Shown here: positions 1 through 46,053 of the stretch, one piece after another
Position numbering within the stretch: position 1 is the stretch's first letter
How the letters are laid out: every line of letters begins with the position of its first letter
Assembly (NCBI GenBank): GCA_947630665.1
Contig: CANRID010000017.1
Coordinates: 1 to 46,053, forward strand
Reading direction: 5' to 3'
From: an uncultured Bacteroidales bacterium
Lineage (GTDB): Bacteria > Bacteroidota > Bacteroidia > Bacteroidales > UBA932
DNA length: 46,053 nucleotides
Notes under the pieces: generated by a model
What the model saw: only the letters and a program-made list of their open reading frames with translations
What the model was told of the DNA's origin: nothing
Databases searched by the model: none
Position numbers and translations under genes: made by a program

Positions 1-85
1 CTCGGATCTCCTTCCCGGCAACTGGGCACCGCAGGCACGATAACACGCACAAACTTCCACTTACATAAGAACTACGAATGACATC

Positions 86-220
86 TCACTGATGCCAGTC
101 GTAATCTCGCTTCGTCAATATGTACTTCTTCGGATGCTTACGCTTTTGCGAGTCAACTTTTTTCAGGAAAAGGCAGGTTGGACCACAGTCCATAGCGTCA
201 GATTGCCGAGATTTGGGGAA
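86..220 (-). pseudogene. Fragment of a C39-peptidase (bacteriocin-type) ABC exporter gene, 5' end only
   Basis: Reading the minus strand from 220 gives FPKSRQSDAMDCGPTCL and then an unrelated-looking tail to a TGA at 86-88. The pattern F-P-x-x-R-Q-x-D-x-M-D-C-G-P-T-C-L is the hallmark beginning of peptidase C39 domains, which cut double-glycine leader peptides during export; the Cys of DCGPTC is the catalytic residue. No ATG precedes the motif (the codons before it are lysine-rich, with no start), and after CL the usual R/K-M-I-A-K-x-Y-G continuation is missing, so similarity stops near base 170. I read this as the remnant of an exporter gene that lay just downstream of the barrel gene, cut by deletion or insertion. 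A chance match is possible but unlikely given the motif length and the neighbours. Confidence 0.55.
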
Positions 221-234
221 TTTTTTATTTTTTC

Positions 235-2820
235 TTATAAAGACAACGATATAGATAACAAATATGTTCGTCCTCTTAATTGATAAATATAAGAATAGGA
301 ATCAAGGCCGCTGAACAATGTATAGGAATATTGTTTGGTATCAAGAATATTATCTACCTGTAATGATAATTTGGTATTTTTAATTTTATATTGAATACCT
401 GCATCAAATAGTGACATTCTCTTATATGTGCTTTCTGCTATCTCTTTTTGTACATAACTGTATTGGCCGGATAATTGTAACTTATCAATAGGGAAAAAAG
501 ATATTTTGAAATCATGGATTTGTGATATATACGAACTTTTTTCTCCTTTGTATTTATTGATAGTTTTGGATATTTCACCATGATAATCAAGCTCCATCCA
601 ATGCCACGGGCGGGATACGACTCCCGGAATTATTCCATAAAGATGACCATAATAGGATATTGGTTGATCTTGTTGCATTATTTCCCGTTTCTGCCATATA
701 TATCTTCCCGATATAGAGAATTTTGTATTGATAGATTGTACTTGTTTGGTAATGGATAATTCGGTAGCCATATCTTGGGATACATGGTCGGAAAGAATAT
801 TCGAAGTCATTATTGCATTTTCTGTGACATATTGAGAGGAGAGAAGATTATGTCTTGTACGCCCATACGAAATATCAGCATTGACAAACCAAAAATCCAA
901 CGGTTTTTTAAATTCATAGCGTAAGTCTATAGAGAATCGTTTGTTTTTCGCCAACATGCCGGATTTTGAAGTTTGGGTCATATATGTGTTTTGAACCGGT
1001 GCTGTCAGCAAATCCAAAACATCTCCATAAGTATGCTGTAGATTTGTCTTTAATTGCAAAGAGGAACTTGCATTAATTGTATAATTGAGATATGCTTCAG
1101 GATCGAGAAACAATCGGTCATATTCTATTCTTGTCTTATCTGCATAATTTTTTGCTCGCAAAAGGATTCCCTTTGTCAACAGAATTATTCTGAAAAACAG
1201 TCGATTGTTTGGAGAATTATATTCATATCTTGGATTAAATGCCAACCAATAATCGTTCCAAAATATTGTATTAGCATTTGACGAATTGTTCTTTGAGAGA
1301 TCTGTGTCGAGGTTACTGAATGTATATTGGAAAATAAAAGGTATGTATAACTTAGAACGGCGAAATTCGTATGTCGTATATACTTGTTCTTTTGTATAAA
1401 AGGTTCCATTTTGAGCTTTTTGTTCAATTTTTACTCCATCTAACTGATTATTAATCAGTAGTCTTACCGTAGGAGTGGCAGTATATTGTATCAGAGAAGA
1501 TACATTCCAGTATTGTTCTCCTCGCTTTATACGCCATGAAAAATCATTCTTAATGCCAAACGTCCTGTTTTTTTTATCCTGTGTGATTGACGAATCTCTA
1601 TATGTAAAAAAGTCCGATTCGGCAATATTCATGGCAAAAGATAATTTATCATATATATACTTCTTATCCTCATTCAATTTATATTCCAAATCAAACGATG
1701 GTTTATGAACTTTGTTTTCAGGAGAAATGAGCTCTGTGACAGATACGTCTTGTCCTCCTGTATAATATTGGCTTTTAGTATAATAATTATAGTTCGTCTT
1801 GCTGTTTGCGTAATTCACATTGGATTTTACTGTCGTATTTTCATTTATTTTTTTTATGGTATTCACACTTATCATTTTATCATTGGAAGATATATATCGG
1901 TTGTTATCCAAAGGAGGTTTGCTGCCGGAAATATCTCCAATACAGATAGATGCGAAACTCTTTAAATCATTCCCAGAAAAATGATCTGTGGTTTCAGATA
2001 TGGAAAATTCTCTTTCGTTCCCAATCTTAGCTGTAACAATACTTTGAAAACTCGGAGTGAAAATCATACCTGTAGCTCCGACTTTATACAAAATATCATC
2101 ACAATAACCTAATAATAGTTCAGAGGTTCCAACTGGTTTAAGTTTAGCTTTAGAACTTAACTTAATATTCAGAGCTACATTATCACTGTAGAAACTTTTT
2201 TCCATTTTTATATCTTGATGGTTGTTTAAGACTTCCACCTCTGTAACATAGGAAACCGGAAGATTTCTGGTAGCCAGATTGTATCTTCCACCTAAAAGAT
2301 CCAAGCCCTCAATATAAAAGTTAGAGATCTCTTTACCTAAATATTTGATACCACCGTTATCCTCCACGTTGATACCTGGCAATTTTTTGATTGCATCCTC
2401 CAAATACGTGTCTTCCTTGCCTATAAATGCGGAAAGACGATAAGATAAAGTATCCCCTCGTTGTTGAATCTGAGGAACACGCACTGTGACCTCTTTCAAG
2501 AGTGTCACGTTTTCTTCCAAGCCAACATCAAGGGTCTGTGACTTATTGATGATACTTATTTTTTTCTTTCTATAAGATATATGCTCAAATGAAATGTCTA
2601 ATTGGTCTTTTGACGATTTTACATTCAATGAAAAATTCCCGGAACCGGAGGTTATACCATAAGAAATAATTTTATCACCTTCCAATATCTTCACAACTAC
2701 CCCTTCAATCTTTTCTCCTGAAGGGTTGTTTACTGCTCCTTTTACAATCGTCTGCGAATAGCCGTTTTTACATAGAAAAAAAAAGAGCATAAAATGCAAT
2801 ATGAACAGGTATTTACACAT
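235..2820 (-). CDS. TonB-dependent-receptor-like outer-membrane beta-barrel protein (carboxypeptidase-regulatory-like N-terminus)
   Basis: An 861-residue protein with a signal peptide (about residues 1-22, ending near GYSQ), then a carboxypeptidase-regulatory-like beta-sandwich (about 24-105, starting TIVKGAVNNPSGEKIEGVVV), a plug-like domain (about 110-220, with LEDAIKKLPGINV and an FYIEGLDLLGG stretch) and a long barrel rich in alternating aromatic and polar strands to the C-terminus. It belongs to the Bacteroidota outer-membrane proteins resembling SusC/TonB receptors but shorter and without a SusD partner. It starts 4 bases after the stop of the GLPGLI gene, so the two are surely co-transcribed. 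The substrate is unknown. Members with GLPGLI partners often sit near peptide-export genes, and the C39 fragment lies directly downstream, so peptide handling is an inference. The gene is visibly more AT-rich than the housekeeping genes from 5 kb on. Confidence 0.85.
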   Translation of the reverse strand: MCKYLFILHFMLFFFLCKNGYSQTIVKGAVNNPSGEKIEGVVVKILEGDKIISYGITSGSGNFSLNVKSSKDQLDISFEHISYRKKKISIINKSQTLDVGLEENVTLLKEVTVRVPQIQQRGDTLSYRLSAFIGKEDTYLEDAIKKLPGINVEDNGGIKYLGKEISNFYIEGLDLLGGRYNLATRNLPVSYVTEVEVLNNHQDIKMEKSFYSDNVALNIKLSSKAKLKPVGTSELLLGYCDDILYKVGATGMIFTPSFQSIVTAKIGNEREFSISETTDHFSGNDLKSFASICIGDISGSKPPLDNNRYISSNDKMISVNTIKKINENTTVKSNVNYANSKTNYNYYTKSQYYTGGQDVSVTELISPENKVHKPSFDLEYKLNEDKKYIYDKLSFAMNIAESDFFTYRDSSITQDKKNRTFGIKNDFSWRIKRGEQYWNVSSLIQYTATPTVRLLINNQLDGVKIEQKAQNGTFYTKEQVYTTYEFRRSKLYIPFIFQYTFSNLDTDLSKNNSSNANTIFWNDYWLAFNPRYEYNSPNNRLFFRIILLTKGILLRAKNYADKTRIEYDRLFLDPEAYLNYTINASSSLQLKTNLQHTYGDVLDLLTAPVQNTYMTQTSKSGMLAKNKRFSIDLRYEFKKPLDFWFVNADISYGRTRHNLLSSQYVTENAIMTSNILSDHVSQDMATELSITKQVQSINTKFSISGRYIWQKREIMQQDQPISYYGHLYGIIPGVVSRPWHWMELDYHGEISKTINKYKGEKSSYISQIHDFKISFFPIDKLQLSGQYSYVQKEIAESTYKRMSLFDAGIQYKIKNTKLSLQVDNILDTKQYSYTLFSGLDSYSYIYQLRGRTYLLSISLSL

Positions 2821-2824
2821 ATCC

Positions 2825-3706
2825 TCATTCTAGTTCCAATGGAGTATAGCCATTAGGACGTATTCTCAACTGTACCCCATTTATGAAAGCGCTTTTGTCT
2901 TGTGGCCCGTTCCCGTATTTTATAACCTGCATTTGAGAAACAGATTCAACAGGTATATTGTGCATTGGGTCTTGCTCAAAATAGTTTTTATTTTTAATGA
3001 ATTTACCCCGGTTGGTTGTCACTAATTTTGCGTTTTTTTCTTTAATGATACATATTGCATCACTTTTTCGGAATAAAATTGCCGTAAAAGAGTGAATACC
3101 TTCGTTGTCTGCCGCCGCTAATACAAGACCGGGTAAACCGGTAAGTTTCCACGGACCATAGGGGACAGGTATGTCATTTGCATACCATGCAATCCATTTA
3201 CGTCCTCCATATTCGGCCACAGCCTTGTTACAAACATATCCACAAACAGTCATAGTATCTTGCATTAACTCCCATTGGAAAGGGAAACTATCTTCCTGAT
3301 AAGTGAAGATATTGGGTGTTATTATATCAACGATAGTCATCTTTCCTTGCGGATAATTCTGATATACCTCCGCACCAAAATGATAAAGACTACGGTACTT
3401 TTTTGTCTCATATTCTTTTCTGATTGATTCTTGAACATTCGTGCTTTGATCAAGCGAATCTGTCAAGTAAGTTGTGTAATCACTGAATTTTGCGCACGAA
3501 CTGCCTATCTGCAACATTGTGTTGTATAATTCAGTGATTGGTTCATTAGTGTTTTTGACGACCTTTATATTATATGAATAAATACATTCATATAAAGGTT
3601 TAGACAATATCTCAAATTGATTTTTGTTATCAACTTCTTGCGCATATATTCTCGCTGAAAATAATGTGGCCAAAATGATTATAAAAGCGACTATTCCTTC
3701 TTTCAT
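2825..3706 (-). CDS. GLPGLI family protein
   Basis: A 293-residue secreted protein with a hydrophobic signal peptide (about 1-22, ending ARIYAQ). The family-defining motif appears as TGLPGLVL near residues 186-193, and the Cys pair in CGYVCNKA, followed by Y-G-G-R-K-W-I-A-W-Y-A, is typical of the family. GLPGLI proteins are restricted to Bacteroidota, are predicted periplasmic or outer-membrane associated, and have no established biochemical activity. The gene ends 4 bases before the TonB-like barrel gene, the usual pairing for this family. Upstream lie only decayed coding fragments, so its promoter must be in 3707-3900, where I could not identify a full consensus. Confidence 0.9.
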   Translation of the reverse strand: MKEGIVAFIIILATLFSARIYAQEVDNKNQFEILSKPLYECIYSYNIKVVKNTNEPITELYNTMLQIGSSCAKFSDYTTYLTDSLDQSTNVQESIRKEYETKKYRSLYHFGAEVYQNYPQGKMTIVDIITPNIFTYQEDSFPFQWELMQDTMTVCGYVCNKAVAEYGGRKWIAWYANDIPVPYGPWKLTGLPGLVLAAADNEGIHSFTAILFRKSDAICIIKEKNAKLVTTNRGKFIKNKNYFEQDPMHNIPVESVSQMQVIKYGNGPQDKSAFINGVQLRIRPNGYTPLELE

Positions 3707-3717
3707 GATGACAAATG

Positions 3718-3899
3718 TTATAATATGTAATATAGGTCTTCTATTTTTGATAATTCGATTTCGTAGGAACCGTATTTTTTCTTGAAAAAGTCAATATCAA
3801 GTTTTATACCAAGTGTTTATCTGTTTTATTGTTAGACTTATTTAAACAATCGGATATTAAATACATGTTCGCTTCTGATAATTCATCGCAATTAAAGCT
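3718..3899 (-). pseudogene. Probable decayed coding fragments between the LRR gene and the GLPGLI gene
   Basis: This gap holds two protein-like minus-strand readings in different frames. The first has CDELSEANMYLISDCLNK and stops at a TAA near 3800. The second picks up almost at that point with GIKLDIDFFKKKYGSYEIE and runs to a TAA at 3718-3720, 11 bases before the GLPGLI start codon. Together they look like one small protein of about 60 residues broken by a frameshift near the GATAAACACTTGG stretch, with no ATG at the beginning. I do not recognise the family. The alternative is that this is ordinary AT-rich intergenic DNA whose open frames arise by chance. Confidence 0.3.
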
Positions 3900-3900
3900 T

Positions 3901-4680
3901 TTACTCCCTTATAATATTACAACTTATAGGGAAACTCTCATCAACTATTGTAACATGATATGGTAACAATATGTGTTTCAATTTTTCACATTTCCAAAAA
4001 GAACGATATCCTATAAATTCTAAAGATTGAGGGAAATTTATCTCGCAAAGGTTTTCACAACCAACAAATCCTCCATCTTCAATTCTTTTCAATCCTTCAG
4101 GCAAAGTAACATGTTTCAATCTCTTACATAAAGAAAACGTTTTGATATTTATACATGATATAGAACGAGGAATCTCTAAGGATTCAATATTTTCACATAA
4201 AGTAAAAGCCAGTTTGCCTATATATTTCAATTTGGATGGTAATTTGGATATAGTCATTTTGGTACACTTCCAAAACGCCCAATCACCAATATAAGTTAAA
4301 CCTTCTGGGAATTGGATGTGTCTCAAGTTTTCACACATATTAAATCCACTTGATTTTATAGAAATTAGAGAATCAGACAAAGATATAGTTTCCAATGAGG
4401 AACAACGGTTAAAAGCACCCACGCCAATTTCAGTAACTCCAGTAGGCAGCTTTATTTCTTTCAATTTATCATTAAATTCAAATGCTCGTTCTCCTATGAT
4501 TTTTACATTTCTCAGAACATCATCAGAAGCCATATCTATATGGCTTTCATTGCCTTTCCACTTTTTTAACACAATAACACCCTCATTGTGCTCAATTTCA
4601 TAATGGGAAGAATCAATATTCTGTGAAGAAAGTTGTATTGAGGTAATACAACAAATCAAGAATAGCATTATTTTATTCAT
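3901..4680 (-). CDS. BspA-like leucine-rich-repeat surface/secreted protein
   Basis: A 259-residue protein with a signal peptide (about 1-20, MNKIMLFLICCITSIQLSSQ) followed by six to seven repeats of about 23 residues from residue 55 to the end. Each repeat has the LRR_5 (Treponema pallidum/BspA type) form, such as L-K-x-I-x-L-P-x-G-V-T-x-I-G-x-x-A-F-x-x-C. Such repeats form a solenoid used for protein binding and adhesion; many Bacteroidales secrete several. There is no C-terminal sorting domain in the reading and the protein is short for the family, so it may be a small free-standing binder. It lies 34 bases after a 68-residue gene and shares the AT-rich composition of this end of the window. 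Confidence 0.8.
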   Translation of the reverse strand: MNKIMLFLICCITSIQLSSQNIDSSHYEIEHNEGVIVLKKWKGNESHIDMASDDVLRNVKIIGERAFEFNDKLKEIKLPTGVTEIGVGAFNRCSSLETISLSDSLISIKSSGFNMCENLRHIQFPEGLTYIGDWAFWKCTKMTISKLPSKLKYIGKLAFTLCENIESLEIPRSISCINIKTFSLCKRLKHVTLPEGLKRIEDGGFVGCENLCEINFPQSLEFIGYRSFWKCEKLKHILLPYHVTIVDESFPISCNIIRE

Positions 4681-4714
4681 ATAAAGATACTATTTTGAAA
4701 GCAATTTACAGCTA

Positions 4715-4921
4715 TTAATCCAGACACTCCATATAATATTCCGCTAATCCAGGAAATCTATTACTGAATCTATCAAAATCATAGGTAGCCATAAAAATGA
4801 TTTCCTCATCAGAATACTTTACATCGTCATAAAAGTCGTCAATAACTTCTATAGAGGTTGAAGTTGGTTCTGCGGGATACCTTTTCAACAACTCCTCAAA
4901 TCTCTTTTGATCTTTTTCCAT
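4715..4921 (-). CDS. Small acidic hypothetical protein (68 residues)
   Basis: A 68-residue soluble protein starting MEKDQKRFEELLKRYPAEP, with a basic helical beginning and an acidic, aromatic second half (DDFYDDVKYSDEEI and a C-terminal YYMECLD). There is no signal peptide or membrane segment. I do not recognise a family. It sits 37 bases after the bactofilin gene and 34 bases before the LRR gene on the same strand, so it is probably transcribed with them. The ATG at 4919-4921 and the compact spacing support it being real. Its function is unknown. Confidence 0.6.
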   Translation of the reverse strand: MEKDQKRFEELLKRYPAEPTSTSIEVIDDFYDDVKYSDEEIIFMATYDFDRFSNRFPGLAEYYMECLD

Positions 4922-4958
4922 AGAATATACAGATTAATTTTTACGCTATAAATTTATA

Positions 4959-5357
4959 CTACAAAGCGCTGTTTTCCTGCTTCAAATATTGGGAAGAATA
5001 GCCTTTAAATTCCTCGACAGAGATGATCTGGCAATTGCCGGTAAAACGGACACCCATTTCGATACAGATTTTCACGGTTTTGAGATTGCCTTTGAACGAA
5101 GCCGTACTTTTAAAAGTAACGGCCTCCCCTACATACAGTTCTCCCTCTATATTTCCCCATACGTCGGCGCTGGTGCAAACGGCATTACCCTTTAAAACCG
5201 CCTTTTCGCCCAGCACCAATTTGCCGGTAGTTACCAGATCCCCTTCAAACATCCCATCTATCCGGATATCCGAAGAAGAAATCAGATTTCCCTTCACCTC
5301 GGTGCCTGCTGCAATTCTGCTGACCTCATTTATCTGAGTCGTTTCGTGTTTCGCCAT
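4959..5357 (-). CDS. Bactofilin-type polymer-forming cytoskeletal protein
   Basis: A 132-residue protein with a short disordered start and a central right-handed beta-helix domain (about residues 18-110) recognisable from hydrophobic repeats such as GTEVKGNLISSSDIRIDGMFEGDLVTTGKLVLG and VWGNIEGELYVGEAV (DUF583/bactofilin). Bactofilins self-assemble without nucleotide into filaments that scaffold envelope-shaping enzymes. Length is within the usual range. The gene follows lpdA with an 88-base gap on the same strand and is followed closely by the 68-residue gene. No peptidoglycan peptidase partner is adjacent, unlike in many bactofilin loci. Confidence 0.88.
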   Translation of the reverse strand: MAKHETTQINEVSRIAAGTEVKGNLISSSDIRIDGMFEGDLVTTGKLVLGEKAVLKGNAVCTSADVWGNIEGELYVGEAVTFKSTASFKGNLKTVKICIEMGVRFTGNCQIISVEEFKGYSSQYLKQENSAL

Positions 5358-5445
5358 AATTTTTCATTTTTCATTAGTTAAATCTGTTTCCGCTACACCG
5401 CTGCTGTCGGGGAAAAAAGCTACATCCGTCCGTAAAAAACCGGTA

Positions 5446-6906
5446 TCAAATATGGATTACTTCTCCGTGAGCCGCGGCTGCCGCTTCCATGATAGCCTCA
5501 CTCATAGTAGGATGCGGATGGATCGTTTTGATAATATCCTTTGCAGTCGCTCCCAAATTTCTTGCCAAAACTATTCCCGACAACATTTCCGTCACATTGG
5601 CCCCGATCAAATGGGCTCCCAGAATCTTATCGGTATTTTCATCGATAATCAACTTTACAAAACCGTCCTTCTCTCCCGCAGTAGCCGCTTTTCCGCAGGC
5701 TGTAAACGGGAACTTGCCCACTTTATATGCCAAGCCGGCTTCTTTGGCCTTTTTCTCCGTCATGCCCACCGAAGCGATTTCCGGAGTGGTATAGGTCGCA
5801 CCGGGGATATTGCCGTAATCCAACGGTTTCACCTCCAGACCCGCAATATTCTCGACAGCAGCAATACCCTCTGCGGAAGCCACATGCGCCAAGGCCGGAG
5901 TAGCGATCACATCCCCGATAGCATATACTCCCTCCACATTCGTCCTGTAAAAATCATCCACTTTTATCTTTCCGCGATTCATTTCCACGTCTAACTCTTC
6001 CAGCCCCATATCCGAAGTATTCGGCACCACTCCCACAGCCGACAACACGCGATCCACTACGATTTCTTCCATGCCTTTTTTCGTCTCTACCGAAACCTTG
6101 CATTTTTCGCCGGATGTATCCACGGCCTTTACACCGGCCGAAACCATTACCTTGATGCCCATTTTCCGGAAACTCCGGCTCAGTTGGGCGGCCACCTCGG
6201 CATCTTCCAGCGGAACGATCTGATCCATATACTCGATCAAATATACCTCCACTCCCATAGAACGATAGAAATAGGCAAGCTCGCTCCCGATGGCTCCGGA
6301 CCCTATTACGGCCAAACTGCCCGGCAAATTGTCGGGAACCAGCGCCTGACGGTACGAAATGATTTTTTCCCCGTCTATCGGTGCAAAAGGAAGGGAGTTG
6401 GGACGGGAGCCGGTGGCAATGATAATATGCTTGGCCTCCACCTTCAGCGGTTGTCCGGCCTCTTCGGAAGTTTGGCATTCGCCCTTCCGGGCAGGCGTCA
6501 CGTCAACGGTATGAGCGGACACCAACCGCGCCGTTCCGGAAATTAAAGTAATATTGTTTTTCTTGAAAAGATACTCGATTCCCTTGCTCATGCCTGCGGC
6601 TATGGAACGTTCCCGCTCCACTATTTTCTTGATGTCCGGACGGGCAACGACTGAAGAAGAATCCACCGGGCAACCGTCTGCCGTACACAACTCTACCCCA
6701 TAATCCCCCAAATGTTTCGTATAATTGAAGACCTGACTGCTTTTGAGCAAAGCTTTGGTCGGAATACATCCCCAGTTCAGGCATACTCCGCCCAGTTCGG
6801 CCTTTTCAATCACCGCCGTTTTAAATCCCAGCTGGGAAGCGCGGATAGCGGCCACATAACCTCCCGGCCCCGCGCCTATCACCACTATATCAAAATTGTT
6901 TTCCAT
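5446..6906 (-). CDS. lpdA: Dihydrolipoyl dehydrogenase (E3 component)
   Basis: A 486-residue flavoprotein that reoxidises dihydrolipoamide with NAD+ in the 2-oxoacid dehydrogenase complexes or the glycine cleavage system. Visible features: an N-terminal FAD Rossmann motif GAGPGG (11-16); the redox-active disulfide in GGVCLNWGCIPTK (Cys42, Cys47); an NAD-binding motif IGSGAIGSE in the middle; an FAD contact YAIGDV near 310; and the catalytic C-terminal HPHPTMSE (His465, Glu470). Length is typical. It lies 51 bases after secA on the same strand and may be transcribed with it. No E1/E2 genes are nearby, so the complex it serves cannot be told from context. Confidence 0.97.
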   Translation of the reverse strand: MENNFDIVVIGAGPGGYVAAIRASQLGFKTAVIEKAELGGVCLNWGCIPTKALLKSSQVFNYTKHLGDYGVELCTADGCPVDSSSVVARPDIKKIVERERSIAAGMSKGIEYLFKKNNITLISGTARLVSAHTVDVTPARKGECQTSEEAGQPLKVEAKHIIIATGSRPNSLPFAPIDGEKIISYRQALVPDNLPGSLAVIGSGAIGSELAYFYRSMGVEVYLIEYMDQIVPLEDAEVAAQLSRSFRKMGIKVMVSAGVKAVDTSGEKCKVSVETKKGMEEIVVDRVLSAVGVVPNTSDMGLEELDVEMNRGKIKVDDFYRTNVEGVYAIGDVIATPALAHVASAEGIAAVENIAGLEVKPLDYGNIPGATYTTPEIASVGMTEKKAKEAGLAYKVGKFPFTACGKAATAGEKDGFVKLIIDENTDKILGAHLIGANVTEMLSGIVLARNLGATAKDIIKTIHPHPTMSEAIMEAAAAAHGEVIHI

Positions 6907-6957
6907 ATTCAGTTATAAAGTTGATTTATAGATACTTTCTTTTAGATTACACAAAAA

Positions 6958-9900
6958 TCAGGAATTTTCCCGTCCGTGACAGTTTTTATATTTTTTCCCG
7001 CTTCCGCAAGGGCACGGATCGTTCCTGCCTATTTTTTTCTCTACATGTACCGGAGCATTGGAGCGAGGCTCGTTGCCGCCAGAAGCCGTCAGATCTGAGC
7101 GGCCGACACGCATATTGCTCATATCGGTATGCCGGCGGACATGATTTTCCCGAACATTGATTTCCGGCTCGCTTTGACGGAGCGGAATATGCGCCCGTAC
7201 GAGAAAAGCTATCACATCCCGGCTGATTTTTTCCAGCACGCCCTTAAACAGGTTGAAACTTTCGAATTTGTATATCAACAACGGGTCTTTCTGTTCGTAT
7301 GTCGCATTCTGTACGGATTGTTTCAGATCATCCATTTCCCGCAGATGCTCTTTCCAGTGTTCGTCAATCATAATCAGAGTGATCGTCTTGGCCAGCGTAC
7401 GGTTTAATTCTTTGCCCTGGCTCTCGTACGCCTTTTTCAAATTTACGATCAACTGGAGTACCTTCGTGCCGTCGGAAACCGGAATGGCTATATTTTCGTA
7501 CACCGCACTCTGGGCTTTATATACCTGCTCTATGATAGGCCATGCCTGTTTAATCATCACTTCGGAACGCCGGCCGATCATATCGCGAATCGCCTCGGAG
7601 ATTTTATCGGAGATATCTTCCTGCGAAGCGTTCTTGTAGAAAGCCGCATCGAAATTAGGCTCGATGGAGATCTGTCGCATCAGGCCCAGCGCGAATTCTT
7701 CATAATCTTCCGCACCTTTCCGGGAAGCCACTATATCGGAATAATCGGAAATCATATTTTTCAGATCCACCTCGATTCTTTCCCCATACAAAGCATTCCG
7801 CCTGCGGTTGTAAATTACCTCCCGCTGCGAATTCATCACATCGTCATATTCCAGCAGCCGTTTACGGATACCGAAGTTATTCTCTTCCACTTTGCGCTGG
7901 GCCCGCTCGATGGAACTCGAGAGCATGGAATGCTGGAGGGATTCCCCTTCTTTCATACCCATCCGGTCCACCACTTTCGCTATCCTTTCGGATCCGAACA
8001 AACGCATCAGATCATCTTCCAAGGAGACATAGAAGGAAGAAGAACCCGGATCGCCCTGACGGCCGGCGCGGCCGCGCAGCTGCCGGTCCACCCGGCGGCT
8101 ATCATGCCGTTCAGTACCGATGATCGCCAGCCCTCCGGCTTCCTTTACGCCAGGTCCCAGCTTGATATCCGTTCCACGGCCCGCCATATTGGTGGCGATG
8201 GTCACGCAACCCGGCTGTCCCGCTTCCGCAACGATATCGGCCTCTTTCGCATGCTGTTTCGCGTTCAGCACGTTATGTTTGATTCCCCGGAGCTTGAGCA
8301 TACGGCTGAGCAATTCGGAGATATCCACGGAAGTAGTTCCCACCAGCACCGGCCTGCCAAGGTTTTTCAATTCCACGATCTTATCGATCACGGCATTATA
8401 TTTATCTTTTTTGGTCTTGTAGATCAGATCCTCCTCATCCGTCCGGATTACGGGGCGGTTTGTCGGGATAGAAACCACATCCAATTTGTAAATGGACCAG
8501 AATTCTCCTGCCTCCGTCTCGGCGGTACCGGTCATGCCCGCCAGCTTATGATACATTCTGAAATAATTCTGCAATGTAATGGTTGCGAAAGTCTGCGTAG
8601 CCGCCTCCACTTTAACATTCTCTTTCGCCTCGATCGCCTGATGCAGTCCGTCCGAATATCTTCTGCCTTCCAGGATACGGCCGGTCTGCTCATCTACAAT
8701 CTTTATTTTGTTATCTATGTTTACATATTCCACGTCTTTCTCAAACATGGTATAAGCTTTCAAAAGCTGGCTTACGGTGTGTACCCGTTCCGACTTGAGA
8801 GCATAATCGGTCAGCAGCTGGTCCTTACGGGTCTGTTTTTCGTCCGCCGGGATATCTAACTTTTCCAATTCCGATATTTCGGCGCCCACATCCGGAAGAA
8901 TAAAGAATTTGGGATCGTCCATGTTCTTGGCAAGCACTTCATGCCCTTTGTCTGTCAGTTCCACCGACTTTTGCTTCTCGTCTATCACAAAATACAAATC
9001 ATCCGTAACTATATGCATTTGCTTATTGTTATCCTGCATATAGAAATTTTCCGTTTTAAGGAGAAGCTGCTTTATACCCGGCTCGCTCAGGTATTTAATC
9101 AGCGGATTATACCGCGGCAATCCCTTATAGGCCCTAAGCAGTATTTTACCTCCCTCCTCTTCTTTTCCGGCGGCAATAAGTTTTTTGGCTTCGTTCAAAA
9201 GCTGGGTCACTTCGGCCCGCTGGACGGAATACAGTCTCTCCACGAAAGGCTTGTACTCGGCGAACTGCTGGTCTTCACCTTTGGATACCGGTCCCGAAAT
9301 GATAAGAGGAGTACGGGCATCGTCTATCAACACCGAATCTACCTCATCCACAATGGCATAATGATGTTTCTTCTGGACCAGGTCTTCCGGATTCACGGCC
9401 ATATTGTCCCTCAGGTAATCGAAACCGAATTCATTATTGGTACCGAAAATGACATCGGCTCTGTAAGCGTTCTTTCGGCCTTCGGAATTAGGTTCGTGCT
9501 TATCGATACAATCCACTTTCAACCCGTGGAACTGATACAAAGGCCCCATCCACTCGGAGTCACGTTTGGACAGATAATCGTTTACGGTCACCACATGTAC
9601 GCCTTTTCCGGCCAATGCGTTCAGGAACACCGGCAGGGTGGCCACCAGCGTCTTGCCCTCTCCCGTAGCCATCTCAGCGATTTTCCCCTGATGCAGCACG
9701 ATACCGCCGATCAGCTGGACATCGTAATGCACCATATCCCAGGTAATCGGGTTTCCGCCGGCCATCCACGTATTTTTCCATTCCGCATATTCTCCGTCGA
9801 TGGTGACGAAATCGTGCCGGGTACTCAGATCCCGGTCGAAATCGGTCGCCCGTACCCGGATAACGGGATTTTCCTTAAACCTGCGGGCCGTGGATTTCAT

Positions 9901-10248
9901 CACCGCAAAAGCATCGGGAAGCACCTCCATCAGCACTTCCTCTATCTGCTCATCTATTTTCTTTACTAACCTGTCTACCTCCGTAGCCAGCTTTTCCTTC
10001 TCTTCCGCAGAAATATTTATATCTTCCAGCTGCATGCGCAGCGATTTTTTTTGCGTCTCGTTATCCCGGATGCGGTCCGCAATCGTCTGTCTGATCTTCC
10101 CCGATTCCTCCCGCAACTGATCGTCCGTCAATTTGTCAATTCTTTGATACGATTCCAGCACTTTGTTCAAAATAGGCTGAAGCTGCTTCAAATCTCTTTC
10201 GGCCTTGGAACCGAACATTTTCTTAAGAATACCTGAAAAGGATGCCAT
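6958..10248 (-). CDS. secA: Preprotein translocase ATPase SecA
   Basis: A 1,096-residue ATPase that drives unfolded preproteins through SecYEG. The first nucleotide-binding fold has the Walker A motif ATGEGKT (about 194-200) and the [15 protein letters not shown] Walker B region (about 300-315); the middle has [12 protein letters not shown] and the [14 protein letters not shown] arginine-finger region; the C-terminus carries the zinc-binding [14 protein letters not shown] that contacts SecB or ribosomes. It is about 200 residues longer than E. coli SecA, with an extra charged segment near 30-110 and an insertion near 380-450, as is usual for Bacteroidota. A -7 box on the minus strand lies at 10370-10377. 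Confidence 0.98.
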
Positions 10249-10369
10249 TATTCAAATAAATTATCAATTATTAATCGATTAAAATTCCTGCTTTTGTCTC
10301 TTTCCGTTGTTTTTCCCGAGGCGAAAACTCTCAACTGCAAATAATTTACCATTTTACAAAAGCAATTTA

Positions 10370-10377
10370 CAAAGATA
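10370..10377 (-). promoter_or_regulatory. -7 box of a probable secA promoter
   Basis: The minus strand reads TATCTTTG, a perfect match to the Bacteroidota -7 consensus TAnnTTTG. Transcription would start near 10363, leaving a long leader of about 115 bases before secA. No clear -33 TTTG is visible at the right distance. It is back-to-back with the mgsA -7 box at 10400-10407. Confidence 0.5.
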
Positions 10378-10399
10378 AATAATTCCCGTGAATATTCCG

Positions 10400-10407
10400 T
10401 ATTTTTG
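10400..10407 (+). promoter_or_regulatory. -7 box of the probable mgsA promoter
   Basis: TATTTTTG matches TAnnTTTG exactly. Transcription would start near 10414, immediately at the ATG (10415) of a small upstream frame and about 110 bases before mgsA. No -33 box is evident. Confidence 0.55.
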
Positions 10408-10414
10408 CATCGGA

Positions 10415-10537
10415 ATGAAAACCATAAAAACCGCTTTCCGGGCAGCCATGAAAGTTCGGGCAGAAAATATCTGTCGGGATGTCTGTCGGGAAAATGAAGA
10501 AGCGGATCTAAAAGCTAAAAGATATGAAAAAATGTAA
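10415..10537 (+). CDS. Possible 40-residue leader ORF overlapping the mgsA start
   Basis: An ATG at 10415 opens a frame of 40 codons, beginning MKTIKTAFRAAMKVRAENIC, that ends with TAA at 10535-10537, inside mgsA (which begins at 10524) in another frame. The predicted transcription start is at or within a base or two of this ATG, so the frame would be translated essentially leaderless. The peptide is basic with no signal sequence and no family I know. The overlap would let translation of the leader control initiation at mgsA. It may equally be a chance frame in the leader; an internal direct repeat TCTGTCGGGA (10470-10479 and 10482-10491) lies in it. Confidence 0.3.
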   Translation: MKTIKTAFRAAMKVRAENICRDVCRENEEADLKAKRYEKM

Positions 10538-11006
10538 AACCATTGCGCTGGTAGCGCATGATAACCTCAAACGGGACCTGATAGAGTGGGTCCGTTTTAA
10601 CAAAGGCACCCTTATCCGTCACCGGATCGTTTGTACGGGTACAACGGGCCGTTTAGTGGAAGAGGCTCTTAAAGAAGAGATGGATAATGATCCCGACTGC
10701 CGCATCGCGACTCCGCAGCTCGATATCCTCAAATTAAAGTCGGGTCCGCTCGGCGGCGACCAACAATTGGGTTCCATGATCGCCGAGGGGAAAATAGATG
10801 TCCTGATTTTTCTATGGGATCCCATGCAGCCGCAACCGCACGACGTGGATGTAAGATCGCTGCTGCGCATTTCCAATCTGTATAACATCCCTACCGCTGC
10901 CAATCGGGCAACCGCCGACTTTATCATTTCTTCACCTTTGTTCGGCGAAGAATACGTTCCCGTCCTTAAAGATTTCTCGGAATATCTACAAAGGGCGTTA
11001 AAATAA
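10524..11006 (+). CDS. mgsA: Methylglyoxal synthase
   Basis: A 160-residue cytosolic enzyme that converts dihydroxyacetone phosphate to methylglyoxal and phosphate, bypassing lower glycolysis when phosphate is short. Key parts of the active site are visible: an early VAHDNLKRDL (His12), the phosphate-binding CTGTTG, the GPLGGDQQ stretch with the catalytic aspartate (Asp79, matching E. coli Asp71), and DPMQPQPHDVD with His106 (matching E. coli His98). Length is close to the E. coli protein. It is a single-gene unit diverging from secA and ending at a strong hairpin shared with the ferredoxin gene. Confidence 0.97.
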   Translation: MKKCKTIALVAHDNLKRDLIEWVRFNKGTLIRHRIVCTGTTGRLVEEALKEEMDNDPDCRIATPQLDILKLKSGPLGGDQQLGSMIAEGKIDVLIFLWDPMQPQPHDVDVRSLLRISNLYNIPTAANRATADFIISSPLFGEEYVPVLKDFSEYLQRALK

Positions 11007-11069
11007 TTTGATTTGTCGTGTAACTTTACTTTTAGAAAACAAGTCGCAAAATCAGTGTAAACAATAAAA

Positions 11070-11100
11070 AAGGAACCGTCCGGAAACCGGGCAGTTCCTT
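11070..11100. terminator. Bidirectional intrinsic terminator between mgsA and the ferredoxin gene
   Basis: Arms AAGGAACCGTCCGG and CCGGGCAGTTCCTT pair over 14 positions with one mismatch and one G-T pair, closing on a loop of AAA. The left flank is ATAAAAA and the right flank ATTTTGT, so either strand gives a U-rich tail. It ends the two convergent genes. Confidence 0.85.
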
Positions 11101-11119
11101 ATTTTGTAGCTTTTAAAAC

Positions 11120-11287
11120 TTACTCTTTTGATATTGCACCTACCGGGCAAGCGTCTGCACATGTACCGCATTCAGTGCAAGCATTCGGGTCGATTTTGTA
11201 AATATCGCCTGCTGAGATCGCTCCTACAGGGCATTCATCAATACAAGTTCCGCAAGCTGCGCAATCTTCTGAAATTTTGTAAGCCAT
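11120..11287 (-). CDS. Small 2[4Fe-4S] ferredoxin (55 residues)
   Basis: The minus strand from the ATG at 11285-11287 encodes MAYKISEDCAACGTCIDECP and continues with a second cluster to a TAA at 11120. Both halves carry the pattern C-x-x-C-x-x-C-x-x-x-C-P: Cys9, 12, 15, 19 and Cys37, 40, 43, 47, each followed by V-G-A-I-S. This is a clostridial-type bacterial ferredoxin that holds two [4Fe-4S] clusters and passes electrons at low potential, for example with pyruvate:ferredoxin oxidoreductase or hydrogenase. It has its own promoter (11322-11353) and terminator, so it is a single-gene unit. Its length of 55 residues is normal for the family. Confidence 0.95.
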   Translation of the reverse strand: MAYKISEDCAACGTCIDECPVGAISAGDIYKIDPNACTECGTCADACPVGAISKE

Positions 11288-11321
11288 TTTACTTTAGTTT
11301 TTAATTGGTTAAATTGTTCTA

Positions 11322-11353
11322 CAAAGATATGTATTTCCGGCCTAATACCCAAA
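11322..11353 (-). promoter_or_regulatory. Promoter of the ferredoxin gene (-33 and -7)
   Basis: On the minus strand TTTG (11353-11350), a 20-base spacer and TATCTTTG (11329-11322) form a full Bacteroidota promoter. The -33 box lies in the last codons of the M16 peptidase gene. The start site near 11315 leaves a leader of about 28 bases. Confidence 0.75.
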
Positions 11354-14257
11354 AATATCCTCGGTAGTAAGTCTAATAATCCGGCCCCGCGTACCGTTGC
11401 CAAGGGATTGAATATCCAAATCTTTTTCATCTCCCAAAATGCCGGTACGATGCATGCGGTCCTTCACATTTTCCTGCTGGAATTTAACGACATCCTCCAA
11501 GGTCAGATTCTGCACCTTATCGAATACCTCCCTGCGGATATCATAATCCAGACCCATTTCCCGTGCCGAAAGATAATAAGAAAGTACCTGCGCCCCCCGA
11601 ATCCGTTCCGTACGCAAATTGCCCAGAAGATTTTCCCGGGCGATCGCAAAGGCTGTTCCGGATTGCGGCATATTATTGATAATCTCATCGAAAGCATTTA
11701 TCGCATCCATCATTTTATCATTTTGGGTAGCGATAAAGGACATATAGGTATAAGGATCATTGGCCCGGGACGGTATCACATACCTGGCGTTAGCGGAATA
11801 CGCCAGACCGCGCGCCTCGCGCATCTCCTGAAATACGACAGAATTCATGCCGCTGCCGAAATATTCATTATATAACCTGATAATCGGCGTCTGCCCTGCA
11901 TCCGGCAATTTGCCGTCGTTGGAATAAGAGACCATATAGATCTGTTTCGCATCATAAGGAGCCAAATAAACGGCATTCTCTTTTACCGGCTGCATCTTGA
12001 TCGATTCATTCTCCGGTACCGGTTTTAACGACTCCGGCATCCGATGCTCTTTCTGCAAAACGGCTACCAGACTGTCTTTTTCTGCCGGACCGTAATACAA
12101 TATGGTATGCTGATACTTCTGCAGTTCTTTTATTCTGTTTATCAGCTTGTCGGGAGTCATCTGCATAATTTCTTTTCCCGACAGGACGGAAGTCATCGGA
12201 TTATTCGGACCGTAAGCTATATACTGGTACAACCGGGTGAAGTTTTCCGACTGGTTCAATTTGGCATTGCTCCGGGACAACAGCACATCTTTTTTCAGAT
12301 TCTCCAAAGCTTTTTCATCGGGACGCGCATCATTCAGAAGGCTCTCCAGCAGCTCCAGAGACTGTGCCATGTTCTCCTGCAGTCCGTACAGGGAAACTAC
12401 TACTTTGTCGGAAGTCACATTGAAATCGTAGCTGCAAGCCATCCGGTAAAATTCATCGTTTATCCGGTCGGCGGTAAGCGATCCGGCACCCAGATAATCC
12501 AGATATTCCATTGCTAAAGCCAGTCCCTTGTCCTCATTGTTACCCATATCGAATATATAAGACAGGGAGAACAGGTCGTTCGAAACGTTCTTTTTATACA
12601 GAAGTTCCGGACCGCCTTCCCTGAGAACGAGTTGTTCCAGATCTTTTGAAAAATCGAGGAAAACAGGCTCTATCGGAGCCGGGACGGAAGCCTGTATCTC
12701 ACGCAGGAACAGGCTGGCGGTATCGCGGTTGGTAAGTATCGGAGTGATTTTAGGTTTCGGCATTTTCACTACGGAAGTGTCTTTCCCCTGCAACTTGCTT
12801 ACCGCTACGTAATTGTTCTGGAAATGACGATTGGCGAACTCTACGATATCGGATTTCGTAATCCCGGCTATCCGTTGCGGTTCTTCTACCTCCTGCTTCC
12901 ACGGAATACCGTTGATAAACGCATCTACGAACAGATCGGCCCGTCCGCTGTTTCTTTCAAGGCGTTGTATGCGGGCGCGTTTGTCGTTATTGAGAATGGC
13001 CGTCAGAAGGGAATCGCTGAACCGGCCTTGTTTAAGCTCTTCCAGCTGCTCCAGCAAAATATTTTCCACCTCTTCCAAAGACTGCCCCTCTTTCGGATAC
13101 CCTTGCATCAGGAAAGTATTGTAATCCGACTGTTCGTACACTCCGGCATAGCCGCCCAGAATCCTCTGGGCTCTGATTACCCGCTGGTCCAACAATCCGG
13201 CATTGCCGTTGGAAAGAATACTTGAAACCAGGGAGAGCGTGTCGGCCTGCGCCGAAGAGGCTCCCGGGAAACGCCATCCCATCATGATATAAGGAGACTC
13301 CAATCCGAATACTTCTTTTCTGACCGGACCTTCGACAGGAGCTTCGGGTTCGAAATCCGTTCTTTTCAAATCCTTATTCGGCTGCATATCCCCGAAGTAC
13401 CGGTCGATTACGGCGATCATCCGGTCCGGATCGAAATCTCCCGACAGGCAAATCGCCATATTGTTGGGTACATACCATTGGTGGTAATATTTCTTTATAT
13501 TGGTAATAGACGGATTTTTCAAATGTTCCTGGGTTCCCAGCACGGTCTGCGTTCCGTATGGATGATGCGGGTAAAGCGCCGAAAGCAAAGCCGCCAGCGC
13601 TTTTTGCATATCATTGGTCAGGGACATATTCTTCTCCTCATATACCGCTTCCAGTTCTGTATGGAATCCCCTGATTACGTTGTGTTTGAAACGGTCCGAC
13701 TGGATACGGGCCCAGTTTTCCACCTGGTTGGAAGGAATATCTTCGGTATAGACCGTCATATCATACCCGGTATAAGCATTGGAACCTTTGGCTCCGATAC
13801 TCGCCATTAATTTATCATATTCGTTCGGTATAGCATATTTGGAAGCCTCAAAGGACAGACTGTCTATTTCCGCATAGATTTTTTCCCGCAAATCGGGATC
13901 ATCCACACCCCTGTAATATTCGAATTTCTTTTCGATTTCGTCCAGAAGCGGCTTTTCAAGCGCATAATTCTGAGTACCGAAACTTTCCGTTCCTTTAAAC
14001 ATCAAATGTTCGAAATAGTGGGCCAGTCCCGTAGTTTCAGACGGGTCGTTCTTTCCTCCTACGCGTACCGCAATATAGGTCTGGATACGCGGTTCTACCT
14101 TATTCACGGTCATATAGACTTTCAGACCGTTATCCAGGGTATAGATCCTGGCTTCGAGGGGATCGCCGGCTACGGTTTCATAACTGTACTTTCCCCCGCA
14201 AGCGGTCATGACCGGTATGATGATTACCAGCCATAAAAATCGGAAACAAGTTTTCAT
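11342..14257 (-). CDS. M16-family metallopeptidase lipoprotein (two fused M16 halves)
   Basis: A 971-residue zinc peptidase of the pitrilysin/insulinase family. A lipoprotein signal ends in V-M-T-A-C with the acylated Cys at residue 20, so it is anchored in a membrane facing the periplasm. The inverted zinc motif HYFEH (His80, Glu83, His84) is present in the N-terminal half, with the downstream acidic helix ELEAVYEEKN. The second half (about 500-971) is the inactive M16_C-type repeat that completes the chamber. It probably degrades peptides in the envelope; the natural substrate is unknown. The gene stands alone: 86 bases separate it from the DUF1016 gene upstream, and the ferredoxin gene behind it has its own promoter. 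Confidence 0.93.
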   Translation of the reverse strand: MKTCFRFLWLVIIIPVMTACGGKYSYETVAGDPLEARIYTLDNGLKVYMTVNKVEPRIQTYIAVRVGGKNDPSETTGLAHYFEHLMFKGTESFGTQNYALEKPLLDEIEKKFEYYRGVDDPDLREKIYAEIDSLSFEASKYAIPNEYDKLMASIGAKGSNAYTGYDMTVYTEDIPSNQVENWARIQSDRFKHNVIRGFHTELEAVYEEKNMSLTNDMQKALAALLSALYPHHPYGTQTVLGTQEHLKNPSITNIKKYYHQWYVPNNMAICLSGDFDPDRMIAVIDRYFGDMQPNKDLKRTDFEPEAPVEGPVRKEVFGLESPYIMMGWRFPGASSAQADTLSLVSSILSNGNAGLLDQRVIRAQRILGGYAGVYEQSDYNTFLMQGYPKEGQSLEEVENILLEQLEELKQGRFSDSLLTAILNNDKRARIQRLERNSGRADLFVDAFINGIPWKQEVEEPQRIAGITKSDIVEFANRHFQNNYVAVSKLQGKDTSVVKMPKPKITPILTNRDTASLFLREIQASVPAPIEPVFLDFSKDLEQLVLREGGPELLYKKNVSNDLFSLSYIFDMGNNEDKGLALAMEYLDYLGAGSLTADRINDEFYRMACSYDFNVTSDKVVVSLYGLQENMAQSLELLESLLNDARPDEKALENLKKDVLLSRSNAKLNQSENFTRLYQYIAYGPNNPMTSVLSGKEIMQMTPDKLINRIKELQKYQHTILYYGPAEKDSLVAVLQKEHRMPESLKPVPENESIKMQPVKENAVYLAPYDAKQIYMVSYSNDGKLPDAGQTPIIRLYNEYFGSGMNSVVFQEMREARGLAYSANARYVIPSRANDPYTYMSFIATQNDKMMDAINAFDEIINNMPQSGTAFAIARENLLGNLRTERIRGAQVLSYYLSAREMGLDYDIRREVFDKVQNLTLEDVVKFQQENVKDRMHRTGILGDEKDLDIQSLGNGTRGRIIRLTTEDIFGY

Positions 14258-14344
14258 AAGTTTTATTTTAACAAATAATGCCGTAAAGGTAACTATTATT
14301 GACGTTCCCTGTATTTTTCCTGCAAAAAATTACTCTCTATATAG

Positions 14345-15490
14345 TTATTTCATCTCCAACTCTTTCTCGATTTCTTCAATTGTAGGCAAGTTACCTCGGA
14401 AATCTTTAGGCAAGGCCTGTCCTAATTCATAGTCGGAAATTCCTATCGGTTTCTGGATATCACGCAAGGCATATTCGGCTTTGATACGGTCTTTGGTCTT
14501 GCAGAGCAAAAGCCCGATTGTGCGGTTATCTCCTTCACGGCAAAGTATGTCATCTACAGCGGAACAATAAAAGTTGAGCTTGCCGATATATTCCGGCATG
14601 AACTCGGTATCTTTCAACTCAATCACCAGATAGCGATGCAGGAAAGTATTGTACATCAAGATATCTATGTAATAGTCATCTCCCGACACTTCAATGTGAT
14701 ACTGACGTCCCATAAAGGCGAACCCGGCTCCCATTTCAATGAGAAACTTTTCTACATGCTTGACCAAACCTATCTCCACATCACGCTCATTGTACTGGTC
14801 TGTGAAAGTCAGCATGTCGAATATGTACGGGTCTTTAAGCATTGACTTTACATTGCTCGCTTCGGGTGCAGACAGGGTCTCGGTGAAATTATTGGCCAAT
14901 GCCCCATGTTTGCCATAATGATCAAGTCTGATTGCGTCTTGTAGATAGCGTTTATTCCAATGGGATGTAATACATTGCACCATATACCAATACCTTGCCC
15001 GTATATCCTTAACCTGCTGCAAAAGTATCAGGTTATGCGTCCAATCCAAATGTTTGATGGGGAGAGTGAAATTATAACTGTCCAATTGCGAAATCAGTGA
15101 TTTCGCAATTGGCTTTGATGGTTTGTTGAATTGCGCAACCAGTGGTTGCACAATTGAGGAAGCATCATCTTTTACCATCGTCAGTTCCTGATTGTATTCA
15201 TTGAAGAACTGCATCATGCATTGCATATTACGCACGGAGAAGCCTTTTATTTCAGAGTAGTCGTTTTTCAAATCCACTGCCAGCCGCTGCAAGGTCTTCT
15301 TGCCCCATCCGTCGGTCTCCTGACTTTGTTGCAGCATTTCGCCAATGTCCCAATACATCCGCAGCATCTCCTCATTGGCGGCATAAATCGCACGTTGTTG
15401 TGCAAGTAATACTCTTTGCTTGATCTGACGGAGTAATTTCGCATAACCGCGGAAATTATCCGTTAAAGTCTCATTTACTTGAACATCCAT
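14345..15490 (-). CDS. DUF1016/YhcG-type PD-(D/E)XK nuclease domain protein
   Basis: A 381-residue protein of the YhcG family. The N-terminal DUF1016 region (about 8-190) has the usual helical start LLRQIKQRVLLAQQRA and MYWDIGEML, and a W-T-H-N-L-I-L-L-Q-Q-V-K-D stretch. The C-terminal half (about 220-360) is a PD-(D/E)XK nuclease fold, with D-D-Y-Y-I-D-I-L-M-Y-N followed by Y-L-V-I-E-L-K-D giving the catalytic Asp and E-x-K. Family members are often accessory genes near restriction-modification loci, but none is seen here. The linker near residues 111-136 contains two peptide repeats (IVQPLVAQF and IAKSLISQL) encoded by striking DNA palindromes. It has its own promoter. Biological role not established. 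Confidence 0.9.
   Translation of the reverse strand: MDVQVNETLTDNFRGYAKLLRQIKQRVLLAQQRAIYAANEEMLRMYWDIGEMLQQSQETDGWGKKTLQRLAVDLKNDYSEIKGFSVRNMQCMMQFFNEYNQELTMVKDDASSIVQPLVAQFNKPSKPIAKSLISQLDSYNFTLPIKHLDWTHNLILLQQVKDIRARYWYMVQCITSHWNKRYLQDAIRLDHYGKHGALANNFTETLSAPEASNVKSMLKDPYIFDMLTFTDQYNERDVEIGLVKHVEKFLIEMGAGFAFMGRQYHIEVSGDDYYIDILMYNTFLHRYLVIELKDTEFMPEYIGKLNFYCSAVDDILCREGDNRTIGLLLCKTKDRIKAEYALRDIQKPIGISDYELGQALPKDFRGNLPTIEEIEKELEMK
15082..15112 (-). repeat. Perfect 31-nt palindrome inside the DUF1016 gene
   Basis: Arms CCAATTGCGAAATCA and TGATTTCGCAATTGG are exact reverse complements over 15 bases with one central base (15097). It encodes P-I-A-K-S-L-I-S-Q-L. It is paired with a similar element 14 bases away at 15127-15157. 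Confidence 0.9.
15127..15157 (-). repeat. Second 31-nt palindrome inside the DUF1016 gene (imperfect)
   Basis: On the minus strand the arms are TCAATTGTGCAACCA and TGGTTGCGCAATTCA around one central base. They pair at 14 of 15 positions, counting one G-T pair. It encodes S-I-V-Q-P-L-V-A-Q-F and agrees with the neighbouring palindrome at 23 of 31 positions, with three compensated pairs. Confidence 0.85.
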
Positions 15491-15507
15491 ATTTTTCTAT
15501 TTGATTA

Positions 15508-15538
15508 CAAAAATACTCTTTTAGATAGAACATTACAA
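15508..15538 (-). promoter_or_regulatory. Promoter of the DUF1016 gene
   Basis: Minus strand: TTG (15538-15536), 20 bases, then TATTTTTG (15515-15508), a perfect -7 box. The start near 15501 leaves a leader of about 11 bases before the ATG at 15490. Confidence 0.65.
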
Positions 15539-15553
15539 CTTAACTTAATTAAC

Positions 15554-15595
15554 GGAAGAAGGAGCTGTTCCGCATTGAGAACAACTCCTTCTTCC
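15554..15595 (-). terminator. Hairpin after lpxA, probable terminator of the efflux-lpxA operon
   Basis: Arms GGAAGAAGGAGCTGTTC and GAACAACTCCTTCTTCC pair at 16 of 17 positions around an 8-base loop. It lies 64 bases after the lpxA stop. The flank on the minus strand is AT-rich but not a clean T-run, so termination strength is uncertain. Confidence 0.65.
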
Positions 15596-15659
15596 ATTCC
15601 CGGCAGCACGGATTTTCAGGATGAAGAACCGGAAGCCGGAAATCTGAAACCTTCCGGAA

Positions 15660-16439
15660 CTACATCGAGGTCCCGATAATTCCCCGCTCGGAACTTTCTA
15701 TGAACCGGAGCAGGTATTCTATGGCCGGACTCATCGGGATCAATTCCTTTATATTGAGCAAGGCATTTTCCACGCTTGTACCGCTCTGATAGACCTGGCG
15801 GTAACATTTGGCGATATTATCCACAATCTCTTCGCTGAATTGTCCGCTCTTGTTCAGCAGGATCGCATTCACTCCATAATAGGTAATCGGATTGTGGGCC
15901 GCCACGATAAACGGAGGCACATCCTTGCTGGCCCGGCATCCGTCCCTCACCAGCGTCCAGCCTCCGATATGACATCCGTGCTTAATGATTACGCCGCTAC
16001 CCAATATGGCCTGATCGTCTAAAATACAGTTGCCGGCAGTCTTGGCCCCGTTCCCCAGTACGCAATTATTACTGATACGGGTATCGTGCGCCACATGCAC
16101 GCCTTCCAGAAGAAAATTTCCGTTGCCTATCACGGTTTTACCTCCATAGTAAGTCGCCCGGTTCACGATCACTTTTTCCCGGATGACATTATTGTCCCCG
16201 ATCTCCAGCTCCGTGGAATCGCCCGTAAACTTAAAATCCTGGGGAGTGGCGCCCAAAATCGCACCCTGATACACGATGTTGCCCTTTCCCATGCGGGTTC
16301 CGCTCAGAATGCTCGCATAAGGCATTATAGTACAATTATCGCCGATTTCCACATTTTCGTCGATATAAGCGAAAGGATGAATGGTAACGCCATCTCCTAT
16401 TTTCGCATCCGGATTTACAAAAGCTAAAGGACTTATCAT
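15660..16439 (-). CDS. lpxA: UDP-N-acetylglucosamine O-acyltransferase (lipid A synthesis, first step)
   Basis: A 259-residue acyl-ACP-dependent enzyme that puts a 3-hydroxyacyl chain on the 3-OH of UDP-GlcNAc in the cytoplasm. The first 190 residues are hexapeptide repeats forming a left-handed beta helix (for example IGDGVTIHPFAYIDENVEIG), and the C-terminal 70 residues form the helical cap. The catalytic His118 is in GVHVAHD (E. coli His125 in HIAHD), and the substrate region GATPQDFKFTGD is intact. Only 22 bases separate it from the outer-membrane efflux gene, so it seems to be the last gene of the efflux operon. The usual neighbours lpxD and the lpxC/fabZ fusion are absent. Confidence 0.95.
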   Translation of the reverse strand: MISPLAFVNPDAKIGDGVTIHPFAYIDENVEIGDNCTIMPYASILSGTRMGKGNIVYQGAILGATPQDFKFTGDSTELEIGDNNVIREKVIVNRATYYGGKTVIGNGNFLLEGVHVAHDTRISNNCVLGNGAKTAGNCILDDQAILGSGVIIKHGCHIGGWTLVRDGCRASKDVPPFIVAAHNPITYYGVNAILLNKSGQFSEEIVDNIAKCYRQVYQSGTSVENALLNIKELIPMSPAIEYLLRFIESSERGIIGTSM

Positions 16440-16461
16440 ATATTTTCCTGTTTTAATTCAT

Positions 16462-17886
16462 TTATTTTTTATCCGCAGCGGCCGGTAAAGTCTCATCGGT
16501 CCTTCCGCCACCCAATGCCCGATACAAGTTCACGACAGACTGTATCCGTTGGAATTCATCGGATATTCCGGAAAGCTGCGCATTCAGCAAAGACTGTTGG
16601 GCGGTAAGGACTTCCAGATAAGTGGAACTACCTAAGGCAAGCAGCTGGCGGGTATATTCCACCGACTTCTCCAGAGAGACGATCTGTTGTTCCCGCTGAA
16701 CGATTTTATCTTCGGCAGACTGATACTGATACAGGGCATTGCTTACTTCGCTGCCGGCATTTAAAAGCGATTGCTGGAAAGCGATCATCGCTTCTTTCTG
16801 CTGGGCCTTGGCGATTCTCAGACGTGCGGTATTCGCTCCCTTATTGAAAATAGGCGCTACGACGGAACCCACCGCCTGGGCGATCATCTTTCCCGGATTC
16901 AGCACCGCAGTCCCCGCGCTGTTGGTCCATCCGAAAACCCCGCTCAAGGACAAAGAAGGATAAAACGCTGAACGGGCCTGATTGGTCGCATAAAATGCGC
17001 CCGCCAGATTCATTTCCGCAGCCTTCACATCCGGCCGGTTGGCCAACAGCTGCACCGGAATCCCGGCATTCAGTCCAGCCGGCAGCTCCTGATCTTCCAG
17101 ACGTCCCCTTACGATGGTTTGCGGAGCTTCATACAATAACAGAGAGAGTGAGTTTTCCACTTCCCGAATCTGCCGTTTCAGATCCGGAATGGAAGCCTCT
17201 ATCATATGACTGTTGGCCTCGCTCTGAACGATAGCGGCTTCATTCACCATCCCCGCCTCTTTCATAGCCCGCATGGTCTCCACGGTTTCTTTCCATATCC
17301 GCGAAGTTTCTTCGGTAATGGACAGCTGTTTGTCCAGCATCAATAACGTATAATAACTATTGGCGATAGCCGCTATCACTTGAGTCTGAACAGCCTGACG
17401 GTACGCTTCGCTTTGGAGCAGGGCGGCTTTCGCCCCCCGTTTCGCATTCAGGATCCTGCCGAAAATATCCACTTCCCAACCGGCGCTTACCGGCAGAGTA
17501 TAGGTCCATACTCCCGCAGATTTGTCAAAGCTGCTTACCTCTCCCTGCGGAGCCAGCGCAAGCGAAGGCGTATAAGACAGACGCGCGGAAAGCAGTCCGG
17601 CCTGCGCCTCCTTTACCCTCAGATAAGCGGTCTGCAGGTCCGCATTATACCGGAGACCCCTTTCGACGAGAGTCTGTAAATACGGATCTGTAAAAACCTC
17701 CCGCCACGGCAGGTTGCCCATATTGACCGTATCCTGCTGCGAAAGCGGATCCGCAGCCGATACGGTATCTCTGTAAAGCCCGTCGGTATTTATCTCTTCA
17801 GGTCGATGATACTGACGGTATATGTTGCAGCCGCTCAGGAAGGCCGCCGCACATACCAAATATATGATTCCTTGTTTTTTCATCAT
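16462..17886 (-). CDS. RND efflux outer-membrane factor (TolC/NodT-type lipoprotein)
   Basis: A 474-residue outer-membrane channel lipoprotein that carries drugs out of the periplasm with the adjacent pump. The frame is open upstream to 17961, but that would overlap the pump gene; the double ATG at 17881-17886 gives a good lipoprotein signal (MKKQGIIYLVCAAAFLSGC) and a 22-base gap, so it is preferred. Two OEP repeats follow (about 60-250 and 270-465), with the typical LANRPDVKAAEMNLAGAFYATNQARSAF stretch split around residue 300 and the coiled-coil helices of the periplasmic barrel. It is the third gene of the adaptor-pump-channel operon. Confidence 0.93.
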   Translation of the reverse strand: MMKKQGIIYLVCAAAFLSGCNIYRQYHRPEEINTDGLYRDTVSAADPLSQQDTVNMGNLPWREVFTDPYLQTLVERGLRYNADLQTAYLRVKEAQAGLLSARLSYTPSLALAPQGEVSSFDKSAGVWTYTLPVSAGWEVDIFGRILNAKRGAKAALLQSEAYRQAVQTQVIAAIANSYYTLLMLDKQLSITEETSRIWKETVETMRAMKEAGMVNEAAIVQSEANSHMIEASIPDLKRQIREVENSLSLLLYEAPQTIVRGRLEDQELPAGLNAGIPVQLLANRPDVKAAEMNLAGAFYATNQARSAFYPSLSLSGVFGWTNSAGTAVLNPGKMIAQAVGSVVAPIFNKGANTARLRIAKAQQKEAMIAFQQSLLNAGSEVSNALYQYQSAEDKIVQREQQIVSLEKSVEYTRQLLALGSSTYLEVLTAQQSLLNAQLSGISDEFQRIQSVVNLYRALGGGRTDETLPAAADKK

Positions 17887-17908
17887 GCTAACTTTATTGG
17901 TTCTTATA

Positions 17909-20900
17909 TTATTTGGTATATTGTTCAAGCTCCGGTTCCAGCTCCGAGTTATCCAGATCATGCCATTCCATCGGCTTGAATTTCTCCTGCAAATGTTCGA
18001 AAGTCACGAACATGGCCGGAACAATGAAAATCTGCAGAATCATACCGACCAGCATGCCTCCGATGGCGCCGGTTCCCAGGGTACTGTTTCCGTTGGCGCC
18101 CACTCCCGTGGCGAACATCAAAGGCAGCAGACCGATCACCATTGCCAGAGACGTCATCAGGATAGGACGCAAACGGGCGGCGGCTCCGGCAACGGCCGAA
18201 TCCACGATACTCATTCCCGTCCGGCGTCTTTCCAAAGCGAACTCCGTAATCAAAATGGCGTTCTTGGCCAGCAGCCCTATCAACATGATCAATGCGATCT
18301 GCATGTAAATATTATTTTCCACTCCCATGAACTGGGCGAAAACGAAACTGCCCATCAGACCGGAAGGTACGGACAAAATAACCGTCAACGGAATGATATA
18401 GCTTTCGTACTGGGCGCTCAACAGCAAATACACGAATACAAGGCACAATGCGAAAATAATCGCCGTAGAGCTGCCGCTGGAACGCTGTTCCTCCCTGGTC
18501 ATACCCGAGAACTCGAATCCGTATCCGGTAGGCAGGGTCTGTTCCGCCACTTCCTGAATAGCCCGGATGGCCTGTCCGGAGCTGTATCCGTCCGCAGGAG
18601 AACCGTTTACGCTGATAGCGGTAAACATATTGAAACGTTTGATATTATCCGGACCGTATATTTTATGCAGCGTTATGAATTGGGACAAAGGAGCCATTTC
18701 ATTCCCGTTACGGACCATGATACTATTGAGAGTCTCCGGATTTACCCTGAACCGGGAGTCGGCCTGGATCATGACCCGGTAAAGCTTTCCGAACCGGTTG
18801 AAATTGGAAGCGTACAAACCGCCGTAATACCCTTGCAAAACGGCCAGAAGCGTACTCGGGCTCAAACCGGCGGCCTTGGTTTTGGCCACGTCTATATCTA
18901 CCATATACTGCGGATAGCTCGGGCTGAAAGAGGTACGCGCAGCGGCGATTTCGGGACGCTGATTCAGTTTCTCCAGGAAATTCTGGGCAATCTGATAGAA
19001 TTGATTCAGATCTCCGCCCGTCTTATCCTGCAAATTCAGATCGAAACCGTTGGTTATACTGTATCCCGGAATCATAGGAGGCGCGAACACCAATACACGG
19101 GCATCCTTGATAAGAGCCTGGGCCTGCATATAGAGCGTCCCGACAATAGTATTCAGATCCTGCGTCTTGGATCTTTCGCTCCAGTTTTTCAACTTACACA
19201 GGAAAGTACCGTATGCGCTTCCCTCTCCGGCGATAAAACTGTATCCGGCAATTTCCGTCCGGCTTTTGACGGCGGGATTCGCTCCGATGAGACTATCTAC
19301 TTTAGCCAAAGTCGCCCGCGTTTTTTCCAGAGAAGTGGCCGGCGGCATATCCACAATAACGAAAAACGTTCCGGTATCCTCATTCGGCACCATACCGGTC
19401 GGAGTAACCTTCATCAGACCCACCAAGAGCACGATAGTAGCGGCTACGATAGTGAAAGCCAGCCATCTTTTCCCGATAAGGAGATCGACTCCCTTTTTAT
19501 ATTTTTTCAAAGTCACATCGTAGGCAACATTGAAAGCGGCATGGAACCGTTTGATAAATCCCTTTTTGACGTTGCCGTCTTCTTCCTTGCGATGAGGTTT
19601 GAGGAATATGGCGCACAATGCAGGACTTAAGGTCAAGGCGTTGATGGCCGAAAGGCCTATCGCGATGGCCATTGTAAGTCCGAACTGGCGATAGAACGTA
19701 CCCGAGGTACCCGTCATGAAGCTCACCGGAATAAACACCGCCATCATCACCAAGGTAATGGATACGATGGCGCCGGAAATTTCGTTCATGGCATCCACCG
19801 AGGCCTTCATAGGAGACTTATACCCCTGGTCCAATTTGGCATGGACCGCCTCCACCACCACTATGGCATCGTCCACCACTATGGCGATAGCCAGCACTAA
19901 TGCGCACAAGGTAAGCAGGTTGATACTGAATCCTATCAAATACAGGAAGAAGAAAGTTCCGATCAGCGCCACCGGAATGGCGATGGCGGGAATAAGGGTG
20001 GAACGGAAATCCTGCAGGAAGATGAACACTACCAGAAACACCAGGATGAACGCCTCTACGAGGGTTTTGATGACTTCATGAATGGAAGCGAAGAGGAAAT
20101 CGTTAGAATCCAGCAAGATATCGTATTTCACTCCGGGAGGGAAATCTTTGGAAACCTCCGCCAGAATCTCTTTGATATTATTGATGATTTCGGTGGCGTT
20201 GGAACCGGCCGTCTGGAATACCATGGCGGAGATTCCGGGATGCGCATTGGAACGGGTGCCGAATCCGTAGGAAATACTTCCCATTTCCAGCCGGGCGACA
20301 TCTTTCAGTTTGAGCACTTTCCCGTCGGGAGTAGCCTTAATCACAATATCCTCGAAATCTTCCGGAGTTTGCAGACGCCCTTTATAACGCATAATATACT
20401 GGAAAGACTGATCCCCGTGTTCCCCGAACTGTCCGGGAGCGGCTTCTATATTCTGTTCCGCCAGCACGGCCGTAATATCGCTCGGCATCAGCATATACTG
20501 GGCCATCACATCGGGTTTGAGCCAGATACGCATCGCATAATCGGCTGCCATCACCATGGCGTCTCCTACGCCCGGCACGCGCTGGACCAGAGGAATCACA
20601 TTGATCTTTATATAGTTTTCCAAAAAAACCTCATCGTATTTGTCGTCAGAGCTGTAAACGGAAAATGCAAGCAACATACTGGTCTGCCTCTTGCTGGTGA
20701 TTACCCCCACCCGGGTTACCTCGGAAGGAAGCAACCCCTGTGCCTTGGCCACGCGGTTCTGTACATTGACCGCCGCCATATCGGGATCGGTTCCCTGCTT
20801 AAAATAAACCTCGATACTTGCCTCTCCGGTGTTGGAAGCAGTGGAAGTCATATACATCATATTCTCCACCCCGTTTATTTCCTCCTCCAAAGGGGCGATC

Positions 20901-21085
20901 ACGCTGTTGAGTACTGTCTGGGCATTGGCTCCGGTATAGGAGGTGCTGACGCTGACTGTAGGAGGAGCGATATCCGGATATTGGGTAACGGGCAAAGATA
21001 CCAATCCCAGAATACCGAGAATCACTATAATGATAGAAATTACGGTCGAAAGCACCGGGCGGTGTATAAATCTGTCTAATTTCAT
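17909..21085 (-). CDS. RND multidrug efflux pump, AcrB/MexB type (HAE1)
   Basis: A 1,058-residue inner-membrane proton/drug antiporter. The frame is open to 21130, but the ATG at 21083-21085 gives the standard beginning MKLDRFIHRPVLSTVI, so I use it. Twelve membrane segments are recognisable, with two large periplasmic loops (about 35-335 and 560-870). The proton relay of TM4 is visible as AIAIVVDDAIVVVEAVH (adjacent Asp residues near 407), and the conserved GLSAINALTLSPALCA and LLMSAQYESYIIP-like stretches (here LLLSAQYESYIIP) match the family. Substrates cannot be read from sequence. It lies 144 bases after the adaptor stop, by the start chosen here. Confidence 0.96.
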   Translation of the reverse strand: MKLDRFIHRPVLSTVISIIIVILGILGLVSLPVTQYPDIAPPTVSVSTSYTGANAQTVLNSVIAPLEEEINGVENMMYMTSTASNTGEASIEVYFKQGTDPDMAAVNVQNRVAKAQGLLPSEVTRVGVITSKRQTSMLLAFSVYSSDDKYDEVFLENYIKINVIPLVQRVPGVGDAMVMAADYAMRIWLKPDVMAQYMLMPSDITAVLAEQNIEAAPGQFGEHGDQSFQYIMRYKGRLQTPEDFEDIVIKATPDGKVLKLKDVARLEMGSISYGFGTRSNAHPGISAMVFQTAGSNATEIINNIKEILAEVSKDFPPGVKYDILLDSNDFLFASIHEVIKTLVEAFILVFLVVFIFLQDFRSTLIPAIAIPVALIGTFFFLYLIGFSINLLTLCALVLAIAIVVDDAIVVVEAVHAKLDQGYKSPMKASVDAMNEISGAIVSITLVMMAVFIPVSFMTGTSGTFYRQFGLTMAIAIGLSAINALTLSPALCAIFLKPHRKEEDGNVKKGFIKRFHAAFNVAYDVTLKKYKKGVDLLIGKRWLAFTIVAATIVLLVGLMKVTPTGMVPNEDTGTFFVIVDMPPATSLEKTRATLAKVDSLIGANPAVKSRTEIAGYSFIAGEGSAYGTFLCKLKNWSERSKTQDLNTIVGTLYMQAQALIKDARVLVFAPPMIPGYSITNGFDLNLQDKTGGDLNQFYQIAQNFLEKLNQRPEIAAARTSFSPSYPQYMVDIDVAKTKAAGLSPSTLLAVLQGYYGGLYASNFNRFGKLYRVMIQADSRFRVNPETLNSIMVRNGNEMAPLSQFITLHKIYGPDNIKRFNMFTAISVNGSPADGYSSGQAIRAIQEVAEQTLPTGYGFEFSGMTREEQRSSGSSTAIIFALCLVFVYLLLSAQYESYIIPLTVILSVPSGLMGSFVFAQFMGVENNIYMQIALIMLIGLLAKNAILITEFALERRRTGMSIVDSAVAGAAARLRPILMTSLAMVIGLLPLMFATGVGANGNSTLGTGAIGGMLVGMILQIFIVPAMFVTFEHLQEKFKPMEWHDLDNSELEPELEQYTK

Positions 21086-21229
21086 ACTTTTATCTATTTT
21101 TAAAGCAGCCGGTCCGCATGCTCCCTTCATTTTCCTTGCCGTCTTCCGGCGGATCTTCCGCTGTCATGCCGGCGCCGTTTCTGCCTTTTATTCAAATCTG
21201 GTTATGCTTGTTTCTATCGTCTGCGGAAA

Positions 21230-22423
21230 TTACTTTTTCTCTCCCGACGGAGCGGCTTGTTGCGTGGCTCCGCGGAGTTTGGCTGCCGACTCGGCCGGAG
21301 TAATAGGCTTGATGGCCATGCCGTTGCGTACCGATGTCCCGACACCCTCCACTACAATGCGATCCCCGGGTTTCAGACCGGCCGTTACGATAAACTGCTG
21401 TCCGTCATTAATCGGAAGAATTTCCACCTCCGTAGATTGTACCGTAGAGGAATCCGTCACCATGAAAACGAATCTCTTATCCTGTATTTCATAAGTGGCT
21501 TTCTGCGGAATCACGATAGACGAGTCATTTTTTACCGGAATCATGATAACTCCCGAACTGCCGCTTCTGAGGACCTTATCCGGATTGCTGAAAGCCGCCC
21601 GCACGGTGGCCGCTCCGGTAGTAGGGTCGATAACCCCGCTGATGGTTTCGATACGGCCTGTTTCAGGATAAAGGGTTCCGTCCGCCAGCTTAAGCTGCAC
21701 CTGAGGCATGGTTTCCAATACACCGCTTCCCTGACGGGCCAGATTAAGAATATCCTTTTCGTTCATCGAGAAATATACGTACATCCGGGAAATATCCGAT
21801 ACGGTCGTCAACGGTACCGCCATGCTCGGGCCAACCAGACTACCTACCCTGAAAGGGATCGTCCCCACTACCCCGTCGGACGGGCTGGTGACTTTGGTAT
21901 AGGAAAGGTTTTTCTCCGCATTCACAAGCTGGGCCCGTGCCTGCGCCAGCGCCGCCTCCTGAGAAGCAAGGGCATTTTCAGCCATCTGCATTTCGTATTC
22001 GCTGATAATATTCTTCTCGGCCAGCCGGCGCTTGTTTTCAGCCGTCAGCTTAGCGGTAGACACGTTTGCGCTGGCCACTTCCACTGCGGCACGCGCCACA
22101 TTCACGGCTTCTTCATATTGCACCGGATCGATCTGGAACAATTCCTGTCCTTTCCGCACTACCGACCCTTCATCTACGGACAATTTGGTAATGAATCCGC
22201 CTACATTCGGGCGGATTTCTATATCCTGCCGTCCGCGAATGGTAGCCGGATACGAGCTGCTGAGCTCGGTTGGAACAGTTTCCATGGTCATTACGGCATA
22301 TTCCGGCGCGCCGCCCATCCCCGGGCCCTGTTGGCCGGAATTACAGGCCGAAAGGGCCGCGATCCCCAATGCAATCACAGCAATACGCTGAAACGGTTCT
22401 GTCAAAGATTTCTTTACTTTCAT
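21230..22423 (-). CDS. RND efflux periplasmic adaptor (membrane fusion lipoprotein, AcrA type)
   Basis: A 397-residue adaptor that joins pump and channel. Lipoprotein signal with lipobox L-S-A-C, Cys27 acylated. Then the lipoyl/barrel-sandwich half (IRPNVGGFITKLSVDEGSVVRKG, near 70-92), an alpha-hairpin (about 105-165, alanine-rich EVASANVSTAKLTAENKRRL), the second lipoyl half (SYTKVTSPSDGVVG), a beta-barrel and the membrane-proximal domain. It is the first gene of the minus-strand efflux operon and follows a -7 box at 22490-22497. No TetR- or AraC-type regulator gene is adjacent. Confidence 0.95.
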   Translation of the reverse strand: MKVKKSLTEPFQRIAVIALGIAALSACNSGQQGPGMGGAPEYAVMTMETVPTELSSSYPATIRGRQDIEIRPNVGGFITKLSVDEGSVVRKGQELFQIDPVQYEEAVNVARAAVEVASANVSTAKLTAENKRRLAEKNIISEYEMQMAENALASQEAALAQARAQLVNAEKNLSYTKVTSPSDGVVGTIPFRVGSLVGPSMAVPLTTVSDISRMYVYFSMNEKDILNLARQGSGVLETMPQVQLKLADGTLYPETGRIETISGVIDPTTGAATVRAAFSNPDKVLRSGSSGVIMIPVKNDSSIVIPQKATYEIQDKRFVFMVTDSSTVQSTEVEILPINDGQQFIVTAGLKPGDRIVVEGVGTSVRNGMAIKPITPAESAAKLRGATQQAAPSGEKK

Positions 22424-22489
22424 GTTTTCTATAAATTATTAAAATATTATCTGATATGTCGTTTCGAAAAAACGGTGGTTTTTAGCGTG

Positions 22490-22497
22490 CAAAGGTA
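22490..22497 (-). promoter_or_regulatory. -7 box of the efflux operon promoter
   Basis: Minus strand TACCTTTG, a perfect TAnnTTTG match, with a predicted start about 60 bases before the adaptor ATG. No convincing -33 box. It is back-to-back with the DUF1573 gene promoter. Confidence 0.5.
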
Positions 22498-22520
22498 GTT
22501 AAAATTTATGTCAGTTATTG

Positions 22521-22528
22521 TATATTTG
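22521..22528 (+). promoter_or_regulatory. -7 box of the DUF1573 gene promoter
   Basis: TATATTTG matches TAnnTTTG exactly and lies 19 bases before the ATG at 22548, predicting a leader of about 13 bases. Confidence 0.6.
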
Positions 22529-22547
22529 CAGAAAATTCAAATAAAGA

Positions 22548-23648
22548 ATGAGACCGAATATTTTACGAACCGTCTTCTTTTGCATGGCAACCATACTGTA
22601 CGCTGCCGGCGCCGGGAGTTCCTCCTTCGCGCAGAATACTTCCGCCCAACCGCTGAAATTCAACAAGACTTCCCATAAATTCGGTAAAATAGCCATTTCC
22701 GAAGGGCCTCAGAAATGCACTTTCGAATTCACCAATACCGGCAATAAACCGGTCGTCATAAACAATATAATAACCTCCTGCGGTTGTACGGAACCGGTCT
22801 GGCCCAAAGCACCCATCATGCCGGGAAAAAGCGGAACCATAGAAGTAACCTACCTCAACAATCAGGGACCTTATCCTTTCGACAAGTCCCTTACTGTCTA
22901 TACTTCCGCCAGTTCCAAACCCATTATACTCAGAATCAGCGGAGTGGCATACGAAAAAGAAAAATCCTTCAAAGAGCTCTTTCCGGTAAGGATAGGACCG
23001 TTAGGCATCAAAAACAACCGGTTGAGGCTGGGCCAGATAGAACAGGGCGACTCCAAATCGCAGACCGTAACCGTCGCCAACCTTTCCGGCAAGAAAGTCT
23101 CCCTTGCCTTCACCTCCGCTTCTTCGGGGCTATCCCTGAAAGCGGATCCTGAAACCATAGCTCCCGACGGGTTAAGCGAAATCGTCTATACCGTAAATAC
23201 GGCATCCGGACAGAATTGGGGAAACACGGTTTATACCGTCTGGCCCGTATGCAACGGGATAAAATCCGAGACGCCCTTAGAAATCGAATGTATGATTTTA
23301 GAGCGCACCTCCCATCTGTCCAAAGCGGAAAAAGCAAGCGGTCCCATGGTGCTGGCCAAAAACAGTTCGGTCAATCCGGGAACCGTTTCCAAAGAAAAAC
23401 CTTTAGCCGCGGAATTTCATCTCAGGAATACCGGAGCCAAGGATCTGATTATCCACAAAGCCGATGTCAACGTCCCCGAGATGAAAGTAACCTATCCTCA
23501 AAGCGTAAGGCCGGGAGAAGAATTTACCGTTTCGGCTGTCGTGAATCCGTCGGGATACAAAGGGGAACAGGTATTCACTATTACACTGATCACCAATTCG
23601 CCCATGCGTCCATTAGTGAACCTGTTCATAATAGCGGATATAAAATAA
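22548..23648 (+). CDS. Secreted DUF1573 (HYDIN/ASH-like beta-sandwich) protein
   Basis: A 366-residue exported protein with a signal peptide (about 1-29, ending SSFAQ). Residues 38-130 form a DUF1573 domain with its usual signature: FGKIAISEGPQKCTFEFTN, then NIITSCGCTEPVWPKAPIMPG. Further immunoglobulin-like units follow at about 135-240 and 265-366 (AAEFHLRNTGAKDL, then SVRPGEEFTVSAVVNPSGY), so the protein is built from about three sandwiches. Such proteins are abundant in Bacteroidota and are thought to act in the periplasm or at the surface; no function is established. It has its own promoter and precedes meaB by about 90 bases. Confidence 0.85.
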   Translation: MRPNILRTVFFCMATILYAAGAGSSSFAQNTSAQPLKFNKTSHKFGKIAISEGPQKCTFEFTNTGNKPVVINNIITSCGCTEPVWPKAPIMPGKSGTIEVTYLNNQGPYPFDKSLTVYTSASSKPIILRISGVAYEKEKSFKELFPVRIGPLGIKNNRLRLGQIEQGDSKSQTVTVANLSGKKVSLAFTSASSGLSLKADPETIAPDGLSEIVYTVNTASGQNWGNTVYTVWPVCNGIKSETPLEIECMILERTSHLSKAEKASGPMVLAKNSSVNPGTVSKEKPLAAEFHLRNTGAKDLIIHKADVNVPEMKVTYPQSVRPGEEFTVSAVVNPSGYKGEQVFTITLITNSPMRPLVNLFIIADIK

Positions 23649-23704
23649 CTATGCACCGGAGGATGGAGAAAACGAAGTCCGCTTCGCATCATGCCGGGGC
23701 GAAA

Positions 23705-23712
23705 TACATTTG
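23705..23712 (+). promoter_or_regulatory. -7 box of the meaB promoter
   Basis: TACATTTG, a perfect TAnnTTTG. The predicted start near 23719 lies after the upstream ATGs at 23691 and 23715, so it favours translation from the ATG at 23742. Confidence 0.55.
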
Positions 23713-23741
23713 TAATGAAATTAAAACAGATCAATTATAAT

Positions 23742-24875
23742 ATGAGCATAACTACTGAAGATTGGCCGCCCAAGGGGCATGATAACCACGATACCGCCTT
23801 AGTGGTAAACGATGGCGTGGAACAGCCACCCATCATCAATCCTTATATAAAGAACTTTTTTAAAAAGAAGCCCGCCCTTTTATCCGTAGAGCAATATATG
23901 AAAGGGATTACCGAGGGAAATACCACCATTCTGAGCCAGGCGATCACCTTGGTGGAAAGCGCTCTGCCGGCGCACCGGGAAATCGCCCAGCAGATCATTG
24001 CCGCCTGCCAGGCACATTCCGAAAAGCTGAAATCCATGCGTATCGGAATTACGGGGGTTCCAGGAGCCGGGAAAAGTACCTTTATAGAGGCCTTCGGAGG
24101 ATTGGTAACGGATAAAGGGCATAAACTTGCCGTGCTGGCCATCGATCCGAGCAGCGAAAAAAGCAAAGGCAGTATTCTGGGAGACAAGACCCGGATGGAG
24201 ACGCTTTGCAATAATCCCCGCGTATTTATCCGGCCCAGTCCCAGCGCGGGTTCCTTAGGAGGAGTCGCGCGGAAAACCCGCGAAACCATAATCCTGTGCG
24301 AAGCGGCCGGCTACGATGTCATATTCATCGAGACCGTAGGTGTGGGACAGTCGGAAACGGCCGTGCATTCGATGAGCGATTTTTTCCTGTTGCTGATGCT
24401 TTCCGGAGCGGGAGACGATCTGCAGGGCATCAAACGCGGCATTATGGAAATGAGCGATTTGATCGCCATTACCAAAGCCGATGGAAATAACGTGGAAAAG
24501 GCAGGCATGGCAAAGGCGTTATACGCCAATGCGCTTCATCTTTTCCCTCCTACCGAATCTACCTGGGTACCCACCGCGCTTACCTCCTCCGCCGTTACCC
24601 GCGAGGGCCTGCCCGAGATTCTGGAAAAAATAGAGGAATATTTCGCTTTGGTAAAAGGGAACGGCTACTACGAACACAGACGGCGGGAACAGGCCCGGTA
24701 CTGGATGTACGAAAGTATAAACGAATCGCTGAAAAATAATTTTTACGAAAACCCGCTGATCGAAAAAGCGCTCTCCGAATACGAGAAAGCGGTTTTATCG
24801 GGAAAAATGGAATCTTTCATAGCCGCCGGCCGATTGCTGGAGCTTTACCGCAGGCAGGATAAACAAAACGGATAA
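23742..24875 (+). CDS. meaB: Methylmalonyl-CoA mutase-associated GTPase (ArgK/MeaB family)
   Basis: A 377-residue G3E GTPase that guards methylmalonyl-CoA mutase, gating cobalamin loading and removing damaged cofactor. Motifs: Walker A GVPGAGKST, the switch region LAIDPSSEKSKGSILGDKTRM, the Walker B FIETVGVGQSE, the base-recognition segment ITKADG, and a C-terminal dimerisation arm. An earlier ATG at 23691 exists, but the -7 box at 23705-23712 makes the ATG at 23742 (MSITTEDWPP) more likely; the first about 50 residues are a variable extension. The mutase genes are not in this window. The stop codon is followed at once by the start of the exporter gene. Confidence 0.95.
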   Translation: MSITTEDWPPKGHDNHDTALVVNDGVEQPPIINPYIKNFFKKKPALLSVEQYMKGITEGNTTILSQAITLVESALPAHREIAQQIIAACQAHSEKLKSMRIGITGVPGAGKSTFIEAFGGLVTDKGHKLAVLAIDPSSEKSKGSILGDKTRMETLCNNPRVFIRPSPSAGSLGGVARKTRETIILCEAAGYDVIFIETVGVGQSETAVHSMSDFFLLLMLSGAGDDLQGIKRGIMEMSDLIAITKADGNNVEKAGMAKALYANALHLFPPTESTWVPTALTSSAVTREGLPEILEKIEEYFALVKGNGYYEHRRREQARYWMYESINESLKNNFYENPLIEKALSEYEKAVLSGKMESFIAAGRLLELYRRQDKQNG

Positions 24876-26021
24876 ATGAATATAGAGATATTTATCGAAG
24901 TACTGCGGAACAGCATTTTGATCACGGGCCTGGTACTGATAATGATGTTGATGATCGAATACTTCAACATTCATTCGCAGGGCCGGTGGTTCTATAAATT
25001 GCAAGGCTCCAAACTCAGGCAAATCTTTCTGGGTTCGTTTCTGGGACTCATTCCCGGCTGCATCGGGGGATTTGCGGCGGTTTCCCTGTACACCCACAGG
25101 CTTATCGGGCTGGGCGCCCTGACAGCCATGATGATCTGCTCCTCCGGAGACGAAGCATTCGTCATTCTGGCCATGATTCCGGGAAAAGCCCTGTTGCTAT
25201 TCGGTATTCTGTTCGTCATAGCGGTCATTGCAGGTCTGATCACGGACACTTTCATATTCAAAAAGCCGCAATCGAGTCTGTGTCCCGACAATTATACAGT
25301 CCACACCGGGCATGACCGGGAAATTCCTTCCATCTTCAAGGCGTCGTCTTACCGGGTGATGAAGCATCCTTCTAAAAAAAGGATAGCCATTCTGGCGGGA
25401 ATCGCTGTTTTCATAGCGGCGGTGGCCGGAGGATTTTTAGAACACGAACATGTCCACGGAGAAGAAGGTCATTTGCATGAATACACTTATGAAGAAGCGG
25501 TTACCGACGTGGCCGAATACGGCAGCACGGAGGCCGGTCCGATTCATTTCGATTTTCTCAACGAGCGATGGATCAATCTGATTTTCGCCGGATTAAGCAT
25601 CATTACCCTGCTGTTTACCGCTACGGCGGACGAGCATTTCGTAAAGGAACATTTATGGAATCATGTAATCAGAAAACATCTGCTCTCCATCTTCCTGTGG
25701 ACATTCGGGGCGCTGCTCGTATGCCAGATAGGTATCCGGTATTTAGACGTACAACATTGGATAAACCATAACATGCTTACGGTCATTTTGCTGGCCGTGG
25801 CCATAGGGATCATTCCCGAATCCGGTCCTCATCTGATCTTCATTACCCTGTACGCGCAGGGAGTGCTGCCTTTTTATGTACTTATAGTCAATTCCATCGT
25901 ACAGGACGGACACACTACGCTGCCGCTTTTGGCGGAGAGCAAAGCCAGCTTTCTAAAAGCCAAACTGATCAATATGGCCGTGGGACTGATTGTGGGAATC
26001 GGATGCTGGCTTTTTACATAA
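24876..26021 (+). CDS. Putative 10-TM heavy-metal/manganese exporter (ArsP_2 family)
   Basis: A 381-residue inner-membrane protein with about ten hydrophobic segments. The segment LGSFLGLIPGCIGGFAAVSL followed by LGALTAMMICSSGDEAFV, and a mirrored repeat near the end (AVAIGIIPESGPHLIF, then SIVQDGHTTLPLLAESK), are the signature of the family annotated as putative manganese or arsenic-type exporters. A loop at about 189-202 is strikingly His/Glu-rich (E-H-E-H-V-H-G-E-E-G-H-L-H-E), a likely metal-binding site. The gene begins directly after the meaB stop (no gap), so translation is probably coupled. The exported metal is not established. Confidence 0.75.
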   Translation: MNIEIFIEVLRNSILITGLVLIMMLMIEYFNIHSQGRWFYKLQGSKLRQIFLGSFLGLIPGCIGGFAAVSLYTHRLIGLGALTAMMICSSGDEAFVILAMIPGKALLLFGILFVIAVIAGLITDTFIFKKPQSSLCPDNYTVHTGHDREIPSIFKASSYRVMKHPSKKRIAILAGIAVFIAAVAGGFLEHEHVHGEEGHLHEYTYEEAVTDVAEYGSTEAGPIHFDFLNERWINLIFAGLSIITLLFTATADEHFVKEHLWNHVIRKHLLSIFLWTFGALLVCQIGIRYLDVQHWINHNMLTVILLAVAIGIIPESGPHLIFITLYAQGVLPFYVLIVNSIVQDGHTTLPLLAESKASFLKAKLINMAVGLIVGIGCWLFT

Positions 26022-26030
26022 AAGGAGCAT

Positions 26031-28046
26031 TTATTCTCCGTTCATGGAAATCAGGAATTCATCGTTATCTATGGTTTTCTCCATCCGATCTTTCATAAAT
26101 TCCATGGCTTCCACGCAATTCATATCCGCCAGATGGTTCCGGAGAATCCATATACGATTTATATTTTCCGCCTTATACAGCAGATCGTCCCGACGCGTAC
26201 TGCTTAAAGTAACATCCACGGCAGGGAAAATACGCTTGTTGGAAAGTTTCCGGTCTAACTGAAGCTCCATATTGCCGGTTCCCTTGAATTCCTCAAAGAT
26301 CACTTCGTCCATTTTGGAACCCGTCTCGGTCAGGGCGGTCGCCAGGATGGTAAGGGAGCCTCCGTTCTCTACATTGCGGGCCGCTCCGAAGAAACGTTTC
26401 GGCTTATGCAGCGCATTCGCATCCACACCTCCGCTCAACACCTTACCGGAAGCGGGCTGAACCGTATTGAATGCTCTGGCCAAACGGGTAATGGAATCCA
26501 GCAGAATCACTACGTCATGTCCGCATTCCACCAGACGCTTGGCCTTTTCAAGCACTATATTCGCCACCTTGACATGCCTTTCAGCCGGTTCATCGAATGT
26601 AGAGGCCACCACTTCCGCTTTTACGCTCCGCGCCATATCGGTCACCTCCTCCGGACGCTCGTCAATCAGCAATACGATCATATAGACTTCCGGATGGTTA
26701 TCCGCAATCGCATTTGCGATCTCCTTCAGCAACATGGTCTTTCCCGTCTTAGGCTGCGCCACGATCAATCCCCTCTGACCTTTCCCGATAGGAGTGAACA
26801 GATCCACGATCCGGCAGGAAAGATTATTATGGCCTTTCGAGGTAATATCGAATTTCTCATTCGGGAACAAAGGGGTCAGAAAATCGAACGGAACGCGATC
26901 CCTGATATATTCAGGACTTCTTCCGTTGATCTGGTTTACCTTTACCAAAGGAAAATATTTATCCCCTTCCCTCGGCGGCCTGATTTCTCCGGTAAGAGTA
27001 TCTCCGGTTTTCAATCCGAACAATTTTATCTGGGACTGGGAGACATATATATCGTCCGGCGAATTGAGATAATTATAATCGGAAGAACGCAAGAATCCGT
27101 ATCCGTCCGGCATAATCTCCAGTACTCCGCTCGCTTCTACAATCCCCTCGAACTCTATTTTGGGAACATTCTGTTTCTTTTCCCCGGCTTTAGCGAAAGT
27201 CTTGTCGTCAGTCGTCTGATCGCCGGACTCGCTTTCACGGTTATAGGCCGGCACCGGTTCTTCGCCTGGGGCATCCTGATTCCCGCTTTCCGTATTTACG
27301 GGCGCCACATTATCCGGCACGGATTCCGCTGCAACGGCAGGTTTTTCCTCCCGAGATATACCAGTACTACCGGAGCTTTTTTCGGAATCGGCGGATTCCG
27401 TTCCTTCCGGAGCTTCTTTCGGAGTCTTGTTCTTGCTGCCTTTACGGCGCCCCCTTAATTTAGGTGCCGCTTTCTGCTCCGGCGCATCTTCCGTTTTGGG
27501 CTGCAGCTCTTCCTGGTTGTCTGCCTCCGCGCGAACCGGTATATTGTCGGGACGAACCTCTTTCTTCCGGAATTCGGCAATCTGAGCATCCTCACCGTTA
27601 TTCTGCACGACTCCGGCCGCCGTTTCCTTATTGTCGGCCGTGCGGTTATCCCGGTCACTGTTCAGGCGGGGACGTCCCCGTCTGCCTTTCTGTTTGGGTC
27701 CATTAACGGCATTTCCGTTCTCCTGCGCCCCGGGCGTTTCCGTCCGGCCCCCGTCCGATACTGCAACGGGCGATATCAAAATGTCCGGATTTTCCTTATT
27801 TTCCGTATCAGATTTCCGTTTTCTATTATTCACAGGCACGATCTCCTTTTTGACTCTTACGGAAGAAATACGGGGCCTGCTTTTACGGGGCAACGGTTTG
27901 TCCACCCCCTGAATCGCCTGCTCATCCAATATTTTATATACCAGATCTTCTTTCGTGTATTGTTTGACTTTGGAAATATTCAGTTTTTCCGCAATAGCAA
28001 AAAGTTCCTCCAAACTTTTATTACTTAATTCTATGATGTCGTACAT
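26031..28046 (-). CDS. rho: Transcription termination factor Rho with long disordered insert
   Basis: A 671-residue RNA helicase that ends untranslated transcripts. Order of parts: a Rho_N helical domain (1-45, [20 protein letters not shown]); a low-complexity charged segment (about 46-295) with AT-hook-like RRGRPRLN and [11 protein letters not shown]; the cold-shock RNA-binding domain (about 300-370, [15 protein letters not shown], then the primary-site residues); and the ATPase core with Walker A AQPKTGKT (about 428-436), Walker [17 protein letters not shown] and the Q/R-loops. E. coli Rho is 419 residues; the extra length is the insert, typical of Bacteroidota. Convergent with the exporter gene, 9 bases apart. 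Confidence 0.97.
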
Positions 28047-28108
28047 GTTGATTATATAAGGGAAATGTAATTACCTGAGACTTGTATCGAAGAATTCGAA
28101 ATACCATG

Positions 28109-28139
28109 CAAAGGTATAATTAAGTAGCAAATAAACAAA
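28109..28139 (-). promoter_or_regulatory. Promoter of rho
   Basis: Minus strand TTTG (28139-28136), 19 bases, TACCTTTG (28116-28109): both boxes match the Bacteroidota consensus at ideal spacing. The start near 28102 leaves a leader of about 56 bases. Confidence 0.75.
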
Positions 28140-28158
28140 AAAAATTTCCCTTATTTAT

Positions 28159-28542
28159 CTATTTTGCGGCTATAACATCCACTTCTATCAAAGACGCTTT
28201 GGGAAGGGCGGCCACCTGATAAGCGACTCTGGCCGGATACGGCTCGGTAAAATATTGGGCATAAATCTGATTCAGGATGCCGAAATTTCCCATATCCGAA
28301 AGGTAAACGGTGGTTTTCACTACATCCTTAAACGAATATCCTCCCTCTTCCAGGATATACCCGATATTCTTGAACACCTGATGAGCCTGCTCCTCGATGC
28401 CTCCGGGTACGAATTCGCCCGTTTTCACATCGATAGGCAACTGCCCTGAAACATACATGATACCATTCGCCACCACGGCCTGATTATAAGGACCGATTGC
28501 TTTGGGAGCCAACGGGCTCGCTACGATTTTCTTTTCCATCAT
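28159..28542 (-). CDS. RidA-family enamine/imine deaminase
   Basis: A 127-residue cytosolic protein of the YjgF/YER057c/UK114 family. RidA hydrolyses reactive 2-aminoacrylate and related imines released by PLP enzymes. Signature features are present: YNQAVVANGIMYVSGQLPID near 18-37, the C-terminal PARVAYQVAALPKASLIEVDVIA with the arginine that grips the substrate carboxylate, and the trimer-forming fold length. Two ATGs lie side by side (28540-28542 and 28537-28539); either may start. It lies 52 bases after lptD on the same strand and may be transcribed with it. Confidence 0.93.
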   Translation of the reverse strand: MMEKKIVASPLAPKAIGPYNQAVVANGIMYVSGQLPIDVKTGEFVPGGIEEQAHQVFKNIGYILEEGGYSFKDVVKTTVYLSDMGNFGILNQIYAQYFTEPYPARVAYQVAALPKASLIEVDVIAAK

Positions 28543-28594
28543 TCAATTATTTAAAATTATTTATCGAAATTTTATACGGAGATATCATATCGTC

Positions 28595-31531
28595 TTAAAA
28601 CCGGTCCCAGTAACTTGCATTTTTCTTGAACTGCAACAAGTCCGCCAGTGCGGAAGCCTTGGCATTGATTCTGAAGCTCCAGCTCTCCCATTGTCCGTTG
28701 GGAATCCATGAAACGGATATTACGAAACAATGCAAATCGTAGGAACCGCTCAATTGGGTAGTGGTCAATTTCATTTTAGTAAGATCCACCCCGGTATTGA
28801 GGTTGAAGTTCAATTGGGGAGTAAGCCTCAACTGTGCGGAAATGCCTAACGTCTGCAGATGATTATGCTTTACCAGCAGCTCGTCGTTGGCATACTGGTA
28901 GGAACGGCTGTAAGAATAGCTGTAATTCAGGCCCACTGACCACGGAGTATTGGGATCCATATAATACACCCATCCTCCGGGAATATATTCTCCGGTAACA
29001 GGATGATAATATATTCTCTGATACGAGCTTTCCTGGGAGCCATTATTGGCACGGGTTCCTCCCTGGGGCTGATAATCGCTTCCTAACCGGCTTTTTCCTT
29101 CCCCCGAAAACTGATACGACAAAGATGCGCTGGCATTGGTCAGGCGGGCCAGCTTAAAGCCTCCTTCCTTTACGATATTGAACGTCTTGATCCGCTGTCC
29201 GCGCTCATTGACGGCGTACGGATCGAGAGAGGCATTGGCCGAAATCCCCATTTTTCCGAATACCGTCGTGTTCATATTGATACTGATATTGGAAAGATTC
29301 ATGGAATCCGCCATGAAATTATAATTCCCGCCGATGGACAATTGATCGATCAGCTTGATTTTCTTCACCCCCTTGCCCGTGGTATCGTTACGGTCCCGCA
29401 CTTTGGCTTCCAGATTATTCCCGATAGAGAATCCCATACTGGCCGCCTTTCCTCTTCCCGGAGGAGAATAAATCTGGCCTTCATATTTATTATAGTTCAC
29501 CACATGCTGTATGCCGTTGGCATCCACATAACTCATGGAAGTATAACCGTTGCCCCGCGTTCCCATTTCCGGCTGATAGCTGAAAGACAGGGACGGAGTC
29601 ACCATGTGGCGGATCGCCTCTATCCTGCGCTTTTTCCCGAAATTGAACAATCCGTATATACGGGTACTCAAGGAGAGGCCCGCCGAAAATGTCTGGGTAA
29701 TGCCGAAGGTGCTGAAAGGGTCGGAATAATCGGTTACGAGCGTCTGCCGTTCCTCGTCAAATCTTCTTGTCGCATTCTGAAAATACCAGTTCATTCCGTA
29801 GTTCACCGACGGAGACCCCTGGATATATTTAAATAAGGTAAAAGTCGGAAGCCCTATGCTGAAATTATGCCTTATCCCGTTACGCATCTTTTTCCAGAAA
29901 TCCGGATTTTTAAGCTCGCTGGTCTTGAAATTGATCTTATTCTCCATCACCGCGCTGTAATTGAATGCGAACGATTCGTAAAACTTCTCTTTTCCCACCC
30001 GTTCCTTCCTCCGGAAAGGATAGATCCGGCTTACGGTAAAAGTAAGGTTCGGCAAGGTAATGGCATAGGAGCTGTCAAGGGAACTCTGGCTGTGCAAAGC
30101 GTTCACCGAAAGGCTGAAAGGCGTTCCCTGCCATACTTTTCCATAGGAAATGGAAGAGGATATCTGGTTCTGGAGCGCCTGCTCTATGGTAGTGGAATTA
30201 TACCGGCTGTTGGAAGGGCTGGAAAAATTCACCGAGGCTCTGAAAGAAGTTCCCGGACGGGCCTTGGAATCCTGCGAATGGCTCCATTGCACCGAAAAGT
30301 TCTTGGTCTGGAAAAAATCCGGAGCCCCCTTCTCCCCCGTCTGGTCGGTTGACCAGTTGACGGAGAAATTCCCGTCGTATTTATATCTTTTTCTATACCG
30401 GGAATTCAGTTGCAGCCCCCATGAACCCAGCGAATAAATATCCGCGGTGGCCGACAGATCCAGATGATCTCCGAACACGAAATAATAACCTAACCCCCGC
30501 AGGAAAAAACCCCTGGCGACCTCCTCTCCATAGGAAGGCACCAAAATGCCGCTGCTGCGGCCCGCGGCGAATTTGGGAACGAATCCGAACGGAAGCGCAA
30601 ACGGAGTGGGTACATCCTCCAGCACCACGAAAGCGGGTCCGAACACGGTCTTCTGCCCCCCGTTGGGATCTGTAATGACTTTGGCCGCAGTCATTTTCAA
30701 ATAAAAATGCGGATGGTCCAGCTCGCAAGTGGTATATCGGCCTTTGGCGATATTTATGGAATTGTCCGGCATTTTCTTCAAAAACTCTCCATGCAGATAC
30801 CCCTCCCCCTGCTGCGTGGTCATATTGGTGATCTTGGCCTTCTTGGAATCGAAATTATAATAAACCGTCTCCATTTCGGAAGTATTCTCCCCCTCTTTCA
30901 TGACGGGTCTGCCTACGATCGTGCCGGTGGTATCGGGAAGACCTTTGGCGAATACGGTCTTGGCATCCATATCATAAGCCATATAATCGGCCGTCAGCTC
31001 CATATTATCGTACCGGACCGTCACGTCGCCGTAATAATAGATCATTTTCCTGCCGTTGGAAAAGTCCTCTATCACCGAATCGCGTGCCTGGGAGAAAACC
31101 GGAACCTTAAGGCTGCTGTTATTCACCGCCGTATCGGCCAGCGCCAGCGAATCCCGGCGGGCCAGGGTATCCTGTACCGGTATGAGGGATGAATCCGCCG
31201 TCACCGGGAGTTCTTCCGCAGCGCGGAGAGTCTTCAAGGTGTCTTCCCGGACCTTCCCATTCCGTTTTTTATTTTTATTCCGTCCCGTATTCTGCTTCTG
31301 TTCCGCAGGCACATCCCGCACATCCGCCGCATTCTCCATATCTTCCGGATCCGGCATATCGGGCATCCGCTGTGCCGGTATCCCGGACGCTTCCCCCCTC
31401 CGGGCGCCGGATTCTTTCATCTTTTGAAGAAAATCCATCTGCAACCCGTTCCCGACGGCTACGGCTGGCACCTGCCGGATGCAAAAAACAACGGCTATGG
31501 CAGCGAATATGCTCACTAAATACTTGGACAT
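28595..31531 (-). CDS. lptD: LPS-assembly outer-membrane protein LptD (Bacteroidota type)
   Basis: A 978-residue outer-membrane protein that inserts lipopolysaccharide into the outer leaflet. Signal peptide about 1-26. A low-complexity Pro/Asp/Lys-rich linker (about 40-150) precedes an OstA/LptA-like beta-jellyroll (about 155-290; FSNGRKMIYYYGDVTVRYDN, then the ANNOTATED-like repeats LTADYMAYDMDAKTVFAKG). A large barrel (about 300-978) follows, with FALPFGFVPKFAAGRSSGI at the junction. Long barrels of this form are annotated as LptD in Bacteroidota. The N-terminal linker is absent from the E. coli protein. It diverges from the amidase gene; the promoters face each other. Confidence 0.88.
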   Translation of the reverse strand: MSKYLVSIFAAIAVVFCIRQVPAVAVGNGLQMDFLQKMKESGARRGEASGIPAQRMPDMPDPEDMENAADVRDVPAEQKQNTGRNKNKKRNGKVREDTLKTLRAAEELPVTADSSLIPVQDTLARRDSLALADTAVNNSSLKVPVFSQARDSVIEDFSNGRKMIYYYGDVTVRYDNMELTADYMAYDMDAKTVFAKGLPDTTGTIVGRPVMKEGENTSEMETVYYNFDSKKAKITNMTTQQGEGYLHGEFLKKMPDNSINIAKGRYTTCELDHPHFYLKMTAAKVITDPNGGQKTVFGPAFVVLEDVPTPFALPFGFVPKFAAGRSSGILVPSYGEEVARGFFLRGLGYYFVFGDHLDLSATADIYSLGSWGLQLNSRYRKRYKYDGNFSVNWSTDQTGEKGAPDFFQTKNFSVQWSHSQDSKARPGTSFRASVNFSSPSNSRYNSTTIEQALQNQISSSISYGKVWQGTPFSLSVNALHSQSSLDSSYAITLPNLTFTVSRIYPFRRKERVGKEKFYESFAFNYSAVMENKINFKTSELKNPDFWKKMRNGIRHNFSIGLPTFTLFKYIQGSPSVNYGMNWYFQNATRRFDEERQTLVTDYSDPFSTFGITQTFSAGLSLSTRIYGLFNFGKKRRIEAIRHMVTPSLSFSYQPEMGTRGNGYTSMSYVDANGIQHVVNYNKYEGQIYSPPGRGKAASMGFSIGNNLEAKVRDRNDTTGKGVKKIKLIDQLSIGGNYNFMADSMNLSNISINMNTTVFGKMGISANASLDPYAVNERGQRIKTFNIVKEGGFKLARLTNASASLSYQFSGEGKSRLGSDYQPQGGTRANNGSQESSYQRIYYHPVTGEYIPGGWVYYMDPNTPWSVGLNYSYSYSRSYQYANDELLVKHNHLQTLGISAQLRLTPQLNFNLNTGVDLTKMKLTTTQLSGSYDLHCFVISVSWIPNGQWESWSFRINAKASALADLLQFKKNASYWDRF

Positions 31532-31571
31532 CCGGAAGAGTTAATTTATGGAATTTTTGTTTTTTTATTAG

Positions 31572-31579
31572 TACTTTTG
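31572..31579 (+). promoter_or_regulatory. -7 box of the amidase promoter
   Basis: TACTTTTG, a perfect TAnnTTTG match, 36 bases before the ATG at 31615. A second, weaker box (CATTTTTG, 31599-31606) lies nearer the gene. It faces the lptD box 8 bases away. Confidence 0.55.
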
Positions 31580-31587
31580 CAAAAATG

Positions 31588-31595
31588 CAAATTTA
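31588..31595 (-). promoter_or_regulatory. -7 box of the lptD promoter
   Basis: Minus strand TAAATTTG matches TAnnTTTG. The predicted start near 31581 leaves a leader of about 50 bases, overlapping the start of the amidase transcript. No -33 box is clear. Confidence 0.5.
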
Positions 31596-31614
31596 ATACA
31601 TTTTTGCGACTAAT

Positions 31615-32739
31615 ATGCCATTCAATCCTGTCAAACTTTTCAAAACGATACTCATCTGCGCCGGCATGCTGGCCGGAACCCTCTCCTACGGGCAATCCGG
31701 AAGCACTTTTACAAAATTAAAGACCGTCGTGATAGATCCGGGACACGGAGGGTACGATGCAGGCTGCATCAGCAAAAACGGAAAATACAAGGAAAAAAAT
31801 ATCGCTTTGTCCGTCTCCTTGAAATTGGGAGCCCTGATAAAGGAAAAATATCCGGAGGTTAAAGTCCTCTATACGCGCAGTACGGACAAATTCGTGGAAT
31901 TGGGAGAAAGGGCGGCCATAGCCAACCGCAACAAAGCCGATCTGTTCATTTCCATCCATGTAAATTCCACCAAATCGACCCAGGCCTCAGGTACGGAAAC
32001 CTGGGTGATGGGTACCCATAAAAGCGAATCGAATTTTGAATTATGCAAGGCCGAGAACTCGGTCATCAAATTAGAAAACGACTACGAATCCAAATACGAG
32101 GGCTTCGACCCGAATTCTCCCGAATCCTATATCATTTTTTCCCTGCTCCAAAATACCCATTTGGAGCAAAGCCTGCAATTGGCCGGCCATATCCAGAAAC
32201 ACTTCGGAAAGGGACCCATCTACACCAACCGCGGCGTAAAACAGGGCGGGCTGCTCGTATTATGGAAAACCACCATGCCGTCTGTTCTGGTGGAAATAGG
32301 CTTCCTGTCCAATCCTAAAGATTACAATATCCTTATCAATAAAGAAAAACAGAACCAGATCGCCGGAAGGATTTTCAATGCCTTCCAGTCTTACAAAGAA
32401 GATTATGAAAGCGGCGGAAAAACCGGTACAGAATCCGCCGGAACCGCTGTCGGGAACACCCCTCCGGCGATTGCACCCCGTACGGATGCCGGGCGGGAGG
32501 ACAATTCCGGCGCCTTTTTCAGCATTCAGATTCTGTCGGTGAACAAAATACTGGCAAACAACGCCCCGGACCTTAAGGGCAGAAAAGATTATACCTACAT
32601 TAAAGTGGGGAACCTGTATAAATATTGTGTGGGGAAATACAACTCCCGGCAAGAGGCCGCCAAAAATCTTCCTGATGTGCGGAAAACTTTTCCCGGAGCA
32701 TTCGTCATACAAATTAAAGATGGAAAAATAGTAAAATAA
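31615..32739 (+). CDS. N-acetylmuramoyl-L-alanine amidase with C-terminal SPOR domain
   Basis: A 374-residue exported zinc amidase that cuts the bond between MurNAc and the peptide stem during cell separation. Signal peptide about 1-26. The Amidase_3 domain (about 37-262) shows TVVIDPGHGGYDAG (zinc His), the KNIALSVSLKLG helix, DLFISIHVNS (zinc His), and VLVEIGFLSNPKD with the catalytic Glu. A linker rich in Gly/Pro/Thr follows (about 265-298), then a SPOR-like domain (about 300-374, FFSIQILSVNKIL and YKYCVGKYNSRQEAAKNLPDV), which binds denuded septal glycan. The MCE gene starts 32 bases later, a frequent Bacteroidota pairing. Confidence 0.95.
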   Translation: MPFNPVKLFKTILICAGMLAGTLSYGQSGSTFTKLKTVVIDPGHGGYDAGCISKNGKYKEKNIALSVSLKLGALIKEKYPEVKVLYTRSTDKFVELGERAAIANRNKADLFISIHVNSTKSTQASGTETWVMGTHKSESNFELCKAENSVIKLENDYESKYEGFDPNSPESYIIFSLLQNTHLEQSLQLAGHIQKHFGKGPIYTNRGVKQGGLLVLWKTTMPSVLVEIGFLSNPKDYNILINKEKQNQIAGRIFNAFQSYKEDYESGGKTGTESAGTAVGNTPPAIAPRTDAGREDNSGAFFSIQILSVNKILANNAPDLKGRKDYTYIKVGNLYKYCVGKYNSRQEAAKNLPDVRKTFPGAFVIQIKDGKIVK

Positions 32740-32771
32740 TTAGTAAATTCGCAGATTCAAATAATTCAGGC

Positions 32772-33686
32772 ATGAAAAAAATGAATAACGCACAGAGAAT
32801 CGGCTTATTTGTAATCATTACATTGGTAGCGATCTATATTGTAATAAATTTTCTGAAGGGACAGGACTTATTCAACAAAAATATCAAATATTATACGGTT
32901 TTCGAAGATGTGGAAGGGCTTACGGCCACGGGTCCGGTTTATATCCGCGGACTGAAGGTGGGAACGGTGGAAAGCATCAAATACGACAACTCGGACGGCA
33001 ATTTCGTCGTCAGGATTTCGGTCAAATCGGACTATGCGATTCCTCTGAACTCGGTAGCGGAAATATACAGCGCAGACATACTGGGAGGCAAATCCGTCCG
33101 GATCAACTTGGGCGACAGCAATATACAGGCAAAAGAAAACGATACGCTCCAGAGCAATACGGTACCCGATATGATCACCATGCTTGCCAACGGAGTCGGT
33201 CCTCTCAAGGAACAGGCACAGCAGCTGATGGCCAATATGAACGTTACTTTGGACAATATCAACTCCATCTTAGATTCGAATGCCAAAGCCAATCTCTCCC
33301 AAACCTTTTATAATCTGAACCGCACCCTGAAAAACGCGGAAGGTATCAGCCGCAACCTGAACGATCTTTCGCCCGAAATCAAAGAACTCATCCAGAATCT
33401 TTCGGTGCTTTCCCAGAATCTGAATACGGGCAGCGAAGACCTGAACGCGTCGCTGAAAAACATAAACCGGATCACCGGCGGACTGTCGGAAGCCGATCTG
33501 AAAACCACTATCGAAAACTTGGGAAATCTGCTGGAGAAAATCCAGGATCCCGACGGGTCTGTCGGGAAGCTCCTTACTACCGACTCTCTGCACAATTCTA
33601 TCGAGAACCTCGTGAAAGACGTGGACAATCTAATAGAAAAAATTACGGAAAATCCTAAAAAATATATTAAAATAAGCGTATTTTAA
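32772..33686 (+). CDS. MCE/MlaD-family lipid-transport protein
   Basis: A 304-residue protein with one N-terminal membrane anchor (about 10-28, IGLFVIITLVAIYIVINFL) and a periplasmic MCE domain (about 38-115; YYTVFEDVEGLTATGPVYIRG, then IYSADILGGKSVRINLG). The rest (about 130-304) is a long helical region with repeated L-N-x-L and N-L-S motifs, forming the channel-like tail of MlaD proteins. It is the substrate-binding part of an ABC-type system that moves phospholipids between the membranes. MlaE and MlaF genes are not next to it. Probably co-transcribed with the amidase. Length is in the usual range. Confidence 0.92.
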   Translation: MKKMNNAQRIGLFVIITLVAIYIVINFLKGQDLFNKNIKYYTVFEDVEGLTATGPVYIRGLKVGTVESIKYDNSDGNFVVRISVKSDYAIPLNSVAEIYSADILGGKSVRINLGDSNIQAKENDTLQSNTVPDMITMLANGVGPLKEQAQQLMANMNVTLDNINSILDSNAKANLSQTFYNLNRTLKNAEGISRNLNDLSPEIKELIQNLSVLSQNLNTGSEDLNASLKNINRITGGLSEADLKTTIENLGNLLEKIQDPDGSVGKLLTTDSLHNSIENLVKDVDNLIEKITENPKKYIKISVF

Positions 33687-33915
33687 TTTCACTTGTCATT
33701 CAAATAAAAATTCGCTCTTCGCAACCGTGCAGAGTATAAGATATTTACACATTAACCATTTGAATATCAATCGATTATTCTTAAGTAAATTTTTTAATTT
33801 GATTTTAAGCATATTAAGTTTTTTTTGAAAAAAACAATAGGTTTTCTTTTTTTTTATAAAATTTTTTTCCCCATTTTTGTGAGGCAATCTTGAAACAAAC
33901 TCCATAGAGTTACAG
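33687..33915. other. Very AT-rich dnaA leader with a probable -7 box
   Basis: This 229-base gap is dominated by A and T runs, especially 33781-33870. CATTTTTG at 33872-33879 matches the -7 consensus at 7 of 8 positions and would start transcription about 30 bases before dnaA. I looked for DnaA boxes (TTATnCACA) on both strands and saw none; the nearest is a weak TTTACACAT at 33744-33752. The AT-rich tract could serve as an unwinding element, but an origin is not supported. Confidence 0.4.
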
Positions 33916-35334
33916 ATGAACGAACCTCAACATATTCAGGTATGGAATAATTGTCTCCGCATCATAAAAGATGTGGTTCCTCCCGCCAGTTTTAAAACCT
34001 GGTTCGAACCTATAAAATCCGTAAGTCTGGAAGGATCCACCTTTACCATAGAGGTTCCGTCGGAGTTTTTCAGGGAATATCTGGAAGAACATTTCATCGA
34101 CTTTATCAGCAAAGCGTTAAAACGGGAGATCGGTCACAGCGCCAGATTGCAGTACCGCGTGAAAGTCATGCAGGACATTTCGGTCACCTATCCGCAGCAA
34201 TCTTGCCATGAGCTGAGAAACAAAAGCGTTCCCTTTCCGCAAAGAGAGAACCATGTCATCAGCAATCCGTTTGTCATTCCGGGATTGCAGCAACTGAATA
34301 TCGACCCGCAGCTGAATCCTGTCTATTGCTTTTCCAATTACATAGAAGGGGATTGCAATCGGTTAGGGAGATCCGCAGGGCTGTCCATTGCGCAGAATCC
34401 GGGCAGGAACGCCTTTAATCCGCTGTTCATTTACGGAGGTCCCGGATTGGGAAAAACTCATCTGGCACAGGCTATCGGGATAGAAATAAAAGAGAAATTT
34501 CCGGAAAAAATCGTACTGTACGTAAGCGCCAACCGTTTCCAGACCCAATATATGGATGCGGTGAATATAAAGAACAAGCTGACGGATTTTCTGCATTTTT
34601 ATCAGATGATAGATGTTCTGATAATCGATGATGTACATGAATTTGCGGAAAAGGCGGGTACTCAAAACGCTTTTTTCCATATTTTCAATCACTTGCATCA
34701 ATCCGGAAAGCAACTGGTCCTTACTTCGGACAAAGCGCCCGCCGATCTGCAAGGGCTGGAACAACGGCTCCTCTCGCGGTTCAAGTGGGGTTTATCCGCC
34801 GAACTGAATCCGCCTACTTTCGAGACCCGGGTGGCTATCTTGAAAGCCAAAAGCTTTAAAGACGGCATCGAGCTGCCGGACGAGGTGGTCGATTTCCTGG
34901 CGTCCAAAGTAACCGGCAATATCCGGGAAATAGAAGGAACCCTGATTTCTCTGATCGCCCACGCCACGCTCAACCGCGAAACCATTACGCTGGATCTGGC
35001 GCAAAGGCTGACAGAAAAAATAGTGAATGTCAGCAAGGAGGATATATCCCTGAACAAAATACAGACCGCCGTCTGCGAATATTTCGGCATTCCTTCCGAA
35101 TCCATCCTTTCCAACACCCGCAAACGGGAAATCGTACAGGCGCGGCAGATTGCCATGTACTTGGGAAGGAATCTTACCAAAACCTCCTTAGCCTCCATCG
35201 GCGCCCAGATCGGAGGAAAGAATCATGCCACCGTGCTGCACGCCTGCAATACGGTATCCGATCTGATTGAAACCGACCGGAATTTCCGCCGGTATGTAAC
35301 GGATATTGAGAAACGGCTGCGTCCCGACAGCTAA
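33916..35334 (+). CDS. dnaA: Chromosomal replication initiator DnaA
   Basis: A 472-residue AAA+ protein that opens the origin. Domain I (about 1-82; VWNNCLRIIKDVVPPASFKTWFEPI split by position) binds helicase loaders. A linker leads to domain III (about 130-350) with Walker A GGPGLGKTH (about 174-182), Walker B VLIIDDVHEF, sensor and arginine-finger motifs (EQRLLSRFKWGL). Domain IV (about 370-472) has the DNA-binding helix-turn-helix with the signature GGKNHATVLHACNTV. The family consensus has an acidic residue where this protein has Asn (K-D-H in relatives). The start ATG at 33916 is preceded by a probable promoter. It stands alone between the MCE and dipeptidase genes. Confidence 0.97.
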   Translation: MNEPQHIQVWNNCLRIIKDVVPPASFKTWFEPIKSVSLEGSTFTIEVPSEFFREYLEEHFIDFISKALKREIGHSARLQYRVKVMQDISVTYPQQSCHELRNKSVPFPQRENHVISNPFVIPGLQQLNIDPQLNPVYCFSNYIEGDCNRLGRSAGLSIAQNPGRNAFNPLFIYGGPGLGKTHLAQAIGIEIKEKFPEKIVLYVSANRFQTQYMDAVNIKNKLTDFLHFYQMIDVLIIDDVHEFAEKAGTQNAFFHIFNHLHQSGKQLVLTSDKAPADLQGLEQRLLSRFKWGLSAELNPPTFETRVAILKAKSFKDGIELPDEVVDFLASKVTGNIREIEGTLISLIAHATLNRETITLDLAQRLTEKIVNVSKEDISLNKIQTAVCEYFGIPSESILSNTRKREIVQARQIAMYLGRNLTKTSLASIGAQIGGKNHATVLHACNTVSDLIETDRNFRRYVTDIEKRLRPDS

Positions 35335-35355
35335 ACCGGCCTCTTTTCCTTTAAG

Positions 35356-35387
35356 TTTGGTTCCCTGAAAAATTTTCTCCAACTTTG
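35356..35387 (+). promoter_or_regulatory. Promoter of the histidine dipeptidase-rpe unit
   Basis: TTTG (35356-35359), 20 bases, CAACTTTG (35380-35387; one mismatch to TAnnTTTG). The predicted start near 35394 is too close to the TTG at 35396 for that codon to be used, which supports the ATG at 35414. Confidence 0.65.
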
Positions 35388-35413
35388 TAAAACAGTTGAT
35401 AATTTTTACAGCC

Positions 35414-36850
35414 ATGACTACCGAAACCATTCTGGACATTTTCAAGACAATCACCACCATTCCGCGGGAAAGCGGACATGAAGAAAAAATCATAGAATTT
35501 CTCCGGGAATTCGCCCGAAACCACAACCTGCCCTGCCGCACGGACCGGGCGGGGAACGTACTGATTATAAAGGAAGCTGCAAAAGGGAAAGAGGATGTCC
35601 CGACAGTTATCTTGCAAAGCCATTCGGATATGGTATGCGAGAAGAACGCCGGCGCGGAACACGATTTTTCCAAAGATCCCATCCGGTATGTAGAGGAAGA
35701 CGGATGGCTGATAGCCAAAGACACCACCTTGGGAGCGGATTGCGGCATAGGGATGGCCGCCCAACTGGCCCTGCTGGCGGATTCTTCCCGACCGTACGGA
35801 AAAATAGAAGCCCTGTTCACTACTTCGGAAGAAACGGGTATGGACGGAGCGCACGCTTTGGAAAGCGGTTTCATGTCGGGAAAAATATTAATCAACTTGG
35901 ATTCGGAAGACGAAGGGGAACTTTTTATAGGATGCGCCGGAGGATTGGATACGACGGCCGTTTTCAAATATTCTCCCCGGGCGGCCGGAAACGGACTTCT
36001 TCAATACCGTATCTCCATTACGGGAGGATTGGGAGGCCATAGCGGCGACGACATAGACAAGGGCCGGGCCAATGCCAACAAGCTGCTGAGCCGTTTTCTG
36101 TACGAAGCCATGGACAAGACTTCGATAGAGTTGTATTCGATAGAGGGAGGAAATAAACGCAACGCCATCGCACGGGAAGCCTCAGCCGTTATCGGGTATA
36201 AGAAAAGCGCCGGGAAAAGCCTGATGAATTTATTTTCATCCTTCCGGGAACAAATAAAGGAAGAATACCGAGCGAGCGATCCGGGAATAGACGCGCAGTT
36301 CGTCCCAGTGGAAAATTTCAAGAAAGCCATGGATCCGCAAACCGCCCGCAACCTGATATGCGCCCTTCATTGCGCACCGCACGGAGTGCTGGCCATGAGC
36401 GCGGAGATGAAAGGCCTCGTGGAAACTTCCACCAATCTGGCTTCGATAAAAATGATACCCGGCAACCGGGTCCGCATCGGCACCAGCCAGCGGAGTTCCA
36501 TAAACAGCGCCCGCAAATATGCGGCTGCCCAAGTGGAGAGCCTTTTCCGTCTGGCCGGCGCGAAAGTGACTCACGAATCGGAATATCCGGGATGGAAGCC
36601 CAAATTGGATTCCTATATACTCCGCGTATCCGGACAAGCCTACAAAAACCTTTTCGGGAAAGAGCCTGTAATACGGGCCATTCACGCGGGTCTGGAATGC
36701 GGTCTGTTCTTAGATAAATTCCCGGAGCTGGATATGATCTCCTTCGGTCCTACCATCCGCGGCGTCCATGCACCCGGAGAAAGGCTCGAGCTGGCCTCGG
36801 TGGACAAATTCCGGAAACTGTTGGAAGAGATTCTTGCCAATATCCGGTAA
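35414..36850 (+). CDS. pepD: Aminoacyl-histidine dipeptidase (M20 family, PepD type)
   Basis: A 478-residue cytosolic zinc peptidase that splits Xaa-His and other dipeptides. Metal and catalytic residues of the M20 fold are visible: LQSHSDMVCEKN (His70, Asp72), TTLGADCGIG (bridging Asp109) and TTSEETGMDGA (general-base Glu-Glu). A lid/dimerisation domain (about 200-380) includes the typical GLGGHSGDDIDKGRANANKL stretch, whose His contributes to the active site of the partner subunit. The frame is open to a TTG at 35396, but the ATG at 35414 fits the promoter and family start (MTTETILDIF). rpe follows after 37 bases. Confidence 0.94.
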   Translation: MTTETILDIFKTITTIPRESGHEEKIIEFLREFARNHNLPCRTDRAGNVLIIKEAAKGKEDVPTVILQSHSDMVCEKNAGAEHDFSKDPIRYVEEDGWLIAKDTTLGADCGIGMAAQLALLADSSRPYGKIEALFTTSEETGMDGAHALESGFMSGKILINLDSEDEGELFIGCAGGLDTTAVFKYSPRAAGNGLLQYRISITGGLGGHSGDDIDKGRANANKLLSRFLYEAMDKTSIELYSIEGGNKRNAIAREASAVIGYKKSAGKSLMNLFSSFREQIKEEYRASDPGIDAQFVPVENFKKAMDPQTARNLICALHCAPHGVLAMSAEMKGLVETSTNLASIKMIPGNRVRIGTSQRSSINSARKYAAAQVESLFRLAGAKVTHESEYPGWKPKLDSYILRVSGQAYKNLFGKEPVIRAIHAGLECGLFLDKFPELDMISFGPTIRGVHAPGERLELASVDKFRKLLEEILANIR

Positions 36851-36887
36851 TATACCGTATTTGCCGTAAATTCAAACCAAACCGACC

Positions 36888-37550
36888 ATGAGTATATTAT
36901 TAGCGCCGTCCATATTGTCGGCGGATTTCGGAAACCTGAACCGGGATATAGAGATAGTAAACCGGGGAGACGCTGACAGTTTCCATTTAGATGTAATGGA
37001 CGGGGTATTCGTTCCCAATATATCCTACGGATTCCCCATCATAAAAGCCATTGCCCGGAAAGCGGAAAAGCCTATGGACGCCCATCTGATGATTATAGAT
37101 CCCGACAGGTATCTTTCCAATTTCAAGGATTTGGGAGTGAAATTCCTGAGCGTACATTACGAGGCATGCACCCATCTGCACCGCACCGTGCAGGCTATCC
37201 GCTCGCTGGAAATGAAGGCAGGCGTGGCCCTGAACCCGCATACTCCGGTGCTGCTATTAGAAGATATAGTGCGGGATCTGGATTTCGTTCTGGTCATGTC
37301 CGTCAATCCGGGATTCGGAGGACAATCGTTCATCGAAAATTCCCTCGAAAAAATAGCGCGGCTCAAAGAATTGATCCTGAAGAAAAACCCGAATTGTCTG
37401 ATAGAAGTGGACGGAGGCGTAAATGCAGAAAATGCAGGCGAATTGGCCCGGGCCGGCGCGGATATTCTGGTAGCCGGAAATGCCGTATTCGGAGCGCCGG
37501 ATCCGCTCGAAGCCATGCAGGTGATCAAATCGGCCGCCTATAATATATAA
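36888..37550 (+). CDS. rpe: Ribulose-phosphate 3-epimerase
   Basis: A 220-residue TIM-barrel enzyme that interconverts ribulose 5-phosphate and xylulose 5-phosphate in the pentose phosphate pathway. Signature residues: LAPSILSADFGNL at the start, FHLDVMDGVFVPNISYG (metal ligand and catalytic Asp), the strand VLVMSVNPGFGGQSFI with the mobile loop, and IEVDGGVNAENAGEL with the second catalytic Asp. Length is standard. Its stop overlaps the end of birA by 13 bases in a tail-to-tail arrangement, so its transcript must end inside birA; a hairpin suited to this lies at 37585-37613. Confidence 0.97.
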   Translation: MSILLAPSILSADFGNLNRDIEIVNRGDADSFHLDVMDGVFVPNISYGFPIIKAIARKAEKPMDAHLMIIDPDRYLSNFKDLGVKFLSVHYEACTHLHRTVQAIRSLEMKAGVALNPHTPVLLLEDIVRDLDFVLVMSVNPGFGGQSFIENSLEKIARLKELILKKNPNCLIEVDGGVNAENAGELARAGADILVAGNAVFGAPDPLEAMQVIKSAAYNI

Positions 37551-38350
37551 CGGATTTCTTTAAACGCATACGCTTTTTTCAAGCCGCCTGCCTGCTCCAA
37601 AATCAGGCAGGCGTTTTCATTGACGCCCGTTATTCTGGCCGTTATAACGGTGCCGGTAGCGGTTTCGGTAAACCGGTGCCATTCGTTCCGTCTGTAAAGG
37701 GATTCTAAATATTCCTCCTCTATACACCGGACAGCAGAGGAATCCTCCTCCGTGCGGGTTCCGCACTCCTGCCCCGCTCCACCCGCAGGAAAAGGAGAGG
37801 AAAACGCACCGCGCAGAGATTCGTATAATGTAAATATGCAGGTGAGTACTTTCAGCAGCTCCTCCTTCCGGTCCAGCTCCTCTCCCGGCGCTTCCAGCAG
37901 AACGGAGGTAGGATTGGGTGCATCCGACTCGAACCGGGTCTGATTCAGATTGATTCCTATGCCCGCAATGCTCGCCGACAATTTGTCGCCGCCCAATGTA
38001 TGTTCGAGAAGCATCCCGCAGATTTTTTTGTCTCCCACATATATATCGTTAGGCCATTTTATCTTGGCATTCAATCCTTTATCTTTCAAATACCGGCATA
38101 CTCCCAGTGCCGCCGCCTGGGAAACGAGAAACTGTCGGGAAGCAGGAAGAAAATCCGGACGCAGCAATAAAGTGAACATAAGATTCTTACCTCTGGCGCT
38201 TTCCCAGGTATTGCCTCGCTGGCCCTTTCCTTTGGTCTGGAAATCCGTTGTCCAGACGGTCCCTTCGGCAGCCCCCTCCAACTGTCTTGCCGCTTCGCTG
38301 TTAGTGGAATCCAGGGTTTCATACCAATTTATTACAAGATTTTTATTCAT
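37538..38350 (-). CDS. birA: Biotin-[acetyl-CoA-carboxylase] ligase
   Basis: A 270-residue enzyme that activates biotin as biotinyl-AMP and attaches it to carboxylase carrier proteins. The catalytic domain shows TTDFQTKGKGQRGNTWES (the biotin/ATP loop G-x-G-R-x-G in variant form), LTFSLLLRP-like LMFTLLLRPDFLP, and KWPNDIYVGDKKICGMLLE. There is no N-terminal helix-turn-helix, so it is the non-repressor type. A Gly/Glu/Ser-rich insert of about 20 residues near 190-213 (FPAGGAGQECGTRTEED) is unusual. The upstream TTG at 38359 is less likely than the ATG at 38350. It overlaps rpe at the 3' end. Confidence 0.94.
   Translation of the reverse strand: MNKNLVINWYETLDSTNSEAARQLEGAAEGTVWTTDFQTKGKGQRGNTWESARGKNLMFTLLLRPDFLPASRQFLVSQAAALGVCRYLKDKGLNAKIKWPNDIYVGDKKICGMLLEHTLGGDKLSASIAGIGINLNQTRFESDAPNPTSVLLEAPGEELDRKEELLKVLTCIFTLYESLRGAFSSPFPAGGAGQECGTRTEEDSSAVRCIEEEYLESLYRRNEWHRFTETATGTVITARITGVNENACLILEQAGGLKKAYAFKEIRYIL
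37585..37613 (+). terminator. rpe terminator embedded in the birA coding sequence
   Basis: CGCCTGCCTG, a 9-base loop and CAGGCAGGCG form a perfect 10-bp GC-rich stem followed by TTTTC on the plus strand, 34 bases after the rpe stop. On the minus strand the same bases code for the C-terminal part of birA and are not followed by a T-run, so the hairpin serves rpe only. Confidence 0.65.
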
Positions 38351-38375
38351 AATTTTCAAATAGTTGTAATTTTAC

Positions 38376-38401
38376 AGTATCTTTGCAATGACAAAGATAC
38401 T
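38376..38401. promoter_or_regulatory. Inverted-repeat pair of face-to-face -7 boxes for rsfS (+) and birA (-)
   Basis: AGTATCTTTG, 6 bases (CAATGA), CAAAGATACT: a perfect 10-base inverted repeat. The left arm carries TATCTTTG on plus (38378-38385) for rsfS; the right arm carries the same box on minus (38399-38392) for birA. Leaders would be about 38 and 35 bases, and the two transcripts would overlap at their 5' ends. Confidence 0.65.
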
Positions 38402-38429
38402 ATTTACAATCAAATAAATTTTTGAAAAA

Positions 38430-38942
38430 GTGCCAACGAAAAATATAAACAAGCCAGATGCGGAAGCGCCTGAAAAGACCGTAAAGAAAACGACTGCCAA
38501 AAAAACGACCGCAAAGCGTGCGGCGGGGACAACCGTCCGCAAACGCAAGACCTCCGCAGAGAAGGCCGCAGAGGAAAATATCCGGGTCATTGACCCCGAT
38601 ATCGTTGAACTGCATACGATTACCGAAGCGATGCTCGAGAAGAAAGCGCAGAACGTATGTTCTTTGGACCTGCGGGAAATAGGCACCAGCATTTGCGATT
38701 ATTTCATTATCTGCAATGCCGACTCCACCACCAACGTACTGGCGATCGCCGACAATGTGGAAGAACGGATGCTCATGCAATGCAAGCGGAAAGTAATGAG
38801 AAAACAAGGTCAGGAGAATGCCTTCTGGATCATTCTGGATTTTTCCAATATCGTAGTGCACATTTTCCAAACCCGGTACAGAGAGTTTTATAGACTGGAA
38901 GATCTATGGGCCGACTCTGTCAAAACTACTTATGGAGAATAA
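38430..38942 (+). CDS. rsfS: Ribosome silencing factor RsfS with basic N-terminal tail
   Basis: A 170-residue protein of the Iojap/RsfS family, which binds ribosomal protein uL14 and stops the subunits from joining when nutrients run out. The domain covers about 58-165, with the family stretch VCSLDLREIGTSICDYFII, NVLAIADNVEERM and WIILDFSNIVVHIFQ, then YRLEDLWAD. The start is a GTG at 38430; no ATG exists in frame before residue 69, which is too far in. The first about 50 residues are unusual: a Lys/Ala/Thr-rich tail (VKKTTAKKTTAKRAAGTTVR) like that of histone H1. It is followed 2 bases later by ftsH. Confidence 0.92.
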   Translation: MPTKNINKPDAEAPEKTVKKTTAKKTTAKRAAGTTVRKRKTSAEKAAEENIRVIDPDIVELHTITEAMLEKKAQNVCSLDLREIGTSICDYFIICNADSTTNVLAIADNVEERMLMQCKRKVMRKQGQENAFWIILDFSNIVVHIFQTRYREFYRLEDLWADSVKTTYGE

Positions 38943-38944
38943 AT

Positions 38945-40945
38945 ATGGATCAGCAACAAAACAGGAATAATAGATACCCAAAAAAAATAAAACCTCCCAA
39001 ATTCAACATCTTTTGGATTTACGTTCCCCTTTTCGCCATGATATTGTATATGTGGTTGGGATACCGCGGGGGGGATCCGGTAAAGACGGAATGGTATAAA
39101 GTGAAAGAGCAGATGATTCCCCAGGGGGATGTTGAAAAAGTCACTTTCATCACCAACCAGAACCGGGCGGAAGTCACCATCAAGACGGACAGTCTGAAAA
39201 AATATAAAAATCTGTTCGGAGGAAGGGAACCCAAATTCGGCCCGCACCTGTATTTTATCGTATCCAATAACTTCGATTCGGAGCAGGAGCTGAATCAGGC
39301 GCGCGAAGCGCTTCCACCCGATAAAAAATTCAGTATCGAGACCGAAGAAAGGACCAACTACTTGGGCCGGATCTTGGACTGGCTGCTGCTACCTCTTATC
39401 CTGATAGGATTGTGGGTCTTTATGTTCCGGAAAATGTCCAAAGGAGTGGGCGGAGGCGGAGGCAGCGGAATTTTCAACGTAGGGAAATCCCAGGCCAAAC
39501 TGTTCGACAAAGACAATAATACCAAAGTCACGTTCAAGGATGTCGCCGGATTAGAAGAGGCCAAAGTGGAGGTAATGGAGATCGTGGACTTTTTGAGGAA
39601 TCCGAAAAAATATACCACCCTCGGCGGCAAGATTCCAAAAGGCGCTCTTCTGGTAGGCCCTCCGGGTACCGGCAAGACCTTATTGGCTAAAGCCGTAGCC
39701 GGGGAAGCGGATGTACCGTTCTTCTCCATTTCCGGTTCGGACTTTGTGGAAATGTTCGTGGGTGTAGGCGCCTCGCGGGTAAGGGATCTTTTCCGCCAGG
39801 CAAAAGAGAAAGCCCCGTGCATCGTTTTCATAGACGAAATAGACGCCGTCGGGAGAGCCAGGGGGAAAAATGCGGGCTTCTCCTCCAATGACGAGAGGGA
39901 GAACACCCTGAACCAGCTGCTGACCGAAATGGACGGTTTCGGATCCAATTCCGGAGTCATTATTCTGGCCGCCACCAACCGGGCCGATATTCTGGATAAA
40001 GCGCTGATGCGGGCGGGCCGGTTCGACCGCCAGATCAATGTGGATTTGCCTGAACTGAAAGAACGGGATGAAATTTTCAGGGTGCATCTGCGCAATCTGA
40101 AACTCGAGGAAGGATTTGACATCGAATTCCTGTCCAAACAGACTCCGGGCTTTTCCGGAGCGGATATAGCCAATGTCTGCAACGAAGCGGCCCTGATAGC
40201 CGCCCGCAGAAACAAAAAGGCGATAGAGAAACAGGATTTCTTAGATGCGATAGACCGTATCGTGGGCGGACTGGAAAAGAAAAGCAAAATCATTCCGCCG
40301 AACGAGAAAAGGACGATCGCTTTCCATGAAGCGGGCCATGCTACCGTCAGTTGGGTGCTGCCGAATGCCAATCCGTTGCTGAAGGTTACCATCATACCGA
40401 GGGGAAGGGCTTTGGGAGCCGCATGGTATCTCCCGGAAGAGAGACAGATCACCACTACCGAACAAATGATGGATGAAATGGCCGCCACTATGGGAGGCCG
40501 TGTAGCGGAAGAGATTATCAACGGACGCATCTCCACCGGAGCGCTGAACGATCTCGAAAAAATCACCAAACAGGCCTATGCGATGGTCAGTTACTTTGGC
40601 ATGAGTCCCGCCGTAGGACATCTCTCCTTCTACGATTCGCAGGATTCCGGATATAATTTCAGCAAGCCATACAGCGAAAAAACGGCCGAACTGATCGATG
40701 CCGAGGCCAAAGCTCTCATCGACCGGGCGCATGACACAGCCAGAGATGTCCTTATGGCCCACATGGAAGGCTTTAAGGAGCTGGCGCAGCTGCTGCTCGA
40801 GAAAGAAGTTATCTTCACGGAAGATATGGAGCGGATATTCGGCCCGCGGGTCAAAGAAAATGGGGAGACCGCCGCAGAGACAAAGGCAGAGACAAAGGCA
40901 GAGGCGGAGGAAAACAAAAAAACGGAAGAGGAGTCCGGGAATTAA
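38945..40945 (+). CDS. ftsH: ATP-dependent zinc metalloprotease FtsH
   Basis: A 666-residue membrane-bound AAA+ protease that removes misassembled membrane proteins and short-lived regulators. The frame is open from 38906, but the ATG at 38945 sits 2 bases after the rsfS stop and gives the expected start (MDQQQNRNNRYPKK). Two membrane segments (about 20-40 and 138-158) flank a periplasmic domain. The ATPase has Walker A GPPGTGKT (238-245), Walker B IVFIDEIDAVGRARG and the second region of homology (ATNRADILDKALMRAGRFDR). The zinc site is HEAGH (461-465). The C-terminus ends in an acidic Lys/Glu/Ala tail. Confidence 0.97.
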   Translation: MDQQQNRNNRYPKKIKPPKFNIFWIYVPLFAMILYMWLGYRGGDPVKTEWYKVKEQMIPQGDVEKVTFITNQNRAEVTIKTDSLKKYKNLFGGREPKFGPHLYFIVSNNFDSEQELNQAREALPPDKKFSIETEERTNYLGRILDWLLLPLILIGLWVFMFRKMSKGVGGGGGSGIFNVGKSQAKLFDKDNNTKVTFKDVAGLEEAKVEVMEIVDFLRNPKKYTTLGGKIPKGALLVGPPGTGKTLLAKAVAGEADVPFFSISGSDFVEMFVGVGASRVRDLFRQAKEKAPCIVFIDEIDAVGRARGKNAGFSSNDERENTLNQLLTEMDGFGSNSGVIILAATNRADILDKALMRAGRFDRQINVDLPELKERDEIFRVHLRNLKLEEGFDIEFLSKQTPGFSGADIANVCNEAALIAARRNKKAIEKQDFLDAIDRIVGGLEKKSKIIPPNEKRTIAFHEAGHATVSWVLPNANPLLKVTIIPRGRALGAAWYLPEERQITTTEQMMDEMAATMGGRVAEEIINGRISTGALNDLEKITKQAYAMVSYFGMSPAVGHLSFYDSQDSGYNFSKPYSEKTAELIDAEAKALIDRAHDTARDVLMAHMEGFKELAQLLLEKEVIFTEDMERIFGPRVKENGETAAETKAETKAEAEENKKTEEESGN

Positions 40946-40987
40946 TCAGGGGCATTGTCGGGAAGGAGATAAAGTTACAGGAGAAGA

Positions 40988-41869
40988 ATGAAAGACTTAC
41001 TTATAAGGACTATAAGCGGGATCGCCTTTATTATCATAATAATCGGGGCCATATTATGGAGTCCCGTTTCCTATGTCGCGATCATGTGCCTGATCCTGAC
41101 AGGAATGATGTACGAATTTCTCTCCATCAGTCTGAAAGGGAGCCGCATGGCCGGAACCATCCTGACTATCGCCACGGGAATCGCAATTTTCCTTTTCCTG
41201 TTTTTCATAAACGGATACGGAATGCAGCCACTGTATCTGATCCTGTCTCTCATCCCCGTGCTTTTCATCTTTATTTCCGGATTGTATGTAAAAGAATATA
41301 ATATACATAAGGAAATCCGTACCCCGGAAGGGGAAATCAGGATGGAGGATAACGGATATGAACGCTCGCCGTTCCTGCTCTCTTCTCTTTTGTATATTGC
41401 CGTTCCCCTTTCGATGTGCAATCTGATCGTATTCGATCCGGAAGGAAATTATTCGGGGACACTGCTGCTAAGCCTGTTCATTATTTTATGGGCGGCCGAT
41501 GTGGGAGCTTACTGTTTCGGCACTTTGTTCGGCCAAAAGAACGGCCACCGGCTGTTCCCCTCCGTTTCTCCCAAAAAATCCTGGGAAGGGTTCTGGGGAG
41601 GTCTGCTATGCGCCATCTTGGCCGGCATTATCTTGAATTACACCGGGTTGCTGTACATAACGCTATTACATTCCATTATTCTGGCCCTGCTCATCGGCAT
41701 ATTCGGAGTATTTGGAGATTTGGTAGAATCTCAATTAAAACGTAATTTTGGGGTCAAAGATTCGGGCAGAATCATGCCAGGCCACGGAGGAATGCTGGAC
41801 AGATTCGATGGAGCGCTTCTGGCATTTCCCATAGCGGTAATCTACCTGAAATTCTTCATTATTATTTAA
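40988..41869 (+). CDS. cdsA: Phosphatidate cytidylyltransferase (CDP-diacylglycerol synthase)
   Basis: A 293-residue inner-membrane enzyme that makes CDP-diacylglycerol from phosphatidic acid and CTP. It has about eight hydrophobic segments; the early pair is GIAFIIIIIGAILWSPVSYV and the following helix. The conserved cytosolic motifs are SVSPKKSWEGFWGG and the family signature near the end, DLVESQLKRNFGVKDSG, then IMPGHGGMLDRFDG, which holds the metal-binding aspartates. A good AGGAG ribosome site precedes the ATG at 40988. It lies 42 bases after ftsH and 11 before psd, forming a lipid-synthesis pair. Confidence 0.96.
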   Translation: MKDLLIRTISGIAFIIIIIGAILWSPVSYVAIMCLILTGMMYEFLSISLKGSRMAGTILTIATGIAIFLFLFFINGYGMQPLYLILSLIPVLFIFISGLYVKEYNIHKEIRTPEGEIRMEDNGYERSPFLLSSLLYIAVPLSMCNLIVFDPEGNYSGTLLLSLFIILWAADVGAYCFGTLFGQKNGHRLFPSVSPKKSWEGFWGGLLCAILAGIILNYTGLLYITLLHSIILALLIGIFGVFGDLVESQLKRNFGVKDSGRIMPGHGGMLDRFDGALLAFPIAVIYLKFFIII

Positions 41870-41880
41870 CCGTACTTGCT

Positions 41881-42540
41881 ATGAAGATTCATAAAGAAGG
41901 CTATAATATAATTCTCACCTCATTTATAATCATCGGGGCGGTCGTTTTATGTTTTTATCTTTTTTCCGGATGGCAAGCCTCTACCAAAACCGCAGCCATA
42001 GCAGGAACGTTTTTCTTTCTATTTATCATCCGGTTTTTCAGAAGTCCCAAAAGAATTTGCGTGATCGACGATGATCTGGTCATCGCGCCTGCGGACGGGA
42101 AAATAGTAATCATTCAGGAAGTGGAGGAAAACGAATTCCTTAAGGCAAAAGCCATCCAGGTATCCGTGTTCATGAGCATTTTCAACGTCCATGTCAACTG
42201 GTATCCGGTCGGAGGCAAAATCCTTTACAGCAAGCATCATCACGGAAATTATTTGGTGGCATGGCATCCTAAATCATCGGAAAAAAACGAGCGCACGAGC
42301 ATCGGTATGGAATGCGTCAACGGCCGGATCATCCTGTTCCGGCAAATTGCCGGATATATCGCCCGTCGCATCGTATGTTATGCAAAAAAAGGCGAACATG
42401 CCAACCAGTGCAGCCAGGTGGGATTTATCAAATTCGGTTCCCGTATAGATATGTTTCTGCCCACTGACTCCGAGATTCTGGTCAAACCGGGAGACAAGGT
42501 AAGAGGCTGCGAGACCATTATCGCCAAACTAACTAAATGA
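41881..42540 (+). CDS. psd: Phosphatidylserine decarboxylase (short, archaeal-type)
   Basis: A 219-residue self-processing pyruvoyl enzyme that turns phosphatidylserine into phosphatidylethanolamine. Two hydrophobic segments at the start (about 10-28 and 35-52) anchor it. The conserved P-A-D-G-K-I-V motif appears at about 69-75, then VFMSIFNVHVNWYPVGGKI. The autocleavage site is in GFIKFGSRIDMF, with Ser187 expected to become the pyruvoyl group. The length matches the short family. Its last 8 bases overlap the end of pyrF, which is on the other strand. Confidence 0.94.
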   Translation: MKIHKEGYNIILTSFIIIGAVVLCFYLFSGWQASTKTAAIAGTFFFLFIIRFFRSPKRICVIDDDLVIAPADGKIVIIQEVEENEFLKAKAIQVSVFMSIFNVHVNWYPVGGKILYSKHHHGNYLVAWHPKSSEKNERTSIGMECVNGRIILFRQIAGYIARRIVCYAKKGEHANQCSQVGFIKFGSRIDMFLPTDSEILVKPGDKVRGCETIIAKLTK

Positions 42541-43366
42541 CCGACGGATCCTCAGGCAAATAAAGGCTCATCTCCCGAGCCATTTCCTCCGCTTTCCTGC
42601 CAGCGGCTAAAGCGTATTCAGTAGAATTGTCGGCGAAAATAATGGACCGGGAAGCATTTATCAGAATACCGCAATGATCGTTCATGCCGTTTTCCGCCAC
42701 TTCTTTGATCGTACCTCCCTGAGCGCCTACCCCGGGAACTAAAAAGAAGTGATGCGGACAATACCGGCGGATTTCTCTCAGTTTCCCGGGCCGCGTGGCC
42801 CCTATTACGAACATCGTATTGTCTTCCGAACCCAGTTCCACGGTCTTCCGGATCACTTTTTCGTAAAGCGGCATGCCATCCTCCAGCCTCTGCAATTCGA
42901 AATCATCCGCCCCCGGGTTGGAAGTCAGCGCCAGCACTACGGCCCATTTCCCTTCATATTGAAGAAACGGTTTGATGGAATCCTCTCCCATGTAAGGGGC
43001 CAGGGTAACGGCATCGAAAGACAACGTTTCGAAAAACGCCCGCGCATACCTTTTGGCGGTATTGCCGATATCCCCTCTTTTGGCATCCGCCATAATCAGA
43101 ATATCCGGATAATTCGCTTTCAGATAATCAACGGTCATCCTCAACTGACGCCACCCCTGTTCTCCCTCCGCTTCATAAAAAGCCAGATTCAGTTTATAAG
43201 CCACCGCATACGGAGCGGTTTGGGTAATAATGGCCCTGTTAAACTCATATACGGGATTCTCCACCTCCTTAAGCACCGGCGGGAAAAGCGCCGGATCGGA
43301 ATCCAAACCCACGCACAGAAAGCTTCTCTTGGCCAATATATTTTTATACAGATCCTTATAGTTCAT
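42533..43366 (-). CDS. pyrF: Orotidine 5'-phosphate decarboxylase
   Basis: A 277-residue TIM-barrel enzyme that makes UMP from OMP, the last step of pyrimidine synthesis. It belongs to the type-2 group (longer than the E. coli type). Catalytic and binding residues are visible in LCVGLDSDP, the motif ILIMADAKRGDIGNTAKRYA (the Asp-Lys-Asp catalytic set), and FLVPGVGAQGGTIKEV for phosphate binding. The gene follows the M20 dipeptidase after 9 bases, so the two are likely co-transcribed, an unusual pairing with no obvious metabolic link. It overlaps psd tail to tail by 8 bases. Confidence 0.96.
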   Translation of the reverse strand: MNYKDLYKNILAKRSFLCVGLDSDPALFPPVLKEVENPVYEFNRAIITQTAPYAVAYKLNLAFYEAEGEQGWRQLRMTVDYLKANYPDILIMADAKRGDIGNTAKRYARAFFETLSFDAVTLAPYMGEDSIKPFLQYEGKWAVVLALTSNPGADDFELQRLEDGMPLYEKVIRKTVELGSEDNTMFVIGATRPGKLREIRRYCPHHFFLVPGVGAQGGTIKEVAENGMNDHCGILINASRSIIFADNSTEYALAAGRKAEEMAREMSLYLPEDPSVI

Positions 43367-43375
43367 TTTTTCTTT

Positions 43376-44722
43376 TTAATAATAGGCGTAAAACAAAGAA
43401 ATCGCTTCCATTCCCTTATAAAATTGCGACAGCAGATAACTCTCGTTAGGAGAATGGATCGTATCTCTTTCCAAACCGAAGCCCATAAGCAAAGGATTGG
43501 CTCCCAGTATATACTGTAAATCAGCCAGTACCGGTATGCTGCCTCCGCCCCGGCTCGGAACCGGTTCTACTCCGTACACCTGCTCCAAGGCCTTGGAAGC
43601 CGCTTTATACGCACGGGAAGAAACAGGCATCAAGAATCCGTTTCCTCCATGCAGAGGCGTTACCTTGACTTTCACCCCGGGAGGCGCGATGGAAACGAAA
43701 TGTTTTTCGAACAATTCCGTAATTTTATGCCATTCCTGATTCGGAACCAACCGCATGGAAATTTTGGCGTGCGCCGATGAAGGAATGACCGTTTTCGCAC
43801 CTTCCCCGGTATAACCGCCCCAAATGCCGTTTACATCTAAAGACGGCCGTATGCCGGTTCTTTCCAAGGTACTGTAACCCTTTTCCCCCTTTACATCGTT
43901 TATCCCGATAGAATGTTTGTATTCTTCTATATCGAAAGGCGCCCGGGCGAACATGGCCCGTTCCTCGGGACTCAGTTCGATCACATCGTCATAGAACCCC
44001 TTGACGGTTATTTTTCCATCCTTGTCGATGAGCGAATCGATCATGCTGCACAACGCGTTGATAGGATTATTTACCGCCCCGCCGTAATGACCGGAATGCA
44101 GGTCTTTGTCGGGACCCGTCACTGCCGCCTCCACATAAGCCAGCCCCCTCATCCCGCAATTGATGGAAGGCACCTTATCCGAAATCATAGTGGTATCGGA
44201 CACTAAAATCACATCGCACGCCAAGAGATCCTTATGCTCTTTGGCCCACCCGGAAAGGCTCGGCGAACCGATCTCCTCCTCTCCTTCCAGAATGAATTTT
44301 ATATTGTGCCGGATTTTCCCTTCCCGGACCAAATACTCGAATGCCTTGATATGCATGAAAAGCTGTCCCTTATCGTCATCGGCCCCTCTGGCGTAAATGG
44401 CGCCGTCCCGGATTTCGGGTTCGAACGGACGGGATTTCCACAACCCGACAGGATCGACCGGCTGTACGTCATAATGCCCATATACAAGAATCGTAGGAAG
44501 ACTTTTGTCTATTGTCTTTTCTCCGTACACCACCGGATGGCCGGCCGTTTCATATACCCGGGCGCTGTCCGCCCCGGCAGCCAGAAGATATTCGGCGAGT
44601 TTCTGTGCGCAAACGAGCATATCTCCTTTATGTTCTTCCTGGGAGCTGACCGACGGGATTCGCAGCAACTCGAATAGTTCTTTCAGAAATCTGTCCTTGT
44701 GTTGTTCGATATAAGCTTTCAT
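43376..44722 (-). CDS. M20-family dipeptidase (CNDP-like)
   Basis: A 448-residue cytosolic metallopeptidase that removes amino acids from small peptides. Metal-site residues: VYGHYDVQP (His83, Asp85), ARGADDDKGQ (bridging Asp near 116) and the general-base ILEGEEEIGS (Glu148-150). The lid/dimerisation domain carries DLHSGHYGGAVNNP and the GIWGGYTGEGAKTVIP stretch. The frame is open to a TTG at 44755, but the -7 box at 44753-44760 overlaps that codon, so the ATG at 44722 is used, giving a leader of about 24 bases. pyrF follows after 9 bases. Confidence 0.93.
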   Translation of the reverse strand: MKAYIEQHKDRFLKELFELLRIPSVSSQEEHKGDMLVCAQKLAEYLLAAGADSARVYETAGHPVVYGEKTIDKSLPTILVYGHYDVQPVDPVGLWKSRPFEPEIRDGAIYARGADDDKGQLFMHIKAFEYLVREGKIRHNIKFILEGEEEIGSPSLSGWAKEHKDLLACDVILVSDTTMISDKVPSINCGMRGLAYVEAAVTGPDKDLHSGHYGGAVNNPINALCSMIDSLIDKDGKITVKGFYDDVIELSPEERAMFARAPFDIEEYKHSIGINDVKGEKGYSTLERTGIRPSLDVNGIWGGYTGEGAKTVIPSSAHAKISMRLVPNQEWHKITELFEKHFVSIAPPGVKVKVTPLHGGNGFLMPVSSRAYKAASKALEQVYGVEPVPSRGGGSIPVLADLQYILGANPLLMGFGLERDTIHSPNESYLLSQFYKGMEAISLFYAYY

Positions 44723-44752
44723 AAATGCAGAATTTAATCTTTGTACGTTTAA

Positions 44753-44760
44753 CAAAGATA
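44753..44760 (-). promoter_or_regulatory. -7 box of the M20 dipeptidase-pyrF promoter
   Basis: Minus strand TATCTTTG, perfect TAnnTTTG. The start near 44746 leaves about 24 bases before the ATG. No -33 box visible. Confidence 0.55.
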
Positions 44761-44788
44761 AACATAAAAAACGATTTGCGGTATCAGT

Positions 44789-45952
44789 TCAGTGTTTTTT
44801 AGCGGGGGACCATTGCGAGAGACGCCTGCGGACGGGTTCATCGTAAAGCTTGAGCGCAAGATATGCCAGCACGACCGATCCGGCAACTACTGCCGCGGCT
44901 CCGGGCAGCGACTCCCGGAAAGTAAGGTTTCCATTGCGTACCCATGCCAAATATATATATATAAACGGATAGTGGACAATATAAACGGGATAGGAGATGT
45001 CGCCGAGAAATTTGCAGATGCCGGCAGTGAAGCGGTCGGTAATCTTGCCCGCTGCCGCCGTCCATACGATCAGGGGAAAAAATGCGACAGCGCACAAGGT
45101 ATCATAGACGCCGTTTTTCCAGAGGTGTTCTGCACCGCCTATGCGCGGCATAGCGAGCAGGACGACAACCGCCAGCGAACACCACCAGAAAGCCCCGCGC
45201 AGGTTCTTGCGTCCGCTTTTTTCGCTTTTAAGAAAGAGCCGCGACAGGAGCAGCCCCGCGGAGAAAGCGAACAGCAGCCGCAACATTCCTCCCAAGAAAT
45301 TGATTCCGTCGAGCGAAAAGCCATAGCAAAGATCACCGGGACCGTGGATTGCAAAAACGGCAAGACCGCAGGCGAAGATGCCGGTCCATACAGCAAGCAG
45401 TACGGTGGAAAATCTCCGGATGAACAGGGCGTAGAGGATATTGCCGATATATTCGAAGAACAGTGACCATGTGGGACCGTTGAGAGGGTACATTTCGGCG
45501 AAACCCCGGAACTCGAATCCGGGCGTCATGGGAATCATCAAGGCATTCATCGCTGTAGCGAGCAGGAGCATACCCAAAGGGAGCCGGCTCCAATTGATAT
45601 ACCCCTCGACGGCAAAATCGGGAATCAGGCAGACGGAGGCGCCGACAATCGCGCCGAATACGACCATCGGATGCAGCCGGATGAGACGCCGTTTGAAGAA
45701 ACTCTTTATGGACAGACTTTTGCCCCAGCGGTCATCGTAGGCATATCCGATGACGAACCCCGAAAGGATAAAGAAAAAATCGACCGCCAGATAGCCGTGG
45801 TTGATGCGCTGGTCGATATGACTCGTGGCGAACGATTCAAAAAGGTGAAAGCAGATAACCGTCAGCGCCGCCACACCGCGCAGACCGTCTAAAAGTTCAT
45901 AATGAGGTTTGGTATCGGCGAAAGCCGCGGTAGAAGCGGGAAGTCTCTTCAT
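44789..45952 (-). CDS. Acyltransferase-3 family membrane protein
   Basis: A 387-residue inner-membrane protein with about ten hydrophobic segments of the acyltransferase-3 (OafA/NodX) family. The N-terminus has the family signature LLDGLRGVAALTVICFHLFE, with His36 as probable catalytic base, followed by FFFILSGFVIGYAYDDRW. Such enzymes O-acetylate cell-surface sugars such as O-antigen, capsule or peptidoglycan. The target is unknown because no glycan gene cluster is nearby. The gene looks richer in G and C than its neighbours and carries its own promoter, so it may have been acquired separately. Confidence 0.9.
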   Translation of the reverse strand: MKRLPASTAAFADTKPHYELLDGLRGVAALTVICFHLFESFATSHIDQRINHGYLAVDFFFILSGFVIGYAYDDRWGKSLSIKSFFKRRLIRLHPMVVFGAIVGASVCLIPDFAVEGYINWSRLPLGMLLLATAMNALMIPMTPGFEFRGFAEMYPLNGPTWSLFFEYIGNILYALFIRRFSTVLLAVWTGIFACGLAVFAIHGPGDLCYGFSLDGINFLGGMLRLLFAFSAGLLLSRLFLKSEKSGRKNLRGAFWWCSLAVVVLLAMPRIGGAEHLWKNGVYDTLCAVAFFPLIVWTAAAGKITDRFTAGICKFLGDISYPVYIVHYPFIYIYLAWVRNGNLTFRESLPGAAAVVAGSVVLAYLALKLYDEPVRRRLSQWSPAKKH

Positions 45953-45970
45953 TACTGTCCGGAGTTTGAT

Positions 45971-45994
45971 TGGATGCTTTTGGATGCAAAGATA
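45971..45994 (-). promoter_or_regulatory. Promoter region of the acyltransferase gene with a direct repeat
   Basis: Minus strand TATCTTTG (45994-45987) is a perfect -7 box, placing the start near 45980 and a leader of about 28 bases. TGGATGC on plus occurs twice (45971-45977 and 45981-45987), spaced 10 bases, one turn of the helix apart, covering the start site; it could bind a regulator. Confidence 0.5.
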
Positions 45995-46034
45995 TAAAAG
46001 ATTTGCCGGAAACGCCCGTTCGGAAAAAGCATAC

Positions 46035-46053
46035 TATCTCTTCCGTAGAGATA
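46035..46053. terminator. Hairpin cut by the window edge
   Basis: TATCTC, 7 bases, GAGATA: a 6-bp stem that reaches the last base and may continue outside. It may belong to a terminator of a gene beyond the window. Confidence 0.3.

Follow-up and report, generated by a model that had tools for sequence, protein, structure and literature searches.

Palindromes in the linker of DUF1016/YhcG nuclease genes as putative recognition sites of the encoded proteins

The spo0J gene of B. subtilis itself contains a parS. In type II restriction systems the nuclease is limited by a controller (C) protein, a separate regulator that acts through a palindromic operator located upstream. Homing endonucleases, including those of the PD-(D/E)XK type, are sequence-specific nucleases with a long, near-palindromic target that occurs as a solo site in genomes devoid of the gene. 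RepC is a replication initiator, unrelated to DUF1016 and not known to carry a nuclease. In repABC plasmids the origin oriV is, according to the excerpt consulted, located inside the repC coding sequence (PMC9040568), and the Rickettsia palindromic elements are described, in the section consulted, as dispersed in-frame insertions of about 100-150 nt in many genes (PMC4316617). For DUF1016_N, the excerpt of Kosinski 2005 (PMC1189080) gives no assigned structure or function, and deletion of E. coli yhcG is recorded in a passage of PMC2672614 as synthetic-lethal with weak dnaB, dnaN and parE alleles. The parts of the open-access literature covered do not mention palindromes within genes of the DUF1016 family.

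The window, by which the whole 46-kb stretch of DNA analysed is meant, encodes a DUF1016/YhcG protein (Table 1) that matches DUF1016_N (2e-33, 115.8 bits, cut-off 32.8) and YhcG_C (6.8e-63, 211.6 bits, cut-off 32.5), thus with both Pfam domains above their cut-offs; a ParB/Srx CTPase domain was not found, Pfam at E <= 0.001 returning these two domains only. The AlphaFold model of the protein has a pLDDT of 81.8 and a pTM of 0.62. The catalytic D...(E/D)xK motif is present in the window protein as in all 307 ungapped genes of the family (12 of 319 are gapped). The window's genome has seven YhcG_C matches, and one paralogue in this genome (L006, C18), which lacks a linker palindrome scoring 9 or more, is preceded at a distance of 121 nt by an even palindrome of 28 nt. 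A strong inverted repeat with a score of 14 and arms of 17 nt separates the DUF1016 gene from the open reading frame 15660-16439(-); located at 15554-15595, it may be a terminator.

Table 1. Features of the DUF1016/YhcG gene in the window
Feature	Position	Strand	Basis or remark
DUF1016/YhcG nuclease gene, 381 aa	14345..15490	(-)	ORF; Pfam DUF1016_N and YhcG_C
Palindrome 1	15082..15112	(-)	perfect 15-bp arms, 1-nt centre; codes (P)IAKSLISQL(D)
Palindrome 2	15127..15157	(-)	27-nt core 15129-15155; codes IVQPLVAQF
DUF1016_N domain, residues 22-192	14915..15427	(-)	Pfam; split by palindrome-coding linker
R87, Q90, C91 (HMM columns 85, 88, 89)	15218..15232	(-)	start of helix 86-121
T151, L154 (HMM columns 133, 136)	15029..15040	(-)	start of helix 150-159
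K180, R181 (HMM columns 162, 163)	14948..14953	(-)	start of helix 180-188
YhcG_C PD-(D/E)XK nuclease domain	14384..14845	(-)	catalytic D276, E291, K293

As described in the first-pass annotation, the two 31-nt palindromes lie 14 bases apart and agree at 23 of 31 positions, and a recount confirmed that the pairs 1/31, 10/22 and 13/19 are altered in both arms and that 2/30 is the sole lost pair; the difference at 8/24 involves a T-G pair on the coding strand, as first listed. The paired differences 13/19 and 10/22 correspond to positions -3 and -6 of the half-site. Both palindromes are located in frame in the linker of the gene, and palindrome 1 is the strongest in the whole window, ten dinucleotide shuffles of which gave a mean palindrome count of 0.7 at a score (matched pairs minus twice the mismatches) of at least 10, 0.2 at 13 or above and none at 15 or above.

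For the family-wide survey 447 DUF1016 loci were pooled from genus relatives, phylum searches, viral contigs, E. coli regions and pattern-match regions. The phylum search was positive in 109 of 296 genomes, with the listed loci and 40 other matches used; 80 named loci, the maximum listed, were taken from a search of genome contigs that found 559 relatives. A further 30 loci came from the phylum to which a Herbaspirillum genome belongs, where 36 of 200 genomes were positive, and 30 listed plus 60 other loci from relatives searched with DUF1016_N, of which 188 of 297 were positive. Among these relatives, three genomes (G602, G713 and G744) have 13-14 DUF1016_N matches each. Genes missing either linker anchor were removed before any count, giving 368 distinct proteins with both anchors, of which 319 passed a <90% identity filter.

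In these non-redundant genes the linker carries a palindrome with a score of at least 8 in 283 of 319 cases, versus 14.4 after synonymous-codon shuffling, of at least 9 in 240 (shuffled 6.6, five rounds) and of at least 12 in 122 (shuffled 0.6); at a score of 10 or more, palindrome density amounts to 7.8 per kb in the linker versus 0.08 per kb in the remaining open frames. Linker length ranges from 14 to 93 aa, and a score of at least 8 is reached in 148 of the 174 linkers of up to 20 aa (null 6.7) and in 135 of the 145 longer ones (null 7.7, three rounds each). As most linkers of up to 20 aa, including those of the minimal 14-18 aa, encode a palindrome, the minimal linker is mostly the palindrome itself, and long linkers often contain additional in-frame copies. 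Within the genome and genus of the window most full-length DUF1016 genes possess a palindrome directly before the W-x-H motif, mostly of different sequence and encoding a different peptide, and an archaeal MAG gene (L214) has two linker palindromes of score 9. Core identity is 0.81 between palindromes within a gene (62 pairs) versus 0.42 between genes, and 104 of 171 half-sites are distinct.

The palindrome is therefore, as far as sequence comparison can tell, conserved as a palindrome across the DUF1016/YhcG family, and the proposal that selection acts at the nucleotide level is borne out by its loss upon synonymous-codon shuffling. Homologues retain a palindrome and lose the peptide, the opposite of the outcome that had been set to refute the proposal. 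That the palindrome arises as a by-product of encoding a repeated amphipathic helix, to which the partly helical model of the linker and the centring of 252 of 255 odd palindromes on codon position 1 would lend themselves, has a negligible chance of being correct, as such a palindrome would not vanish upon synonymous shuffling and the core also occurs non-coding in L050, L084 and L085 and on the 3' side of E. coli yhcG.

The perfect inverted repeats and their paired changes could equally fold in mRNA, and a hairpin of mRNA or single-stranded DNA in the linker might control translation, decay or frameshifting, in line with the self-regulating mRNA structure initially suggested. However, across the family G-U is not tolerated on the sense strand, where arm mismatches are A-C/C-A in 40 and G-T/T-G in 16 cases (p=0.002), an excess that perhaps reflects selection against mRNA hairpins. 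Complementarity extends up to the centre: of 255 odd palindromes, 199 have complementary bases directly beside it, where an RNA loop would not allow pairing, although the palindrome finder, which favours complementary centres, raises this figure somewhat. With 20 loci lacking a match at the Rfam gathering score, neither the G-U-tolerant pairing nor the Rfam family expected of a structured cis-regulatory RNA was found and, as the bases moreover track residues of protein helices (below), a hairpin function is very unlikely.

Selfish in-frame palindromic elements akin to those of Rickettsia, which would by chance have inserted into the DUF1016 linker, were also among the first suggestions. The variable linker length, the one to three linker copies in the fetched E. 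coli alleles and the core of palindrome 1, which is common to the window gene and to L406 and L219 (26% identical), can be read this way. The core is, however, found once in the window's genome, with no second occurrence at up to 3 mismatches, and core matches elsewhere concentrate at DUF1016 genes. The commonest core, CAGACANTGTCTG, has 27 matches in 18 of 26 genomes (reversed control 3), 20 of them within DUF1016 open reading frames and one about 115 nt from one, the remaining 6 being located elsewhere without the outer arms. One element spread across many unrelated genes is thus not observed; as, in addition, even linkers of minimal length mostly encode a palindrome and the sequence of the palindrome tracks the protein, we consider an origin of this kind highly improbable.

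Mutual information served to relate palindrome and protein: the bases of the half-site were compared with all protein columns except those of the linker in 222 of the 319 genes (effective number 27), chosen for an odd linker palindrome with a score of at least 9. The top pair is -7 with column 85 (z 12.2), followed by -3/133 (z 9.6), -8/88 (8.0), -3/162 (7.4), -5/89 (6.5) and -2/163 (6.1), while the remaining columns before the nuclease domain reach z values up to 4.1 and no column of the nuclease domain exceeds 3.1. Columns 85, 88 and 89 co-vary with bases -7, -8 and -5/-6, respectively, and columns 133 and 136 with -3/-2 and -4. Arginine in column 85 goes with G at -7, and arginine or lysine in columns 162 and 163 with C at -3 and -2, respectively; in the residue-base tables Arg is found with G, or with C (G on the opposite strand), Glu with C and Asn/Gln with A, which agrees with side-chain/base chemistry. 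Among close homologues of YhcG, residues 85/88 correspond to bases -7/-8 as R,E to G,C; Q,W and A,A to C,T; A,R and Q,Q to C,G; and R,T to G,T, with L176 and L184 as exceptions. In 107 disjoint pairs four of these named contacts top 2493 tests, the fifth, -6 with column 72, not being a named contact. The bases of the palindrome thus co-vary, in the aligned genes, with residues at the starts of DUF1016_N helices. Of the three origins initially put forward, a target of the protein itself comes nearest, but the co-varying residues reside in DUF1016_N and not, as had been supposed, in the nuclease domain.

Palindrome 1 of the window fits this code with R87 (column 85) and G at -7, T151 and T at -3, L154 and A at -4, and R181 and C at -2; it misfits with K180 (column 162) and T at -3 and with Q90 (column 88) and C at -8. 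Six genes combine K in column 162 with T in column 133, five of which have C at -3, the sixth being the window gene, the palindrome 2 of which does display C at -3, matching the prediction from K180.

When bases were predicted solely from proteins less than 35% identical, with genes lacking two distant partners that share the residue excluded (hence the smaller numbers), position -3 was correct from columns 133 and 162 in 103 of 108 genes (36 from the nearest <35% homologue) and -2 from columns 162 and 163 in 80 of 82 (nearest 51). The corresponding figures are 154 of 184 for -7 (nearest 77), 150 of 172 for -5 (85), 110 of 169 for -6 (79) and 101 of 191 for -4 (49). Position -8 was not predictable among these distant proteins (65 of 142, majority base 84), and none of the usable columns improved it. 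When every usable column was scanned (287-292 for each position), column 85 was unrivalled for -7 and column 89 for -5; at -4, -3 and -2 the gain from certain non-contact columns is similar to that from a single contact column, so that the signal there is partly clade structure, and this control slightly reduces the confidence in self-recognition.

Cumulatively, DUF1016/YhcG proteins very probably recognise the palindrome of their own gene, a conclusion drawn from sequence co-variation. The predicted fold of DUF1016_N in a homologue is nearest to ParB/Noc/KorB DNA-binding proteins, and DUF1016_N probably contains two reading elements in a helix-turn-helix domain of the ParB/KorB type. The predicted fold of the C-terminal domain resembles the nuclease EndoMS/NucS. 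Each DUF1016/YhcG protein would be a sequence-specific DNA binder with an attached nuclease, DUF1016_N binding, presumably as a dimer on double-stranded DNA, the palindrome of about 25-27 bp with outer AATT, variable core and odd centre that the linker of the gene encoding it contains.

With respect to purpose, the plainest use of such a built-in palindrome, and one that we moderately favour, is that of a portable operator. This operator would move along with the gene, and the bound protein might stop initiation or elongation of its own transcript, so that a potentially harmful nuclease would be kept scarce wherever the gene lands. Palindromes of the same core are present 5' of the gene in 9 of 263 cases (control 1.3), six of them directly before a likely start codon; a further 7 genes have them at other places within the gene (control 0.3) and 3 downstream (control 0.6). 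That a few genes repeat the palindrome at their start codon is as would be expected of an operator. In L071, L152, L154 and L416 a second same-core palindrome occupies a common coding place past the linker, +450 nt from the domain anchor.

On the other hand, the same self-recognition may serve cutting, with the nuclease acting at or near its palindrome in other copies of the gene or in solo sites, be it to keep out sibling mobile elements, to home into empty sites or as a self-targeting suicide switch, and with diversified specificities resembling incompatibility groups. This we regard as a possible, if less probable, purpose; it would accord with the invariant nuclease residues and diversified half-sites described above, the occurrence of relatives on plasmids (463 of 72,556 records) and on viral contigs (50 loci), and the match of the proteins to PADLOC PDC-S02 models. 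An unrestrained cutter, however, would cleave its own gene, in many cases at two or more cis sites.

In E. coli K-12, yhcG contains three tandem linker palindromes, and the fetched alleles have three, two or one; an extra palindrome follows about 15 nt past the yhcG stop codon, and K-12 has another after gltD. Matches to yhcG occur in 4417 of the 5426 E. coli genomes. Two fetched strains without the gene (L268, 380-412, and L269) show gltD, 67 bp with one perfect same-core palindrome, and nanQ, and this 33-nt solo palindrome is matched at least partly in 5082 of the 5426 genomes, hence in at least 665 without a yhcG match. Breakpoints also fall at palindromes: in the truncated alleles L099 and L270 a 470-bp segment (L099:1907-2376), with an open reading frame annotated as transposase and matched in 722 of 5426 genomes, replaces the C-terminal half of yhcG from the edge of the third palindrome. 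Solo sites and breakpoints speak for cutting, but the solo palindromes sit at the yhcG locus and may be deletion scars. Allele L095, 92% identical to the K-12-type L092, has R,W instead of K,R in columns 85 and 88 of the recognition helix, and three flank pairs of its first palindrome differ, each in both arms. In K-12 the code of column 85 does not hold for palindromes two and three or for the 3' one, which have G at -7 although the residue is K. It is a rather doubtful, further-reaching idea that DUF1016 genes are self-addressed single-gene elements, the product reading a 25-bp barcode built into its own coding sequence and the nuclease acting on this barcode in trans; if so, other copies or empty sites would be excluded or converted by self-addressed nucleases, and barcodes and recognition helices would co-diversify as in incompatibility groups.

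Recognition of the own palindrome would provide DUF1016_N with a proposed function and a readable DNA code. Since the predicted binding site can be read from most of the genes themselves, what this very common family of nucleases (E. coli YhcG, PADLOC PDC-S02) does becomes directly testable, with about a hundred distinct half-sites paired with their proteins as a natural library.

Compared with known systems, DUF1016_N shares a palindromic site with ParB/Noc/KorB and their parS, NBS and operator palindromes, and may, going by its predicted fold, resemble them in structure. Unlike ParB, the DUF1016 protein has a fused nuclease and no CTPase domain detected by Pfam, and about nine of ten surveyed members carry the site, gene-specific in sequence, within the gene itself. 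The position within the own coding sequence is shared with RepC and oriV. Rickettsia elements are dispersed, whereas DUF1016 palindromes are tied to one family and specific to the gene. A homing gene normally interrupts its own target, whereas the DUF1016 gene carries the site intact within its coding sequence. Finally, in contrast to C-protein systems, DUF1016 genes unite regulator, nuclease and site in one gene.
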